64,000 nucleotides of DNA from Rouxiella badensis (GTDB taxonomy: Bacteria > Pseudomonadota > Gammaproteobacteria > Enterobacterales > Enterobacteriaceae): assembly GCF_002093665.1 (NCBI RefSeq), contig NZ_MRWE01000015.1, forward strand, positions 54,805-118,804, in the 5' to 3' direction. Below are positions 1-64,000 of the stretch, piece after piece. The number at the start of each line of letters is the position of its first letter. Within the stretch, counting starts at the first letter, position 1. The notes under the pieces were generated by a model that did not search any database, had not been told where the DNA came from, and saw only the letters and a list, made by a program, of their open reading frames with translations. The position numbers were made by a program, and so were the translations under genes.

Positions 1-437
1 ATAATGTCCTCTACCGTCGAGAAGTCTTCCACCTTTTTCAGGCGACGATAGTGATTCGACATTTTTTCGACGATAGCCTCGCTCATTGAGACATGAGCAT
101 AGGCGCTGTTTTTACCGCACACCACCAGATTGATGTCTTGAACCTCTGCCAGCACCTCGAGAATACGTGCAACGTGCTCTTTGGCAAACTCGCCACAGTG
201 GATCTCCTCACCTGCGTCCACCACATAGGCTCCATTTTCAGCAACGAAGGCTATCTCCTGCTGAATTTCTGGAAAATAGTGCACCAGCTGATAAAACTGA
301 TTGCCACTGGCGACCACGAAGCGGATGTCACGCGCCTTGAGTTCGGCATACTGCTCGAGAAAACGTGCTTTATCATAGGCCTTATCGTCATTGAGAAAGG
401 TCCCGTCCATATCAACCGCAATCAGTTTAATTGACAT
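1..437 (-). CDS. supH: Cof-type HAD sugar phosphatase, SupH/YbiV-like (3' end outside window)
   Basis: Only the first 145 codons lie in the window; the gene runs off the left edge. The protein starts MSIKLIAVDMDGTFLNDD, which carries HAD motif I (DxDGT) with the nucleophile Asp near residue 9. The later stretches VVASGNQFYQL and AFVAENGA match the cap-bearing Cof subfamily, and the register closely follows E. coli YbiV (SupH), a cytoplasmic Mg-dependent phosphatase of sugar phosphates. The ATG at 437 is preceded by a weak GGAAAA ribosome site. It is divergent from the sugar permease at 909. I am confident of the family; the precise substrate is from known family members, not from this sequence. 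Confidence 0.88.
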   Translation of the reverse strand, partial: MSIKLIAVDMDGTFLNDDKAYDKARFLEQYAELKARDIRFVVASGNQFYQLVHYFPEIQQEIAFVAENGAYVVDAGEEIHCGEFAKEHVARILEVLAEVQDINLVVCGKNSAYAHVSMSEAIVEKMSNHYRRLKKVEDFSTVEDI

Positions 438-908
438 AAATTTTCCGTTTTTAAAAAGAAAAAAAGAATCGTCGCCGGCTGTCTGGCAGCAGCGCTGGCG
501 CTAAAGCTAAGCCGATAACGTATTATCCGCTAACCGTTCACCCTGTCGATTGACCTGTAACAACGAAATCTTACGATGAGATCCAGATCACAAAACTGTG
601 ATTAATCCACCGACGCTTTATCAAACAAAGGCAGAGAACTGGCGTTAACTGCTTGTTCTTATTGCCTGACTCAAAATTTGCCTAGGTTATTTAAAGTGTT
701 GGCAAAGGTTGCCGATGCTTGTCTTCGTTAAAAGTTTATGTAATCTTGCGCTCGCAAAAAAATGTGCGCCAGGTCACTTTATTGACGCACTGTTTGAGTG
801 TCATCAGGGTCAGATAACGATGCATTACCCCGCATCGGCATTTTATCTCTAAGTCAGAGGCGCCATTGAAAGCGAATAATCTGACAGCCATAAGTAACAG
901 GAACTTAC
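438..908. promoter_or_regulatory. Divergent intergenic region with two CRP-like sites
   Basis: This 471-base gap separates the divergent phosphatase and permease genes and contains no convincing ORF. Two CRP-like motifs are visible. One is TGAGA-N6-TCACA at 577-592, nine of ten core positions. The other is TGTGC-N6-TCACT at 763-778, eight of ten. A further inverted repeat, ATCACA-N4-TGTGAT, spans 587-602. Catabolite control of a sugar permease would fit, but no promoter hexamers here are strong enough to assign a start site. Confidence 0.45.
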
Positions 909-2153
909 ATGAACGAAAAATCTACAAGTTACAAAGGGCCTCTGGCTCTGCTAACGGCGCTATTCTTTATGTGGGGATTGATTACCTCACTGAATGACAT
1001 CTTGGTTCCACATTTAAAATCCCTATTCGAATTAAGCTACGTTCAGGCCTCGCTGGTTCAGTTCAGCTTCTTCTTCGCCTACTTTGTGATGTCTTATCCG
1101 GCGGGTAAAGTCGTCAGCAAGTTTGGCTATAAGGCCGGTATCATCATGGGCCTGCTGGTTGCCGCACTGGGCTGCGTGCTGTTCTATCCTTCGGCGTCAT
1201 TGCGCTCTTATCCGCTGTTCCTGCTGTCGCTGTTCATTCTGGCCTCCGGTTTAACTCTGCTACAGGTTGCGGCAAACCCTTACGTTAACTCATTGGGAAG
1301 CGCAGATACCGCAGCCAGCCGTCTTAACCTGACGCAGGCGTTTAACTCATTGGGTACCACCATTGGTCCGGTGCTGGGCGGCATGTTTATTCTTTCCGCC
1401 GTGGTGCTGACCGCTGACCAGATTTCTCATCTGCCTGCCGGTGAGCTTCAGCATTACTATGCCAGCGAGTCCTCTTCGGTGCAGATGCCCTATCTGGTGC
1501 TAACCGCGGTACTTATCCTGATTGCTCTGGTGATTAAATTCAGCAAGCTGCCAGTCTTGAGCAACGAGAAAGAGCAGGACGACGGTAAAGACCACAGCCT
1601 GTGGAAGAAAAAGCATCTGGTGTTGGGTGTGATCGGTATCTTTGCTTACGTAGGTGCGGAAGTGTCTATCGGTAGCTATCTGATAAGCCTGCTGGAGCGC
1701 CCGGACATTGCCTCTCTTTCTGCGGTTGACGCCAGCCAGAAGCTCTCCCTTTACTGGGGCGGTGCGATGGTAGGACGCTTCCTCGGCAGCGTGCTGATGA
1801 CCAAAATCAAGGCCAACCGCCTGCTGGCGTTTAACGCGATGATAGTGGTTCTGCTGATTGCCTCGGCCATCATCACCAAAGGCACTTTCAGCATGTGGGC
1901 GATTCTGTGCGTTGGCCTGTTTAACTCTATTATGTTCCCGACCATTTTCTCGCTGGCGCTGAACAAGTTGGGTGGTTTGACCGGCCGTGCTTCAGGCGTG
2001 CTGTGCATGGGTATCGTCGGCGGCGCAGTCATGCCTATCATTCAGGCTGCCGTTGCCGACCACGTTTCACTGCTGGTGTCTTTCGTTGTGCCACTGGTGT
2101 GCTACCTATACATCGCCTGGTATGGCTGCAAAGGCTACAGGCCAACTCACTAA
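909..2153 (+). CDS. FucP/GluP-type sugar:H+ symporter (MFS, FHS family)
   Basis: A 414-residue major facilitator protein with about 12 hydrophobic segments in two halves, joined by a charged loop around residues 220-240. The first helix region (LTALFFMWGLITSLNDILVP) and the later QVAANPYVNSLG and NLTQAFNSLGTTIGP are typical of the fucose/galactose-glucose/hexuronate family (FucP, Brucella GluP). The likely role is proton-driven uptake of a monosaccharide across the inner membrane. The ATG at 909 follows AGGAAC at good spacing. It stands alone, with no sugar catabolic genes beside it, so the sugar cannot be named. The length is normal for the family. Confidence 0.88.
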   Translation: MNEKSTSYKGPLALLTALFFMWGLITSLNDILVPHLKSLFELSYVQASLVQFSFFFAYFVMSYPAGKVVSKFGYKAGIIMGLLVAALGCVLFYPSASLRSYPLFLLSLFILASGLTLLQVAANPYVNSLGSADTAASRLNLTQAFNSLGTTIGPVLGGMFILSAVVLTADQISHLPAGELQHYYASESSSVQMPYLVLTAVLILIALVIKFSKLPVLSNEKEQDDGKDHSLWKKKHLVLGVIGIFAYVGAEVSIGSYLISLLERPDIASLSAVDASQKLSLYWGGAMVGRFLGSVLMTKIKANRLLAFNAMIVVLLIASAIITKGTFSMWAILCVGLFNSIMFPTIFSLALNKLGGLTGRASGVLCMGIVGGAVMPIIQAAVADHVSLLVSFVVPLVCYLYIAWYGCKGYRPTH

Positions 2154-2168
2154 GCGAATTCATTTTGG

Positions 2169-2200
2169 CCCTCCTTCTCAGCGAGGGTCAACATTTTCTG
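2169..2200 (+). terminator. Weak candidate terminator after the sugar permease
   Basis: A short stem CCCTC/GAGGG (2169-2173 with 2183-2187) lies 15 bases after the permease stop and is followed by a loosely T-containing stretch. The stem is short and the loop long, so this is only a candidate. Confidence 0.25.
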
Positions 2201-2208
2201 CCTGAGGG

Positions 2209-2592
2209 TTAATTAACAAAAATAGCCGCTTTTTTCTTCATTGATATAAATAAAGCAGACAGAGCCTCAATATTCAATGCCACCTCCTCCGGCACCCGAC
2301 AGCTCACCGAAAAATACTCACCAAGGTCTTCAAACTCATACTGATTGCCAAATACATCCTCAAGATATTCAATGCTCCCGGATTTATTTAACTCAACGCT
2401 AATTATTAGCGCAGTGTCTTTGATCGATATAAAGAAATCGTAACTATATTGAAACTCTATTTTTATTGGCAGCGTAATGTGCTGGGTATCGACCTCCTGA
2501 AGAGGACACCCCAGGAACTGTAGACAATGAATCGCATTATTAATAAGCTTATTATTCTCTTGTTCATTCTGTTGATGACCTGACGAACTCAT
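2209..2592 (-). CDS. Small orphan protein, possibly a type III-secretion-chaperone-like fold
   Basis: A 127-residue acidic protein that I do not recognise with certainty. The ATG at 2592 has a strong AAGGACG ribosome site seven bases upstream, which supports a real gene. Length, acidity and the pattern (an N-terminal helix with FLGCP, alternating beta-like segments, then a C-terminal helix ending SALFISMKKKAAIFVN) are reminiscent of class I chaperones such as Spa15/InvB. There is no secretion apparatus in the window, so this is weak inference. It lies 24 bases downstream of the next small gene on the same strand, and the pair is clearly AT-richer than its neighbours. A toxin/immunity or effector/chaperone pair are alternatives. 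Confidence 0.6.
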   Translation of the reverse strand: MSSSGHQQNEQENNKLINNAIHCLQFLGCPLQEVDTQHITLPIKIEFQYSYDFFISIKDTALIISVELNKSGSIEYLEDVFGNQYEFEDLGEYFSVSCRVPEEVALNIEALSALFISMKKKAAIFVN

Positions 2593-2616
2593 TTATCGTC
2601 CTTATGGCTGACATCT

Positions 2617-3018
2617 TCATGCCAGATTATTGATTCGAGCAACCTCCCGAGCGCTTCTACTTTCAATCTGCTGTTTTTCTTGCCGATAGCGGTTTTTCTC
2701 GGCATCAATATCAAGTCTTTTATAAAGTTCATTAGATTGGACATGAGACGAATAACGGCGAATAATATTATTCACTTGGTTCTCATGATGATAATCAGCA
2801 TCCTGTAAATTTCTATTTAGCGCATTTTCTTCCTGCCGTAGCAGCTCAGATCTGTTGCTTTTGCTGATGCCATTCCCTCCGCCGGACCGGAACATATAAA
2901 TTCGCCCCATGCCCTCAAGAAAGAATCCTTTATCTTCTTCTTTAATACGTGCAGAGGGAGAACCGGTAACAAGCTTAATCAATAAGTTATGCGTTAATAA
3001 CCCTTCATTAATAATCAT
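2617..3018 (-). CDS. Small charged orphan protein with predicted coiled coil
   Basis: A 133-residue protein of unknown function. The ATG at 3018 is preceded by AAGGATTT at good spacing. Residues about 1-55 are mixed, with a glycine-rich patch (RSGGGNGISK). Residues about 55-133 are highly charged and helical (LLRQEENALNRNLQDADYHH, then many E, K, R and Q), suggesting a coiled coil. There is no signal peptide or membrane segment. It is the first gene of a two-gene AT-rich unit with the acidic 127-residue protein downstream. Its small size and charge would suit a secreted substrate or a structural partner, but nothing in the sequence proves that. Confidence 0.6.
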   Translation of the reverse strand: MIINEGLLTHNLLIKLVTGSPSARIKEEDKGFFLEGMGRIYMFRSGGGNGISKSNRSELLRQEENALNRNLQDADYHHENQVNNIIRRYSSHVQSNELYKRLDIDAEKNRYRQEKQQIESRSAREVARINNLA

Positions 3019-3052
3019 CTTAAATCCTTATCAGCTTATTAAATTAGTGGGT

Positions 3053-3085
3053 GTTTTATTGGGCGTAAATACAACCCAATAAAAC
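3053..3085. repeat. Perfect 11-bp inverted repeat upstream of the small-gene pair
   Basis: GTTTTATTGGG at 3053-3063 is perfectly complementary to CCCAATAAAAC at 3075-3085, with an 11-base spacer. It lies 35 bases upstream of the ATG at 3018 and between the two small genes and the end of the efflux operon. It could be an operator for the small-gene unit or a terminator of the efflux operon reading leftwards. Confidence 0.55.
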
Positions 3086-3198
3086 CTCCAAGATCATTTA
3101 AGACTAAAAGATATTAAATCGGATGAATAACAAGCAAATTTATAGTGCCTCACCATTTATCCCCTTGCAATGGCTGAGTTATTTATGAGCGAAATACA

Positions 3199-4626
3199 CT
3201 AAACTGTGCCGCCAGGATAGGCCTTTTCCCACCCGCCACCCAACGCCTTGTAAAGCCGCACCAAAGACATCGACACATTAGTGTTACTGATGACCAGCGA
3301 TTGCTGCGCGTCGAGCAGCGCCTGTTGTACCGTTAACACATTGAGGAAGTCGGTGGCGCCGGCAATATATTGCCGCTGGGCGTTATCGAGTGCGATTTGC
3401 GAGTCTTCGACCACCGTGACCAGCTTCTGCCGCTGCCGTTGATGGGTATCGTAATCGACCATCGCGTCGTCCACCTCGTGCCACGCCTTCAGCACCGTTT
3501 GCTGGAAATGTACCGCAGCCTCCTGCTGCTGAGCCTTGCGCAACGCCAGTTGACCTCGAAGGCGACCGCCTTCGAAAATCGGCAGATTCAGGCCAGGGCC
3601 AAAATTGTAAAAATGCGAGCCCCACTGACCCAGCTGATTGAACTGCATCGCCTGAAGCCCGGCGTTAGCCGAAAGGGTAATGCTGGGATAAAAATCGGCG
3701 GTGGCAACGCCAATCTCCGCGGTAGCCGCATGCAGTTGGGCCTCAGCGGCACGAATATCCGGTCGGCGCTGTGCCAACTGTGACGGCAGGCCGACCGGAA
3801 CCTCAACCGGGGTGAGCGGGAGCGGTTTTACTCCGTTCAGTTCTCGGCTCAACGCACCCGGTTGTTCGGCCATCAGATAACTTAAGGCGTTGATTAAATG
3901 CGACTGCTGCTGTTCTAAAATAGGCAGCCTCGCCTGAATAGCCGCCACCTGCGCCCGCGCCTCGGCCACTTCAAGCTGAGTAGCCACGCCGTCAGACAGA
4001 CGGACAGAGGTCAATTTGAGGCTGTGCTCGGCAACGGTAAGGTTCTGCTCGGTAGTCGCCCGCTGAGCCTGAATGCCGCGCAGTTGAATATAATCCCCCG
4101 CGGTTTCTGCCTGTACCGTTAATAGCACGGCGCGTCGGAGGTCAGCGCTGGCCTCGACGCTGGCACTGGCCGACTCCAGCTCGCGACGCGCGCGGCCCCA
4201 CATATCCAGCTCCCAGGAAGCGTCAACGCCCGGCTGCCAGACGTTATAGGCTCGTTTGCCGTCAAGGCCCGAAATATCCTGCAATCCCTCCTGACTGTTG
4301 CGCGCACGCTGATAACTGACCGCACCGTTAACCGACGGCTGGCTATCACCACCGATAACGCGCCGTTCGGCCTGTGCCTGCATCAGTCGTGCGGTCGCAG
4401 CCTTCAGGTCAAGATTAGCCTGTGCCGCACGCGTAATCAGGCGGGTCAGCGTCGCGTCGTGAAAAATGCCCCACCACTGCGGGCTGATGCCTTTGTCAAC
4501 CGTGCGGCTGGCGGCGCTGCCCTGCGTCCAGACAACCGGGCCTGTGACCTGCGGCGCCTTGAAATCTGGTCCCAAGGTACAACCGCCAAGCAGCGTGACG
4601 CTCAGTGCAAGAGATACCCTCTTCAT
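3199..4626 (-). CDS. Outer-membrane efflux lipoprotein, NodT/OprM family
   Basis: A 475-residue outer-membrane factor. The N-terminus MKRVSLALSVTLLGGCTLGP has a lipobox (LLGGC) with Cys16 as the probable lipidated residue, followed by the family-typical GPDFKAP. Two repeated outer-membrane-efflux-protein halves with long helices follow; QLAQRRPDIRAAEAQL in the middle is characteristic. It would form the trimeric channel through the outer membrane for the adaptor and pump encoded just upstream. Its start overlaps the adaptor's stop by four bases (ATGA), indicating translational coupling. It is the last gene of a three-gene operon reading leftwards from 7220. Confidence 0.92.
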   Translation of the reverse strand: MKRVSLALSVTLLGGCTLGPDFKAPQVTGPVVWTQGSAASRTVDKGISPQWWGIFHDATLTRLITRAAQANLDLKAATARLMQAQAERRVIGGDSQPSVNGAVSYQRARNSQEGLQDISGLDGKRAYNVWQPGVDASWELDMWGRARRELESASASVEASADLRRAVLLTVQAETAGDYIQLRGIQAQRATTEQNLTVAEHSLKLTSVRLSDGVATQLEVAEARAQVAAIQARLPILEQQQSHLINALSYLMAEQPGALSRELNGVKPLPLTPVEVPVGLPSQLAQRRPDIRAAEAQLHAATAEIGVATADFYPSITLSANAGLQAMQFNQLGQWGSHFYNFGPGLNLPIFEGGRLRGQLALRKAQQQEAAVHFQQTVLKAWHEVDDAMVDYDTHQRQRQKLVTVVEDSQIALDNAQRQYIAGATDFLNVLTVQQALLDAQQSLVISNTNVSMSLVRLYKALGGGWEKAYPGGTV

Positions 4627-5678
4627 GGCCTGCTCCCCGCCGTTGCGGCGGTATGCACAGTGGCCTCTACCGCCATTCCGACCAACAGTCGCGATGCCTC
4701 ACGCTGGCCCGCATCAAGCACTATTTTTACCGGAATACGCTGAACCACCTTGGTAAAATTGCCGGTGGCGTTGTCGGGGGCGATAGGCGAAAAGGTCACG
4801 CCCGTCGCAGGCGCGAAGCTGTCTACCACGCCGTGCAGCGTGGCCCCGCCGAAGCTGTCGACGCGGATATCCACCGGCTGACCCGGACGAACGTGCTCAA
4901 GCTGGGTTTCCTGAAAATTACCGATAACGTAGGCACGTTTGAGCGGTACCAGGGCCAGCAGCGTATTGCCCGGCGTGACATAGGCTCCCTGCCGCGCGAC
5001 GCGTTGACCGACCCAACCGTCGACAGGCGCAACAATCTGCGTATAGGAAAGGTTCAGCTCAGCGGCATCAAGAGCAGCCTGCGCACGTTTCAACTCCCCT
5101 GTTGCGCGTTCACGCTCGGCCAGCAGAATCGCCGTTTTTTGACGCGCTGCATCCAGGGAGGCACTGTCTCGTGCGACGTTAGCCTGCGCGGTATCGATAC
5201 GCGACCGCGCCTGCTGAGCGTTCTGCTTGCTGCCTGCGCCCTGCGCCGCCAGGTCGAGATAGCGCGCAAAATCGGCTTTGGCAAAGACGTAAGTCGCCTG
5301 ACTTGCCGCCAGGGTCGCCGCCGCCTGATGAATATTGGACTGCTGCTGTATCAGGCTCGCCTCAGCGTTCGCGACCGTGGCCTGCTGAACCAGCAGATTC
5401 GCCTTTGCCGCATCGAGCGCCGCGCGCAGGTCGCGGTCATCAATATCAATCATCGGCTGTCCTTGATGCACATACTGGTTATCTTCAACCCTGACGTGGG
5501 TGATTTGTCCGCTAATGCGCGGCGTTACCAGGGTGTAATCGGCACTGATAAACGCATCGTTGGTGGTTTGGTCCGTGCTGGTGGAAAAAAGCCACCCGCA
5601 AATTAGCGCGATCGCCAAAACAGCCGCGCCAACGATGGCAATCAGGGTTTTTTTAGGGGTCAATAAAGAGGGGGTCAT
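4623..5678 (-). CDS. HlyD/EmrA-type periplasmic adaptor of a tripartite efflux pump
   Basis: A 351-residue membrane fusion protein starting at the ATG at 5678, which has AAGGTTTG upstream; the longer reading from 5684 would need TTG. An N-terminal membrane anchor (about residues 10-30) is followed by a biotinyl-lipoyl-like segment (TPRISGQITHVRVEDNQYV), a long alpha-helical hairpin (about 80-200) and the beta-barrel motif APVDGWVGQRVARQGAYV. This is the EmrA/AaeA layout. It bridges the inner-membrane MFS pump to the outer-membrane lipoprotein. Eleven bases separate it from the pump gene, and it overlaps the channel gene by four bases. Confidence 0.92.
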   Translation of the reverse strand: MTPSLLTPKKTLIAIVGAAVLAIALICGWLFSTSTDQTTNDAFISADYTLVTPRISGQITHVRVEDNQYVHQGQPMIDIDDRDLRAALDAAKANLLVQQATVANAEASLIQQQSNIHQAAATLAASQATYVFAKADFARYLDLAAQGAGSKQNAQQARSRIDTAQANVARDSASLDAARQKTAILLAERERATGELKRAQAALDAAELNLSYTQIVAPVDGWVGQRVARQGAYVTPGNTLLALVPLKRAYVIGNFQETQLEHVRPGQPVDIRVDSFGGATLHGVVDSFAPATGVTFSPIAPDNATGNFTKVVQRIPVKIVLDAGQREASRLLVGMAVEATVHTAATAGSRP

Positions 5679-5687
5679 CGTCAAACC

Positions 5688-7220
5688 TTAAGCATCTTTG
5701 ACGGGACGCGGGGGATAAACCCGTGTCGCCATCAGAGGAATAAAAATAATCAACGTCAGCGTAATAAACGCCATCACACGATAAAGGTCAGCGCTGGCCA
5801 GCACGAGCGCCTGCGCCCTAATTTGCCCGGCAAGCCGCGTGAGACCTTCATGCTGCTGCGCTAACCAAAGTGAACGCCCGCCGAGCCTGTCGACCAGCGT
5901 GTGGGAGTGAAAGTGCTCACGCATCGTAGTCACTCCCTCAAGCACGCCGGTGCCCACCACCGCCGCCATTCCTTTAACCGTGTTAAACCAGGCGGACGCA
6001 GAAGGACCTTCAATCGGCGGTAACCCATTGGTGGCGAGCATCAGAAGCGGAATGACCGCCATCGGCTGCGCGAGAATTTGCAGCATTTGCAGGCCGTAGA
6101 AGTTATTGCGGATCCAGTCGGAGGTCATCGCGCTGCCGAGATAGCAGGTCAGCGCGATAAGTCCCAGCCCGACGGCGAGTACCCACCGGCAATCCACCCG
6201 ATTGAGGTTGCACAGCGAAGAAACCAGCGGCAGCGCGAGCAGCTGACCCAGCGCGACATATAGCGCCAGCGGGGCAATTTGCAGCGGCCGATATCCCTGA
6301 ACCTCCGCCAGATAAGCGGCAGGAATGCCCGGTACCGCGACGAGGATAACCAATACGCCGCCGAGGGTAATCAGCGAGAACGTCAGGTTGCGCCGCGCCA
6401 GCTGTTGTACCTTGAAAAAAGGCAGCGGGTGGAACCACTCGTTAACCATAAACAGCGTCATACTAACCAGCCCCAACGCCAGCATGCGGCCAATAAACGG
6501 CGAGTCCAGCCAGCCAAGTCGCGTCCCCTGCTCGAGCACGATAACCAACGAGGCGATCGCCGGAAAACCCAACAGCACCCCGCGCCAGTTGAATTGGCGA
6601 AAACGCTCGAGCCGCAGCGGGTCTTGAGGGATCCCCCAGTACACGGCGCTCATCGCCAGCAAACAAACCGGCACGACCTGCCAGAATGCCCAGCGCCAGC
6701 CGACATACTCGGTCCAGAGTACCGCCAGCGGCGTGCCCAGATTTGGCCCGAAGGTTGCCGTCAATGCGTAGGCACCGAGGCCATAAAGCTTGATGCCGGG
6801 GGGTAAGAAGCGCAGCGCGACGCTCATCAACATCGGCGGCAGACAGCCGCCGAACAGCCCTTGTAGTGCACGCAGCAGGTACAGCTGGTGCAGGTTGGAG
6901 GCGAAGGGACAAAGAACGCCCAACAGCATAAAGGCGGCGGTAACGCTGAGCGTGAAGCGACGCAGCGAGAGGGTGGCCGAGAACCAGGGGGCGAAGGCCA
7001 TGGCAGCGACCTGCGTCGCCTCATAAAGGGTAGTCAGCCAGCTGCCCTCGTCGTGGCTAATTGACATCGCCCCCTGTACGTCGGGCATCGCAATATCGGT
7101 CACATGTTCATTCAGCCCGGCAATCAGCGACGCCAGCAGAATGCCCACCAGCCCAGTCATGATGCGCAGATTGAAGGTTGCGGCAGCAGGCGAAACCTTG
7201 GGTTGCGCGGTTATTTCCAT
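5688..7220 (-). CDS. EmrB-type MFS drug exporter (DHA2 family, 14 TMS)
   Basis: A 510-residue inner-membrane transporter with about 14 hydrophobic segments, the expected size for DHA2 drug:H+ antiporters. The conserved start NEHVTDIAMPDVQGAM and the motif C region GPNLGTPLAV followed by GWRWAFW are visible. With the adaptor and lipoprotein downstream it should form a pump spanning both membranes that expels drugs or aromatic acids from the cell. The ATG at 7220 has AGAGGAC upstream. The LysR gene ends 87 bases upstream on the same strand, so the regulator and pump could share a transcript or be controlled locally. Confidence 0.93.
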   Translation of the reverse strand: MEITAQPKVSPAAATFNLRIMTGLVGILLASLIAGLNEHVTDIAMPDVQGAMSISHDEGSWLTTLYEATQVAAMAFAPWFSATLSLRRFTLSVTAAFMLLGVLCPFASNLHQLYLLRALQGLFGGCLPPMLMSVALRFLPPGIKLYGLGAYALTATFGPNLGTPLAVLWTEYVGWRWAFWQVVPVCLLAMSAVYWGIPQDPLRLERFRQFNWRGVLLGFPAIASLVIVLEQGTRLGWLDSPFIGRMLALGLVSMTLFMVNEWFHPLPFFKVQQLARRNLTFSLITLGGVLVILVAVPGIPAAYLAEVQGYRPLQIAPLALYVALGQLLALPLVSSLCNLNRVDCRWVLAVGLGLIALTCYLGSAMTSDWIRNNFYGLQMLQILAQPMAVIPLLMLATNGLPPIEGPSASAWFNTVKGMAAVVGTGVLEGVTTMREHFHSHTLVDRLGGRSLWLAQQHEGLTRLAGQIRAQALVLASADLYRVMAFITLTLIIFIPLMATRVYPPRPVKDA

Positions 7221-7307
7221 TACTTGTCCTCTACAGATTAATGAGAGGCTCAGTCTAGAAAGGCGCGAGGGATTGAGAAATTGCTATGTTTGCAGTTGAG
7301 GAGTGCG

Positions 7308-8210
7308 TCAGACGCACGACTGGCACAGATCATGAATGATGCGCCGCAGCCAGCGATGAGCAGCATCACGTTGAAAACGCGGATGCCAGGCCTGCACTAT
7401 CGGAATAGCCTCGACCGTCACCGGCAGCGCAAAGCTGCGCGCTTTAATCCCCATGCTCTGCACCGCGCGGACCACGTGCTCCGGCAGCGAAAGAATCAGG
7501 TCTGAATTGCCTAACGAAAACACGCCAGAGTGGAAGGTTGGCACCACCAGCGAGATAGGCCGCAGCAGTCCCGACTCTGCCAACTGTTTATCGATGGGAC
7601 CCCGCGCCCGCCCCCGTCTCGAGACGCTAATGTGCTCATAGGCGGCATAACTTTGCGGGGTAATCTCGGCGTTGAAGATGGGATGATCCTCGCGAGCCAG
7701 CCCCATAAACCGAGTGCTAAACAGTGACTGCACGTGAATATCGTCACCCAGCGGGCGCATCGCGCTGATATAGAGATCGACCTTGCCATCCCGCAGGCTG
7801 TCTTCATCGCTGCCGTTTTCTGGCGTAAAGCGGATCCCGACGTTAGGAGCCTCCTCACGCAAACGCGCAAGCAACACGCCGCCGTAGGCGCTGATAAACA
7901 CGTCATTGGCGTGCAGCGTAAAAGTACGCTCCAGCGCCGCGAGCGAAAGCACCGACTCAGGTTGCAGCAGCGTTATCGCGCTTTCCATCGTCTGATGCAC
8001 CTGTTCACGCAACGCCAGCGCACGCGGCGTCGGTACCATTCTGCGCCCAGTCTTCACCAGAATCGGGTCGCCAAGCTGCTCGCGGATGCGGGTCAACGTG
8101 CGGCTCATCGCGGGGGGACTCAGGTTCATGCGCCGCGCAGCACCAATCACCGAGCCTTCTTCTAACAAGGCATCGAGCGCAATAATCAGGTTTAGATCGG
8201 GAAGCTTCAT
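7308..8210 (-). CDS. LysR-family transcriptional regulator, upstream of the efflux operon
   Basis: A 300-residue LysR-type regulator. An N-terminal winged helix-turn-helix (LIIALDALLEEGSVIGAARR, then LSPPAMSRTLTRIREQLGD) occupies about residues 6-60. A two-lobed effector-binding domain follows. I chose the ATG at 8210 (MKLPDLNL); the reading from 8219 needs TTG. The subtype resembles YbeF/NodD-like regulators. It is encoded in the same direction as, and just before, the efflux operon, so that operon is its most likely target, although LysR genes are more often divergent from their targets. Confidence 0.88.
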   Translation of the reverse strand: MKLPDLNLIIALDALLEEGSVIGAARRMNLSPPAMSRTLTRIREQLGDPILVKTGRRMVPTPRALALREQVHQTMESAITLLQPESVLSLAALERTFTLHANDVFISAYGGVLLARLREEAPNVGIRFTPENGSDEDSLRDGKVDLYISAMRPLGDDIHVQSLFSTRFMGLAREDHPIFNAEITPQSYAAYEHISVSRRGRARGPIDKQLAESGLLRPISLVVPTFHSGVFSLGNSDLILSLPEHVVRAVQSMGIKARSFALPVTVEAIPIVQAWHPRFQRDAAHRWLRRIIHDLCQSCV

Positions 8211-8434
8211 AATAATCAATCATATCGAGAGGATGGCCGAGTTATAGCACAGCGCCGAATCCCAGGGCCAGCACGAATACCCTCTTCCCTGCGCCTTTTG
8301 TTGCCAGAATGAAACAATCAAACACTTTGCTGCAAAATACTCGCGGTTTAGAAAAAATGCGGTAGGATGATTTCACTGATTCGGCACGCCGAATACTTCC
8401 CGTTAATGTCATTTAAAATAGAAAGGTCGCGAAC

Positions 8435-9214
8435 ATGTCTAGCAAAAAAATTCAGTGGAACGGTGCCTTACAGCCGGAAGCAGTTGAAATCCTGTCTAAA
8501 GACGGCGGCATGATCGTTTGCCCGACTAAAGTGGGCTACATCATCATGACTTCAGACGCTAAAGGTCTGGATCGCAAGTTTGAAGCCAAAGAGCGTAACC
8601 GTAACAAGCCAGGCGTTGTGCTGTGTGGTTCTCTGGAGCAGCTGAAGTCACTGGCTCAGCTGAACCCTGAGATTGAAGCGCTGTATCAGCAGCACTGGGA
8701 CAAAGACATTCTGTTGGGCTGCATCCTGCCGTGGAAAGAAGACGCCAAGGCACGCATTCCAGACGACGGTTCTAAAACCATGATGATGGACAAGCGCGAC
8801 ACCAGCTGCTTCGTGATCAAATTCGGTAAGCCGGGTGAGATTCTGGCCAAAGAGCTGTGGGAAAACCACGGCAAGTTCTCCTTCGCCAGCTCCGCTAACC
8901 CATCAGGTAAAGGCAACCGCGGCAAGGTAGAAGGCATCGGCGAGCGTATCGAATCACACGCAGACCTGATTATCGAAGCCAACGAATACGTAACCTCGAT
9001 TCAACCGAACGAAACCGAGAAAACCCGCTACGAGCAAGGCGTGATGGTCTCCATGGTTGACGAGAACGGCACGCTGGTTCCAGAGCAGAAAGGCCAACGC
9101 AGCGTGACCCCATGCCCTATCCTGATCCGTAAAGGCCTGGATGTGGATAAAATCATGTCAATCATGTCTGATATTTTCCTGACCTGGGATTACCGTCAAG
9201 GTAACTACTACTAA
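8435..9214 (+). CDS. Stand-alone Sua5/YciO/YrdC-domain protein
   Basis: A 259-residue protein of the YrdC fold, which in TsaC/Sua5 makes threonylcarbamoyl-AMP for tRNA t6A and in HypF handles carbamoyl-AMP. Visible signatures are the nucleotide-site PTKVGYIIMT, the lysine/arginine-rich KERNRNKPGVVL (the KxR...KP motif) and FASSANPSGKGNRG (the SANxSG motif). It lacks the extra C-terminal Sua5 domain. It is longer than TsaC (about 190), with a C-terminal extension of about 50 residues. Codon use looks like that of a well-expressed gene. The genome presumably also has a true tsaC, so a paralogous role is likely. Confidence 0.8.
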   Translation: MSSKKIQWNGALQPEAVEILSKDGGMIVCPTKVGYIIMTSDAKGLDRKFEAKERNRNKPGVVLCGSLEQLKSLAQLNPEIEALYQQHWDKDILLGCILPWKEDAKARIPDDGSKTMMMDKRDTSCFVIKFGKPGEILAKELWENHGKFSFASSANPSGKGNRGKVEGIGERIESHADLIIEANEYVTSIQPNETEKTRYEQGVMVSMVDENGTLVPEQKGQRSVTPCPILIRKGLDVDKIMSIMSDIFLTWDYRQGNYY

Positions 9215-9240
9215 TCCCTGCGGCTACGGTCAGAAATGCA

Positions 9241-9270
9241 CGGGCACCTTCGGGTGTCCGTTTTATTTTT
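9241..9270 (+). terminator. Rho-independent terminator after the YrdC-domain gene
   Basis: The stem CGGGCACC/GGTGTCCG (9241-9248 with 9253-9260) encloses a TTCG tetraloop and is followed by TTTTATTTTT. It lies 26 bases after the stop at 9214. This is a textbook intrinsic terminator for rightward transcription; read leftwards it lacks a U tract. Confidence 0.93.
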
Positions 9271-9276
9271 CAGCCT

Positions 9277-10191
9277 CTAATCAGAAGGCGTGAGGTAAAG
9301 CTGGCGCAACTTTCTCTCGAGGTCGTCCACAAACAGCCTGACGCGCGCCGAGAGGCCGCTGTCCGATTTGAATAAAACCCAGGAATGATAGGTGTCCATC
9401 TTCCAGTCAGGCAACAGCCGCACCAGCTTGCCTTCGTGTACTGACTCCTGAGCAATGTAGTCCGGCAGGTAGGCAATACCGCCTCCGGCCATCGCCGAAC
9501 TCATCAAAGCCACGCTGTTGTTCATTCTGAAACGGCTGCGCACCTCAATATCCAGCTTCTGCTTGTCTTTATAAAAAGGTAATGAAATCGTGTGTGCTGG
9601 CCCACGGAACAGGATGTAGTCGTGGCGCGGCAAATCTTCCGGCTTGGTTATTTTTGCCAGTCGGGCAACGTATTTGGGCGCGGCGTAAAGACCCCAGGTG
9701 ATTGGAATCAAAGGTTTTATCTGTGCGGCTTCCGGCCTGTCGCGGGTGATGACAATCGCGATATCATAGAGCTCATCGGCCATATTGACCGGTCGATCGG
9801 TTAAGTCCAGGTCAACGTTGACGTGAATATTGTTATTTATATAGTGGTTGAGCACCGGAACAACACATTGGCAGCCAAAGGTCACCGGGGCAATCAGGCG
9901 CAGATTGCCCATCGGCTCTTCGTGAAAGTGACGAATGAAATGCTCGGCACCCTTAATCTCATTCAGTATACGATTGCAGTACTGGTAGTAGCTCATCCCC
10001 ACGTCGGTGACCGCGATTTTACGCGTGGTGCGGTTCAACAGCTGCGCACCGAGTCTCACTTCAAGGCTGGCTATTTCTCGGCTCACAGAGGATTTCGAGA
10101 GCCGCAGTGATTTTGCGGCCTCGGTAAAGCTGAGTGTTTCAACCACGCGGGCAAACACCACCATCGCGGTAAGGTTTTCTATATTGTCCAT
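9277..10191 (-). CDS. LysR-family regulator at the 3' end of the Dpg operon
   Basis: A 304-residue LysR-type regulator. The helix-turn-helix is at about residues 10-65 (FTEAAKSLRLSKSSVSREIA), and the rest is a periplasmic-binding-protein-like effector domain. The subgroup features RLGAQLLNRTTRKIAVTDVG and YLPDYIAQE are those of the CrgA/DmlR-like branch. The ATG at 10191 lies 44 bases after the dpgD stop on the same strand, so it is probably the last gene of the dihydroxyphenylglycine operon and a candidate for its regulator. The operator-like palindromes at the other end of the operon (near 18000) are possible binding sites. That link is inference. Confidence 0.9.
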   Translation of the reverse strand: MDNIENLTAMVVFARVVETLSFTEAAKSLRLSKSSVSREIASLEVRLGAQLLNRTTRKIAVTDVGMSYYQYCNRILNEIKGAEHFIRHFHEEPMGNLRLIAPVTFGCQCVVPVLNHYINNNIHVNVDLDLTDRPVNMADELYDIAIVITRDRPEAAQIKPLIPITWGLYAAPKYVARLAKITKPEDLPRHDYILFRGPAHTISLPFYKDKQKLDIEVRSRFRMNNSVALMSSAMAGGGIAYLPDYIAQESVHEGKLVRLLPDWKMDTYHSWVLFKSDSGLSARVRLFVDDLERKLRQLYLTPSD

Positions 10192-10235
10192 CGACCAATC
10201 TAAGGTTTTTTAAAACATAAGATAAAATAACATAA

Positions 10236-11048
10236 TTATCTCCCGCACCAGACAGGATCTCTTTTTTCCAAAAATGCATCAACGCCTTCAACTAAATCCA
10301 GGCTCTGTAAACGCTGCTGCTCGGCGTAGTATTCAGCGGCAAAGGCCTGTTCCAGACTCTTGTCGGCGCTTTCATAGGCAATATTTTTAATCGCCTGAAT
10401 CGCCATCGGTGAACAGCGCAGGATATCTTGCGTGAGCTTATTCACCGCTTCATCAAGATTCTCTTTCGTCGTCACCTGATTCACCAGGCCAAATTCCAGT
10501 GCTTCACGGGCGGTGATCCTTTTACCGGTCAGCAGCATTTCCATCGCCTGTTTAAGCGGCATTTGTCGCGTCAGTCGGAAGATCCCGCCCGCGCCCTGAA
10601 TCAGGCCCAGCTTAGCCTCAGGCAGAGCGAAAACGGACTCCTCCGTTGCAACAATCAAATCGCAGGCCAGCGCCAGCTCAAAGCCGCCTCCGAAGGCATA
10701 ACCGTCGACCTTGGCAATCACCGGTTTATGGATGTCGAAACGCTCGGTAAATCTCGGCCATCCGGCACGACCGCCGCTGCCCAGACTCGACGGTGGCTCA
10801 CCGGCCTCATAGCGCAGCTTGAGTTCTTTGAGATCCTGTCCCACCGAAAAGGCGCGGCCCCCCTCGCCCGCCAGCACCACCACCCAGACATCAGCGTCCT
10901 GATTCACCGTTTCCCATACCGCCAGCAGTTGGCGGTGCATCTCGAGATTCATGGCGTTAAGTACGTCAGGACGGTTAAGGGTGATATACGCCACCCGCCC
11001 CCGTTTTTGGTACTGCACCGCCTGAGGATTTTCATCCTGCTTGGTCAT
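10236..11048 (-). CDS. dpgD: DpgD: enoyl-CoA hydratase-like enzyme of Dpg biosynthesis
   Basis: A 270-residue crotonase-fold protein. The oxyanion-hole segments RAFSVGQDLKEL and KVDGYAFGGGFELALACDL are intact, as are FALPEAKLGLIQGAGG and the C-terminal hydratase helix. In the glycopeptide pathway DpgD, with DpgB, dehydrates and aromatises the tetraketide made by DpgA to give 3,5-dihydroxyphenylacetyl-CoA. Taken alone this could be any enoyl-CoA hydratase. The assignment rests on its place next to dpgC, dpgB and dpgA in the order A-B-C-D known from actinobacterial clusters. The ATG at 11048 has AGGAGAG upstream, 15 bases after the dpgC stop. Confidence 0.85.
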   Translation of the reverse strand: MTKQDENPQAVQYQKRGRVAYITLNRPDVLNAMNLEMHRQLLAVWETVNQDADVWVVVLAGEGGRAFSVGQDLKELKLRYEAGEPPSSLGSGGRAGWPRFTERFDIHKPVIAKVDGYAFGGGFELALACDLIVATEESVFALPEAKLGLIQGAGGIFRLTRQMPLKQAMEMLLTGKRITAREALEFGLVNQVTTKENLDEAVNKLTQDILRCSPMAIQAIKNIAYESADKSLEQAFAAEYYAEQQRLQSLDLVEGVDAFLEKRDPVWCGR

Positions 11049-11063
11049 TACGCTCTCCTGCTT

Positions 11064-12302
11064 TCAACCCAGTTTCGCCTTTTGAGCAAATTTGCCGGTT
11101 TTTTCCCTGACATCGCGAGAATACATTCTGATGACCTGTTCGGTACAGAAGCTCGCCATATAGTGTCTGAAGGCCGATAAAGGCTCTTTCGAAAGCGAAA
11201 TCATTCGCTTATTGGCCGGAACTGCCGGCGCAGCCATCAGTTCGACGGCGTCGGCCAACGCTCCGTCCAGCTCTTGCGACGTCACCACCTGGTCAAAAAT
11301 ATAATCTGAATAGGCAGCGCCCGCATAGATTTGTTCACCATGCAAAATGACCCGCTTGGCAAACCGCTCGGTGGTGGCCGCCGTCAGGCGCAGATTGGAA
11401 ACGCCGGGGATAATGCCCTCTTTGGCGGCAGGCAACGAGGCATAGCTGCCCGTTTCCGCAATCACATAATCGCAGGCCAGGACCATCTGCATGCCGCCAC
11501 CGATGGCAAAAGTATCGACCACCGCAATCCAGGGTTTAACGGCTCTGCTGACAAGATTAGGCGTCGGATATGTCACGCCGTGGATAAGCTTGTTGAGGCA
11601 TGCCATCTCTCGGCCAATGAGAAAACCGGCGTAGGATATTTCGCCGCTGTGCAGCTTTTTCAAATTAATACCGGAGCAGAAGACCCTCTTGCCAGCATAT
11701 TTGGGATGGGTGACTTCTCCTCCGCGCAGTACGCCGACCTTGATATCTGGCGACAAGCAGAGGATATCTATAGCCGTTTCTAAATCATCGACAAATTCCC
11801 CATCTTCGGCGTTGAGATTATGGCCATTGAGGAAGGTGATGACCGCCGCCTCGCCCTCCCGCGTCATCTCCAGCGACGCCAGACGAAGCCTGCCATCGGC
11901 GGCAAACGGCCTCATCAGAGACAGCGAAAGCGCCTTTGGCTCAAGCTGGGCATGCAGCAGGTGTGTTCCATGGTCTTCACTCTGTAGCACCTGCTGCAGG
12001 AACAGTGAAAAACAGTAGTCGGCAACGACGCGCACATCACTGACTGTGGTTTGCGGCGCGAAAAGCACAGAGAACGTCCTTTCAAACAGGTCCGTCACCC
12101 GCAGCGAACGGGAGTAAAGTGCGGTCCAATGCTCATACAGTGCCAACGCATTTTCCTCAAAAAAGGCCTGGATTTGCCTGTCTTGATTGCAGCGTTCGAT
12201 TTGCGTTTCGCTCGGCGTATCCGCCGTCAATGCCAGTTCGGCCAGCCGTGATTTCACCCGTTTGGCCGCGTTGTTTAAGGTTTCAGTTATCAGGTCGGAC
12301 AT
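11064..12302 (-). CDS. dpgC: DpgC: cofactor-free 3,5-dihydroxyphenylacetyl-CoA 1,2-dioxygenase
   Basis: A 412-residue protein: a helical N-terminal domain of about 170 residues followed by a crotonase domain. This long architecture is distinctive of DpgC, which oxidises 3,5-dihydroxyphenylacetyl-CoA with O2, without metal or flavin, to 3,5-dihydroxyphenylglyoxylate and free CoA. Visible crotonase elements are KRVFCSGINLKKLHSG, AVDTFAIGGGMQMVLACDYV and YASLPAAKEGIIPGVSNLRL, the last two shaping the oxyanion hole and pocket. The ATG at 12302 follows GAGAGG, ten bases after the dpgB stop. I could not check individual catalytic residues against the crystal structure by alignment. Confidence 0.9.
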   Translation of the reverse strand: MSDLITETLNNAAKRVKSRLAELALTADTPSETQIERCNQDRQIQAFFEENALALYEHWTALYSRSLRVTDLFERTFSVLFAPQTTVSDVRVVADYCFSLFLQQVLQSEDHGTHLLHAQLEPKALSLSLMRPFAADGRLRLASLEMTREGEAAVITFLNGHNLNAEDGEFVDDLETAIDILCLSPDIKVGVLRGGEVTHPKYAGKRVFCSGINLKKLHSGEISYAGFLIGREMACLNKLIHGVTYPTPNLVSRAVKPWIAVVDTFAIGGGMQMVLACDYVIAETGSYASLPAAKEGIIPGVSNLRLTAATTERFAKRVILHGEQIYAGAAYSDYIFDQVVTSQELDGALADAVELMAAPAVPANKRMISLSKEPLSAFRHYMASFCTEQVIRMYSRDVREKTGKFAQKAKLG

Positions 12303-12312
12303 CGTCTGCCTC

Positions 12313-12954
12313 TCAGCCTTTTCTCATGATTCGGTCGCTGGCCGAAAGCGACAGACCCAGTGTTTCATCGTATGAGGCGGTGCTCGCCTCAAGGATAAGC
12401 TTGCGACGCACGCGGATATCATTAAAGGCGTGTGGATTAAGTCCAAAAATAATGTCTTCGGTCAACGCCTGCGGCTGACTGGCTAGACGATCTAGCAGCC
12501 CATTGGCTTCGGCCTCTTCGGCGGACCAGCGGTTGCCAAGCAGCAGCAGTGAACGTAACCCGTTGGCATTTAACTGCTGGGTCAGGCGGTGAATCAGCAT
12601 CCCCGGTACCGTGACCTCTTTGCCGTTCAAGCCGAAAGAGGACGCGGGGGTTCCAATACGAAGGTCAGAGACGGCCAGTATCGACATCGCTGCCAGCGAG
12701 AGTTCGCCTTCACAGTGAGCAACAATCAGCGCATTGACATTCTCAAGGCGTCGCAGGCTTTTCTCCCATTTGTGCAGCAGCGCAACGTCGGCGATGGCTT
12801 CACCAGCGTCGGCCCCTGAGGTCTTGCCAAAGGTAAAGCCAACGACTTTTACCTGCTCGTCGGCCTCGGCCTGCGCGCAAAGCTGGTTAATTTTTTCGAT
12901 AAGCTCGACCGAAATTGATGCAGTATCTTCGATATTCATGTTCAGACGTTCCAT
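12313..12954 (-). CDS. dpgB: DpgB: enoyl-CoA hydratase/isomerase-like Dpg biosynthesis protein
   Basis: A 213-residue, shortened crotonase-like protein. The family resemblance is clear in the central HCEGELSLAAMSILAVSDLR and SFGLNGKEVTVPGMLIHRL, but the glycine-rich oxyanion loops of ordinary hydratases are weak, as is usual for DpgB. In actinobacteria DpgB improves the rate and fidelity with which DpgA product is converted to dihydroxyphenylacetyl-CoA, together with DpgD. The ATG at 12954 has AGAGGTG upstream. It lies between dpgA (58-base gap) and dpgC (10-base gap). The assignment rests on its size, its weak crotonase signature and the gene order. Confidence 0.85.
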   Translation of the reverse strand: MERLNMNIEDTASISVELIEKINQLCAQAEADEQVKVVGFTFGKTSGADAGEAIADVALLHKWEKSLRRLENVNALIVAHCEGELSLAAMSILAVSDLRIGTPASSFGLNGKEVTVPGMLIHRLTQQLNANGLRSLLLLGNRWSAEEAEANGLLDRLASQPQALTEDIIFGLNPHAFNDIRVRRKLILEASTASYDETLGLSLSASDRIMRKG

Positions 12955-13012
12955 AACACACCTCTTTAAAATGGGTTGAATTCAATCGTGGGTTCAAAAG
13001 AAACGAGGAGCT

Positions 13013-14098
13013 TTATTCGGCCCACTGTACCAAGGCCGTTTCGATGGCCGCGCCGGGTCCCATGGTCATTAGCACCCCAAGGTCACCCTTGTTGGCGGTT
13101 TTTTCATTCTGTAAGCGCTCCAGCGAGAACAGGAAGGATCCGCTGGATAAATTACCGAAATCGTTCAATACGCTGCGCGTATGGCGAAGGTCGTTCTTGG
13201 TCAGCCCCAGATTGATGCAGATGGAGTCGATAACCTTCTTGCCGCCCGAGTGGACAATCCAATGGTCGATATCGCTTACGCTAAGCGACCGTTCGCCGAG
13301 TAGCCTGTTGATGACCTTCTCAACCTTGGAACCCACTACGTAAGGCACATCCTTCGAGAGATAAAAACTGTTCTTGTGCTGCTCGTCGTTCCAGTCGAAC
13401 TTCATCATGCCTATCCCCTCTGACTCCGTCAGGCTGAGCTTGTCGAGCAGTCGAACAGCGCCAGCGGGCAGGATTTTGTCTGCGGGTTCAGACACCACGG
13501 CCGCCGCGCTGGCACCGTCACCAAACAGGCTGTTGACCACCGAGGTCGCTATCGTGCCGTCTTCGAGGTAGGCGGCCGAACAGATTTCGGTGCAAACCAC
13601 GATGGCCAGTTTGCCTGGATTGACCACCGACCAGTTTTTGACCGCATCGAGGCCATTTAGACCCGCAGAGCAGCCCATGCCAACAATATCGATGCGGTTA
13701 CAAAACTCGGAGAGGCCCAGCGACTGACAAAATCGGGCGCTTAATGCCGGTACCAGAAAGCCGGTCGAGGTCACGCAGCAAATGCAGGCGATGTCCTCAA
13801 CGGTTTTACCGATTTTAGTCAGGCATTTATTGATGGCATTCGCACCCAGTTCAAGCGCGGAATATTCATGACGGTTCAGCATTTCACCGTGTGACTCGGC
13901 GTTAGGCTCACTCTTTGCCATCTCTTTTATCGACAAATGACGTTTGCTAATGCCGCTATTAATAAATATCGAGCGAATACGACCGTCTTTTATCCCCAAA
14001 TTGTCACAGACTTCATGCTGGGTATAGGAGGTTTCAGGAACGTCATGCGCACAGGCTAAAATATAGGGGGCATGGGAATCACGGGTATTTATATTCAT
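13013..14098 (-). CDS. dpgA: DpgA: type III polyketide synthase (3,5-dihydroxyphenylacetyl-CoA synthase)
   Basis: A 361-residue chalcone-synthase-like enzyme. The thiolase-fold triad is visible: Cys143 in GMGCSAGLNG, His283 in WIVHSGGKK and Asn316 in NDFGNLSSGSFLF. The C-terminal motif MGPGAAIE is also present. DpgA condenses four malonyl-CoA units and cyclises them to the precursor of 3,5-dihydroxyphenylacetyl-CoA. Type III synthases are uncommon in Enterobacterales. Its place before dpgB, dpgC and dpgD argues for DpgA rather than a chalcone-synthase or PhlD paralogue. The ATG at 14098 overlaps the aminotransferase stop by four bases and has a GGAGAG ribosome site. Confidence 0.92.
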   Translation of the reverse strand: MNINTRDSHAPYILACAHDVPETSYTQHEVCDNLGIKDGRIRSIFINSGISKRHLSIKEMAKSEPNAESHGEMLNRHEYSALELGANAINKCLTKIGKTVEDIACICCVTSTGFLVPALSARFCQSLGLSEFCNRIDIVGMGCSAGLNGLDAVKNWSVVNPGKLAIVVCTEICSAAYLEDGTIATSVVNSLFGDGASAAAVVSEPADKILPAGAVRLLDKLSLTESEGIGMMKFDWNDEQHKNSFYLSKDVPYVVGSKVEKVINRLLGERSLSVSDIDHWIVHSGGKKVIDSICINLGLTKNDLRHTRSVLNDFGNLSSGSFLFSLERLQNEKTANKGDLGVLMTMGPGAAIETALVQWAE

Positions 14099-15336
14099 AG
14101 AAATCTCTCCTTTAAAAACTTGCAGAATTCTCGCGTGCCCTGCTCGATAATTTCAGGCTCGTAATAGCTAAAGGCCAGTCGGATCCCGTTAATCACTTTG
14201 CCTTCTCGTCGAGAGAAATAACTAACCGGCATAAAGGTGACCTGATAATTCTCGACGCAGTGAATTAAATCCTTTGAGGTGATTGAAAACGGTAATTTCA
14301 GGAACACAAAGAATCCACCTTGCGGGGGTTGCCATTTAATTGGCGAGCCATCCAATTCACTTTGCAGCACCTCGACCATGGCATTTCGGCGACGTTGATA
14401 TTCTTCACGGATGGGACGTACCCAAGCCTCCACCGAGTACCCGTAGTGAATTAAAAACCCTGCCACGATTTGCTGATTCAGTGCGCTGGTGCTCAGGCTG
14501 GTGTGGTCTTTAATATGCAGTATATCGGCGCGCGTCGCGGCGTCTGACTGATTAAGGATTAGATACCCCAAACGCAGCGACGGGCACATCACCTTGGAGA
14601 AGGATCCCACGTAGTACACCAGCCCATGCGGGTCCTGCGACTTAATGGAGTGACCGCGCTCTCCGTCAAAATAGAAGCCAGAATAGGTACTGTCTTCGAT
14701 AATCTTGACCCCGTTTTGATGACACACTGCCAACAGCGTTGCCTTCTCAGACTCGGACAAACGGTAAGTCATTGGGTTATTAAAGTCAGGATTGATATAA
14801 AGGAGTCTGGTGTTTTTACCCTGGCTTTTAAACTCGGCGATAAGCGCGGTCAGATTCTCAAACTGGAAAGCGCCCGCCTCGTCACTGACGTCATTAACGG
14901 AGACCGTGACCGACGATTTCCCTAACACGGAAACACAATCATTAAAACCAAAATAGGTTGGCTCAATAATCAATACGCAATCACTCTCCTCGCGTAATTC
15001 ATGCAGAAGAATAAGGTTATAGGCTTCCTGACATCCGTTGGTAATAAAGATGTCATTTTCGGCGGCGTGGATATTTTCATCAATGGATAACCACCGCGAA
15101 ACATGGCCATTAATAACCCCCTGACTCGGCCCATAGGTACACAAATGTTCATTAATGTCTTTCTGATTATGACTAAACATTTCATCAAGCGTATTTTTAT
15201 AGACCTGACGATAGTGTTCAAAATCAAGCAATGCATAAACCTCGGGATTGGGCCTGCCCAATGAGAACGAGCAAGCCTGCGGGTACTTCCTCGAGAGAAA
15301 GCTTACCGTTGATAATATACTCTCTTCGCTATTCAT
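14095..15336 (-). CDS. hpgT: HpgT-type PLP aminotransferase (arylglycine-forming)
   Basis: A 413-residue fold-type I aminotransferase. The PLP lysine is Lys248 in YVGSFSKVMCPSLRLGYL, with upstream NPDFNNPM and EDSTYSGFYFDGE forming the cofactor site. The likely reaction is transfer of an amino group, as from tyrosine in the known HpgT, to 3,5-dihydroxyphenylglyoxylate, giving Dpg. I place the start at the ATG at 15336 (MNSEESIL), preceded by GGAAAT; a longer reading from 15384 would need GTG and lacks a ribosome site. The protein also resembles KAT/MocR-type aminotransferases, so the substrate assignment depends on the four-base coupling to dpgA and on the gene set. Confidence 0.85.
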   Translation of the reverse strand: MNSEESILSTVSFLSRKYPQACSFSLGRPNPEVYALLDFEHYRQVYKNTLDEMFSHNQKDINEHLCTYGPSQGVINGHVSRWLSIDENIHAAENDIFITNGCQEAYNLILLHELREESDCVLIIEPTYFGFNDCVSVLGKSSVTVSVNDVSDEAGAFQFENLTALIAEFKSQGKNTRLLYINPDFNNPMTYRLSESEKATLLAVCHQNGVKIIEDSTYSGFYFDGERGHSIKSQDPHGLVYYVGSFSKVMCPSLRLGYLILNQSDAATRADILHIKDHTSLSTSALNQQIVAGFLIHYGYSVEAWVRPIREEYQRRRNAMVEVLQSELDGSPIKWQPPQGGFFVFLKLPFSITSKDLIHCVENYQVTFMPVSYFSRREGKVINGIRLAFSYYEPEIIEQGTREFCKFLKERFL

Positions 15337-15440
15337 TATTATTTCCAAATTCGTTATTCCGTATTGCAGGCATGGGGGAGCCACGGCGTTGCACCGGATT
15401 AATCGCTTATTTATTTTAAAATGTTACATCAATGGGGTGA

Positions 15441-16682
15441 TTAACTAATAATATCGAATATTTTTCCTTCGCTCTGCCAGGTTAATATTTGCTGGAAATC
15501 CTGCTCCAGTTGCGTTTTATTGTCATTAACCAAATAGACAAATCCCGGCAGGCCTTTGGTATCCGTCGTTTTCTTCACCTGCTGCCCCAGCGTCGGTAAT
15601 CCGAAGAAGTTAGAGAATGAAGGCAGATTTTCGATGGCTTCACGTGCCGGCATTCCCGCCAACAGGCCATCACCGGTAAACAGGAACGACACCTCGGAAA
15701 CGCCAGACAACAGCCTGTAGTCTTTACCCACTAATTCATTCAGGAAACGGCCCGGTTCAAGATACATCTCCACGCAGCGGCTTACCTGCGTATAGCCTAA
15801 ACAGCGTGTGAAAGACTCTTCATTGATAGAAGCGCCCATCAGCCGAGCGTTAGCCTCAATTAATACCGGCCCTTCTGAGGTCAGGATAATCTCGTTATGC
15901 GCCGCGCCATAGTTTACGCCGAGTGCAGACAGTACGTCGCAGGCATAGGATGACAGCAGATGCGCCGTTGGCTCATCGCCGGGGATAAGATGCATACCCT
16001 CAAAATTATAGGCACCGCCGTTAACCCGACTGCGGATCTGTTCCCAGATATCGGTCACGTGATGTTTACCGTTCCAGCTCAGGGTATTAACGAAGTACTG
16101 CACGCCATCAACCAGTTCCTGAATCAGCAGCTCTTCATTCACATAGCCAAGAAGATTCTTTTGACCCAGCTGTTTTGCGGCCGCCTGCGCCACCTCTTTC
16201 GCGTTTTCACACAGCGTAACCCCGTCACTCGCCCCACTGTTTAGCGGTTTGACGATAACCGGATAACCACAGCATTCATTTGCCCAGTTAACCAACGCCT
16301 CTGCCGACGAAGATTTAAACTGTTTGATTGAACGAAGCCCGTTTTCCGCTAATACCTGATGCGAGTGGTACTTGTTTCTTCGCCAGGCCGTGGTCTCAGG
16401 ACTGTTTCCCTCAACAATACCCATCATCGAGGCCAACATGTCGGCCAACTCAATCCCACTGTCAGAGCCAGCAATAACGTAGCGAATATCGTACTTTCTG
16501 AGCCTTGAAACTATCTGCTCGCACGAGCCCTCATACTTTATCGTTTCCACGAACCCGCTGACTCTGGTTTGACGTGTGAAATCATTCCAGACATGAACAA
16601 CGCGGTATCCGCTCTCCATAAACTTCTTCGCCAGCTCGTTGCCGGTCGACAATGCATCAACAATCGCGACTGTGTTTAACAC
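15441..16682 (-). CDS. ATP-grasp carboxylate-amine ligase (candidate Dpg-amide/dipeptide ligase)
   Basis: A 413-residue ATP-grasp enzyme, probably cytoplasmic. The ATP-binding lysine and flexible loop are in PVIVKPLNSGASDGVTL, the adenine-proximal strand is LLIQELVDGVQYFVNTLSW, and the Mg-ligand pair is in GPVLIEANARLMGA (ExN). This is the layout of L-amino-acid ligases such as BacD and DdaF, which join two amino acids through an acyl phosphate. I start it at the GTG at 16682, because a near-perfect AGGAGGAG lies seven bases upstream; the longer reading from 16706 puts that site inside the gene. In this operon the obvious candidate substrate is Dpg. The partner is unknown. Confidence 0.85.
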   Translation of the reverse strand: MLNTVAIVDALSTGNELAKKFMESGYRVVHVWNDFTRQTRVSGFVETIKYEGSCEQIVSRLRKYDIRYVIAGSDSGIELADMLASMMGIVEGNSPETTAWRRNKYHSHQVLAENGLRSIKQFKSSSAEALVNWANECCGYPVIVKPLNSGASDGVTLCENAKEVAQAAAKQLGQKNLLGYVNEELLIQELVDGVQYFVNTLSWNGKHHVTDIWEQIRSRVNGGAYNFEGMHLIPGDEPTAHLLSSYACDVLSALGVNYGAAHNEIILTSEGPVLIEANARLMGASINEESFTRCLGYTQVSRCVEMYLEPGRFLNELVGKDYRLLSGVSEVSFLFTGDGLLAGMPAREAIENLPSFSNFFGLPTLGQQVKKTTDTKGLPGFVYLVNDNKTQLEQDFQQILTWQSEGKIFDIIS

Positions 16683-16789
16683 TCGATCCTCCTCCTGGAT
16701 GGACACCCCGTTTTAAGACATGCCAATTAAAACCAAATAGGTAAAATACTTAAGAAAAATTAATTAATATTGATAGCAAATTGTTAGCA

Positions 16790-17968
16790 TTAGGCGTCTT
16801 TAACGCGCAATAACAGGAAAAGCGCCAGCAGCGAAACGGCCATTGCCAGCCAGTAAACGGCCTGATGCCCAAACTGCTCGCTTGCTGCCCCCTGCATCAA
16901 TCCTGCAAAGATGGCACCGGTGGCAATGCTGTTGGTGTAAAGCGTGCTGGCGGTTCCGGGGGAGCCAGGCAACAGCTCCTGCAGATAAAGCATGCCAATT
17001 CCACCAACAATGCCAATAAAAGCCGCATTAAGCAGCTGTATCGCCACCAGCGCCAGCGGCGAATTCACCGTCGCCATGCCGGTATAAAACAGCGCGGCGC
17101 AAAGCGCAGCCACCAGCATCATTGGCCTTTTGCCAAAACGCGTCACAAGCGGCGTACAGAACAGCATAATGAGGATTTCAAAACCTGCGGCACCGCCCAG
17201 CAACCAGCCTGCAAACCCCTCGGCAACGCCATGCATTCCGCTGACATAGACAGGCATATCGATGAGATACATCGTATCGCTGCCCCACAGCAGGGCCAGA
17301 GCGGCAAATAGACAGCCGACACCCCGATTCTTGGTTGCCCTGTGCATTCCTGCGCCTTTGGCGGCCTGCACAGGAGCAGCATGAAGCGCAGGCAACAGCG
17401 TCAGTACCAGAACGATACTGAGGGCAAACAGGAGAGCCACGGTGAGATACAGAGCGGTGAAACCAAAATGTGCGAGAGTAAAAAACGCCACCGGCGGAGC
17501 AATAATCCACGAAAGCGAGATCTGTACCCGCATACGCGTGCTGAACTTCACCACCTCACAGCCTGCTTCATCGGCGTACTGGCGCGCCAACGCAAACAGC
17601 TGCGGCATGGCGGTCGTGGCGAGTGAAGTCATCACCACGCCAAGCGTTAGCAGCGTCATGTAGTGTCGATTAAAAGCAAACAGCAGGGCGTTGAGGACGG
17701 CAATGGTGCAGCAGCCTAGGATCAGCAGGCGACGGTTACCGCCTGCGTCAGAGCGTCGCGCCAAAACTTGGCTAACGCCGACGCCTGCAATGGCGTTAAC
17801 GGTATAGAAAATACCGACCATCATTGGGCTGGCACCGGTACCACGGGTGAGGAAAAGGCTGACAACGGGCATCTGCAGCGCCCCCGCAACGCCTAATATC
17901 AGCGCAACCGCCATGAAAGCAACATTGACAATTTGACTGTTGCCGACGGCCCGCTCTTGCAACTCCAT
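16790..17968 (-). CDS. SetB-like MFS exporter, first gene of the Dpg operon
   Basis: A 392-residue inner-membrane protein with 12 hydrophobic segments, close in length and pattern to the E. coli Set sugar-efflux family. Shared features include GVAGALQMPVVSLFL near the start, TAMPQLFALARQYAD in the middle, LLNAAFIGIVGGIGMLYLQ and the C-terminal LLRVKDA. Set proteins export sugars and glycoside-like compounds by H+ antiport. As the first gene of the dihydroxyphenylglycine operon it is well placed to export the final product or give self-protection. AGGGAG precedes the ATG at 17968. Two operator-like palindromes lie upstream. Cotranscription with the ligase gene (107-base gap) is likely but not proven. 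Confidence 0.88.
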   Translation of the reverse strand: MELQERAVGNSQIVNVAFMAVALILGVAGALQMPVVSLFLTRGTGASPMMVGIFYTVNAIAGVGVSQVLARRSDAGGNRRLLILGCCTIAVLNALLFAFNRHYMTLLTLGVVMTSLATTAMPQLFALARQYADEAGCEVVKFSTRMRVQISLSWIIAPPVAFFTLAHFGFTALYLTVALLFALSIVLVLTLLPALHAAPVQAAKGAGMHRATKNRGVGCLFAALALLWGSDTMYLIDMPVYVSGMHGVAEGFAGWLLGGAAGFEILIMLFCTPLVTRFGKRPMMLVAALCAALFYTGMATVNSPLALVAIQLLNAAFIGIVGGIGMLYLQELLPGSPGTASTLYTNSIATGAIFAGLMQGAASEQFGHQAVYWLAMAVSLLALFLLLRVKDA

Positions 17969-17991
17969 GCTAACTCCCTGAAAGACAATAT

Positions 17992-18010
17992 TTAATCAAA
18001 CTGATTAAAC
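17992..18010. promoter_or_regulatory. Operator-like palindrome upstream of the Dpg operon (site 1)
   Basis: TTTAATCA at 17992-17999 and TGATTAAA at 18003-18010 form a perfect 8-bp inverted repeat around AAC. It lies about 24 bases upstream of the exporter ATG, probably over or just after the transcription start. A weak leftward promoter (TTGCTG, 18-base spacer, TATCAA) ends just before it. This is a natural position for a repressor or LysR-type regulator. Confidence 0.6.
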
Positions 18011-18077
18011 ATTGATAGCATAGATAACATTTGAGCAGCAATAAAACATTAGTGAATCTTATTCATGTGCTCGCTAA

Positions 18078-18094
18078 TTAATCAAATATGATAA
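18078..18094. promoter_or_regulatory. Operator-like palindrome upstream of the Dpg operon (site 2)
   Basis: TTAATCA at 18078-18084 and TGATAA at 18089-18094 repeat the half-sites of site 1 with a four-base spacer. The centres of the two sites are about 85 bases apart, roughly eight helical turns. That suggests cooperative or looped binding of one regulator, possibly the LysR protein encoded at the far end of the operon. Confidence 0.45.
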
Positions 18095-18260
18095 TGCCTG
18101 ATGCGCGTATAAAGTGACGGCGTCACGAAAATTGACAGCATGACAGCATCAGGTGCCTAGAATTCACTCCCCTGACATAAATGTGTCACGCATTACAAAA
18201 ATAATGGGTTCAGTTCTTATTAAGCGTTTGCTTTCCCATTTTCCTATTCAGGGGTTAAAT

Positions 18261-19877
18261 ATGAGTGACAATAACGCCATTCGACGGGGTGCACTTCCCC
18301 TCACGTCCGAGAGCAATCCAAAAATATACAAGAAGAACAACCGATTCACCGTTATCTTCTTTTTACTGCTTCTGGTACTCGGCATTGCTTTTGCCGGGGT
18401 TAATCTGTTCAACGATGTTAGCGATACCGGTGCCGTCTATACCAGCTACATCCCCTTCTTACTGCTTGGACTGGCGCTGCTCATCGCCCTCGGGTTCGAA
18501 TTCGTTAACGGTTTTCATGACACCGCCAATGCCGTGGCAACCGTCATCTATACCCATTCTCTTCCGCCTATGGCCGCGGTCGTCTGGTCAGGCTTTTTCA
18601 ACTTCCTCGGCGTTTTACTCTCCAGCGGCGTCGTCGCCTTCGGGATTATTTCGCTGTTGCCCATCGAGTTGATCCTGCAAGCCGGGACCGGTGGCGGCTT
18701 TGCCATGGTGTACGCGCTGCTGTTTTCGGCGATTATCTGGAACCTCGGCACCTGGTGGCTGGGCCTGCCCGCCTCCTCCTCACACACGCTCATCGGGTCG
18801 GTCATTGGCGTGGGCGTGGCAAACGCCCTGATTCACGGACGCACCGGCACCAGCGGCGTGAACTGGGATCAAGCCCTGAACGTCGGCTATGCGTTATTGC
18901 TGTCGCCGATTATCGGCTTCGTGTTTTCAGCGCTGATGCTGTGGGTGCTAAAAGCCGTGGTCAAACAACCCAAACTGTATTCTGCACCTAAGGGGGATAC
19001 CCCACCGCCGCCGTGGATCCGTGGCCTGCTGATCCTCACCTGCACCGGTGTTTCTTTCGCCCATGGCTCAAACGATGGGCAGAAAGGCATGGGCCTGATT
19101 ATGCTGATTCTGGTGGGCACAATGCCGATAGCCTATGCGCTGAACCGATCAATGCCGCCAGAGCAGATCCCACGCGTCGCTGCATTGGCAAACGTGACCC
19201 AACAGGATTTGCAACGGCAGTTTCCGGCCACTCTGACCGCGCCCGCGCGTGACGTATTAAGCACCTACGTGCGTACCTCCGAGCTGACGCCAGAAGTCAT
19301 GCCGGCATTGGCAGCCTTGACCGGAACCATCGGTGATGAAATTCGTCAGTACGATTCGGTGAGCAAAATCCCGGCCACGGCGGTCTCCAACACCCGTAAC
19401 GACATGTACCTCACCTCGGAGGCCATCAAACGCATCAAGGCAGATAAACAGTTGGTGCTGTCGGCCGACAGTCAGCGTGATTTGGGCGCATTGAAAAGCG
19501 AGCTGGATAACGCCACACGCTTCATCCCGTTCTGGGTAAAAGTGGTGGTCGCGATTGCTCTGGGACTGGGCACGATGGTTGGCTGGCGACGTATCGTTGT
19601 GACCGTCGGCGAGAAGATTGGCAAATCGCACCTCAACTATGCGCAAGGGGCCAGTGCTGAAGTGGTGGCAATGGCCACCATTGGCGCAGCCGATGCGTTT
19701 GGGCTGCCGGTTTCCACCACTCACGTACTGGCGTCAGGCATTGCGGGGACGATGGCGGCGAACCGTTCCGGGCTGCAAATGAGCACTCTGCGCAATCTGG
19801 TGATGGCTTGGGTGCTGACATTACCGGTTTCAGTGCTGCTTTCTGCCACGCTGTACTGGATTTTCACTCACTTCTAA
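18261..19877 (+). CDS. Inorganic phosphate transporter, PiT family
   Basis: A 538-residue inner-membrane transporter with two homologous halves. Their signature segments are GFEFVNGFHDTANAVATVIY and FAHGSNDGQKGMGLIML, separated by a hydrophilic loop of about 130 residues; PVSTTHVLASG lies in the last third. It would carry phosphate, as metal-phosphate, into the cell with protons, like E. coli PitA. I choose the ATG at 18261 (MSDNNAIRR), preceded by AGGGG at ideal spacing. The longer reading from 18153 adds 36 residues with no membrane logic. The gene stands alone, divergent from the Dpg operon. Confidence 0.9.
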   Translation: MSDNNAIRRGALPLTSESNPKIYKKNNRFTVIFFLLLLVLGIAFAGVNLFNDVSDTGAVYTSYIPFLLLGLALLIALGFEFVNGFHDTANAVATVIYTHSLPPMAAVVWSGFFNFLGVLLSSGVVAFGIISLLPIELILQAGTGGGFAMVYALLFSAIIWNLGTWWLGLPASSSHTLIGSVIGVGVANALIHGRTGTSGVNWDQALNVGYALLLSPIIGFVFSALMLWVLKAVVKQPKLYSAPKGDTPPPPWIRGLLILTCTGVSFAHGSNDGQKGMGLIMLILVGTMPIAYALNRSMPPEQIPRVAALANVTQQDLQRQFPATLTAPARDVLSTYVRTSELTPEVMPALAALTGTIGDEIRQYDSVSKIPATAVSNTRNDMYLTSEAIKRIKADKQLVLSADSQRDLGALKSELDNATRFIPFWVKVVVAIALGLGTMVGWRRIVVTVGEKIGKSHLNYAQGASAEVVAMATIGAADAFGLPVSTTHVLASGIAGTMAANRSGLQMSTLRNLVMAWVLTLPVSVLLSATLYWIFTHF

Positions 19878-19882
19878 AGCAG

Positions 19883-19918
19883 GTTTGCCTTCCTCTGTAC
19901 CTCAGGAGGAAGGCAAAC
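19883..19918. terminator. Perfect 13-bp hairpin between the convergent pit and msrA genes
   Basis: GTTTGCCTTCCTC at 19883-19895 pairs perfectly with 19906-19918 across a 10-base loop. It sits right after the transporter stop and just before the MsrA stop on the other strand. It lacks a strong T tract on either side, but its position suggests a bidirectional transcription barrier. Confidence 0.7.
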
Positions 19919-19925
19919 AGGCCAA

Positions 19926-20660
19926 TTAGCCAGAAACCGGTGTCAGTACAGGGTCTGGACGATAGCGCGAAGCAAACAGCTGTTTCAGCTGGGTCAGCTT
20001 CGGCATATCATTGATGGCAATGTAAGGTGCATCAGGGTTCTCGGCCATGTAGTTCTGATGGTAGCCCTCCGCCGGATAGAAATGATTGTGCGTTTCGACG
20101 GTCGTCACCAGCGGCTTGCCAAACACCTTACTGGCATCGAGCTGTGCAATATACGCCTGCGCCACGCTTTTCTGTGAATCCGAAAGCGGGAACAGCGCTG
20201 AACGGTACTGAGTGCCGGTGTCTGGCCCCTGCCGGTCCAGCTCTGTCGGATTATGTGCCACAGAGAAAAACACCTGCAGCAAATCCCCGTAGGTCACCTG
20301 CGTTGGGTCAAAGGTCACCTGCACCGACTCCGCATGACCGGACTCTCCGCCGCTGACGGTTTCATAATTAGCCGTATCAGCTGACCCACCGGTATACCCC
20401 GCCACCACCTTGGTCACGCCTTTTACGTGCTGGAATACGCCCGCCACGCCCCAGAAACATCCACCGGCAAACAGTGCGGTTTCTGAATGTGACGTGCTTA
20501 CCGCCTCATCTTTTAACGGTGCCGGGATTGCCACCGCAGGCTCAGCCCCCCCGAACGACCAGGCAATGCTGCACCACAGCATGGCGGTGACCGCAATTAA
20601 TACGCCCCAAGGGCCAGAGCGGCGCAGGGACAGGAAACCTTTATGAGCTATTTTCATCAT
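19926..20660 (-). CDS. msrA: Peptide methionine-S-sulfoxide reductase MsrA with N-terminal membrane signal
   Basis: A 244-residue MsrA, longer than the usual cytoplasmic form. The catalytic Cys68 is in FAGGCFWGVAGVF. The family motifs GYTGGSADTANYETVSGG, GHAESVQVTFDP and YHQNYM are intact. Residues 1-37 hold basic residues then a hydrophobic stretch (WGVLIAVTAMLWCSIAW), a signal peptide or anchor, so the enzyme probably repairs oxidised methionine in the periplasm. The ATG at 20660 has GAGG six bases upstream; the longer reading from 20750 lacks a ribosome site. An ATG directly follows at 20657 and may be the alternative start. Confidence 0.9.
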   Translation of the reverse strand: MMKIAHKGFLSLRRSGPWGVLIAVTAMLWCSIAWSFGGAEPAVAIPAPLKDEAVSTSHSETALFAGGCFWGVAGVFQHVKGVTKVVAGYTGGSADTANYETVSGGESGHAESVQVTFDPTQVTYGDLLQVFFSVAHNPTELDRQGPDTGTQYRSALFPLSDSQKSVAQAYIAQLDASKVFGKPLVTTVETHNHFYPAEGYHQNYMAENPDAPYIAINDMPKLTQLKQLFASRYRPDPVLTPVSG

Positions 20661-20806
20661 GTACCTCACGGGTGAGTTACCGAAACTAACGCCATTAGAT
20701 GCGGCGTTAATAATGAGTATCGCGTTGATGAGTCCAAGATGACAGCACAATCGGGTTGGCGGGATGACCGCCCGATGACAAAAATGTCATAAACCGGGCG
20801 GTGAAA

Positions 20807-21394
20807 TTACGACTTCTGACTTTCTCCCACGATAATCTCTTCACCAATGGCGTAGAAATGCCCACCGGCGACATAGTGCAGGCTGCGCAGCTCAGGCGCG
20901 GCGGTCTCAAACAGCCAGTGGCCGTCTTTAAATACCCGGGAATCGGCCCAGGCACCGATAATCTCACCAATGTAGAGGTCATAGGTCTGTTGATTGTGTG
21001 GCTCAGGGATAAGCCGGCACGCCAGCCACGCCGAACATCCCTCGACAAACGGCAGGTCGAAACCTTCGAATTCGAACAGCTTAACGCCCGCGCGGGCCAG
21101 TTTATCCGGCTGCTGGGCCAACGTTTCGGTACCCAACTGGAGGGTCATCGGTGCCTGTACCACCGTAGGAACCTGAATCACAAACAGGCCGCTCTTCTCC
21201 ATCAGCTCACGGGTTTTTGCCTTTTTATCAATAACCACCGTCAGTTTAGGTGGCGAGAAATCCAGCCCGCAGGCCCAGGCAGCAGCCATTACGTTTTCCA
21301 CCCCCTCATGACGCGCCGAAACCAGAATGGTCGGGCCGTGATTGATTAAACGATAAGATTTCTCTAACGGAACCCCGGTGATGTATTTGTTCAT
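20807..21394 (-). CDS. Flavin reductase-like (FMN-binding split-barrel) protein
   Basis: A 195-residue protein of the flavin-reductase/FMN-binding split-barrel family. Typical elements are the N-terminal PTILVSARHEGVENVMAAAW (flavin phosphate site), PPKLTVVIDKKAKTRELMEK in the middle and LYIGEIIGAWAD in the last third. It may reduce free flavin or hold FMN as a redox protein. It starts 22 bases after the ClC channel gene on the same strand with AAAGGTAA upstream of the ATG at 21394, so the two are likely cotranscribed. A link to the flavin-dependent monooxygenases elsewhere in the window is possible but not shown. Confidence 0.82.
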   Translation of the reverse strand: MNKYITGVPLEKSYRLINHGPTILVSARHEGVENVMAAAWACGLDFSPPKLTVVIDKKAKTRELMEKSGLFVIQVPTVVQAPMTLQLGTETLAQQPDKLARAGVKLFEFEGFDLPFVEGCSAWLACRLIPEPHNQQTYDLYIGEIIGAWADSRVFKDGHWLFETAAPELRSLHYVAGGHFYAIGEEIIVGESQKS

Positions 21395-21415
21395 GATTTA
21401 CCTTTAAATAAACGG

Positions 21416-22681
21416 TTAAACAGCCCATTTTTTATTGATTAAAGCACTGGTGGCAATCGACCCGGTCACGGCAAAAAGGATGGGGATCAGGAAATCGTGA
21501 TTCACCCGCGTGAATTCGAGGATAAGCACCACGGCAGTTATCGGCATCTTCATCGAAGAGGCCAAAAACGCGGCCGCGCCGACAATGGCAAACGCGCCAA
21601 TCGAGGTGCCGGGCCAGAAACTATCCCAGACTCCCCCCAAAATGCAGGCCAGCAGTGCGCCGTTGGACAGTCCCGGCGTCAACAGGCCGCCCTCGGCACC
21701 CGAACGCAGGCTACCCCAGATAACCAACAGCTTGAGCACCAGCAAGGCGGCGGCAAGATAGAGCGTAGTTTGATTATCGAAGGTTATCTGCGCGGGCCCT
21801 TTGCCGTTGCCCAGAAGCTGGGGGAACCAGGCGGATAGCAGGCCCAGAATGGCGAAGTTGAGCAGGCAGAACACCGGCATCTGCCAGTTGCGTTTTGCCT
21901 GTTTGCGCGCCTGCGTCATCACGCGGGTGAAGGCGTTTGCGGCGATGCCAAACAGCGGCCCGCAAATCACCGACCAGATAACCAGTCCAGAGGTAATGTT
22001 GAGTTCAGGAAGATGGTACTGAGATTCGTTGCCGAGACCGGCCCACGCCACTAGCGCGGCAATCGAGGAAGTGCAAACTGCCGGGATAAGCAGCTCCCAG
22101 CTAAACGCACCCAGAAGAACTTCGAGGGTAAACACCGCGCCACCAAGCGGCACGTTATACACCGCCGCCAATCCCGCGCCCGCACCGCAGGCCACCATCA
22201 CCCGCGTTTCGGCAGGCGTGAGGCGAAAACGCTGCGACAGCCAACCGGCACCGATAGCCCCCACCTCACGCGGCGCAACTTCACGGCCGAGCGGTGAGCC
22301 TAGCGCTACGGTGATGATTTGCAGCAACGCATGCACCAGCGTAGAAAAAAAGGGCATCGGTTTTTGCGGATTTTTCACCGCATTGGCGATGCTGACCAGC
22401 GGTTTGCCGAAACGATAGAGCAGATACCAACCGATACCCGCTATCAACCCGCAGCTCACCAGCACATAAAAACGGCGAGAGGCGTTGGCAGCACTGACGC
22501 CTTCCAGAAAGCTTTCCTGGCTGATAATCGCATCAGGACTGTATCCGAAGGCAAGGTGCTGAATAGCGTGCAGCAGCAGAGCCAGCAGCATTCCCCCGAT
22601 GCCCGCCGCGATACCGGTCAAAAGCGTCGCAATAATCAGGCTCAATGTTCCGCTGCGCGGCTCGACGTGCTGTTCACTCAT
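21416..22681 (-). CDS. ClC-family chloride channel/transporter
   Basis: A 421-residue membrane protein with about 11 helices of the ClC family. Selectivity-filter-like motifs are GSPLGREVAPREVGAIGAG (the GxxxP region of helix N-terminus) and AGLAAVYNVPLGGAVFTLEV; SGAEGGLLTPGLSNGALLA occurs in the second half. It should move chloride or another anion across the inner membrane, perhaps coupled to protons for acid resistance. It lacks cytoplasmic CBS domains. It is close in length to E. coli YfeO and ClcB, with slightly different motifs. The ATG at 22681 lies at the head of a probable two-gene unit with the flavin-reductase-like gene. Confidence 0.88.
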   Translation of the reverse strand: MSEQHVEPRSGTLSLIIATLLTGIAAGIGGMLLALLLHAIQHLAFGYSPDAIISQESFLEGVSAANASRRFYVLVSCGLIAGIGWYLLYRFGKPLVSIANAVKNPQKPMPFFSTLVHALLQIITVALGSPLGREVAPREVGAIGAGWLSQRFRLTPAETRVMVACGAGAGLAAVYNVPLGGAVFTLEVLLGAFSWELLIPAVCTSSIAALVAWAGLGNESQYHLPELNITSGLVIWSVICGPLFGIAANAFTRVMTQARKQAKRNWQMPVFCLLNFAILGLLSAWFPQLLGNGKGPAQITFDNQTTLYLAAALLVLKLLVIWGSLRSGAEGGLLTPGLSNGALLACILGGVWDSFWPGTSIGAFAIVGAAAFLASSMKMPITAVVLILEFTRVNHDFLIPILFAVTGSIATSALINKKWAV

Positions 22682-22821
22682 CCTGCATTCCCTGTATTTT
22701 TATGCCCTTATGGACAACGATTTTAAATTAAGGAAATTATAAAGTTTAAGTTTTAATGGAGAATCAATGGGAAGAGGGGCAACGGCGCTAAATTAAACAT
22801 TTCATTAACGAATCAGGATTA

Positions 22822-22857
22822 ACGGCCACCGCCGTCAATCAATACGGCGGCGGCCGT
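22822..22857 (-). terminator. GC-rich hairpin after pptA
   Basis: A 14-bp stem with one mismatch (22822-22835 with 22844-22857) lies 16 bases after the pptA stop. It is strongly GC-rich with an 8-base loop. The downstream U tract on the minus strand is poor, so it is a probable rather than textbook terminator. Confidence 0.5.
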
Positions 22858-22872
22858 CGGTAAGGCGAGGAC

Positions 22873-23106
22873 TTAGTCCATGGTGTAGCCAGGTTTTTTC
22901 ACCAGCTCATCCAGATGGGCTTTGATGATTGGCTCGTAAACTTCGCTCTTCCAGTCGTCTTTTGGGATCTCATTCAGGCGAATGGAAACCGCTTCATCGG
23001 TGCTGCCGAAATGCTTTTTCAGCACGTCAGTGAGATCATCGGAGATCGCGTGTTGCTGAGCTTCGGTCAGGTTGCGCGTAATGAATTTCAAATCAATGTG
23101 TGGCAT
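22873..23106 (-). CDS. pptA: Tautomerase of the 4-oxalocrotonate tautomerase family, PptA-like
   Basis: A 77-residue protein starting MPHIDLKFITRNL. After removal of Met1 the N-terminal Pro would be the catalytic general base of this family. The sequence matches the E. coli PptA (YdcE) pattern through to the C-terminal KKPGYTMD. It would form a small dimeric tautomerase acting on enol/keto acids such as phenylpyruvate; the physiological substrate is unknown. The ATG at 23106 follows GGAGAACC. It is monocistronic, with a hairpin just after its stop. Confidence 0.88.
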   Translation of the reverse strand: MPHIDLKFITRNLTEAQQHAISDDLTDVLKKHFGSTDEAVSIRLNEIPKDDWKSEVYEPIIKAHLDELVKKPGYTMD

Positions 23107-23241
23107 AGGGTTCTCCGCTAAAAAAGGGCCATCCAGATTAGATGCTCTAGCATCCTACAGCGATAGCCCATAAAAAAGTAAGCACTGTGTGCCGACAAAT
23201 GATGTCACTGACTTAACTGATGGTTATTTGGCCCTACTTTT

Positions 23242-23268
23242 ACAAGCCGCTTTCTGAAAGCGGCTTGT
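23242..23268. repeat. Perfect 12-bp hairpin at the 3' end of the LLM monooxygenase gene
   Basis: ACAAGCCGCTTT at 23242-23253 pairs perfectly with AAAGCGGCTTGT at 23257-23268 around CTG. It lies ten bases after the monooxygenase stop at 23278. No U tract follows on either strand, so it may act as an mRNA 3' stabiliser as well as a terminator. Confidence 0.65.
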
Positions 23269-23277
23269 AACAGAGAC

Positions 23278-24582
23278 TTAGACGACCGGCAGGCCGAGAT
23301 TTTCCCGCAGCGTGGAGAATTGATAGCTTTCGCGGAACAGACCCCGTTTTCTCAATTCGGGAATGACCAGTTCAACGAACAGGTCGAGCTGTTCGGGGAT
23401 GATAGCGGGCATAATGTTGAAACCGTCCGCGCCCTCTTGCTCAACCCACAGCTGAAGGTCGTCGGCTATATCTTGCGCCGTCCCTACGATAACGCGATGT
23501 CCACGAGAACCGGCGGCAATGGCGGCCAGCTCACGCAGAGTCAGATTCTCACGCTCGGCTAAATCGGTCAGCAGCTTCACACGGCTCTGGTTACCTTCAA
23601 CCGCTGGAATTTCCGGCACGGGGCCGTCGAGCGGATATTGGGTCATGTCAAGACCGAAGCGGGCAGAAAGCTGCTTGATGCCGTTGTCGATATCCACCAG
23701 CAGATTCAGCTGACGCCAGGTCTCTTTGGCTTCTTCAAGCGTGCGTCCAATAATCGGCATCACGCCCGGCAGGATAAGCAGGTGGTCAGGGTGGCGACCC
23801 GCTTCGATTACCTGCTGTTTCTGCGAGCGGTAGAACGCCTGTCCCTCTTCCAGACTGGCAGAAGCGGTAAACACCACCTCGGCGGTCTGCGCTGCCAGCT
23901 TTTGGCCATCGGCTGAGGAACCGGCTTCGATGATAACCGGTTTGCCCTGCGGCGAACGCGTGATGTTCAGCGGACCTTGCACCTGATAGTGCTCACCGCG
24001 GTGATCGATAGCGTTAATTTTGTCATCAACGAAGTATTGCCCGCTGTCTTTATTGGCAATCACTGCGCCTTCCTGCCAGCCTTCCCAAAGCTTGTTGGTG
24101 ACCTGCAGGAACTCGGTGGCCTTGGCGTAACGGTCGGCGTGACCCGGCATATCTTCTTTGCTGAAGTTGCGCGCCACGTCGTTGGAATAAGAGGTCACGA
24201 CGTTCCATGCGGCACGACCACGGCTGATGTGGTCTAGCGAAGAGAAGCTGCGCGCCAGGGTGAACGGGTCGCTGAAAGTCGTCGATGCGGTGGCAGCCAG
24301 GCCAATGTGGCGGGTGTTGACCGCAACGGCAGACAACAGCGTCAGCGGCTCAAGGCGTGCCATGGTGGACGGCAAACGGTGCACGTTGGTCGCCAGCGCA
24401 TCGCCGACGAAAAACATATCAAAGGTGCCTTCTTCGGCCTTTTTGGCGATGCTGATAAGCCAGTCGATGTCGGTCGGAGACCCCAGACGCTGGGTAAGAC
24501 GCCAGCCGCTGACGTGATGGCCGAGAGGTTGTACAAACAGGCCGAGGCGCATTTGACGTGGAGAATTTGAGGGTCGGGTCAT
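23278..24582 (-). CDS. LLM-class flavin monooxygenase, NtaA/SnaA/DszA family (YxeK-like)
   Basis: A 434-residue bacterial-luciferase-fold monooxygenase of the NtaA/SnaA/SoxA/DszA family. Diagnostic stretches are KKAEEGTFDMFFVGDAL, the flavin-site GRAAWNVVTSYSNDVARNF and GKPVIIEAGSSADGQKLA. These enzymes use reduced FMN supplied by a partner and O2 to oxygenate C-S or C-N bonds. With the GNAT, M20 amidohydrolase and amino-acid ABC importer nearby, the best parallel is Bacillus YxeK, which breaks N-acetylated S-(2-succino)cysteine. AAGGAAC precedes the ATG at 24582. The Fe-ADH gene lies upstream with a 122-base gap. Confidence 0.88.
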   Translation of the reverse strand: MTRPSNSPRQMRLGLFVQPLGHHVSGWRLTQRLGSPTDIDWLISIAKKAEEGTFDMFFVGDALATNVHRLPSTMARLEPLTLLSAVAVNTRHIGLAATASTTFSDPFTLARSFSSLDHISRGRAAWNVVTSYSNDVARNFSKEDMPGHADRYAKATEFLQVTNKLWEGWQEGAVIANKDSGQYFVDDKINAIDHRGEHYQVQGPLNITRSPQGKPVIIEAGSSADGQKLAAQTAEVVFTASASLEEGQAFYRSQKQQVIEAGRHPDHLLILPGVMPIIGRTLEEAKETWRQLNLLVDIDNGIKQLSARFGLDMTQYPLDGPVPEIPAVEGNQSRVKLLTDLAERENLTLRELAAIAAGSRGHRVIVGTAQDIADDLQLWVEQEGADGFNIMPAIIPEQLDLFVELVIPELRKRGLFRESYQFSTLRENLGLPVV

Positions 24583-24704
24583 GGTGTTCCTTAATATAAT
24601 TCAAAATTTGTAAAACGTAGCGATTCAAATTGTCGCTATAGCGCTATAGATAGAAGGCAGGAGCGATGAGACAGCCTTTTGACCTCATCGCCGTGGTGTT
24701 TAAT

Positions 24705-25778
24705 TTAGAAAGCGTTTTCCGTGGCCTGTAGCGCCTGCAAAATGGTCGCGGCAGAGAGCGTAAACGGCAGTCGCGCCGCATTTTGCGCCGAGAACTTCAC
24801 CTCCTGCGCCATCTTTTGCAGGGTTTCACTGCGATCGCCGGTCAGCAGCGGCAGCTGTAGCGGTGCGTCGAACTGCTTTAACAACGCAAACAGGCCCGCA
24901 TCGGGTTCGCCGCCGTCGTTCTCAAGAATCGATTGCAGCAGCAGTCCGTAGCCGACCTTTTCGCCGTGCAGCCAGTCGTGCAGCTCAGGTTGATGCGTCA
25001 TGCGGTTGTGCAGCGCGTGCGCCACGCCGGGAGCCGGAAAGTCGTCGCGCATGCTGTTGGCCATACCGGCCACGGCGATATTGGCGTCGATCACTTTGAC
25101 CAGCGCTGGGGTAACCCTCTCCAGCTGGTTATCTTCCACCGCCTGCTGACCAAACTCGATGAACGTATCGACGGCAAAACGTGCGGCCTGCACCTTGAGA
25201 TTTAACGCCAGACTGTCGCGGTTCTTTTGCTGATAAGGCCGGAATTCGTACCATTTAGCCAGGGCATCGACGATGCCAGCCTTGAGAAAGCGCACGTCGC
25301 TGCGGGCAATAACCTCACTGTCGACCAGCACCAGTACCGGCATCTTGGTCAGCGGCTGGCTGCGCTCGTGGCCACCCGCCGCGTTATAGATAATGGTAAT
25401 CGGTGACCAGGCGGCGCAGGTGGCCGCCACGGTTGGAAAGGTCACCATCGCCACGCCTTCAAGTAGATTGCCCACGCCCTTGGCGGTATCCAGAACGCGT
25501 CCGCCGCCAATGCCTAATACCAACGAGGCGCCCTGCTCTTTAACCCTAGCGCCGTGCTCATCAATCGCCTGTTCGGTGCATTCACCGGCTAGAAAAGAGA
25601 CGCTGTAATTGACACTGTGCGCTTTAAGACTGGCCTCCAGCTCGGGGTTAACGGCTTTCCAGGCCTGAGGGCTGGTAATAATCGCAATGTGCCTGGACAG
25701 CGGCGCAATATATTCGCCAACCTGAGATCGAATACCCGATTTATGGTAATAGGTTTGTGGGGATTTAATAGCAAGCAC
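24705..25778 (-). CDS. Iron-containing alcohol dehydrogenase family oxidoreductase
   Basis: A 357-residue Fe-ADH/glycerol-dehydrogenase-fold protein close in type to E. coli YbdH. The NAD(P)-binding GGGRVLDTAKG and FPTVAATCAAWSP are in the N-terminal half. Probable metal ligands are in SMRDDFPAPGVAHALHN and HDWLHGEKVGYG in the C-terminal helical domain. The start is a GTG at 25778 with AGGTTAA upstream. It would reduce or oxidise a 2-keto or 2-hydroxy acid. It is divergent from the GNAT-M20-MmgE unit and probably works on a carbon fragment released by that pathway, matching the position of yxeR in the Bacillus operon. The substrate is unknown. Confidence 0.85.
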   Translation of the reverse strand: MLAIKSPQTYYHKSGIRSQVGEYIAPLSRHIAIITSPQAWKAVNPELEASLKAHSVNYSVSFLAGECTEQAIDEHGARVKEQGASLVLGIGGGRVLDTAKGVGNLLEGVAMVTFPTVAATCAAWSPITIIYNAAGGHERSQPLTKMPVLVLVDSEVIARSDVRFLKAGIVDALAKWYEFRPYQQKNRDSLALNLKVQAARFAVDTFIEFGQQAVEDNQLERVTPALVKVIDANIAVAGMANSMRDDFPAPGVAHALHNRMTHQPELHDWLHGEKVGYGLLLQSILENDGGEPDAGLFALLKQFDAPLQLPLLTGDRSETLQKMAQEVKFSAQNAARLPFTLSAATILQALQATENAF

Positions 25779-26000
25779 GTCGAGTTAACCTGTTCGATTT
25801 AATTAGGGAAATGCTACGAGAAATTCGGAAATAAGCAATAACTTACTGCTATATCGCTTTTCCATAATTCGCAATTGTTTATGCGTTTTTCAGATAAACA
25901 AATATCAAAGCTTGCTATGAATAAGCAGATAAAGAAAAGATAATGAAACAACAATCGATAATAATATTATTTTTTACACCGGGAAAAGACGAGAAAATCG

Positions 26001-26531
26001 ATGAATCAAGTGTTCAGGCAACTCACTCCAGAAGATAATCACGCTTACCTCGAACTGATGCTCGCCGCCTATGCGCCCATTCGTGAATTAGGCATTCAGT
26101 TTGATGCTGCAACCGCAGACTTGGCCCGCGTGACGCGCCACCTGACCGAGCACGACGTGTACGCGCTGCTGGTAGACGGCAAAATGGTCTCTTCCGTCAC
26201 TCTGCGCTATCCGTGGAGCCCGCTTCCCGGTCCGTTCAACCTGCCACACATCGGCTGGTTTGGCGTACATCCTGATTACAGCGGCCACGGCTGGGGCAAG
26301 AAAATCCAGGACTGGGTCGAGCAGGAAATTCTCATCAAGCAGCTTAAAGCCCCCGCTGTCTCACTCGGCACCGCCACCCGCCATCCATGGTTAAAAGAGA
26401 TGTATCAAAAGCGCGGCTTCGAGCCGATGCACGAAAAGGATTTGGGCAAGGGCCATATCACCCTCTTTATGAAGAAAGTCCTCGATCCCGTCGCGCATGA
26501 AAAATGGCTCTCTCGCCAAAATACGCGCTAA
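26001..26531 (+). CDS. GNAT N-acetyltransferase (YxeL-like)
   Basis: A 176-residue GNAT-fold acetyltransferase. The acetyl-CoA pyrophosphate loop is HPDYSGHGWGKKIQDW, a variant of QxxGxG/A. ATRHPWLKEMYQKRGFE in the C-terminal part is the motif B region. It shares the stretch LKAPAV...RHPWL...YQ.RG with the GNAT at 50963, so the two are paralogues. Next to an M20 deacylase and an LLM monooxygenase, the likely task is N-acetylation of an S-modified cysteine before oxidative cleavage. The ATG at 26001 follows a modest GAGAAAA site. It is the first gene of a three-gene rightward unit. Confidence 0.85.
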   Translation: MNQVFRQLTPEDNHAYLELMLAAYAPIRELGIQFDAATADLARVTRHLTEHDVYALLVDGKMVSSVTLRYPWSPLPGPFNLPHIGWFGVHPDYSGHGWGKKIQDWVEQEILIKQLKAPAVSLGTATRHPWLKEMYQKRGFEPMHEKDLGKGHITLFMKKVLDPVAHEKWLSRQNTR

Positions 26532-26568
26532 TTCGTCTCGATATTGTCATGAACCCAGGAAACCTATT

Positions 26569-27720
26569 ATGAAAATTCTTCCTGAACATCAGGATATTGC
26601 ACAGTTTATTCAGGCATTCCGTCTTGAACTGCATCGTTTTCCCGAGCTCTCGAATCAGGAGTTCGAAACTACCGCACGCATCAAGGCAGCGCTGAACGAA
26701 CAGCAGATTCGCATTCTCGACCTGCCGCTGGCCACCGGGCTGGTGGCCGAACTGGGTGACCCTCACTCTCCGCATCTGGTCGTACTGCGCTCAGACATTG
26801 ACGCGCTGCCGATAGATGAACAGTCGGGCGTCGATTACGTGTCGCAAAACCCAGGCGTTATGCACGCGTGCGGACACGATTTTCACGCCTCGGCGGCGCT
26901 GGGCGCGGCCATTTTGCTGAAAAAAATCGAGCATCAACTGCCGGGACGCGTGCGCGTGCTGTTCCAGGCGGCCGAAGAAGTCTTTGAAGGGGCACCTGCG
27001 CTGCTGGCTACCGGTGCACTCAATGACGCGGCGGTTATTTTCGGCATCCATAACGACCCCACGTTACCGGTTGGCGTGCTCGGCAGCAAAGCCGGTGCCT
27101 TAACCGCAGGCGTTGACCGCTTTGATATATCCATTGCCGGAACCGGCAGTCACGCCGCGCGCCCGCACGATGGCAAGGATCCGATTATTATTCTGGGACA
27201 GGTCATTGGCGCGGTACAGACTCTGCTGAGCCGCAATGTGCCGTCCGACCACAACGCCGTCGTGTCGATAACGCAGGTACACAGCGGCTCGACCTGGAAC
27301 GTTATCCCTGACAGTGCGTTTCTCGAAGGCACCGTGCGCACCTTTAATCAGCAGACTCGCGAACTGATTGAGCGCCGTCTGCGCCAGCTGCTAAAGGGCA
27401 TCGGCGACGCCTTCGATGCGAAAATCACCCTCAATTGGCTGGCGGGTCCGCCTTCGGTGGTCAATGACGCAGAATGGGTCGATTTCGCCCTTGAACAAGC
27501 GCCAGCCGCCGGATTCGAGGCCCGCGTGGTCGAGGCGAGTCCTATCGGTGAAGACTTTGCATTCTATCAACAGCAGATCCCCGGCGCGTTCGTTATGGTA
27601 GGCTCCGGTGGCCCTTACGCCCTGCATCATCCTGCCTTCCGCGTGGACGATAAAGCGCTGTTCCCGACCGCAGACTACCTACACCGTCTGGCGGTGAGCG
27701 CGCTGGAAAAACTGCAATGA
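26569..27720 (+). CDS. M20-family amidohydrolase/N-deacylase (YxeP/HipO-like)
   Basis: A 383-residue metallo-amidohydrolase of the M20D group. Metal-site motifs are MHACGHDFHASAALGAAI (HACGHD), FQAAEEVFEGAPALL (AAEE), GSHAARPHDGKDP and SPIGEDFAFYQ. These enzymes remove acyl groups from amino acids; in the Bacillus yxe pathway the homologue deacetylates N-acetylcysteine after C-S cleavage. I chose the ATG at 26569 (MKILPEHQ) with AGGA upstream, not the overlapping start at 26497. It lies 37 bases after the GNAT gene and overlaps the MmgE/PrpD gene by four bases (ATGA). Confidence 0.9.
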   Translation: MKILPEHQDIAQFIQAFRLELHRFPELSNQEFETTARIKAALNEQQIRILDLPLATGLVAELGDPHSPHLVVLRSDIDALPIDEQSGVDYVSQNPGVMHACGHDFHASAALGAAILLKKIEHQLPGRVRVLFQAAEEVFEGAPALLATGALNDAAVIFGIHNDPTLPVGVLGSKAGALTAGVDRFDISIAGTGSHAARPHDGKDPIIILGQVIGAVQTLLSRNVPSDHNAVVSITQVHSGSTWNVIPDSAFLEGTVRTFNQQTRELIERRLRQLLKGIGDAFDAKITLNWLAGPPSVVNDAEWVDFALEQAPAAGFEARVVEASPIGEDFAFYQQQIPGAFVMVGSGGPYALHHPAFRVDDKALFPTADYLHRLAVSALEKLQ

Positions 27721-29054
27721 GCCTCACGCAGCGTCTCGCCGAGCTCATCGTGAGTTCAGCGCCCTCACCGCAGGCGCGTGAGCAGGCCCGCGGCGGTTTG
27801 CTTGACTTCGTTTCTGTCGCACTGCCGATTGTTCAAGGCGATATTGCGGATACGCCCTTAACTCAGCTGCGGGCCGTCTATCGCAGCCAAGACGCCCAGA
27901 CACGCGCATTGCTGCTCGGCTACGCCGGGCACGCGCTCGACTTCGACGATTTTCACCCTGATTTTCGCGGTCATCCGACGACGGTTATCCTGCCTGCGCT
28001 GTTTGCGCTAATGCCTGAAAAGCCCGACATCAGCGGTGACGCTTTTCTCGACGCCTACGTGATTGGCGTCGAGGTTGCCGGTCGACTGGGGCTGGCGGCG
28101 GGTCCTCAGCACTACAAGGGCGGACACCACAGCACCGCCACCCTCGGCACCCTTGCCGCAGCGGCAGCGAGCGCAAGGCTGCTCAATGCCAACGTTGCGC
28201 AAACGGCCAATATTCTTGGCATCGCCACCACTCGGGCCAGCGGGCTGCGCGCGCAGTTTGGCTCGGCGGTCAAGCCTCTGCACGCGGGTTTCGCTGCCGA
28301 ATCGGCGGTTATCGCCACCCGTCTGGCATTCGCCGGTCTACAGGGACAGGCCGACAAGGTGCTCGATGCCTTCCTCACCAGCGGCGGCGGCGGTCAGGAA
28401 AGCCCGGAGAAATTAGTGGCGGGCTGGGGGGCTCCCTGGCGCATCGTCTCGCCGGGACTGGAGTTCAAGCCTTATCCGACCTGTGCGGGCACCCACAGCG
28501 CTGCCGATGCGGCCTTTACGCTGCGGGCCGAATGGCTGCAAGAAGGCCGACCGCTGGATACGCTCATCGCCAACATTGTGCGTATTGAAGTGGCCTTCCC
28601 GCCCGGTGGTGATATTGCGGCCTCGGTTCGCGTACCGCACAGCGGTATTGAGGCCCGTTTCAGTCTGGAATATGTGATTGCGGCGACGCTATTACACAAT
28701 CGCCTGAGTCTGGCGGATTTCGGCGAAGGCCCTGTCGACGACGAGATAGCGGCGTTGGCGGCTAAAGTGCAGCGTTGCCCCGACGTTTCGGCACCACCGG
28801 ACGAAATCGATCCTACCCAACGCTTTCACGAAGTGACATTGTCACTAAAAAACGGCGAGAAACGCACCTGCCGCGTGACGCGTCAGCAAAGTGTGGCTCA
28901 GGGGGTCAACGGGCGATTCAAGCTGCAAAGCTGTCTGTCTTCAGCGACGCCAAAAGAGTGGGATGAGATTGAAAGTCTGTGCCAGCTGGCAACGCCAGCC
29001 GCCCTGCCCGTGTTGGCAAAACGGCTGACTCTCTTTGCCTCTAAAACGTCTTAA
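27717..29054 (+). CDS. MmgE/PrpD family protein (YxeQ-like)
   Basis: A 445-residue MmgE/PrpD-family protein, the family of 2-methylcitrate dehydratase and cis-aconitate decarboxylase. The family-typical GYAGHALDFDDFHPDFRGHP lies near residues 75-95. GTLAAAAASARLLN and FGSAVKPLHAGFAAE follow, as does the C-terminal-half KPYPTCAGTHSAADAA. A dehydratase or decarboxylase role on a dicarboxylic acid is likely, and would suit the succinyl-derived half of a succinated cysteine. The start overlaps the M20 stop, and the gene ends with a four-base convergent overlap with the BisC-type gene. Confidence 0.85.
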   Translation: MSLTQRLAELIVSSAPSPQAREQARGGLLDFVSVALPIVQGDIADTPLTQLRAVYRSQDAQTRALLLGYAGHALDFDDFHPDFRGHPTTVILPALFALMPEKPDISGDAFLDAYVIGVEVAGRLGLAAGPQHYKGGHHSTATLGTLAAAAASARLLNANVAQTANILGIATTRASGLRAQFGSAVKPLHAGFAAESAVIATRLAFAGLQGQADKVLDAFLTSGGGGQESPEKLVAGWGAPWRIVSPGLEFKPYPTCAGTHSAADAAFTLRAEWLQEGRPLDTLIANIVRIEVAFPPGGDIAASVRVPHSGIEARFSLEYVIAATLLHNRLSLADFGEGPVDDEIAALAAKVQRCPDVSAPPDEIDPTQRFHEVTLSLKNGEKRTCRVTRQQSVAQGVNGRFKLQSCLSSATPKEWDEIESLCQLATPAALPVLAKRLTLFASKTS

Positions 29055-31348
29055 CGAGTCAGTATTACCGGCGGCTCAAAGGCCTTCACGGCAGGAGCCG
29101 TCCCTTGATAACGCGCCACGTTTACCGTAGTTATCTGCCCACAGCATCCCTGCGCCAACGACGAGGTGCCGACGTCCAGCGTCAACACGTTCGGATTACC
29201 ATGACGACACGTTGGGCGAGCGGCCTGCGGATCCACCGGGTCATACCATGCGCCGGTAGGCAGCTGCACCACGCCCGGTCTGATTCCCTCGCTGATGTCC
29301 ACGCTGGCGAGCGCCGTACCGCGCACGTTGCTTATAGCCACTGTATCGCCGACTTGAATCCCCCTGACGCGCGCATCCTGTGGGTGCATCAGGCACACCT
29401 CACGCCCGTCGCGCTTCAGGCTCACGCTGTGATGACCATAATCGAGCTGGCTGTGCAGCTTAGTGGCAGGCTGATTAGCAATCAGGAAAAGAGGATGCTC
29501 GTCGTCCGGTTTTTGCGTCGGCTCGAGCCATACCGGATGTCCCGGGCAGTCGGCGTCGTTAAAATCAGCAATGGTCTGGGAAAATATCTCTATCTTGCCG
29601 CTCGGCGTCGGCAGCGGATGTTTGTCAGGGTCGAGGCGCAGGTTACGCAACAGCCGTCCCCCGTCTTTCAACTGCGGTAACGGGATCTGGCCGATTTCCC
29701 AGAAGGTGGAGAAGTCCGGTACGCTGATGTGCTGCTGCTCGCACTTTTCCTGCATCTGCTGATACAAATGCTCCAGCCACTGACGCGCGGTGCGCCCCTC
29801 GGTAAACGCCTCTTCGCGCCCTAATCGCTTTGCCAGCTCGGCAAAAATAGAATAGTCATCTTTCGCCTCGCCGAAAGGCCTGGCAACCGGCTGCATGGCG
29901 ATGAGATGGCGGTCCGTCGGTGCACCGCCTACGTCTTCACGTTCGAGCGTCATGGTGGCTGGCAGCACGATATCGGCATGGCGCGCGGTGGCGGTCCAGG
30001 CAATCTCGTGGACTATCAGCGTATCCAGCTGATTAAACGCCTGCCGTAGACGAGCCAGACTCTGATGGTGATGGAAGGGATTGCCCCCCGCCCACCAGGC
30101 CAGTTTTATCTCGGGATAACGCAGCGTCTGGCCGTTATAGCGAAATTCCTGCCCCGGATTAAGCAGCATGTCAGCGATGCGTGCCACCGGGATAAAGTCC
30201 TTCACGCCGTTTTTCCCCTGCGGCAGCGCCGGGAAAGAAACCCGATTGTGGTGCTTACCGTAATGGCCCAGCGCGCCGAGCGCATAGCCATAACCGCCGC
30301 CCGGCAGCCCCGGCTGGCCGAGAGCGGCAGACAGCACCAGCCCCAGCCACACCGGTTGCTCGCCGTGCTCGGCGCGTTGCAGCGCGTGCGCCACGGAGAC
30401 CATCACCCTCTTGCCTGCCAGCTCGACGGCCAATTTTTCAATACGCTCGGCATCGATGCCGCAAATCTCGGCGGCCCACGACGCGTCGCGCACCAGGCCG
30501 TCTTCTTTCCCCTGAAGGTAGGCAACCAGCTTGTCCCAGCCGACGCAGTAACGCGCCAGAAAATCTTCATCGGTCAAAGCGTTGGCTTTTAATACAGACA
30601 ACAGGCCGAGGATCAGCGCCGCGTCGGTACCGGGTCGAATCGGCAGCCATTCGGCGTCTGCTTCGTCCGGCATATCACTCTGTAGTGGGCTGACAGAGAT
30701 AAATTTTGTGCCGCGCTGCGCCGCCTTGTGAATAAAGCCGCGCTCGGTGTGTTCACTCAGTCCGCCGCTGGCGACCTGCGAATTTTTCAGCGCCAGACCG
30801 CCAAATGACAGCAGCAGCTCGGTGTGTTCTGAGATTTCTTCCCAGCTTACGCCGCGACGAGCAATTTCATTCATGTCACCGACGATGTGCGGCAAAATCA
30901 CCGACGCCGCGCCCGAACTGTAGCTGTTGACCGAGCGAACGTAGCCACCGAGGGTGGTATTGAGAAAGCGGTGCACCTGACTCTGGGCGTGGTGGAAGCG
31001 CCCTGCGCTAGACCAGCCGTAAGAGCCACCAAATACGGCGGCGGGACCGTGGGCGCGTGCGACGCGAGAAAGCTCACCGGCAGCCAGCGCGTAGGCCTCC
31101 TCCCAACTGATAGCAATATATTCATCGGAACCCCGGCGCTCGTCGGGACCTGGGCCATTTTCCAGCCAGCCACGGCGCACCATCGGCGTGGCGATGCGCA
31201 CTTTATGGTTCAGCGCATTTTCAAAGTTTTTCAGGATTGGGCTGGGGTCGGGATCGCCTGCGAACGGCGTGATCACCAGTTTATCGTCTTGAACGACGGC
31301 GGTAAAAGCTCCCCAATGGGAGCTGTGAGTCGTGGATTTTGCGGTCAT
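29051..31348 (-). CDS. BisC/TorZ-type molybdopterin oxidoreductase, probable S-oxide reductase
   Basis: A 765-residue molybdopterin-guanine-dinucleotide enzyme of the DMSO-reductase superfamily. There is no signal peptide and no N-terminal Fe-S cysteine motif, which fits a cytoplasmic BisC-like biotin/methionine sulfoxide reductase. The probable Mo-ligand Ser114 is in GGSYGWSSAGRFHHAQ. Other pterin-site motifs include NPFHHHQ, ERED and the C-terminal domain ANQPATKLHSQLDYG. Eight bases separate it from the upstream ABC ATPase gene, so it is cotranscribed with the importer. The imported substrate may therefore be, or may give rise to, an S-oxide; that is inference. Confidence 0.88.
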   Translation of the reverse strand: MTAKSTTHSSHWGAFTAVVQDDKLVITPFAGDPDPSPILKNFENALNHKVRIATPMVRRGWLENGPGPDERRGSDEYIAISWEEAYALAAGELSRVARAHGPAAVFGGSYGWSSAGRFHHAQSQVHRFLNTTLGGYVRSVNSYSSGAASVILPHIVGDMNEIARRGVSWEEISEHTELLLSFGGLALKNSQVASGGLSEHTERGFIHKAAQRGTKFISVSPLQSDMPDEADAEWLPIRPGTDAALILGLLSVLKANALTDEDFLARYCVGWDKLVAYLQGKEDGLVRDASWAAEICGIDAERIEKLAVELAGKRVMVSVAHALQRAEHGEQPVWLGLVLSAALGQPGLPGGGYGYALGALGHYGKHHNRVSFPALPQGKNGVKDFIPVARIADMLLNPGQEFRYNGQTLRYPEIKLAWWAGGNPFHHHQSLARLRQAFNQLDTLIVHEIAWTATARHADIVLPATMTLEREDVGGAPTDRHLIAMQPVARPFGEAKDDYSIFAELAKRLGREEAFTEGRTARQWLEHLYQQMQEKCEQQHISVPDFSTFWEIGQIPLPQLKDGGRLLRNLRLDPDKHPLPTPSGKIEIFSQTIADFNDADCPGHPVWLEPTQKPDDEHPLFLIANQPATKLHSQLDYGHHSVSLKRDGREVCLMHPQDARVRGIQVGDTVAISNVRGTALASVDISEGIRPGVVQLPTGAWYDPVDPQAARPTCRHGNPNVLTLDVGTSSLAQGCCGQITTVNVARYQGTAPAVKAFEPPVILTR

Positions 31349-31356
31349 TCGGCCCT

Positions 31357-32127
31357 CTAGAGCACCGTCGATAAGAAATTACGCACGCGGATATTTTCCC
31401 TGTCATCGAGCACGGCCTGCGTCGGCCCCGCGGCGACGATTTTTCCCTCTTCCATAAAGACGATATTATCCGCAACCTCACGGGCAAAGCCGACCTCATG
31501 GGTGACGATGACCATGGTAATGCCCGAATGTGCCAGCTTTTTGATAACCAGCAACACTTCGCCGACCAGCTCAGGGTCGAGCGCCGAGGTCGGTTCGTCA
31601 AACAGCATCACGCCGGGGTCCATCGCCAGCGCACGAGCAATCGCTACCCGCTGCTGCTGCCCCCCTGAAAGCTCGGAGGGCCACGCGTCTTCACGCGATG
31701 CCAGCCCGACCTGCTGCAACAGTGAACGTGCCTTGAGCACCGCCTGCTGACGGCTCTGCTTTTTAACTCGCATCGGCGCATCAATGATATTTTGCAGCAC
31801 GGTGCGGTGAGGGAACAGATTAAACTGCTGGAATACCATGCCAATCTCGGCGCGCTGCGCCGCGGCCTGTTTGCTGTTCAACTCGTACAGCGCACTGCCT
31901 TTCTGGTGATACCCCACCAGCTGTTCACCGACGCGAATCGTGCCACCGTCAAGTTTCTCAAGGTGGTTGATGCAGCGCAACAGCGTGGATTTCCCCGATC
32001 CAGACGGGCCTAAAATCACCGTCACCGAACCGGCGGCGATGTCGAGATTGATACCGTGCAAAATGGTGTTGCCGCCAAAGCGCTTGGTAATATTGCGGAG
32101 TTCGATAGCCTCAGCCATTGTTGCCAA
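31357..32127 (-). CDS. Polar amino-acid ABC importer ATPase (YxeO-like)
   Basis: A 256-residue ABC ATPase of the polar amino-acid type. Walker A is GPSGSGKST, the Q-loop is FQQFNLFPH, the signature is LSGGQQQR, and Walker B is VMLFDEPTSALD followed by the switch His in VTHEVGFA. It powers import by the permease and binding protein encoded just upstream. Its start overlaps the permease 3' end by 17 bases, or eight if the second ATG (32118) is used. The BisC-type gene follows after eight bases. Confidence 0.93.
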   Translation of the reverse strand: MATMAEAIELRNITKRFGGNTILHGINLDIAAGSVTVILGPSGSGKSTLLRCINHLEKLDGGTIRVGEQLVGYHQKGSALYELNSKQAAAQRAEIGMVFQQFNLFPHRTVLQNIIDAPMRVKKQSRQQAVLKARSLLQQVGLASREDAWPSELSGGQQQRVAIARALAMDPGVMLFDEPTSALDPELVGEVLLVIKKLAHSGITMVIVTHEVGFAREVADNIVFMEEGKIVAAGPTQAVLDDRENIRVRNFLSTVL

Positions 32128-33037
32128 CCCTCTCTTTGTTCACCGCCAGAGCAGGCGTCTTGCGTTTAATCCAGGCACGTTTTTCTTTGCGCACGGTACC
32201 GCGGCCGAAATAGCGCTCAACGTAAAATTGGCCGACCGACAGCACGGAGGTCATCGCCAGATACCAGATAGTGGCCACCAGCAGGAGCGGAATCACTTCA
32301 TAGGTTCGTTGATAAATAATCTGCGCGGAGTACAGCACGTCCTGGAGGGCAATCACCGAGACCACTGCGGTGGTTTTAAGCTGACCGATCACTTCATTAC
32401 CCGCCGGAGGCAGAATAGCGCGCATCGCCTGCGGCAACACGGTGTGACGGAAAATCTGCGCCGGACGGTAGCCCAATGCTCTCGCGGCCTCAAGCTGCCC
32501 TTGACTGACGCTCTGAATACCGGCACGCACAATTTCGGCCGCATAGGCAGACTGATGCATCACCAGCGCTATCACCGCCGCACTGAAAGGACTGATCAGC
32601 GAGTTGGCGTTAGCGCTCCACAGCTCACCGACGAAAGGCAGAGACAGCGTAATTTTTGGATAAAGCGCGGCAACGTTGTACCACAGGAACAGCTGCACCA
32701 GCATCGGTACACCGCGAAAGAACCAGGTGTAACCCCAGCTCACCGCGGAAAGCACCGGGTTCGACGACAGACGCATCAGCGCCAGCACCGTGCCCCCCGC
32801 GAAGCCAAGCACCACGGAAATTACCGTGAGCTGAAGCGTCATCAACACGCCCTGAAGAATTGACGCTTCGGTCAGATTTTCAGCAATAACCTTCCATTCA
32901 AAGCGCGGGTTATTGATGACCGAGTTTGCTACTGCCAGTAAAATGAGCAATACGATGAAGGCGCTGATCCAGCGCCCATAGTATTTTTTACCGATAATAC
33001 GCAGCTCGTCCTGCGATTCTGGCGTTGCCTTTTGCAT
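32111..33037 (-). CDS. Polar amino-acid ABC importer permease (YxeN-like)
   Basis: A 308-residue inner-membrane permease of the HisM/GlnP type with about five helices. The core domain begins ASILQGVLMTLQLTVISVVL, and the EAA loop contacting the ATPase is QLEAARALGYRPAQIFRHTV. I start it at the ATG at 33037 (MQKATPES), which overlaps the binding-protein stop by one base (TAATG). The longer reading from 33094 adds 19 basic residues inside the previous gene. It imports a polar amino acid, probably a sulfur-modified one given the neighbours. Confidence 0.92.
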   Translation of the reverse strand: MQKATPESQDELRIIGKKYYGRWISAFIVLLILLAVANSVINNPRFEWKVIAENLTEASILQGVLMTLQLTVISVVLGFAGGTVLALMRLSSNPVLSAVSWGYTWFFRGVPMLVQLFLWYNVAALYPKITLSLPFVGELWSANANSLISPFSAAVIALVMHQSAYAAEIVRAGIQSVSQGQLEAARALGYRPAQIFRHTVLPQAMRAILPPAGNEVIGQLKTTAVVSVIALQDVLYSAQIIYQRTYEVIPLLLVATIWYLAMTSVLSVGQFYVERYFGRGTVRKEKRAWIKRKTPALAVNKERVGNNG

Positions 33038-33933
33038 TAAAAAATCTCTTCGTTGCGTTTTGCTTCTTTCATCGCGCCGTAGCCGATGTTCCACTTATCG
33101 AGGATCTTCTGGTAGCTACCGTCCTTGATAAGTGAGTTCAACGCGGCCTGCACGGCGTCTTCCAGCGGAGAACCTTTAGGAAATGCAATAGAAACCGGAG
33201 CGTCGTTAACCGTAATCTGTCCGCTCATGGTGAGCACCGGGACCTTGCTGACCTGATACGTCAAGCCTTCGTAAGGACCAAAGAACATCGCCACACGACC
33301 GCTGACCACCGCTTGCACGCCCGCCGGACGATCCGGGAAGGTCGCAATCGTGATGCCAGGTTTGCCGTCGGCGACACATTTCTGGGTAGCCTCCTGCAGG
33401 CGCAGCAGCTGTGTGGTCCCTGCACCGGCACCGACCTGCTTGCCGCAGACGTCCTGCAGTGAAGTAAACGGGGCAATGTTTTCGTCTTTACGCGAGATAA
33501 TGCCGAGACGCGATGCATCGAAATAGCCGATGAAATCAACCTGACTCAGACGTGCCTTGGTAGCGTTGATGTTGGACAGCGCAACGTCGTAACGGCCGGA
33601 CTTCAGGCCGGGAATAATATTGTCGAAACCGCCGGTATCGCGCCACTGCACCGCCACGCCGAGCCTTTCGGCGATTGCACTCATCACGTCAATCTCGCGG
33701 CCAGCCAGCGTTTTATTGTCGGCCATATAAAAGGTGGTTGGCGGAGTATTGGGGTTAGTGCCTGCAACGATGTAGCCGCGCTTAAGAATGTCTTCAGGCA
33801 GCTTACTTTTTAAGGCGCTATCGGCGGAAACGTGGAGAGAACTAGAGAAAGGCACGTTCTGATCGGCAGCCCAAACGCTCTGCGTGCTTGCCGCAATCAC
33901 GAGAGGAAGCAGCAATTTTTTTAATAACTTCAT
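33037..33933 (-). CDS. Periplasmic binding protein of the polar amino-acid ABC importer (YxeM-like)
   Basis: A 298-residue solute-binding protein of family 3. The signal peptide MKLLKKLLLPLVIAASTQSV has a likely cleavage after AWA around residue 23. Ligand-binding fold motifs are ILKRGYIVAGTNPNTPP, DVMSAIAERLGVAVQW, GLKSGRYDVALSNINATKAR and the R/D-type site DAPVSIAFPKGSPL. The ATG at 33933 has AAGG upstream; the reading from 33972 would place 13 residues before the signal peptide. It is the first gene of the leftward importer-BisC operon. The ligand is not evident from the sequence. Confidence 0.92.
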   Translation of the reverse strand: MKLLKKLLLPLVIAASTQSVWAADQNVPFSSSLHVSADSALKSKLPEDILKRGYIVAGTNPNTPPTTFYMADNKTLAGREIDVMSAIAERLGVAVQWRDTGGFDNIIPGLKSGRYDVALSNINATKARLSQVDFIGYFDASRLGIISRKDENIAPFTSLQDVCGKQVGAGAGTTQLLRLQEATQKCVADGKPGITIATFPDRPAGVQAVVSGRVAMFFGPYEGLTYQVSKVPVLTMSGQITVNDAPVSIAFPKGSPLEDAVQAALNSLIKDGSYQKILDKWNIGYGAMKEAKRNEEIF

Positions 33934-34092
33934 TTTTAAACCTTTTTCCCGGTGAAAATTAAAATAGATCAATATTATTTATTTTCAGGGGTCGGCCTAA
34001 GCCTTACAACTGCTTAAATTAGATAAGTAAATCCAATTTTGTGCTAAAGAAATGCGATTTTTGAGAAAGGGAAATGAGGTCAGGGAATGACT

Positions 34093-34139
34093 TACGACGG
34101 TATCAGGCGGCAGAGATCCTTTCTCCGCCGCCCGTCGTA
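34093..34139. terminator. Long interrupted hairpin between amn and the ABC operon
   Basis: TACGACGG at 34093-34100 pairs with 34132-34139, and inner GC-rich segments (GGCGG/CCGCC, GAG/CTC) extend the stem. It lies about 55 bases after the amn stop on the minus strand and upstream of the ABC operon. The U tract is poor, so it is a candidate terminator or an operator-like palindrome. The rest of 33934-34194 is AT-rich promoter-like sequence with no ORF. Confidence 0.45.
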
Positions 34140-34194
34140 GAGTCAACATTCTTGTAGACTCAAACTTTTTATTCTAAGCGTCCGCTGCGCTGGG

Positions 34195-35655
34195 TTAGCG
34201 GAACGGCGGCTCGTCGAAGGTGCGCAGTTTACGGGAATGCAGTTTGTCCCCTTCGGCGCGCAGCAGGTCTATCGCTCGAATCCCGATTTGCAGGTGTTCG
34301 GAGATAGCTCCCTCATAGAAGTGGTTCGCCTGCCCCGGCAGCTTAATCTCGCCGTGCAGCGGTTTATCAGAAACGCACAACAGCGTGCCGTAAGGAACGC
34401 GGAAGCGATAACCCTGGGCGGCAATGGTGGCGCTCTCCATATCCACGGCCACCGCACGACTTAGGCTAAAACGACGCGCCGACGCCGAGAAACGCAGCTC
34501 CCAGTTGCGGTCATCGGTGGTGACGACGGTGCCGGTACGCAAGCGCTGTTTGACCTCTTCACCCGGCATGTTGCTGACCAGCTTGGTGGCGTCATACAGC
34601 GCGCGCTGCACCTCGGCAATGCTTGGGATCGGGATATCCGGTGGCAACACCGCATCGAGCACGTGGTCGTCGCGCAGATAAGCATGGGCAAGCACGTAGT
34701 CGCCAATGCTCTGGCTTTCACGCAGTCCGCCACAGTGGCCAATCATCAACCAGGCGTGTGGGCGCAGTACCGCAAGATGGTCACAGATGGTTTTAGCGTT
34801 GGATGGACCCACTCCGATGTTCACCAGCGTGATCCCCTGCCCGTTTTCAGCAATCAGGTGATAGGCCGGCATCTGGTGTTTCTTCCACGCCAAATCGGAG
34901 GCGGTGCGCGACGGATCGCTGTCTTCCTCGGTGATGTAGTTGCCTCCGGCACAGGACAGCGCTTTGTAAGGCGAGGTTGGGTCCAGAATCTGCTCGCATG
35001 ACCAGCTGACGAACTCGTCCACATAGCGAGTGTAGTTAGTGAACAACACGTAAGGCTGGAAATGCTCGGGCGGCGTGCCCGTGTAGTGTTTCAGGCGCGC
35101 CAGCGAGAAGTCGGTGCGGAGCGCATCAAAGTGTGAGAGTGGGAAGCTGTCGGTTCCGCTCGGGACACCGTCGGTGATGTCGTCACCAATTTTAGCCAGA
35201 TCGGTGGTCGGGAAATTCAGCGCCAGACCGGCCGTCATCGAGCGGTCCAGCACCAGGTCAGAACCGTCAATCACGAACGGGTAAGGCATCTCCTGCTCTG
35301 ACGCACTGACAATAAAGGATGCGCCGTAGTCTTTTTCGAGAATCGAAAGCTGGCTGAGCAAATACCCCCTAAACAGCTCGGGGCGGGCAATGGTGGTCAC
35401 GTAACGGCCCGGATGCGCGAAACGTCCGTAGGCGCGCGTGCGGAACTGAGTTTGTGAACTGCCGTCCCAGCTGACCTCGATCTGCGGGTAGGCAAAGAGT
35501 CCGTTTGCGCGAGCCGCCGCGTCTGGCAAAGTCCCGTTATCGATATATTGGCTGATGGCGGCGCGCAGCGCCGACAGGGAGGCCTCAAACAGCGACTCAA
35601 GGCGAGCGATAGCCTCCGAGGCGTTGAGATAAATTGTAGAGGGTTGATTATCCAT
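34195..35655 (-). CDS. amn: AMP nucleosidase
   Basis: A 486-residue enzyme matching E. coli Amn (484). It hydrolyses AMP to adenine and ribose 5-phosphate and helps balance adenylate pools. The N-terminal regulatory domain (about 1-175) contains RTRAYGRFAHPGRYVTTIAR. The C-terminal phosphorylase-fold catalytic domain contains NIGVGPSNAKTICDHLAVLR, WLMIGHCGGLRESQ and AVDMESATIAAQGYR. I start it at the ATG at 35655 (MDNQPST), which has AGGAGTT ten bases upstream, not the earlier ATG at 35709. It is monocistronic. Confidence 0.95.
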   Translation of the reverse strand: MDNQPSTIYLNASEAIARLESLFEASLSALRAAISQYIDNGTLPDAAARANGLFAYPQIEVSWDGSSQTQFRTRAYGRFAHPGRYVTTIARPELFRGYLLSQLSILEKDYGASFIVSASEQEMPYPFVIDGSDLVLDRSMTAGLALNFPTTDLAKIGDDITDGVPSGTDSFPLSHFDALRTDFSLARLKHYTGTPPEHFQPYVLFTNYTRYVDEFVSWSCEQILDPTSPYKALSCAGGNYITEEDSDPSRTASDLAWKKHQMPAYHLIAENGQGITLVNIGVGPSNAKTICDHLAVLRPHAWLMIGHCGGLRESQSIGDYVLAHAYLRDDHVLDAVLPPDIPIPSIAEVQRALYDATKLVSNMPGEEVKQRLRTGTVVTTDDRNWELRFSASARRFSLSRAVAVDMESATIAAQGYRFRVPYGTLLCVSDKPLHGEIKLPGQANHFYEGAISEHLQIGIRAIDLLRAEGDKLHSRKLRTFDEPPFR

Positions 35656-35744
35656 AATAACTCCTGAGCGCGATTGCCATTTTTTCTCATTTAACATCAT
35701 ATATTGCATGACCTCAATCTAAGATGTTAAATAGCCACGATTGT

Positions 35745-38700
35745 TTAGGTACTTTGAGCAAGCAGGTCAATTAATTGCTGAACCTGCAATTCATTGACCA
35801 TAATGTGCTCAGCCTGCATATGGCTTGCGGCCAGCGCTGGAGCAACACCGCGTTTTTCAGCCAGGCCAATAGCCAAACTAAGATCGCCATGTTTAACCAA
35901 AAACTCACTAACCTTAACGTTCTGACTTTCCATATATCGGATTAGTTTTACTGGTAAAGTCCCTACGCCAGCTTTACCGTTCGCTATATTATTTTTTATT
36001 TGCAACAGCAGTCTGTGGGCGTCATCGTTATTCTTCAGCACCTCGGATTTGTTATTGTTCTCGAGTATATCAATAAGCATCTCCAGCAGTTCCTTATCAA
36101 CTAATTTGCCCGCGGTTGGCGACCTTACCCCACGCAATGCCAGAATGCTGTTAATGTCGACATCACTTCCTTGCACAACCCTGATAACATTGCGCGGCAG
36201 CTGTATTTGGTCATACTCTCCCATTGAAGCTGCATGGGTTTCAAGCCAGCTCTGTGCCTCGGCAACGTGACTAACAGCGGGTTCAAGCATGCTTTTAAGA
36301 CGCTGGATATCTGCAAGTTTGACAGAATATTCTCCTGGTTTACTGCCAACGGTTTCACCAAGGGGGGTGAGAAAAAGAGTAAAGTCCGGTATTTTTGTGC
36401 TTAAGAAATCGATTAAATTTTGAGGCAACCTTCTCGAGCCCAGCCGATCCCCGACCTGCATCATATTTTTTTCCATACTTTCGAGAAAATAATATGCATC
36501 CTCTTTTGTAGATATACCTTCAGCCATCAATAGAGTGTATAAATGTATTAAATCGCTTTTAGACAACCGCGCAGTGGGCGCTTCGACGTTGCCTGATGCC
36601 AGTGAGTCAGCACCTTGAGTACACGTATTGAGAAAATCCTTTATGGGCTGAAATTGTTCTAGAAAGAATTGGAGCCTCGCTGGCAGCGCAGTCTTAATAT
36701 CGTTCCTTGCCTCGTTAATCATGGGAAGCAGCTTTGGCTCTAAATGATTTTGCAGAGCTCGAATAATATTTGGTGGATATTTTATTGTGACACCTTCACC
36801 CTTTAATTTTATTTTGTCTGCAATCCATTTTTCAGCCTGAGGCATTGTGCTGATATCTCTCGTTTGTTTTAAATCGGTGGTTATCTCTCTTTTAGCTATC
36901 GACTCCGGCGTTTCTTCAATGCCTGCATGGCTGACCGGAATGCGTTTATTCAGCAATTTCTCCATCACGTTGGCCACAGCATCAACGTCTCCACCGTCGC
37001 TGATCGCACCGACGATAGCGTCACGGGGTATCACGCCCGGTATGGGCTGCCCTTCAACGTAACCGGGAATTTTCAACTTATCAAGCACTAGCACAACGGG
37101 AATATTCAGTGTCGATATATCCACCGTGTCGCCTAATTTAGCCTTTATTGCGCTATATCGGGCATTCATCGCGCGGTCTGCTTCACTCCAGGTGCCATTA
37201 GCCACCTTCTCCCGCGCCCGCGTATAGTTAAGATGTTTAGCCGTAAAGGTTGCAGACTCTGCGGCTTCATTGACCTGAGTATGGCCATAAGCATGGAGCT
37301 TGTCTTTCGGGGTACGGTTGCCAATAGTTCGCACTCTGTAGCCCATGATATTGACATTGGTGCTTTCCCCCTCCTGCACCATCGAATTCAGTGAGACACC
37401 TACCACCAGGGTGCCCGACGGGGTATTTTTATAACGTATACCGCTGCCCAGCCTATCAACATTAGTCGATATTTCGGCAAGTGAATAAGGTTGTTCCGCC
37501 GTACTGCCGAGTGCACTTTTCCATGCCGCCGCTCCCTTGTTTACGCTGCGATTAGCAGCCCAGCTAATGATCACCCCTTCCACTCCGCTTCGCATCCGTG
37601 CCTTATTGTCCCAGTATTGCAGCGCTGAAGCGTCGATTTTCCTTTCACCTCCGCGTCGAGAGCCTGACCGATGGGAAATAGCATCGTTAGGCATTGAACT
37701 ACGACGACCAAAATGGGTTAAGGACTCATCAAGCTGCTGCGCTCTATACCAGTCGGGGCGATGGCTGATTTCTGTAAATGACGAGGCGTGCCTGGCAGCA
37801 TAGGGAGGGGTGCTCGAGAAGGTCTGATCCAGCATGCTGAAATTTTTATGCCAGTCGATTTGTACCGCGTTATCGGTAAATTCCATGTCCGCGATATAAT
37901 TTTTATTGAAATTATTGGCGTCGAACGCCTTGGCAGCCTCTTTTTCACCGAAGGTGGTGCCTGGTGTATCAGTCGTGCTGATTGTCCTGCTTTTGAAGTA
38001 AATGTATTGGTCTTCTGTTCCGGGTTTTGACACTTTAACGATCAACGCAGGCTGGGTTGAGGCATTTTCACGGACCGCGTGCACATAGCCGACGTCAACG
38101 TTATACCCCAGCTTTCGGGCTTCAAAGGCGAGGGTCCGGTAATTGGATTCATTCTCGAGAGCATTCTCTCGCTTGCCGAATCGGGCTTTGAAGACCTCCG
38201 TTTTAGCGTCAAACTCAGTATTCAAGGTGGTTTTAAGGTCGGAAATATCCAACGGCGTGGTGGGAAGATCGTCGACATCATCGATAAACTTGAAATCGTT
38301 ATAGCCTGAATCGCCCGAACTGCTGGCATGACTCACTCTCTCTGAACTGTTGCCAGTGCCAGAGCTCCTGGAACCGCTGGCAATACCCGAATCCGTGGTG
38401 CCGTTTAGGCTCCTTGTCCCCGAGGAAACAGAGCTGGTTGAAAGAGTTGATCCAGAATCCGAAAAATGACTGTCTGCCTTTTTGATTTTCGAGTCGATGA
38501 AATTTTCCATTCTGGTTTTAAGCTCAGCGGGCAATTGGTCAACGGTAATATTCATCTTTCCAGCGAGGAGGGATAACGAACGGCTCAGCAATTCACCGGC
38601 AGCTTGCCCACCCGCCTCTGATATTATCCCCACAGCAGCATCAATCATCGCATTGCGGGCTTCTTCCTGCCTGTCAGCCATGGCGGCCTGAAGCAGTTTC

Positions 38701-41700
38701 GGCACCACGCCGGTGGCAAGTGTCAATGACCAGCTTGCCGATGCCGTCCCAAGAAATGCCAGCGCTTTACCTGATAGCGTGACAGCAACGCCGCTTGCAC
38801 CGCCGGTAAACGGCATGGCAAACAGGGCCGCAGCAGTCCCCAGAGTACCGATAGCGTTAACAATATCGTCACCCAGAATTTCATTATCGGACTTCATCAG
38901 GTAGTCGGCATCTTGCTGGGCGTGGTGAATTTTTAAGTTAAGTAGCGCGCTGGCATACCCCTTACTTGAAGTCAATGTGGTAAGTCTGGGAGGGGGATTA
39001 ATGTTAACGGGTATAGGTGCCGGTCCCCCGATCATAATCCGCATTTTTGATTTTGGGATAATTTTTTTTGGGGACGGTAACAGGCCGCTAGCATCAACCA
39101 CCACATCCTTTGCTCTCATGAAATCATCCCGTTTTAATCCTTTTTTCACCTGCTTGAAGAACTCATCTCCTGTTGCCTTATCTTTAAACTTTAGCCCCGC
39201 CGTGCTCCATTGCGCCTCAAAACCTTGCCCACTGGTCAGAGAGAGATATAAAACCTCACCGCCAGGTTTCTTGATACAGGCCATGTCGGTGACGTATTTG
39301 CCGTCAAGCTCGAGCAACTCAACCTCACCGCGGCTAATTTGCTCCAGTACCTCATTTTTGCTTAAAGCGCTACGGCCTACCGAGTTGTCGAAATGAGTAT
39401 TGACGATGCTTCTCATTCTTGAAACTATATATTTTTCTGAAAGATCTTTTATTTCCGGACGTTGATAAAACCTTTTTAACTCATCAATATAAGCCTTTTG
39501 CACATCTTCATTTTTGAGAATATGCACAGCTCTTTGCATCCCATCTTTTTCAGCTTCAAATTTCAACTCATTCCCTAAACTGGCATAGTCCTTACGCGCA
39601 TAGGTCTTAAAGGCATAATCCAGCAGACTAATGGTTTCCAGAAGTTTAGGCCGTTGCTGATGCCTTTCGTCTGCCAATCTGTCGGAGGCGGCTGAAAACG
39701 GGATGCTATAGACCTTAACTTTAGTATCCCAATCGATAGTTCGTTGATACCCCGCGTTACGCAGCTTGTCCTCGAGGTGGTTTTTCGCCCACAGCAGCGG
39801 GCTGTCGAGGCGGTTTTGCTGATAAAGAGGATTTTTGTCCAGCAGCGCCTCATCCAGGCTAGCTTTGACGTTTAAGTCATCCTGTTGCATTCCCCCGGCA
39901 GTGCCCGTCGAGCGTTTGCCGCGCGTAAGCACATTCTCCTGAAGCGCTTCACGCTCAGAGGCAATGCGTTCACTGCGGGTCGCCGCCAGCGGGGCTTTCG
40001 GCGCCGGTACCTTACCTGCCGACAGCCTGTTCTGCGTGGCGATTGCTACCGCAGAGACTGAGGCGAAGGAGCTGTCCGTGCCGAACCGCTTTACCGCACT
40101 GGCAAGGAACTGCATTCGGTCCTTCTGATACAGCCCGAAACCGGCCAACGGCGCGGCAAGCGCCAGGCTAGCTCCGGCCGGGAGCAGGCCGGTGACAAGG
40201 CGGGCAACGGCATTAGGAATTTCACGTTCCAGATAGGTTTTAATCGCGGCATCAGCCGAGCCCTGCCCCGGCAAAAGACAATTTTTCAGGGCTCTCACCC
40301 CTAAGCCAATCGTGACAGGCGCTAACAGCGCCTTAATATAGCCCATTCGCGGCATCAGCAACTGCCTGTTAGGATGAAAGGAAATCATCCGATTCAGCGT
40401 CACGTCACCCAGTCCCACCGCCGCAGTGACCACCGCGTAAACCCCACGTGAACTGATTTTTTTGCCACCCCACTTGACCAGGTACCGATCAAAGGTGTCG
40501 CTTTTCGCCAGCAGTTGTTGTTGATCGGGCGGCAGTGACATGTTCCCATCAAACGCATCGTTTATCGCTAGTGCCACTCTTTCTTGCAGGAACCTGCCTT
40601 CGGGGTCGCTGACTTTCGCAAAATTCTTTTCAGCAACGTCTTTGAAAATTTTCGTCATCGCTATTTTGATGACCGCAGGGTCGGCATTGGGGTGCTCACT
40701 GGCGAAGGCTTCCAGCTGATCCTTGCTCCACATGCCGACCCCTTTCGCCAGGCGGCCATCGCGAGAATGACGGTGTATGTTCTCACCAAGGTGGTTTTTA
40801 GCCGCCTTTTTAATCTTCGCATTAATGGCTTCAATTGTTTCTTTTACCTCAGACAAGGTCTTTAACTGAGTCTTGATATCGCCATTTTCAGACGGCTTCG
40901 TCGCCCCCTTTAACAGGGTCGCAGCATCAACCAGTTCTAATGATGCCAAAAGCAAGACCTGTGACAGTTGACGGATCTGTTTATCCTCACCTTGACTGCG
41001 CGGCAGATCGAGACTTTCTAGCCCCTTTCGAAGGGTGCTCACCAGCGTCGTTTCTATTTGAGTGGCAACGCGGTGGGCCGACTCCGCAGCCTGCCTATAG
41101 GCGTCCAGCGCCTGGGATTTTTCCTGCGCGCGATTAACCCGCTTGATATGTGAGGGATTAATCTCTTCAAGCAGCGTTTTTGCTACCGCCTCAAGTGCCT
41201 TCTCTATATCACCAACCGGCCCTGCCTTGGGTTCCTCAATGTGAGGTGATTTTTTGCTGGCCGACGCATAGGTTTCCGCAGCCGACTGCAACCCGTCGAC
41301 GGCGTCGAGAAACTTCTGTGCATCGGCCAAAAGCGTGACCGGGGGCGCCTTAAATTGGCAGACTACGGGTTTCGCTATATCTCCACGCAGCATCTTGATG
41401 AGTCCGATCCCCTGTAACTCCGCGTTGCTCGGCCCTGTGGCCACGCGTTTTGGGATGACAACGCGACCTATGGGCTGCTCGACAACCCGTTTATCGTCAA
41501 CCATAGAGTCCAGTACCCTAACTCCGCGTAGCGCAGAAGCCTGAAGGTTATCTATCTGGTGTTGAGCAGCAGCTTTAACATTCTGTAGCTTTTTTTGAAC
41601 ATAATTTGGGAACTTCTCTATCTGTTTCAGGCTAAATTTTTCTAAACCCGTCTGCACCACGGTATTAGCCTTATGCAGGAAACTCTCAGGCGTGGCGACC

Positions 41701-42938
41701 CTGGTTAATTCGGCGGCAATCGCCTTCAGCTCGTCAGCCGCATTACCGATGTGGCCAGCAATGAAGATATGCGGTGCCAGCTTTCCAAATTGCTGACGGA
41801 TCTCCTTGGGTTCGGTGTTAAATAAGTTACCCGGCATGGTTTTGGTATACGCATCTGCAGCCTTGGCCGCTGTCTTTATCCCTTTGGCAGTTTCCTTCAG
41901 CACCGCCATCATTGACCGCGTGTGGTTATCGAGCGACTGACGTTTCACCGTATTCACCAGCGCTTTCAGTTCCGGTGAGGCCTTCTCCAGCAACGTCTTT
42001 TCCACCTCGCGCCTGAGTTGGTCCAGCGCCGCGTCTGACGCGGTCGCCTTACCCTCACCCAGCATTAAATCTACTGCCCCTTCAACCAACGTGGCCACCT
42101 GTGCCTTGTCGATCTTCGCCGCGTTTTCAGGGTCCTGGAGCCTGGCAGCCAGTTCAATGGCGTCAACGGTTTTGACCAGGGCGGTCACGATCGCGTTTAG
42201 CTGGTTGACCGACTGGCTGGTCCTATGCGCTTCAATAACGTCGGATTGCCTGGTTAGCACCTGCGGAGAATCCTGCACCTCCCGAAGTAAATTCTGCGTC
42301 ACCTCCTGCAATTTCTTTAGGGTGTATTGATACTGAGGCGGCATTGTCTTTTGCAGCGCGTCGAGGTCCGCCGGAAGGCGGTTCAAAACATCCAGGACCA
42401 ACGTCGGTTTCTCCGGGCTATGGCCTTTTTTATGAAACATTTTGAAGGCAGGGAGTTCGTCGGTCATTGTTTCACTGAACTTCGCAGTCGCCTGAGTAAA
42501 CGTCGACAGTGTGTTCGCCCATTTATCGGGGTGAGTGGCGAGTTCGCCTTTGATAAGCCTTAGAAAATCTGCCGTTTCAACCGGCGTCGGGTTAGCAGGT
42601 TCTTCCAGCAGGGCACTGAGCAGGCTGTGCTTATCCGCCGTCTCATCAGCGGTCACGTTGACATCTTTTTTGAGTTTAAAAACGGTGTCCTTTAAGGCTC
42701 GTAGGAAATCCTCATCGTTAACAACCAGAACAAGCAGTTCGCACACGCTTTTATCACCCTGCCAGTTTCCGTCATTGCTGATTTTCTCCACCAGGCTGTC
42801 AAGGTTGGCTCGCTCTTCCTTTGAAATAAAAATTCCCGCCTCTTTCGCTTTCATCGGGCTGGAGCATTTGGCCTGGCTCTCAGGATCGAGAGACGAAGGA
42901 GGGAGATGGGTTGAAGATAGATTAACGAGGGGCGCCAT
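35745..42938 (-). CDS. Giant putative toxin/effector (2397 aa), unrecognised overall
   Basis: An intact 2397-codon gene. There is no signal peptide; the N-terminus is Ser/Pro-rich (MAPLVNLSSTHLPPSSLDPE), as in many type III effectors. Residues about 30-800 are helical and coiled-coil-like. Hydrophobic helices occur near 828-933, for example LLPAGASLALAAPLAGFGLY. A second hydrophobic region (about 1352-1416, IGTLGTAAALFAMPFTGGAS) is followed by ADRQEEARNAMIDAAVGIIS. This region and the preceding block recall translocation segments of MCF/dermonecrotic-type (DUF6543-like) toxins. A Ser/Gly linker spans about 1490-1550, and the C-terminal 850 residues are unknown. The base composition is AT-richer than neighbouring genes. 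Function is inference. Confidence 0.75.
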   Translation of the reverse strand: MAPLVNLSSTHLPPSSLDPESQAKCSSPMKAKEAGIFISKEERANLDSLVEKISNDGNWQGDKSVCELLVLVVNDEDFLRALKDTVFKLKKDVNVTADETADKHSLLSALLEEPANPTPVETADFLRLIKGELATHPDKWANTLSTFTQATAKFSETMTDELPAFKMFHKKGHSPEKPTLVLDVLNRLPADLDALQKTMPPQYQYTLKKLQEVTQNLLREVQDSPQVLTRQSDVIEAHRTSQSVNQLNAIVTALVKTVDAIELAARLQDPENAAKIDKAQVATLVEGAVDLMLGEGKATASDAALDQLRREVEKTLLEKASPELKALVNTVKRQSLDNHTRSMMAVLKETAKGIKTAAKAADAYTKTMPGNLFNTEPKEIRQQFGKLAPHIFIAGHIGNAADELKAIAAELTRVATPESFLHKANTVVQTGLEKFSLKQIEKFPNYVQKKLQNVKAAAQHQIDNLQASALRGVRVLDSMVDDKRVVEQPIGRVVIPKRVATGPSNAELQGIGLIKMLRGDIAKPVVCQFKAPPVTLLADAQKFLDAVDGLQSAAETYASASKKSPHIEEPKAGPVGDIEKALEAVAKTLLEEINPSHIKRVNRAQEKSQALDAYRQAAESAHRVATQIETTLVSTLRKGLESLDLPRSQGEDKQIRQLSQVLLLASLELVDAATLLKGATKPSENGDIKTQLKTLSEVKETIEAINAKIKKAAKNHLGENIHRHSRDGRLAKGVGMWSKDQLEAFASEHPNADPAVIKIAMTKIFKDVAEKNFAKVSDPEGRFLQERVALAINDAFDGNMSLPPDQQQLLAKSDTFDRYLVKWGGKKISSRGVYAVVTAAVGLGDVTLNRMISFHPNRQLLMPRMGYIKALLAPVTIGLGVRALKNCLLPGQGSADAAIKTYLEREIPNAVARLVTGLLPAGASLALAAPLAGFGLYQKDRMQFLASAVKRFGTDSSFASVSAVAIATQNRLSAGKVPAPKAPLAATRSERIASEREALQENVLTRGKRSTGTAGGMQQDDLNVKASLDEALLDKNPLYQQNRLDSPLLWAKNHLEDKLRNAGYQRTIDWDTKVKVYSIPFSAASDRLADERHQQRPKLLETISLLDYAFKTYARKDYASLGNELKFEAEKDGMQRAVHILKNEDVQKAYIDELKRFYQRPEIKDLSEKYIVSRMRSIVNTHFDNSVGRSALSKNEVLEQISRGEVELLELDGKYVTDMACIKKPGGEVLYLSLTSGQGFEAQWSTAGLKFKDKATGDEFFKQVKKGLKRDDFMRAKDVVVDASGLLPSPKKIIPKSKMRIMIGGPAPIPVNINPPPRLTTLTSSKGYASALLNLKIHHAQQDADYLMKSDNEILGDDIVNAIGTLGTAAALFAMPFTGGASGVAVTLSGKALAFLGTASASWSLTLATGVVPKLLQAAMADRQEEARNAMIDAAVGIISEAGGQAAGELLSRSLSLLAGKMNITVDQLPAELKTRMENFIDSKIKKADSHFSDSGSTLSTSSVSSGTRSLNGTTDSGIASGSRSSGTGNSSERVSHASSSGDSGYNDFKFIDDVDDLPTTPLDISDLKTTLNTEFDAKTEVFKARFGKRENALENESNYRTLAFEARKLGYNVDVGYVHAVRENASTQPALIVKVSKPGTEDQYIYFKSRTISTTDTPGTTFGEKEAAKAFDANNFNKNYIADMEFTDNAVQIDWHKNFSMLDQTFSSTPPYAARHASSFTEISHRPDWYRAQQLDESLTHFGRRSSMPNDAISHRSGSRRGGERKIDASALQYWDNKARMRSGVEGVIISWAANRSVNKGAAAWKSALGSTAEQPYSLAEISTNVDRLGSGIRYKNTPSGTLVVGVSLNSMVQEGESTNVNIMGYRVRTIGNRTPKDKLHAYGHTQVNEAAESATFTAKHLNYTRAREKVANGTWSEADRAMNARYSAIKAKLGDTVDISTLNIPVVLVLDKLKIPGYVEGQPIPGVIPRDAIVGAISDGGDVDAVANVMEKLLNKRIPVSHAGIEETPESIAKREITTDLKQTRDISTMPQAEKWIADKIKLKGEGVTIKYPPNIIRALQNHLEPKLLPMINEARNDIKTALPARLQFFLEQFQPIKDFLNTCTQGADSLASGNVEAPTARLSKSDLIHLYTLLMAEGISTKEDAYYFLESMEKNMMQVGDRLGSRRLPQNLIDFLSTKIPDFTLFLTPLGETVGSKPGEYSVKLADIQRLKSMLEPAVSHVAEAQSWLETHAASMGEYDQIQLPRNVIRVVQGSDVDINSILALRGVRSPTAGKLVDKELLEMLIDILENNNKSEVLKNNDDAHRLLLQIKNNIANGKAGVGTLPVKLIRYMESQNVKVSEFLVKHGDLSLAIGLAEKRGVAPALAASHMQAEHIMVNELQVQQLIDLLAQST

Positions 42939-42939
42939 A

Positions 42940-42999
42940 CGATTACCTGATGAATAGTTAAGAATAATTATTCAAAACTATATTTCATCAGGTGAATCG
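42940..42999 (-). promoter_or_regulatory. Long nested hairpin covering the ribosome-binding site of the giant gene
   Basis: ACCTGATGAA at 42945-42954 pairs perfectly with TTCATCAGGT at 42984-42993. The pairing extends inward (TAGTT/AACTA) and outward (ACGATT/AATCGT) with small bulges, about 21 bp in all. The loop itself contains a perfect palindrome, GAATAATTATTC at 42962-42973. In the mRNA the 3' arm carries AGGT, the only ribosome site before the ATG at 42938. Pairing would hide it, so translational control, or an operator, is likely. Confidence 0.65.
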
Positions 43000-43068
43000 T
43001 AATTTATGAAAGTCGTACAGTTCTTATGGATTTTTACATCTGGCGGAGGTAAAGGTTTGTCAGCAAGA

Positions 43069-44514
<1,446 letters not shown>

Positions 44515-44552
44515 TCAGTATTTGCTCAAAATTGTAAGAGTTTTGGCGGGGA

Positions 44553-46327
<1,775 letters not shown>

Positions 46328-46329
46328 AA

Positions 46330-47637
46330 TCAGTTATTCTCCACCGGTTGCAGACTGGGCTCTTCCTGCTCAAGCAGCTGTTTTTCATACATTTTGAAGA
46401 ACGGGTAGTAGATAAGCGTCGAGACACAAATAAGCACGCCGACCAGAATAATCGCCCGATAATCCCAACCCGTAGACCAGGCGGCGCCTATTGGCCCTGG
46501 CGTGGTCCAGGGGGCGAGCGACACCACGTGGTTCACCAGACTGGTGCGCGTCGCCGTGTAGGCAATGACCGCATTAACCAGCGGCGCGGTAATGAACGGA
46601 ATAAACAGCAGCGGATTCATCACTACCGGTGAACCAAAAATTACCGGTTCGTTGATATTGAACATGCTTGGCACCAGCCCCAGCTTGCCAATCGAGCGGA
46701 GATGCGCTGACTTGCTGCGCAAGTAGAGGAATACCAGCCCCATGGTTGAACCCGAGCCACCTACCACGATAAAGAACTGCCAGAAGGGTTCGATGAAGAT
46801 TTGGGTCAGCGGTTGACCGGCATTGAGCTCCTGCTGGTTAATGCCCAGGTTGGTGAGCCAAAAGGCCTGCAATATTCCCCCGACGATAACGGCGCCGTGA
46901 ATACCAGCAAACCACAGCAGATGACACAACAGCACGGCAATTAAAATCGCGGGTAATGAATCTGAAGCGGAAATAATCGGCGCAAAAATTGACATTATCG
47001 CCTGCGGTAATAACAGGCCAAACTGATGCTGAATAAAAAGGCTTAGTGGGAACAGGGTAATAAATATTGCAAGAATAGGAATTAACAAGTCAAATGACTG
47101 CCTTATTTTTGGCGGCACCTGCTCGGGTAATGTAAAGCCAATATTATGCTTTTGCAGGAAGTGCATTAATTCGGTGGAATAAAGGCTGACAAGAATGGCG
47201 GTAAATATCCCTTCCCCACCGAGTGACCCGACCGGCAGCGACCCATTATTTTGCGGCGAGGCAACCACCAGAAACGCCATTAACGACAGCATAGCCGCCA
47301 TAAAGCCGTTCATCTTATAGCTTATTGCCAGATTGTAGGAGATAGCGGCGGCAATATAGACTGCCATGATGCCCATGGTCATATTGTAGGGCATCATGAT
47401 TTGGTCGGTGTGCTGGGCGACCATGCCAAGCCACCACTGGGCAAAGGCCCACTGGCTGTTGGCGCTAAACGGCGGATGGGCGAACAGCAGCATAAATGAG
47501 CCGACTATCAGGAACGGCATGGAGGAGATAAAGCCGTCTTTGATGGCGACAACGTGGCGCTGACTCGACAGTTTCGCCGCAATAGGGCTAATCCTGTTCT
47601 CAATCACGCTGAATAATGACTCACTGAGTGTGCTCAT
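46330..47637 (-). CDS. PTS lactose/cellobiose-family enzyme IIC
   Basis: A 435-residue membrane permease of the Lac/Chb PTS family with about ten helices. Family features are the N-terminal VAIKDGFISSMPFLIVGSFM, the substrate-site GLVPSMFNINEPVIFGSPVV and a C-terminal WTTPGPIGAAWSTGWDYRA. It imports a beta-glucoside such as cellobiose, arbutin or salicin while IIB phosphorylates it. The ATG overlaps the IIB stop by one base (TAATG). Confidence 0.94.
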   Translation of the reverse strand: MSTLSESLFSVIENRISPIAAKLSSQRHVVAIKDGFISSMPFLIVGSFMLLFAHPPFSANSQWAFAQWWLGMVAQHTDQIMMPYNMTMGIMAVYIAAAISYNLAISYKMNGFMAAMLSLMAFLVVASPQNNGSLPVGSLGGEGIFTAILVSLYSTELMHFLQKHNIGFTLPEQVPPKIRQSFDLLIPILAIFITLFPLSLFIQHQFGLLLPQAIMSIFAPIISASDSLPAILIAVLLCHLLWFAGIHGAVIVGGILQAFWLTNLGINQQELNAGQPLTQIFIEPFWQFFIVVGGSGSTMGLVFLYLRSKSAHLRSIGKLGLVPSMFNINEPVIFGSPVVMNPLLFIPFITAPLVNAVIAYTATRTSLVNHVVSLAPWTTPGPIGAAWSTGWDYRAIILVGVLICVSTLIYYPFFKMYEKQLLEQEEPSLQPVENN

Positions 47638-47957
47638 TATTTTGCCTCATCTGAGGTGATCATTTTCAGCGTTTCGTTGAGGATTTTTTCGCCGTTCATC
47701 ATGCCGTAGTCCATGGTGTTGATGACGGTAATCGGCTTGTTCAACGAGTCACAAACCTGCTTGAACTCAGCCAGTTTGTACTTGATCTGCGGCCCCAATA
47801 GACAGCAGTCATAATTCTGAATCTGTTCACTAAACTCATCAAAACCAATGGCGTTAATCTCAACGTCGATATTATTTTGCGCAGCATATTTTTCCATGCG
47901 CTGGACAAGCATACTGGTGGACATTCCGGCGGCACAGCACAGTAAGATCTTATTCAT
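47637..47957 (-). CDS. PTS lactose/cellobiose-family enzyme IIB
   Basis: A 106-residue cytoplasmic IIB protein. The phosphorylated Cys8 is in LLCCAAGMSTSMLVQRME, the typical P-loop of Chb/Lac-type IIB proteins. A Rossmann-like fold with LLGPQIKYKLAEF follows. It is the first gene of the operon, with AGGGAT upstream of the ATG at 47957 and a well-formed promoter, repressor site and CRP site before it. Confidence 0.94.
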   Translation of the reverse strand: MNKILLCCAAGMSTSMLVQRMEKYAAQNNIDVEINAIGFDEFSEQIQNYDCCLLGPQIKYKLAEFKQVCDSLNKPITVINTMDYGMMNGEKILNETLKMITSDEAK

Positions 47958-48011
47958 TTTTTATCCCTCGGCGTAGTGTTTAAATCAAAATATACAAGGC
48001 AACGCCGTTTC

Positions 48012-48025
48012 TGCAACCGGTTTCA
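48012..48025. promoter_or_regulatory. AscG/GalR-type operator overlapping the PTS -35 element
   Basis: TGCAACCGGTTTCA, read on the minus strand as TGAAACCGGTTGCA, differs by one base from the palindromic E. coli AscG operator as I recall it (TGAAACCGGTTTCA). It overlaps the -35 hexamer of the leftward promoter, so binding of the AscG-like repressor would block the PTS operon. Confidence 0.82.
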
Positions 48026-48042
48026 GATTACTTAGCTTGATT

Positions 48043-48058
48043 TGTGATGGCGATCGCA
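48043..48058. promoter_or_regulatory. CRP site upstream of the PTS operon
   Basis: TGTGA-N6-TCGCA matches nine of ten CRP core positions. Its centre lies about 69 bases upstream of the predicted start, a class I activation position. Catabolite activation of a beta-glucoside operon is expected. Confidence 0.75.
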
Positions 48059-48304
48059 CGCGGGAAGCAATCGTTAAATATTAATGCCAACCAGATGGAT
48101 TAATATCGCAGTGGGAATATTATTAAACGTAAGGAAAACGTTAAAACACGGCTAATAATAACAGAAGATATAAATAGTTATCGTCACCTATAAATGCGGG
48201 TTATTTATTGCCATTGCGTAAAGTCGCTCTCTTCGAATAACTTGTTAGTTCAATAAATAACAAGGTACGATAGTCCACTGCGGAATGCCGTTACGGGGAA
48301 GAAA

Positions 48305-49318
48305 ATGAAGACCATGCTTGATGTTGCCAATAAGGCCGGAGTGTCCAAGGCTACCGTTTCACGCGTTTTGGCCGGCAACAGCTATGTAAGCAAAACGACC
48401 CGCGATCGCGTTTTCAAGGCGGTAGAAGAAATCGGTTATCGCCCTAATCTGGTCGCCAGAAACCTGGCAACCAGCAAATCGCAGAGCATCGGACTGATGG
48501 TCAGTAATACGCTCTATAATGGCCCCTACTTCACCGAACTTCTCTTCCAGACGGCGACGCTGACCGAAAGTTATGGTCGTCAGCTGATCCTCGCCGACGG
48601 CAAACACAGCGCCGAAGAGGAGCGTCAGGCGATCGAATTTCTGCTCGATTTACGCTGTGACGGCATCATTGTTTATCCCCGTTTCTTAAATTCAGGCGAA
48701 CTGACTCAAATCATCGAACGCTCTTCGAAACCGATGATTGTGGTCAATCGCCGACTTGAACATAGCCCGCAGCACTGTGTGTACGCCGACCACCAGCAGT
48801 ACAGCTTTAACGCCGTCAGCCATCTTATTCAGTGCGGGCATCGCGATATCGCCTTTATCAGCGGTATACCCGGTTCGCCGTCTGCAGACAGCCGCCTGCG
48901 GGGCTATCGTCAGGCGCTGGAGAAACATGACATTGCGTATCGAGAACCCTGGGTTGTTGCAGGAAGCTGGTCGCTGGAGAGCGGGCGCGAAGCGGCAAAA
49001 ACGTTGCTCGCGCGCAACATCTCTTTTAGCGCACTGGTGGCGAGTAATGATGATATGGCGATCGGTGCGGCCAATCAGCTGCACGCGGTGGGAAAACGGG
49101 TGCCGCACGATGTCTCATTGATTGGCTTTGATGATATCAAGATGGCGTCGTATTTCATCCCGGCGCTCAGCACCGTTCGCGTACCGGTCGCAGAAATGAT
49201 TGAAACCACGCTCAAACAGCTAGTCGATATGATGGACGGCCGACCGTTCGATGCCCTCCAGCCGTTCCCCGGCGAGCTTATCGTGCGTGACTCTAGCGGA
49301 CCTGGGCCGCATCTTTAA
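48305..49318 (+). CDS. LacI-family repressor, AscG-like
   Basis: A 337-residue LacI/GalR regulator. The helix-turn-helix (MLDVANKAGVSKATVSRVLA) and hinge helix (RPNLVARNLATSKS) are at residues 1-60. A periplasmic-binding-protein-like sensor domain follows, with NTLYNGPYFTELL, ADGKHSAEEERQAIEFLLDL and ALVASNDDMAIGA closely resembling E. coli AscG. It probably represses the divergent PTS/phospho-beta-glucosidase operon through the operator at 48012. It ends with a four-base convergent overlap with the next gene. Confidence 0.93.
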   Translation: MKTMLDVANKAGVSKATVSRVLAGNSYVSKTTRDRVFKAVEEIGYRPNLVARNLATSKSQSIGLMVSNTLYNGPYFTELLFQTATLTESYGRQLILADGKHSAEEERQAIEFLLDLRCDGIIVYPRFLNSGELTQIIERSSKPMIVVNRRLEHSPQHCVYADHQQYSFNAVSHLIQCGHRDIAFISGIPGSPSADSRLRGYRQALEKHDIAYREPWVVAGSWSLESGREAAKTLLARNISFSALVASNDDMAIGAANQLHAVGKRVPHDVSLIGFDDIKMASYFIPALSTVRVPVAEMIETTLKQLVDMMDGRPFDALQPFPGELIVRDSSGPGPHL

Positions 49319-49758
49319 TCTTCAGGCGAAGCAAAATCTTCACCGAGCCATGCCCCTTTGCAAAACAGTCGCGCAGCGGCCAGGCTCTGCTGATGTCGTC
49401 CCGCAGGGTCGGCGGGAATTTGCACCATTTGCAGCAGCATGGCGGTGAAAAACTGTGCCAGCAGCGCGACGGAAATATCTTCTCTAAACACGCCGTTTTG
49501 CTGCGCTTCGGCAAAAATTCCCTGCACAATCGCCACCAGCTCATCGCGCGTTTTATGCACCGCAGGAAATACCAGCAGCGTCTGCTGGGTTTCACTCGGG
49601 TGTTGAGCAAGAAAATTCAGCAACTTGCGAAAGCTTAACGCCACGCGGTCCATCACCTGATTTTCGGGCACCCAGGCGTCAATTTTTAGCGTCTGCGCCA
49701 GCGAAAACAGCCGCTGGTTGAAGGCGTTCAGACTCTCATCGTTCAAGGATTCAGACAT
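49315..49758 (-). CDS. TetR-type ligand-binding domain protein lacking the DNA-binding domain
   Basis: A 147-residue helical protein whose pattern (RVALSFRKLLNFLAQHPSET, AIVQGIFAEAQQNGVFREDI, ALLAQFFTAMLLQMVQIPAD) is that of a TetR/AcrR C-terminal ligand-binding and dimerisation domain. No helix-turn-helix precedes it; the 195 bases up to the divergent monooxygenase gene contain stops and do not encode one. The ATG at 49758 has a weak GGAAAA site. It is either the remnant of a TetR gene that controlled the LLM operon or a dimerising antagonist. The assignment is by pattern, not by a strong motif. Confidence 0.6.
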   Translation of the reverse strand: MSESLNDESLNAFNQRLFSLAQTLKIDAWVPENQVMDRVALSFRKLLNFLAQHPSETQQTLLVFPAVHKTRDELVAIVQGIFAEAQQNGVFREDISVALLAQFFTAMLLQMVQIPADPAGRHQQSLAAARLFCKGAWLGEDFASPED

Positions 49759-49953
49759 ATTTTTCCGTCGGATGACTTATTGTTAACGTGCAGGTCCGCA
49801 ACTTTATCCTATTTAATTTCATCCGCAAACCGCCCCCTTACTCGCTATTTCAATTAGCGCAACTTCATAGCAACTATTGTTGTTTTACTTCGCAACCCCC
49901 CGAATCCAATAATCAAAAGCATTACCCTCTGAGCTTAATATAAGGAAAAAAAG

Positions 49954-50952
49954 ATGGGATACCGTTTAAGTTTGTTGGACAAAAGCCCTCTTGACGAACA
50001 TGAGGATGCTGCCGGGGCACTCAAGCGCACGCTGGAACTGGCACAAAAGGCCGAACAGTGGGGTTATCACCGTTTTTGGCTGGCCGAGCATCACAATACC
50101 GACAAGCTTGCTATCTCCTCACCGGAAATTGTCATTGCGTGGATCCTTGCTCACACCCGCAAACTGCGGGTCGGTTCGGGCGGCGTAATGCTGCAACACT
50201 ACAGCCCGTTTAAGGTCGCCGAAAACTTTAACCAGCTGGCGTCACTGGCGCCAGGCCGCGTCGACCTTGGCGTCGGCAAAGCGCCGGGGGGCCTGCCGCT
50301 GTCAACGCATGCGTTACAGTACGCGGTCAATCCCGAGTTGAAAGGTGACTTCGCAGAACAGCTAAAACTGCTGGACGACTGGCTTTCCGTGCCGGTCAGA
50401 GAGCAGAGCGGTGACACGCTTTCCGTTACACCTCAACCTCCACAGACCGCCTCGCGCTTCCTGCTGGGTGCCAGCGAAGAGAGCGCGAGACTTGCTGCAC
50501 GACTGGGCTGGAACTTCGTGTTTGCCGCGCACCTCAACGCCGACGAGCGTGATATTTCCCGTGCACTTTCTGCCTATACCCACGACAGCAGCGGCCGTCG
50601 CGCTCTGCTAGCCGTGCCGGTGATTGCGGCCGACACCAGCGCACAGGCTAAGAAGTGGGTCGACGAAGGCCAGCTTTATCGCGTCATCGCCAGCGACGGC
50701 CAACGGGTCAACGTCGGCAGTCTGGAGCAGGCCGAGGCCTATATTCGCCAGTCGAAGGCCGCGTCGCACAAGATTGAGGAACGCAAATCGGCAGTGCTGG
50801 CCGGTACCGGTGAAGAGGTCCATCAGCAGCTCGAGGCATTGCAGGCGCAGTATGGTATTGAGGAGTTTGTGATCGATTCACCGGTTTCTCAGTCTCAGGC
50901 CCGTCTGCGCTCGCTCGAATTACTCGCCAGCGCCAGCGTGGCTTTGGCATAG
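49954..50952 (+). CDS. LLM-class flavin-dependent oxidoreductase, MsnO8/YhbW-type
   Basis: A 332-residue bacterial-luciferase-fold protein of the MsnO8 group, shorter than the NtaA/DszA branch. Characteristic parts are YRLSLLDKSPL at the start, WGYHRFWLAEHHNTDKLA, GSGGVMLQHYSPFKVAENF and LAPGRVDLGVGKAPGG. It should use reduced FMN or FAD and O2 on an unidentified substrate. TAAGGAAA precedes the ATG at 49954. It is the first gene of a three-gene operon with a GNAT and a YxeK-like monooxygenase. Confidence 0.88.
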   Translation: MGYRLSLLDKSPLDEHEDAAGALKRTLELAQKAEQWGYHRFWLAEHHNTDKLAISSPEIVIAWILAHTRKLRVGSGGVMLQHYSPFKVAENFNQLASLAPGRVDLGVGKAPGGLPLSTHALQYAVNPELKGDFAEQLKLLDDWLSVPVREQSGDTLSVTPQPPQTASRFLLGASEESARLAARLGWNFVFAAHLNADERDISRALSAYTHDSSGRRALLAVPVIAADTSAQAKKWVDEGQLYRVIASDGQRVNVGSLEQAEAYIRQSKAASHKIEERKSAVLAGTGEEVHQQLEALQAQYGIEEFVIDSPVSQSQARLRSLELLASASVALA

Positions 50953-50962
50953 GGAGCCGCTA

Positions 50963-51523
50963 ATGAGTGAAATTATTCGCCAGGCCAATGAGTCAGACGC
51001 CGAAGCGCTGCACAGTATGCTGCAAAAGGCCTATGCCTCTCTGCAAGAGCACAATATTCATTTTACGATTACTCGCGCCAGCGTTGAGGACGTGCGCGAG
51101 GTTATCCGCAACGAAAGCACTTTCCTGTTGGAAACGGAGCTGGGAATAACCGCAACGGCTACGGTACGACTGCCCTGGACACCGCCGAAGAAGCCTGAGG
51201 CACCCTGGCCGTTTCTGCACTGGTTTGCGGTGAACGAACGCGCCAAAGGCAAAGGCTATGGCGCGAAGATTATCAGCTACGCCGAAGAGACCTTCCTGCG
51301 CGACCAGCTGAAAGCGCCGGCGGTTTTTCTGGCGACGGCGATACGCCATCCGTGGCTCACCACGCTGTATCAGCGCCGAGGCTATGAGGCGTTTCATACC
51401 GCCATCAACCCGCTTGGCGTTGAGTTGGTGTATCTGCGCAAGATTCTTAATCAAGAAATCTATGAGGCGCAGGAGCAGAAAGAATACGTTCGCACCATCG
51501 CCGACACGCGAGTTTTGGTATAA
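50963..51523 (+). CDS. GNAT N-acetyltransferase (second YxeL-like paralogue)
   Basis: A 186-residue GNAT-fold acetyltransferase. The acetyl-CoA loop is VNERAKGKGYGAKIISYAEE (about residues 90-110). LKAPAVFLATAIRHPWLTTL is shared with the GNAT at 26001, supporting a common origin and similar substrate. It starts ten bases after the MsnO8-type gene and ends 24 bases before the second monooxygenase. It probably acetylates an S-modified cysteine so that the monooxygenase can act on it. Confidence 0.85.
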   Translation: MSEIIRQANESDAEALHSMLQKAYASLQEHNIHFTITRASVEDVREVIRNESTFLLETELGITATATVRLPWTPPKKPEAPWPFLHWFAVNERAKGKGYGAKIISYAEETFLRDQLKAPAVFLATAIRHPWLTTLYQRRGYEAFHTAINPLGVELVYLRKILNQEIYEAQEQKEYVRTIADTRVLV

Positions 51524-51547
51524 CCGGTCAGCATAAAGGAAAAAATA

Positions 51548-52894
51548 ATGAGCAAAAAAAGACAGTTACGCTTAGGAGCGATTATTCAGGGACCTTCGGG
51601 CAATATGTCGGCATGGCGTCATCCTGACGCGGTGGCCGACGCCAGCATCAACGTTGAGTTCGTTCAGGCATTGGCGAAGAAAGCCGAGCAGGCCAAGTTT
51701 GATTTTCTGTTTGTGGCCGATGGCCTGTATATCACAGAGCAGTCAATCCCACACTTCCTCAACCGCTTTGAGCCTATTACCCTGCTCTCCGCGCTGTCGC
51801 TAGTGACTAAGAAGATTGGTCTGGTCGGGACGCTTTCGACCTCTTATAGCGAACCCTTTACCGTGGCGAGACAGTTCGCCAGTCTCGATCATCTGAGCGG
51901 CGGCCGTGCCGGGTGGAACGTGGTGACCTCACCGCTTGAAGGTTCGGCGAAGAACTTTTCCCGCGATAAACACCCTGAGCACGACGAGCGCTATCGTATC
52001 GCCAGCGAATATTTACAGGTGACCAAAGGCCTGTGGGACTCATGGGAAAAAGACGCCTTTGTGCGTAACAAAGAAAGCGGACAATTCTTCGACCGCGACA
52101 AGCTGCATACCCTAAATCACCACGGTAAATACTACTCTGTACAGGGACCGCTTAACGTTGGCCGTTCTCCTCAAGGTCGCCCTATCGTCTTCCAGGCGGG
52201 TGCATCCGAGCAGGGTAAAGCCTTTGCCGCCGAGGCCGCCGATGCCATTTATACCCGTCAGGAAACGCCGGAGCTTGCCCGTGAATTCCTGCAGGACGTG
52301 AAACGTCAGTTGGTTGAGAAAGGTCGCGACGCCGATGATATCCGCGTGTTCCAGGGGACTAGCGTGATTATTGGTGACAGCGTGGAGGACGCCGAGGGCA
52401 AGTATCAGCAGACCGCGCAGTTGGTGACCGTTGACAAGGCGCTCGAGTATCTCGGACGCTACTTTGAACACTATGATTTCAGCCAGCATGAGCTGGATGC
52501 GCCGTTCCCGGAAATCGGCGACTTAGGGCAGAACAGCTTCCGTAGCACCACCGACGAGATTAAGCGCAATGCAAAAGCGCGTGGGCTAACGCTGCGTCAG
52601 GCCGCACTCGAAGCCGCCACACCGCGCCCTTCGTTCCTCGGCACGGCCCAAGACGTTGCCGATGGCTTCGAGCACTGGTTTACCTCCGGTGCGACCGACG
52701 GATTCATCGTCCGCGGCGGCACGCCAACGGCATTTGATGATTTCATCGAACAGGTGATTCCGATTTTGCAACAGCGTGGCCTTTACCGCACCGAATACGA
52801 AGGCAACACGCTGCGTGAGAATCTGGGATTGCGCGAGCCAGAGAACCAGTTCGCCAGGAATCAGGCAAAAACTCAGGAAAAAGTTACCGCGTAA
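51548..52894 (+). CDS. LLM-class flavin monooxygenase, NtaA/SnaA/DszA family (second YxeK-like)
   Basis: A 448-residue monooxygenase with the NtaA/SnaA/SoxA/DszA hallmarks: [39 protein letters not shown] and [19 protein letters not shown]. It shares the length and motifs of the enzyme at 23278 but is clearly diverged, so the two may take different thioethers or amines. AAAGGAAAA precedes the ATG at 51548. It closes the three-gene operon and is followed by a hairpin terminator. Reduced FMN must come from a reductase encoded elsewhere; the flavin-reductase-like gene at 20807 is one option. Confidence 0.88.
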
Positions 52895-52904
52895 CCTTTT
52901 GATG

Positions 52905-52940
52905 CTCTGCCTCGCGTTACGACCTGGAGGCAGAGTTATT
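52905..52940 (+). terminator. Hairpin after the LLM-GNAT-LLM operon
   Basis: CTCTGCCTC at 52905-52913 pairs perfectly with GAGGCAGAG at 52927-52935 across a 13-base loop, followed by TTATT. It lies ten bases after the operon stop. Confidence 0.65.
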
Positions 52941-52948
52941 CCCGCTCG

Positions 52949-53629
52949 TTATTCAACCTCGTAGCTCAATTCCTTCTGAAACTTCTTGCGCAATACCCGA
53001 CGTGCTCTTCTGAACGGGTAACCTTTCTCCTGTCTCTTAAGTCGACAGCGAATTGCCGCCCTTTCGACGGCCCTGACAGCTCGCTGCTGCTCTAGTCCCG
53101 AGCCTTCCTTGTCGGTATCGCCGTCAGTGATGGCGGGTGGTATTAGGCTCAAGATCTCGAGACCATAAAGCAGATTAAACATTCCCCCGCAGTCTGCCTC
53201 CCAACGAAGGGGCGTATTGATGTGAATTAACGCCTTCGCAGCCTGCTGTGTCACACCATATCCTGCCGTAGAACATGCCTCGCTGAGGCGATAAAATGTG
53301 ACGTAATTACCGAGAGAGGCCTTTTTTGTCGGACAATAATATTCTGGAGGAGTTAACAGATAAACCCTGGCTTTATTATCACTTACCGATTCAATCCGTT
53401 TTAAAACATCGATTATATTAGCATCGATAAGCGCATCATCTTTCATAATTAGCGCCCATGGCAAAATAATTATCAACGCTTCATGAAATAAATTCCTCGC
53501 TTAGCGTAGCGCCATCAATGGCATAAAAAATCTCGGTTTCAAGCCCGATTTTTTGGCACTGCGTCAATAGTGCCGTTCTTTTCTCAAGGTCTTTTTAAGG
53601 CTAATAACAAACGCTTTCATTAATTTCAT
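52949..53629 (-). pseudogene. Glycosyltransferase family 25 pseudogene (two frameshifts, internal deletion)
   Basis: The longest open stretch (52949-53476) carries only the C-terminal part of a GT25 LPS/LOS glycosyltransferase: ALIMKDDALIDANIIDVL (metal-site region), YGVTQQAAKALIHINTPL and FNLLYGLEILSLIPPAI. Upstream, the missing N-terminus can be read in other frames. An ATG at 53629 opens MKLMKAFVISLKK. After a one-base slip in an A-run the frame continues as DLEKRTALLTQ...TEIFYAIDG, then stops at TGA shortly after EEFIS. About 40 residues expected before ALIM are absent. The remnant start is three bases after the GT9 stop, so it was the last gene of an LPS operon. Confidence 0.8.
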
Positions 53630-53631
53630 AC

Positions 53632-54714
53632 TCAAGGTGCCAGCATGTAGCGTTCAATCTCCACACCTATTTTTTTGTTGTCTATGGATGATATGTTTTT
53701 CTCTTGAGTAATAATCTGTGTCGCCTGCGCATAATTAGGCGCCCAGACTTTATTATTAATAAAGCCACCTTCTAATATCGCGTTGGCATAAAGTGCAATA
53801 AGTGGCTTCTGATAACTACAGGCAAGGTGCACCCAAGAGGTGTCTGGCGTAATAATCAGGTCCGCCTGCTTGACTATTGCCGCCGCACTCAAGAAGCTCG
53901 TAAACGGACTCTTAATTGCCCGAGCGTCGAGCTTCAGTGACTCCATTAATGCAGGAGGGCCGATAATAATAATCACTGCATCAGGAGTCACCTGCTTAAT
54001 TTTCTCGATAACATAGCCAAGCTGATGGTCGGACATCAGTCGCGTTTTGCAGGCCGCAAATGGATTGATAACAATCAGTTTTCCTGGCAAAAGAGGGGCC
54101 ATAAACATCGTCACCGCGTTGGCTACGATGTCCGGAATCGTTATCTCGTAGCGATAATTTTCTGCGCTGAGCCCAAGCTTTTGCAGCACCGTCTTATATC
54201 TTTCGCTTACGTGTCTGTCGTAAAACGCATAGGGAATATTGACGTTATAGCGTTTAAATACCTCCTTGTTAAACCCTAAAGTGTATTTTGCATTAATAAG
54301 ACTGACAAACGCATAATGTGAAGCCGATATATCATCACCAAAATCAAGCAACAGATCGTATTGTTGGCGGCGTAACCTGCACACCGTTTTCAATACGCTG
54401 CTTTTCTTGCTGGAGTGTGAAAAAACCTTTCCTGCAAAAGACGCTGCCTGATAAATAAAAGCGTTATCCTTGCCTGTCACAACATCGACAGCATAACCCG
54501 CGCGCTCTAGCGCCTTGATCAATCCACTGGCAACAATGGAATCGCCAATCTTGTTGTCTTCACGTAATATTAAAATAGTTTTAACGGCCTGAGGGTTAAA
54601 TAAATCTTGTTTAATTATCAGGAAATCAAAAAACTGCGAAGCCACTCTAATCTTCCATCTCTTTTGAAAAGCCAGCCTAGCCATGTTCATCTTCTTTATT
54701 TTCTTTAAATTCAT
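53632..54714 (-). CDS. GT9-family glycosyltransferase (LPS heptosyltransferase-like)
   Basis: A 360-residue glycosyltransferase of family 9. Key parts are the N-terminal ILILREDNKIGDSIVASGLI, the KLIVINPFAACKTRLMSD substrate site and the C-terminal ADLIITPDTSWVHLACSYQK with the conserved D..W.H pattern of heptosyltransferases. It probably adds a heptose or related sugar to the LPS core on the cytoplasmic face of the inner membrane. I start it at the ATG at 54714 (MNLKKIKK) with GGAAAT upstream; the longer reading from 54741 needs GTG. It is AT-rich, as is common for LPS genes that move between strains. Confidence 0.85.
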   Translation of the reverse strand: MNLKKIKKMNMARLAFQKRWKIRVASQFFDFLIIKQDLFNPQAVKTILILREDNKIGDSIVASGLIKALERAGYAVDVVTGKDNAFIYQAASFAGKVFSHSSKKSSVLKTVCRLRRQQYDLLLDFGDDISASHYAFVSLINAKYTLGFNKEVFKRYNVNIPYAFYDRHVSERYKTVLQKLGLSAENYRYEITIPDIVANAVTMFMAPLLPGKLIVINPFAACKTRLMSDHQLGYVIEKIKQVTPDAVIIIIGPPALMESLKLDARAIKSPFTSFLSAAAIVKQADLIITPDTSWVHLACSYQKPLIALYANAILEGGFINNKVWAPNYAQATQIITQEKNISSIDNKKIGVEIERYMLAP

Positions 54715-54897
54715 GATAATTTCCAACCCACGGGAGTGCACCCTGCCAAAACAAAAAAACCGGCAGGATAATATTTAATAAAATTTAAATTTTTAGAGGG
54801 GTTTATGGGGCCAATATTACTTGGGTCGTTTTTTTAATACCCGAATATAATACCCGCATTGCGGCGAGGATCAATGAAATGAGTTTTATAAAGCAAC

Positions 54898-54930
54898 AAA
54901 CCCCGCAGGTGCGAGGTTTGGCTTAATGCG
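54898..54930 (-). terminator. Candidate terminator after the 94-residue protein gene
   Basis: AAACC...GGTTT arms with an inner CGCA/TGCG stem form a hairpin at 54898-54918 with one mismatch. On the minus strand it is followed by a GTTGCTTTAT stretch. It lies about 30 bases after the stop at 54950. Confidence 0.4.
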
Positions 54931-54949
54931 TACAACGTTGTCAAAGACT

Positions 54950-55234
54950 TTACATCATTGGCTTGATGTTCTTGTGAATTAACAAGTTCGTCTTCTCATC
55001 CAGCGGAATGTCAGGACAAGCACCGCAATAGCCAATCAGATACCAGTGCCCATCCGCACATTTTTCTGGACAGACTTTATAGCGTTCGTTTTGCACGCCA
55101 TAGAGCTCTGCTTTTGCCTGAGCGAGTTCGCCTGAGTTATCTCCGCGAAAGAACAGGGAAAACTGGTGATTTTCATCGACATGTTTTTGTCCATGGCGGC
55201 TGCCGCCCAGAAGCAAATAATGGTATTCAGACAT
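54950..55234 (-). CDS. Small cysteine-containing protein of unknown function (94 aa)
   Basis: A 94-residue protein that I do not recognise. The ATG at 55234 (MSEYHYLLLGG) is preceded by an outstanding AGGAGGAGGAG site, so I reject the longer reading from 55471. Four cysteines cluster in YKVCPEKCADGHWYLIGYCGACPD (about residues 57-78 in part), which could bind a metal or form disulfides. There is no signal peptide, so cytoplasmic metal binding is more likely. It has its own CRP-type promoter about 135 bases upstream. Confidence 0.7.
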   Translation of the reverse strand: MSEYHYLLLGGSRHGQKHVDENHQFSLFFRGDNSGELAQAKAELYGVQNERYKVCPEKCADGHWYLIGYCGACPDIPLDEKTNLLIHKNIKPMM

Positions 55235-55778
55235 TATTTCTCCTCCTCCTAGCAATTGATTAAATGTCGTTACAACCCTTTTTCGCCTGATGCAAAAAAC
55301 ATTTGGAACACACAATTTTGAGGGGCCATCTACGCGCCTAATTTCAGAGACAGCGCCAATTGATGCCCTTCTTAAAGTATAGGACAGATCACAGTTGCTA
55401 TGAGGTCTTGCGTGACAAACGTGATACAGATCACGCATTAATTTTGTACAACTAATTTGCTCAGTAAGCAAGCAGCTTGAGGGGTGTGGAATGATATTTT
55501 TTCAAGAAATCAAAGAAGCGCTAATGCCTTGAAAGTCTTGCCTGTTGGCAGCAATACAAATACGTCTTCGCGTAATAAGTAAAGTTTAGCCTGTTGCTGC
55601 CCTAGTGTAACGGTGAAACGATAAAACGGCTTGATTCGGACAAAATGTGGCAAAACTGGCTGTAAAGGGGAAAATAGTGCTAAACGGACATTGACGGGGA
55701 TGACGGCAAACCCGAGGAGATTAAGATAGACCGGTGTTGGGCATAAAAAAGCCGTAGAGCAAGACAGCTTCAATAAAA
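55235..55778. other. Gene-poor stretch upstream of the 94-residue protein gene
   Basis: This 544-base stretch separates the divergent 94-residue gene and the ABC remnant. It holds the promoter and CRP site described separately, and a leader of about 135 bases. A minus-strand open frame at 55510-55773 starts with TTG, lacks a ribosome site and resembles nothing I know; I do not count it as a gene. Confidence 0.5.
55376..55435 (-). promoter_or_regulatory. CRP-type class I promoter for the 94-residue protein gene
   Basis: A near-perfect CRP core, cGTGA-N6-TCACg (55420-55435), lies about 59 bases upstream of the start predicted from a good -10 hexamer TATACT (55376-55381). The -35 region (CTCATA) is poor. 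A strong -10, a weak -35 and CRP near -60 are the hallmarks of a class I CRP-dependent promoter. Confidence 0.65.
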
Positions 55779-55982
55779 ATGTTAATGTATCTTGTGCGAA
55801 ATGCCCATGGACTGCTTTTCGTCGCCATGTTCACCAGCCTGCTGAGTGGCTTTAGTAACGCTTCACTGGGCAGCGGGAAAACCACGCTGGCGAAAGTGTT
55901 GGTCGGTCTTTACCCCCCTCATCTGGCCGACAGAATCATTAAACTCGACGCTGGAAAGATTACCGAGGATAGAAATCAGTGA
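55779..55982 (+). pseudogene. Internally deleted ABC exporter remnant (cyclic-peptide/siderophore exporter type)
   Basis: A 67-codon frame that joins the first membrane helix of an exporter (LLFVAMFTSLLSGFSNASL) directly to a Walker A motif (GSGKTTLAKVLVGLYPP) and then to a C-terminal-like DRIIKLDAGKI. The pattern fits the YojI/SyrD/PvdE-type fused ABC exporters of about 550 residues. Nearly all of the transmembrane domain and most of the ATPase are missing, through in-frame deletions rather than frameshifts. It ends in a GTGA overlap with the ComB-like gene, showing that a full exporter gene once preceded that gene. Confidence 0.75.
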
Positions 55983-56740
55983 GCTATTTTTCACAATCCG
56001 GCTATGAGGTGCGCCTCGAATGGGGTATTGCCGCCGTCGAAAATTTGGCGCACGAGGTGGATTGCATTGTGATTATTGACGTGATGTCATTTTCAACCTG
56101 CGTGAGCATCGCCTGCGACCGCGGTGCCTTGCTGTTTCCTTATCCGTGGAAGGACCAGTCTGCGCAGGAATATGCGCGGCAAAAAGACGCCGAAGCGGCC
56201 CATGTTGACCGTCGTTTTTCCGGTCCGGGGTATACACTCTCCCCGCAGTCGCTGCTGAAACTGAGCGCAGGAAACCGACTGGTTTTGCCTTCACCCAACG
56301 GCTCGGCGACGACCTTCAAGGCTAAAGCCGTCGCTTCTGCCTCCACCGCCCTATTCTGTGGCAGTTTGAGAAACCTCAAGGCAACGGCGCGTGCCTGCCT
56401 TGGCTTTTCGAGGATTTTGCTGGTGCCGTGCGGCGAGAGATGGACCGACGGGAGTTTACGTCCGTCGCTTGAGGATCTCACCGCCGCGGGCGGCATCATT
56501 GCGCATCTGGCGGGCAAAACGCCGTCCCCGGAAGCAGAAGCTGCGGTGGCGGTATATCGAGCAACGCCGCTCGACCGTCTTCGTGAGTGCGCTTCCGCGC
56601 AAGAGTTAATTGAGCGTGGCTTTGCCGCTGACGTCGACCTGTGCCTCGAGCCCGACGTCAGCGACTTGGCCTGTCAGCTGGTTGATGATGCCTTCGTTGG
56701 TATCTCCGACGGCAAAACGCGGCTGATTTCAGGACCATAG
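55979..56740 (+). CDS. ComB-like 2-phosphosulfolactate phosphatase family protein
   Basis: A 253-residue protein of the ComB family, Mg-dependent phosphatases first defined in archaeal coenzyme M synthesis. Visible signatures are VDCIVIIDVMSFSTCVSIAC (Asp-rich strand), RLVLPSPNGSATTFKA and LLVPCGERWTDGSLRPSLED. The start is a GTG at 55979, with GAGG about 11 bases upstream, overlapping the stop of the ABC remnant. No ComA or ComC homologue lies nearby, so it does not indicate coenzyme M synthesis here and the true substrate is unknown. Its 3' end overlaps the convergent phosphoesterase gene by 67 bases. Confidence 0.82.
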   Translation: MSYFSQSGYEVRLEWGIAAVENLAHEVDCIVIIDVMSFSTCVSIACDRGALLFPYPWKDQSAQEYARQKDAEAAHVDRRFSGPGYTLSPQSLLKLSAGNRLVLPSPNGSATTFKAKAVASASTALFCGSLRNLKATARACLGFSRILLVPCGERWTDGSLRPSLEDLTAAGGIIAHLAGKTPSPEAEAAVAVYRATPLDRLRECASAQELIERGFAADVDLCLEPDVSDLACQLVDDAFVGISDGKTRLISGP

Positions 56741-57624
56741 CCATTAACCGTCAGCTCGCCGGCCTTGAGCTCGACCCTCGCAAACGGCAACCTGTCGGCA
56801 CCGTCAACCATCCCCTTAAGGGTGATAAAGTCGGTCTTGCCTATCCGCACATAGTTACCCTCATGGTCATGACCGGCGAAATAAGCGCGAACCCCATAGC
56901 GACACAGCAAATCAACCAGCTGGTCGCAGTTCCAGAGATTGTGTTTATTTTCCGGTGCCAGCGGGTAATGACCGAAGACCAGCACGGTCTCCTGTAGAGC
57001 CTGAGCTTCCTGCAGGGCCTGCTCTATCCAGGCAAGTTGCTGGCTGCCCACGGCACCGTTCCAGCTCTGCGCCTGCGGACGCTGCTGGTCAATCAGTTCA
57101 TTCAGAGCCTGTTGCGCTTTGTGGCGCTCCTCGCCGTTGCCTTCATTGCAATAAAGACTTAGATCGTTGCCGTCGATGACGATAAAACGGTATCCCGGTT
57201 GACTAAACTGGTAATAGCTCTTGGGCAACCCAAGCACCGGCGTCTGCTCAGCCAAATATTCAGTAATCACCTGCGCGTCGTGATTGCCGATAACCACCGC
57301 ATGCGGATGGCGCAGCGCGTCGTAAACGGGCAGCACGGCCGCAAAGCTTGACCAGTCGCGGTCAACCAAATCCCCCAACGTGACCACAAACTCCAGGCGA
57401 TGATCGTTGAGCTCGGTAATGGCCTTGGCGAGCTTGCACAGGCTGTTGCGATAAAAACGAGGATGACTGACGCCCGGCTCGGCGTCGGCGTACTGCGGGT
57501 CTGCTATCAGTCCAAAACGCAGCGTGGTGCTGGAATGCGCCACTTCTGCCAGTTCGGGCACCTCATAAAGTGCGGCGACGTGGCCCAGAATCTGGCGCTG
57601 TTCGGCGGTAAGGGAAATAGTCAT
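56674..57624 (-). CDS. Metallophosphoesterase, ADP-ribose/CDP-alcohol diphosphatase-like
   Basis: A 316-residue calcineurin-like phosphoesterase. The dimetal motifs are all present: GLIADPQYAD (DxQ variant of DxH), VTLGDLVDRD (GDxxD), VVIGNHDAQ (GNHD), VFGHYPLAPENK and YFAGHDHEGNYV (GHDH). The pattern resembles Mn-dependent ADP-ribose/CDP-alcohol diphosphatases. I start it at the ATG at 57624 (MTISLTAEQ) with AGGAGAA upstream. It is the last gene of the Ugp-like ABC operon, 14 bases after a permease gene, where E. coli has the phosphodiesterase UgpQ. A role in breaking down the imported phosphodiester is therefore likely. Confidence 0.87.
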   Translation of the reverse strand: MTISLTAEQRQILGHVAALYEVPELAEVAHSSTTLRFGLIADPQYADAEPGVSHPRFYRNSLCKLAKAITELNDHRLEFVVTLGDLVDRDWSSFAAVLPVYDALRHPHAVVIGNHDAQVITEYLAEQTPVLGLPKSYYQFSQPGYRFIVIDGNDLSLYCNEGNGEERHKAQQALNELIDQQRPQAQSWNGAVGSQQLAWIEQALQEAQALQETVLVFGHYPLAPENKHNLWNCDQLVDLLCRYGVRAYFAGHDHEGNYVRIGKTDFITLKGMVDGADRLPFARVELKAGELTVNGYGPEISRVLPSEIPTKASSTS

Positions 57625-57638
57625 AATCGTTCTCCTGC

Positions 57639-58481
57639 TTAGCGAATGCCGGCGCGCATGAATGACTGCACGAACTGACGTTGGAATACCAGAAACAGCA
57701 GCAACAGCGGCAAGGATGTCATGATGGTGGCGGCACCTATCAAGGCCCACTGCACGCCCTGTTCAGGGGCAGAAAACAGCTGAAGCCCGACGGTCAGAGG
57801 GCGAACCTTAACCGAATCGGTAATGACCAGCGGCCACAGAAAATCGTTCCAGTGAAAACTTATCGAAACCAGCGCGAAAGCAATGTATATCGGTTTGGCG
57901 AGCGGAATATAAATCCGCCGCAGGATATAAAACCGGCTGGCACCTTCGACGATCGCCGCCTCTTCGAGCACCAACGGAATACTTTTAAACGTCTGACGTA
58001 GCAGGAAAATTGCAAACGCCGAAGCAAAGTAAGGCAGTGCGATGCCTAACAGGCTGTCGCGCAGGCCCAGCGCGCCGATAGTCTGGTAGTTATTGAGAAT
58101 CAGCACGTCGGGACTTATCATCAACTGCAGCAAAATGAGCGAAAATATAATCCCCGCGCCCTTGAGGCGAAAACGCACCAACGCATAGGCCGCCATTGTC
58201 GCCAGAATCAGTTGACACACTACAATCATCAGCACCAGCAGCGTGGTATTAAGGAAATAGCGACCGAAAGGTGCGGCCTGCCAGGCGTGCACAAAGTTCT
58301 GCATGGTCAAAGGCGCCAACAGCGAAAAACTGCCCTGCTCCGAGGCTGGGTGGATAGCCACCCACAGCGACAGTAGAATAGGTAAAAACCACAGCAGCGC
58401 CGCACAACAAATTGCCAGATTAAGACACAGGCGAACGTAGGAAAAGGGACGCGCCGGAGATACCGTCATCGTTAAACTCAT
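57639..58481 (-). CDS. ABC importer permease, UgpE/MalG type
   Basis: A 280-residue inner-membrane permease with six predicted helices and the MalG-type EAA loop EEAAIVEGASRFYILRRIYI near residue 190. It forms the transmembrane pathway with the partner permease upstream, whose stop it overlaps by four bases. The carbohydrate-uptake-1 family also covers glycerol-3-phosphate and glycerophosphodiester importers, which the ATPase and the downstream phosphoesterase favour here. Confidence 0.92.
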   Translation of the reverse strand: MSLTMTVSPARPFSYVRLCLNLAICCAALLWFLPILLSLWVAIHPASEQGSFSLLAPLTMQNFVHAWQAAPFGRYFLNTTLLVLMIVVCQLILATMAAYALVRFRLKGAGIIFSLILLQLMISPDVLILNNYQTIGALGLRDSLLGIALPYFASAFAIFLLRQTFKSIPLVLEEAAIVEGASRFYILRRIYIPLAKPIYIAFALVSISFHWNDFLWPLVITDSVKVRPLTVGLQLFSAPEQGVQWALIGAATIMTSLPLLLLFLVFQRQFVQSFMRAGIR

Positions 58482-59389
58482 TGATAATGCGCCCTCTTGT
58501 CCAGCAGGTTGAACTTAATTAGGGCGATAGCGCCCAAAATAACCAGTAAAACCACCGTCATTGCCGACGCTGACGGCAGGTCCCAGAAACTAAACGCCGT
58601 GCGATAGATATAAAATAGCAGCAGGCTGGTGCTGTTGTCCGGGCCGCCGTTGGTCATGGCAATCACCTGGTCGACGATGCGAAAGGCATTCATCGAGGCG
58701 TTAATCAGGATGAACAACGTGGTCGGCATCAGCAGTGGCCACTGAATACGACGGAAGAAATAGGCGCGTGAAGCCCCTTCTATCTCCGCGGCTTCAGCCA
58801 GTCGCGGGTCAATCTGCTGTAATGCTGCCAGATAAAAAATCATGAAAAATCCCGCCTCACGCCAAACCGAGACCACCATCAGGCTATAGAGCGCGGTGCC
58901 CGGTTCGCCAAGCCAGTTGACCGCTGGCAGCGAGAAAAATGACAACAGCTGGTTAAGCAGCCCCAGCTGCGGGGTATAAAAAAACAGCCAAAGATTGGCA
59001 ATAGCCACCATCGGTAGCAACGAGGGAATGAAAAAGGCGGCGCGGACCAAGGCATTGCCTCTCAGGCGGCGATTCACCGCCAGCGCCATCATCAGTGCCA
59101 GCCCGACGGCCAGCGGAATGGTAATGACCGCGTAAAGCAGATTATTGCGCAGCGATAACATGAAGGTGTCGTCGTCCAGCAGCGCGCGGTAGTTATCCAG
59201 CCCGACAAAGTGGGCCGGATGACCGCCGCGAGCCGCGCTAAACACGCTTTCCCAAACCGTTGCCAGCGCCGGATAGTGGGTAAAAAGCAGCAACAACCCC
59301 AGCGCAGGAAGTATCAGCAGATAGCCATAGAGCGGGAGAGACAACCCTTTGTTGCGGGCTATCGGGGCAACGGTATGCAGCGTGCTCAT
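58478..59389 (-). CDS. ABC importer permease, UgpA/MalF type
   Basis: A 303-residue permease with six helices. The N-terminal LLILPALGLLLLFTHYPALA and LDNYRALLDDDTFMLSLRNN are typical of UgpA-like proteins. The EAA loop is AEAAEIEGASRAYFFRRIQW. It lies ten bases after the binding-protein gene and overlaps the partner permease gene by four bases. Confidence 0.92.
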   Translation of the reverse strand: MSTLHTVAPIARNKGLSLPLYGYLLILPALGLLLLFTHYPALATVWESVFSAARGGHPAHFVGLDNYRALLDDDTFMLSLRNNLLYAVITIPLAVGLALMMALAVNRRLRGNALVRAAFFIPSLLPMVAIANLWLFFYTPQLGLLNQLLSFFSLPAVNWLGEPGTALYSLMVVSVWREAGFFMIFYLAALQQIDPRLAEAAEIEGASRAYFFRRIQWPLLMPTTLFILINASMNAFRIVDQVIAMTNGGPDNSTSLLLFYIYRTAFSFWDLPSASAMTVVLLVILGAIALIKFNLLDKRAHYQ

Positions 59390-59399
59390 CTCAGTGCCC

Positions 59400-60680
59400 T
59401 TATTGATAAGACTTTAGCAAACGGTCGGCCTGCTTCTGTGCCGAGGCGAGGGCTTCTTCAGGTGATTTAGTCTGCGTGACCGACGCCTCGATGGCGTGGT
59501 TGAGCAACTCCTGAATCTGCACGCTGTTATAGGTTGAGAGTTCCGGCTGCGAGTATTTGAGTTGCTCGCGTGCGACTAACGCCTGAGGCACTTTCTGCAC
59601 GTAATTTTTCATGATGTCAGTCTCCCAGGCGGCCGGAGACGTCGCCACATAGCCGGTCGCGATGCTCCAGCGAGCGGCCTGTTCAGGCGCAGAGACCCAC
59701 TGAATAAATTCCAGTGCGGCTTTTTGCTGCGCTGGAGTGCCATTTTTGAAGATATACAAATTGCCGCCGCCGGTCGGGCTGCCGCGCTGGGTTTTCTCAG
59801 GCAGCATGGCGACGCCGAACGGGAATTTAGCGTTGTCATGCACCGTCGTCAGGTTGCCGGTCGTCGTGACCATCATTGCCGTCTTGCCGTCGATAAAGTC
59901 CTGCGGTGTGGTGCCCCAGGCAATGGCCCCCTTCGGCGATACGCCATCTTTCTGCTCCAGATCGGTCAACCAGTGCAGCGCTTCAACGGTGGCAGGGGTA
60001 TTAAAGGTGACCGCCGTGCCTTTGCCGTTGTCCAGACGTGCACCATTAGTCGCCGCGATACCCTGGAAGTTCCAGTAACCGTTTGGTGTTGAAGGAATTT
60101 CAATGCCCCATTGTTTGACGTCGTTGCCGTCACGCACGGTCAGTTTCTTGCCGAAATCGGCCACTTCCTGCCAATTTTTAGGCGCGGCGTCGGCGTTAAG
60201 CCCCGCCTTCTCAAAAGCCTGTTTATTCCAGTACAGCACCACCGTTGAACGCTGGAACGGAATGCTCCACACCTTGCCGTCAATGTGACGAATAAAGGCC
60301 GGGTAGAATCCGTCAATCCATGCCTTACCCGCTGCGCCATTCGCCAGGTCGCTCACCGGCACAATGGCACCGGCGTCAATCAATGAATAGGCTTCAATAT
60401 CGCCGATTACCGCCATCTGCGGCGCATTGCCTCCACGAAACGCGGTCAGTGCCTTAGTCACCGTGGTCGCATAGTCACCGGTGTAAACCGGCTGAATGCT
60501 GACCTCAGGATGAGTTTTCTCGAAATCGGCAACCAGGCCGTCAACGGTATGGCTGATTTTCCCGCCGACGGCTATCGGATAATACATTTGCAGTTTAACG
60601 GTATCGGCCGCGAAGGCAGAGGTCGTAGAAAGCAGCAGAACCGCGGCAGCCAAACGTGATAAGCGCATTGAAACAGGCAT
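59400..60680 (-). CDS. ABC importer substrate-binding protein, UgpB-like
   Basis: A 426-residue periplasmic binding protein of family 1. The signal peptide MPVSMRLSRLAAAVLLLSTT is probably cleaved after AFA near residue 24. UgpB-like features are VKLQMYYPIAVGGKISHTVDGL, QPVYTGDYATTVTKALTAFR and SPTGGGNLYIFKNG. The closest known type binds sn-glycerol-3-phosphate or glycerophosphodiesters; an exact ligand cannot be read from the sequence. The ATG at 60680 has AAGGGAAA upstream. It follows the ATPase gene after 43 bases. Confidence 0.9.
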   Translation of the reverse strand: MPVSMRLSRLAAAVLLLSTTSAFAADTVKLQMYYPIAVGGKISHTVDGLVADFEKTHPEVSIQPVYTGDYATTVTKALTAFRGGNAPQMAVIGDIEAYSLIDAGAIVPVSDLANGAAGKAWIDGFYPAFIRHIDGKVWSIPFQRSTVVLYWNKQAFEKAGLNADAAPKNWQEVADFGKKLTVRDGNDVKQWGIEIPSTPNGYWNFQGIAATNGARLDNGKGTAVTFNTPATVEALHWLTDLEQKDGVSPKGAIAWGTTPQDFIDGKTAMMVTTTGNLTTVHDNAKFPFGVAMLPEKTQRGSPTGGGNLYIFKNGTPAQQKAALEFIQWVSAPEQAARWSIATGYVATSPAAWETDIMKNYVQKVPQALVAREQLKYSQPELSTYNSVQIQELLNHAIEASVTQTKSPEEALASAQKQADRLLKSYQ

Positions 60681-60723
60681 GGTTTTCCCTTCAGTAAGTA
60701 AAAGTAAAATCAAAAATAAGCCC

Positions 60724-61827
60724 TTAAACAGCGAGTTTTTCTTCCATCGCCAGCACGTTTTCTTCGACGGGATAACAGCGTTTGCCGTTGGCGGTAGAGA
60801 AGAAATATTGTGCCGATGTCAGCCAATGTAGCCCGACAATGCTCCCTTCGTTGAGAGGGCACATCCCCGGAATTTTTACCGTTAGCGTGGCCTGGCACTG
60901 CGCAATCTTGCACACCACCAGCGTGTCGGACCCCATATATTCGTAGCTCAGCACTTTGCCTTTCAGTTCGGTACTGTCTGGCGCACAGAGCTGAATATCC
61001 TCCGCACGCAGCCCGAGGCTCAGCGCAGAAAGCGCATAATCCTCTACAACGGGCACGCGCAGGTCGCCCAACTGGTGCTGCGCCTGTTTGCGAGTCAGCG
61101 GCAGAATGTTCATCGGCGGTGCGCCAATAAATTGGGCAACGAAAACGGTGGCGGGATTGTTATATAGGTTGTCAGGCGTGTCCTGCTGCTCGATGCTGCC
61201 GTCGTTGAGCAGGATAATCTTGTCGGCCATGCTCATGGCCTCGGTCTGATCGTGGGTAACGTAGATAAGGGTCAGGCCCAATTTCTTCTGCAGCGCACGT
61301 ATCTCGCGGCGCATGCTCTGGCGCAGCTTGGCATCAAGATTAGACAGCGGTTCGTCCATCAGACACAGCTTGTTATTGGCGATGACCGCACGCCCCAGCG
61401 CCACGCGCTGCTGCTGCCCACCCGAAAGCTGAGACGGCAGTCGGTCAAGCAGCGTATCCAGCTCCATCAGCCTCGCAACTTCCTCCAGACGTGAAGCAAA
61501 CTGACGTTTGTCCTCTCCACGCGCCTTAAGGCCAAAAAGCAGGTTTTCGCGCACGTTGAGGTGAGGAAACAGCGCATAGGACTGGAAGACCATCGACAGT
61601 TTGCGCTGCGACGGCGTTAGCCGCGTCACGTCTTGCTGCTGGAGGTGAATAGCACCCTTGTCGGCAAACTCCAGTCCGGCAATGGTGCGTAGCATGGTGG
61701 ACTTTCCGCAGCCGGAAGGCCCGAGCAAGGCAACGAACTCCCCCTCTTTAACCTCAAAACTGACGTCATTGAGTGCAGTCTTGCTGCCCCAAACCTTGCT
61801 GATGTTGTGAAGTGACAAATAGCTCAT
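60724..61827 (-). CDS. ABC importer ATPase, UgpC/MalK type
   Basis: A 367-residue ATPase. Walker A is GPSGCGKST, the Q-loop is FQSYALFPHLNV, the signature is LSGGQQQR, Walker B is LCLMDEPLSNLD and the switch His is in YVTHDQTEAM. A C-terminal TOBE-type regulatory domain of about 130 residues follows (from about 235). It is the first gene of the operon, an order unlike E. coli ugpBAECQ. I start it at the ATG at 61827 because MSYLSLHNISKVWG aligns with UgpC; the ATG at 61839 is also possible and neither has a strong ribosome site. Confidence 0.92.
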   Translation of the reverse strand: MSYLSLHNISKVWGSKTALNDVSFEVKEGEFVALLGPSGCGKSTMLRTIAGLEFADKGAIHLQQQDVTRLTPSQRKLSMVFQSYALFPHLNVRENLLFGLKARGEDKRQFASRLEEVARLMELDTLLDRLPSQLSGGQQQRVALGRAVIANNKLCLMDEPLSNLDAKLRQSMRREIRALQKKLGLTLIYVTHDQTEAMSMADKIILLNDGSIEQQDTPDNLYNNPATVFVAQFIGAPPMNILPLTRKQAQHQLGDLRVPVVEDYALSALSLGLRAEDIQLCAPDSTELKGKVLSYEYMGSDTLVVCKIAQCQATLTVKIPGMCPLNEGSIVGLHWLTSAQYFFSTANGKRCYPVEENVLAMEEKLAV

Positions 61828-61912
61828 GAGGCTCTGCATCTCTGCAATGAGTGATTGGCATAAGCTAGCGAGTCGAGATGACCTTTTTATGACGGGGAAA
61901 TGACGCTTAGGC

Positions 61913-61953
61913 GAAAACGTCAGTCTCCTGCCAACAGGCGCGGGAGACTGACA
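61913..61953 (-). terminator. Terminator hairpin after the tannase-family gene
   Basis: GTCAGTCTCC at 61919-61928 pairs with GGAGACTGAC at 61943-61952 across a 14-base loop. On the minus strand it is followed by GTTTTC. It lies 14 bases after the stop at 61967, between that gene and the ABC operon. Confidence 0.65.
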
Positions 61954-61966
61954 ATGGGGAGTTTAC

Positions 61967-63781
61967 TTATTCAATAAACTGATAGGGTTTAAAGAAGTCC
62001 TGACCCAACCAGGGATACTGGGTCGGCACCGTTTTCAGGCGTTTACGTTTGTAGCTTGCCGCCGAATTAACGTCGCCTTTGCCGCTGTAGACCGCATAAA
62101 ACGGATAAGGATACACCGGGCGCGAAGCCGCCCCCTGAGCCAGCGTTTCAAGCGTGATCCCTTGGCTTCTTGGCGGCACAGCCTGCGGTGCACCTTTGCC
62201 CGGCGCGCCACCCGGCTGGCCGAAGCGGGTGGTTGCCTTCTGCGCCGCCTGATAGCTGATAATGACGTCGGGGGCGATGCCCTGCTCCACCCAGTTCATC
62301 ATCGGGCTAATGAGGTCCATCTGGCTTGGCCCTTCCCCACCCGAACAGTGGTGCATGCCGGGGAACAAATACAGTCGCTCAAACTTATCGCGGGTTGCGC
62401 CACCCATCGTGTCCGCCAACGCCTGATGATAAGCCAGCGTGTTGGCCGGTGAAATATGGCCGTCCGCCCAGCCGTGCCAGAGAATCAGCTTGCCGCTCGC
62501 CTCGTAGAACGCTTTCAGGTCTGGGTTGGTCGCGTCATACAGTGGATGCAGTTTCGCCAGCTCGGACAAGCCGACTTTATTGAACTGCACGTCGTTGAGC
62601 GTGAGGGTTTTCGACGGATTCTTCACATAAGCCAGATATTGCAGGGTGTTCAGCGCTATCGTCTTACTGAAGTTAGGCGCATCGGCCGTGGCGGGTATAA
62701 AGGAGGCGCCCCACGCCAGTTCTGATCCCGGCATTGGGCCACCGACAATCAGTTTCTGACCGCTTTGCGGGTCTTTCGGCCCTTCGTATATTTTACGCAA
62801 TGCGGTAATTTCAGCCTCGGAGAGACAGTTCTGCGTGTCCTTGCTTCCCGCTTTGCAACTCAGCACCTGAGGGTCGAAATGACAGCTCTGCGGGTCGGAG
62901 ATCAGACCATCAACCTGCCCGTCTTCGGCGTCACACTGTGCCAGCACCGCGTTGTGGATGAGCGGCAAACGCGAGGACAGAATGACAGGTTTGCCCTCGG
63001 CACCGGTGTTGGCCAGCACCAGCCAGGCGTTGAATATCGCGTTTTGCACCTGAAGGTTCATGGCCGGTGCACCGGCGATAATACCGTTGAAATCGTCAGG
63101 ATAGCGCTGCGCTTCCATCAGCGCTTCGCGTCCGCCGTCAGAGCAGCCGTTAAAATATGAATAACTTGGACCGCGACCATAATAGGCGGCGATCAGCTGT
63201 TTGGAGACCAGTGCGGTGAGATGCTGGGCGCGATAGGCAAAGTCGACGCGCTTTTGCGCAGAATTGCCAAAGGCGTCGTCATCCATGCCGTGGCCCATAT
63301 CGGTGGCACCTATCACAAAGCCGTTTGCATTAAGCGGCGTACAGCCTGCCGCAGCTCCAACCTCAGTTCGGATGCTCCCGCAAAGGCCACCGCAGCCAAT
63401 CTGCATATAACGCTGTATCCAACGGGTGGTTGGCAGCATGACCCTAAAGCCAACAGCCGGGCTTAACACACCGTCAACCTGGCAAAATGTGCTGCCATTG
63501 GTCTGCGTTTCTTTCGCCGAGATAATGTGGCTTCCCTCTCCACCGAGGGCAGTAAGGTCGGTTTTAGTCAGTGCCGAACAGTCGATGACCGATTTTACCG
63601 CAGGCAAAATAAGTCCGGCAGGCGTCAGACTTGTTACAGCGGCAGCAGGTTGATTTGTTACATGTTTAGAGGGGCCAGAGGCAGGCACGTTTTGTTGTGC
63701 AGCCTCGGTCATTGTGACCAAGGTAAACAATGAAAATACCGCGACACCTTGCCAGAGTCGAGTAAAGCTTTTTGAAATCAT
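61967..63781 (-). CDS. Secreted tannase/feruloyl esterase family hydrolase
   Basis: A 604-residue exported esterase. The signal peptide spans about residues 1-27 (MISKSFTRLWQGVAVFSLFT, cleavage near TEA-AQ). The catalytic set of the tannase family is complete: nucleophile Ser214 in FNGCSDGGREALMEA, Asp in LWHGWADGHISPANT and His in FPGMHHCSGGEGP. The flanking cysteines of the CS-D-HC motif are present. It should hydrolyse galloyl, feruloyl or similar aryl esters from plant material outside the cytoplasm. I start it at the ATG at 63781 with AAGGAAGGGG upstream; the reading from 63805 needs TTG. It is monocistronic. Confidence 0.92.
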   Translation of the reverse strand: MISKSFTRLWQGVAVFSLFTLVTMTEAAQQNVPASGPSKHVTNQPAAAVTSLTPAGLILPAVKSVIDCSALTKTDLTALGGEGSHIISAKETQTNGSTFCQVDGVLSPAVGFRVMLPTTRWIQRYMQIGCGGLCGSIRTEVGAAAGCTPLNANGFVIGATDMGHGMDDDAFGNSAQKRVDFAYRAQHLTALVSKQLIAAYYGRGPSYSYFNGCSDGGREALMEAQRYPDDFNGIIAGAPAMNLQVQNAIFNAWLVLANTGAEGKPVILSSRLPLIHNAVLAQCDAEDGQVDGLISDPQSCHFDPQVLSCKAGSKDTQNCLSEAEITALRKIYEGPKDPQSGQKLIVGGPMPGSELAWGASFIPATADAPNFSKTIALNTLQYLAYVKNPSKTLTLNDVQFNKVGLSELAKLHPLYDATNPDLKAFYEASGKLILWHGWADGHISPANTLAYHQALADTMGGATRDKFERLYLFPGMHHCSGGEGPSQMDLISPMMNWVEQGIAPDVIISYQAAQKATTRFGQPGGAPGKGAPQAVPPRSQGITLETLAQGAASRPVYPYPFYAVYSGKGDVNSAASYKRKRLKTVPTQYPWLGQDFFKPYQFIE

Positions 63782-64000
63782 TAAACCCCTTCCTTTTTGG
63801 GCCAACTAATTAGAAATCAATACTAAGAGCTTTGAAACAAATTAATAGTAGACCTTTATAGGCAACAGGTAATTTTTTTAGTCGGGTATGATACAAAATG
63901 TGTATTGATAACTCATGGATAAATCTCGAGATTCATTAAAAATAATCTTTATCTTTACTCCTTAATATTTAATAATCCAAAATTTTCGATTTCTTTACAC
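63782..64000. other. AT-rich upstream region at the right edge
   Basis: This final stretch is AT-rich and holds the ribosome site and presumably the promoter of the tannase-family gene. No ORF, RNA gene or clear operator is visible before the window ends. Confidence 0.4.

Follow-up and report, generated by a model that had tools for sequence, protein, structure and literature searches.

A predicted dihydroxyphenylglycine operon with an ATP-grasp ligase in Rouxiella badensis

Gene content and layout of the locus

The window, a 64,000-nucleotide stretch of a Rouxiella badensis contig, carries a run of eight genes whose products include relatives of the enzymes for 3,5-dihydroxyphenylglycine (Dpg), an uncommon amino acid familiar mainly from antibiotics of the vancomycin type. 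From the first to the last gene, the run comprises the following features.

16790..17968, minus strand: MFS exporter (SetA/SetB-like), first gene of the run
15441..16706, minus strand: ATP-grasp ligase, above the cut-off of PRK07206
14095..15339, minus strand: HpgT-type PLP aminotransferase, ATG start; a GTG at 15384 is a possible alternative
13013..14098, minus strand: DpgA, type III polyketide synthase, predicted 3,5-dihydroxyphenylacetyl-CoA synthase (NF042429, catalytic triad, tree)
12313..12954, minus strand: DpgB, DpgA helper of the enoyl-CoA hydratase superfamily (NF042431)
11064..12302, minus strand: DpgC, predicted cofactor-free dioxygenase (NF042432, 2NP9)
10236..11048, minus strand: DpgD, enoyl-CoA hydratase-type DpgA helper (NF042430)
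9277..10191, minus strand: LysR regulator, a backbone gene of the genus, outside the conserved block

The open frames of all eight genes match exactly, on a single strand, the ends given by the original prediction, and the short gaps or overlaps it described are present as well. By their coordinates, the aminotransferase and DpgA frames overlap by 4 bases, and the remaining gaps measure 10 to 101 bases. Promoter and terminator scans yielded no more sites than shuffled sequences did. The arrangement is far beyond chance: the seven-gene order exporter, ligase, aminotransferase, DpgA, DpgB, DpgC, DpgD recurs in a Serratia genome (57-85% identity) and the order from ligase to DpgD recurs in a Pseudoalteromonas genome, there with two genes inserted. 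In the Serratia locus, dpgA is split over two frames. A spare arginyl-tRNA synthetase gene lies beside the Pseudoalteromonas operon. With the window's own proteins included, the nearest relatives numbered 9 for DpgA, 11 for the ligase, and 12 for the aminotransferase. The names given, where there were any, were those of Serratia, Pantoea allii, and Pseudoalteromonas or simply Gammaproteobacteria. Judged by length, six longest contigs are common to two or three of the relative lists.

The LysR gene had been predicted to be part of the block as well, which did not hold. It is 85-93% identical in all five sister genomes, every one of which lacks dpgA, and it was not observed next to the dpg genes of Serratia or Pseudoalteromonas. 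This backbone regulator may or may not control the dpg block.

The DpgA to DpgD proteins and the aminotransferase

In a profile search, DpgA scored 483 bits against the NF042429 cut-off of 425, and alignment confirmed the predicted catalytic residues Cys143, His283, and Asn316. The protein shares 50-52% identity with four reference DpgA proteins, versus 24-31% with the other type III synthases encountered. A scan of a collection of genome contigs with DpgA gave five loci, all of them distant synthases with 24-26% identity. Both identity and family score led us to reject descent of DpgA from PhlD or chalcone-like synthases. DpgD likewise exceeded its cut-off (410.6 bits versus 400 for NF042430). 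DpgB, at 135.4 bits, fell about 5 bits short of the NF042431 cut-off of 140, which its Serratia orthologue surpassed with 150.1 bits. DpgC scored 376.2 bits against an equivalog cut-off of 530 (NF042432), yet this model was its top match and the next one reached 87 bits. Hence, the outcome that had been named in advance as speaking against a Dpg pathway, DpgA grouping with PhlD or chalcone-like synthases and DpgC with ordinary hydratases, did not occur.

The window DpgC matched the solved DpgC structure 2NP9 with 263 bits. In the alignment, E166, I212, R231, G269, and Q272 agree with five 2NP9 positions which we take to be substrate or oxyanion contact residues. The glutamate, arginine, glycine, and glutamine are identical in all seven DpgC rows compared, and the isoleucine is replaced by valine in one of them (Nonomuraea), whereas the two DpgD rows have M, Q, G, G, and E in their place. 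With the score below the cut-off but the DpgC model far ahead of the next, we claim that the window protein would work like DpgC; membership of the DpgC equivalog is not claimed. A changed specificity of the diverged DpgC and DpgB is possible, because DpgC lies well below the equivalog cut-off and DpgB 5 bits short of its own.

The aminotransferase groups with the HpgT proteins of four dpg clusters on a branch (100/100) that separates them from 16 other transaminases. The tree contained 58 rows, namely, 52 of 120 listed proteins and 6 references; the other transaminases are only 16 of those listed. The alignment places the motif SFSK at position 246, with Lys249 inside it. That no HpgT model was matched is not counter-evidence, since the HpgT of Nonomuraea draws the same leading NCBIfam models as the window aminotransferase.

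An alternative to which we give little credence is that the diverged enzymes make a related aryl compound, such as 3,5-dihydroxyphenylacetate or -glyoxylate or another resorcinol, which the ligase amidates, and not Dpg. The DpgC proteins of the gammaproteobacterial clade reach only 361-406 bits against the cut-off of 530, and the aminotransferase is just 28-29% identical to reference HpgT, as this alternative would have it. However, the five DpgC contact positions are kept, and an aminotransferase of HpgT type, placed with HpgT in the tree, is present in all three loci (window, Serratia, and Pseudoalteromonas).

The glycopeptide Dpg pathway of Nonomuraea gerenzanensis L017 (dpgA to dpgD and hpgT) comprises the same five enzyme types in the same A-B-C-D order. 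Its proteins share 52% (DpgA), 30% (DpgB), 40% (DpgC), 55% (DpgD), and 28% (HpgT) identity with those of the window. The two loci differ in their surroundings: the cluster in Nonomuraea is presumably an NRPS cluster, whereas the window genes have a ligase as their neighbor and no NRPS. The original prediction had also suggested, from the gene order conserved across phyla, that the genes were transferred as a block; the DpgA tree does not show such a transfer from actinobacteria. In this tree, built from 38 of 120 listed proteins, 5 references, and 13 outgroups, the gammaproteobacterial clade (84/92) stands apart from 32 of the 33 other DpgA rows (93/97), with row P0014 unplaced. At depth, the tree carries little weight (outgroups sit on very long branches of about 5-10; 94/85 for DpgA versus the rest), and the one thing we take from it is that the gammaproteobacterial DpgA clade is not nested among the remaining DpgA proteins.

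The ligase and the proposed route to a Dpg peptide

The ligase scored 330.2 bits against the PRK07206 cut-off of 302, and its three PDB matches at an E value of 0.001 are all L-amino acid ligases. Its predicted structure (pLDDT 93) has BL00235 (3VOT), YwfE/BacD, and RizA as best folds, at 14-18% identity, and L-amino acid ligase folds occupy ranks 1-4, 6, and 7 in Foldseek and ranks 1-5 in VIA-align. E272, E284, and R288 are invariant in 33 sequences. The protein thus shares fold and sequence family with these enzymes and with DdaF of the dapdiamide pathway, but its score against the DdaF model, 197.3 bits, is far below the equivalog cut-off of 840. No blastp or phmmer match at an E value of 10 was detected between the ligase and two PGM1-related proteins of pheganomycin type, and PGM1 was absent from the 50 structural matches listed, which does not in itself speak against kinship. 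The family is wider than the dpg loci, and the substrate of the window ligase cannot be read from family membership, since there are members with no known dpg link in Xenorhabdus (47% identity) and Streptomyces (42%). Five more distant ligases showed 30-34% identity; for four of them, the neighborhoods, viewed as the starts of frames of at least 200 residues, gave no indication of substrate, and three of these four genomes were listed without a DpgA match.

From the observed homologies, gene order, and co-occurrence, with the chemistry modeled on the vancomycin pathway and on L-amino acid ligases, we are fairly confident that the six genes between 10236 and 16706 make Dpg and likely couple it to another amino acid, after which the MFS protein probably exports the product. 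DpgA, aided by DpgB and DpgD, would condense four malonyl-CoA into 3,5-dihydroxyphenylacetyl-CoA, which DpgC would convert with O2 and no cofactor into 3,5-dihydroxyphenylglyoxylate. The aminotransferase would turn this intermediate into Dpg. The ligase would then activate one carboxylate as an acyl phosphate, giving a dipeptide or pseudo-dipeptide that would leave the cell through the adjacent exporter.

The bacterium had been described as lacking an NRPS. This is correct for the operon, with no NRPS beside the dpg genes, and for its contig C11, where no condensation match was found, but not for the genome, which has six condensation matches on contigs C39 and C15. It is therefore conceivable, though in our view improbable, that the operon makes Dpg for loading by the unlinked NRPS on C39, the ligase having another task or tailoring the peptide. 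Large frames on C39 account for five of the six condensation matches, and the multimodular NRPS encoded there (2284 residues) was missing from all five sister genomes at an E value of 1e-100. Moreover, a PCP-condensation frame lies near the Pseudoalteromonas locus, close to the contig end, and Xanthomonas META-B pairs Dpg genes with an NRPS, according to PMC3849588. However, the constant neighbor of the dpg genes in the window, Serratia, and Pseudoalteromonas is the ligase and not an NRPS, and the longest listed frame in the 19.5-kb Serratia stretch, at 659 residues, encodes a sigma-54 activator. What stands of the original reading is a set of DpgA to DpgD and HpgT type beside an ATP-grasp ligase with no linked NRPS; the LysR, the NRPS-free genome, and the transfer do not.

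Neither of the two novelties attributed to the locus is without precedent. Dpg genes in a gammaproteobacterium were published in 2013 for META-B of Xanthomonas albilineans, which has DpgA, DpgB, DpgC, DpgD, and HpgT (PMC3849588). The surrounding locus there encodes an NRPS of 16 modules and an ABC transporter, and the order of the Dpg genes by locus tag is A-B-C-HpgT-D, unlike that of the window; the paper's section on META-B mentions no ATP-grasp ligase, whereas the window has one. The joining of a Dpg-type residue by an ATP-grasp ligase is likewise in print for pheganomycin (PMC8939145), and the same paper notes a pheganomycin-type locus without the NRPS gene in Streptomyces viridosporus. 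Dpg is known from large NRPS systems or from PGM1 peptide ligase clusters (PMC3849588, PMC8939145).

The pheganomycin-type clusters of Streptomyces globosus L046 and S. decoyicus L044 contain dpgABC, an aminotransferase, and an ATP-grasp peptide ligase, as the window does. They differ in carrying a glycine amidinotransferase gene together with genes for a RiPP precursor or an NRPS, all absent from the block of eight genes described here. Neither of the two Streptomyces stretches has an annotated dpgD, whereas the window has one. Resorcinomycin is a dipeptide of the pheganomycin kind; no paper on its cluster was found in the literature searched. Nor did that literature, which left out most subscription journals, contain a paper on an operon combining Dpg genes with such a ligase. 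If the proposed reading is true, the six genes, which combine a Dpg pathway with a ligase of BacD type, would form the smallest route to a Dpg peptide that we know of and would be easy to rebuild in laboratory Escherichia coli.

Exporter, sister genomes, and the history of the locus

The MFS protein reached 398.8 bits with TIGR00899, below the cut-off of 522.3, and is 68% identical to the MFS protein of the Serratia Dpg operon. Among 392 genomes of the family, 3 contain its subclade, and 2 of these 3 also have dpg genes; other matches were at most 55% identical. It is probably an exporter or immunity gene for the operon's product, judging by these relationships. A bolder idea, which we regard as a long shot, is a new family of antibiotics in Enterobacterales and Pseudoalteromonas that involves neither NRPS nor RiPP. 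Its product would be a Dpg dipeptide antimetabolite, made by the L-amino acid ligase and released by a dedicated MFS pump; related non-producers would keep the pump for immunity, and the spare arginyl-tRNA synthetase beside the Pseudoalteromonas operon would mark the target.

Two sister genomes, G115 and G392, have the exporter and LysR genes adjacent to each other, with a short dpgD-like stretch between them and none of the biosynthetic genes. Sister genomes with the exporter alone make a possible immunity role of this protein directly testable, and it is this stretch, together with the distribution of the exporter subclade, that is new here. Next to the LysR leader, the gap matches the 3' end of dpgD in 19 of 23 columns. 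We based the comparison on these 23 columns instead of 48 because the LysR leader motif also occurs in sister G219, a genome that lacks both the exporter and the dpg genes at this site. The stretch scores 30 in G115 and 32 in G392. Shuffled sequences attained these scores in 9 of 5,000 and 2 of 2,000 cases for G115 and in 0 of 2,000 for G392, and none of 18,244 control stretches did so. G219 scored 17, a value reached by 95 of 2,000 shuffles; for G351 and G291, the top-scoring piece gave 20. The stretch may be a deletion scar. This short sequence hints at an earlier presence of the operon in the genus, probably followed by its loss in the lineage of G115 and G392, with the exporter kept.

Alternatively, the six genes could have been inserted by transfer between a resident LysR gene and a resident exporter gene, so that the sisters represent the empty site. 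We consider this rather unlikely; it concerns history only and leaves the functional reading unaffected. The presence of dpgA in one of the six genomes of the genus, the direct adjacency of LysR and MFS genes in two sisters, and the leader motif shared with G219 are all in its favor. The dpgD-like stretch in the gap argues against it, as does the finding that elsewhere in the 392-genome sample the exporter subclade occurs only beside dpg genes. Also against it, the exporters of G115 and G392 are 66-67% identical to that of the window, versus 84-98% for the backbone genes of these two genomes. The MFS tree (six rows) did not resolve whether the window exporter pairs with that of Serratia or with those of the sisters.

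Gene content and family assignment of the run

As originally predicted, eight frames on the minus strand occupy the expected positions and follow one another, in transcription order, as exporter, ATP-grasp ligase, aminotransferase, DpgA, DpgB, DpgC, DpgD, and LysR. NCBIfam models named DpgA (483 bits versus a cut-off of 425) and DpgD (410.6 versus 400), and DpgB was marginally below its cut-off (135.4 versus 140). The top match of DpgC was the DpgC model, yet its score was far below the cut-off (376 versus 530). Since DpgC from the related Serratia and Pseudoalteromonas loci likewise remained below 530 (361 and 406 bits, respectively), the low score is a trait of the clade. Cys143, His283, and Asn316 of DpgA are retained, as are E166, I212, R231, G269, and Q272 of DpgC in an alignment with the solved DpgC 2NP9. 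These five are substrate or oxyanion contact residues of DpgC, their chain numbers being the published numbers plus two. Four of the five contact positions were invariant in six other DpgC rows, Ile being replaced by Val in one (Nonomuraea), whereas two DpgD rows were unlike DpgC at four of the five, with Gly common to both.

The aminotransferase drew no HpgT-specific model in the NCBIfam search; its leading models were the same as those of Nonomuraea HpgT, itself identified from its position near dpgA-D. In a tree of 58 aminotransferase rows, a 100/100 branch parted the HpgT side from 16 other transaminases. On this side were 14 rows that form the clade of the window protein, 17 that form a middle group, and 11 made up of HpgT from four dpg clusters together with seven relatives. 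The longest contigs of the middle-group proteins P0169 and P0170 equal in size those of the DpgA proteins P0022 and P0012, which suggests that these aminotransferases are linked to dpgA as well.

Proposed pathway and known systems

In the vancomycin pathway, DpgA, DpgB, and DpgD yield 3,5-dihydroxyphenylacetyl-CoA, DpgC converts it to the glyoxylate, and HpgT forms 3,5-dihydroxyphenylglycine (Dpg), a route also summarized in PMC3849588. By analogy, DpgA, DpgB, and DpgD of the window would convert malonyl-CoA to 3,5-dihydroxyphenylacetyl-CoA, DpgC would produce the glyoxylate, and the HpgT-type aminotransferase would generate Dpg. Ligases of the ATP-grasp type activate a carboxylate by phosphorylation and then condense it with an amine (PMC12568646); the ligase of the window is likely to turn Dpg into a dipeptide or pseudo-dipeptide, which would probably leave through the MFS protein. 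Relatives of this ligase with 40 to 47% identity (P0132 and P0140 to P0143) derive from Xenorhabdus, Streptomyces, Spartinivicinus, Idiomarina, and Vibrio.

There is precedent for each half of the idea: the gammaproteobacterium Xanthomonas albilineans likewise carries Dpg genes, but with an NRPS (META-B; PMC3849588), and pheganomycin of Streptomyces likewise combines a Dpg-type amino acid with an ATP-grasp ligase (PMC8939145; also annotated clusters). Unlike these systems, the window block has a different ligase family and host group and contains no amidinotransferase, RiPP precursor, or NRPS.

Distribution, borders, and history of the block

True DpgA was found in 2 of 392 family genomes (the window's own and Serratia G016) and in 2 of 394 genomes of the order sample (own and Pseudoalteromonas G619). 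Within the two family genera, dpgA occurs in one of six genomes of the window's genus and one of two of that of G016. Five more matches in the family sample (27 to 28% identity) were other type III synthases. Proteins of G016 were 98.6 to 99% identical to named Serratia proteins and those of G619 were 99.8 to 100% identical to Pseudoalteromonas JBTF-M23/caenipelagi proteins; Pantoea allii is also a source of named relatives. The Serratia order, MFS-ligase-aminotransferase-DpgA-B-C-D, is that of the window, with dpgA of G016 broken across two frames (L014:11727-12883). P0006, named from Serratia sp. Tan611, is a 376-residue relative with 20 member sequences. The Pseudoalteromonas order is ligase, methyltransferase, aminotransferase, DpgA, DpgB, DpgC, carbamoyltransferase, and DpgD; a flavin monooxygenase, a MATE pump, and an NRPS piece lie nearby.

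LysR, predicted to be an operon member, was reassigned to the backbone because it (85 to 93% identity) adjoins a gene that we take to be YciO-like (95 to 99%) in all five sister genomes, none of which has dpgA. In two of the five, G115 and G392, LysR is adjoined by an MFS gene 66 to 67% identical to that of the window, 63 bases from the called LysR frame and approximately 93 bases from the LysR start codon matching the window's. Among the 392 family genomes, a sample that does not include G392, this MFS subclade held only the window, G115, and Serratia operon proteins (67 to 68%), all others reaching at most 55%.

The gap beside the LysR leader in G115 and G392 matches the 3' end of window dpgD in 19 of 23 columns. 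Scores were 30 (G115) and 32 (G392), with shuffle means near 15. The G115 score was equalled or exceeded by 9 of 5,000 shuffles, 2 of 2,000 in a second run, and 0 of 18,244 control stretches of the window; that of G392 was equalled or exceeded by 0 of 2,000 shuffles. G219, where neither an exporter of this kind nor a dpg gene is present at the site, has the leader motif as well, and the candidate scar is therefore confined to the 23 columns. G219 as a control scored 17 (equalled or exceeded in 95 of 2,000 shuffles), and the best pieces of G351 and G291 scored 20. When the G115 piece was compared with dpgD ends from Serratia, Pseudoalteromonas, and Streptomyces cellulosae, it scored only 18, 17, and 12, so what it resembles is dpgD of the window itself. 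We read these sequence comparisons as pointing to an ancestor with the whole operon, from which the G115/G392 lineage would have dropped the biosynthetic genes and retained the exporter. Because the scar is short, insertion of the block into a resident exporter-LysR pair is a less probable alternative. If the genes were lost, this would have been one event, given that the G115 and G392 MFS proteins are 98% identical.

A PHO4-type phosphate transporter (window:18153-19877) lies between the exporter and an MsrA-like gene; sister genomes have different genes at its position, and the site thus looks variable. Also adjoining the operon is a putative efflux set, read by eye (window:2150-8290; outer-membrane-factor-like, EmrA-like, and EmrB-like genes with their own LysR), which is missing at the corresponding site in all five sisters.

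NRPS genes and a candidate resistance gene

Several points were counted against the Dpg-dipeptide reading: the DpgC score below and DpgB score bordering on the cut-off, the partial NRPS that lies close to the dpg genes of Pseudoalteromonas, and an unlinked NRPS on contig C39 of the window's genome that was not found in the five sisters. The C39 locus (G000:C39:12000-44336; L056 and L057) has NRPS frames of 2,284 and 1,894 residues and putative oxoamine-synthase-like and acyltransferase-like genes, with frame starts read by eye. Its family search used the condensation domain only; the 2,284-residue NRPS occurs in one of six genomes of the genus.

In Pseudoalteromonas, a full-length second arginyl-tRNA synthetase (L018:6349-8070; G619 C2:169723-170766) lies approximately 190 bases downstream of dpgD on the same strand and could be a self-resistance copy. 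It shares 67% identity with its counterpart on contig C28, and the window's genome and G016 have one copy each. Both Pseudoalteromonas enzymes are approximately 52% identical to the enterobacterial ones, neither being clearly more divergent.
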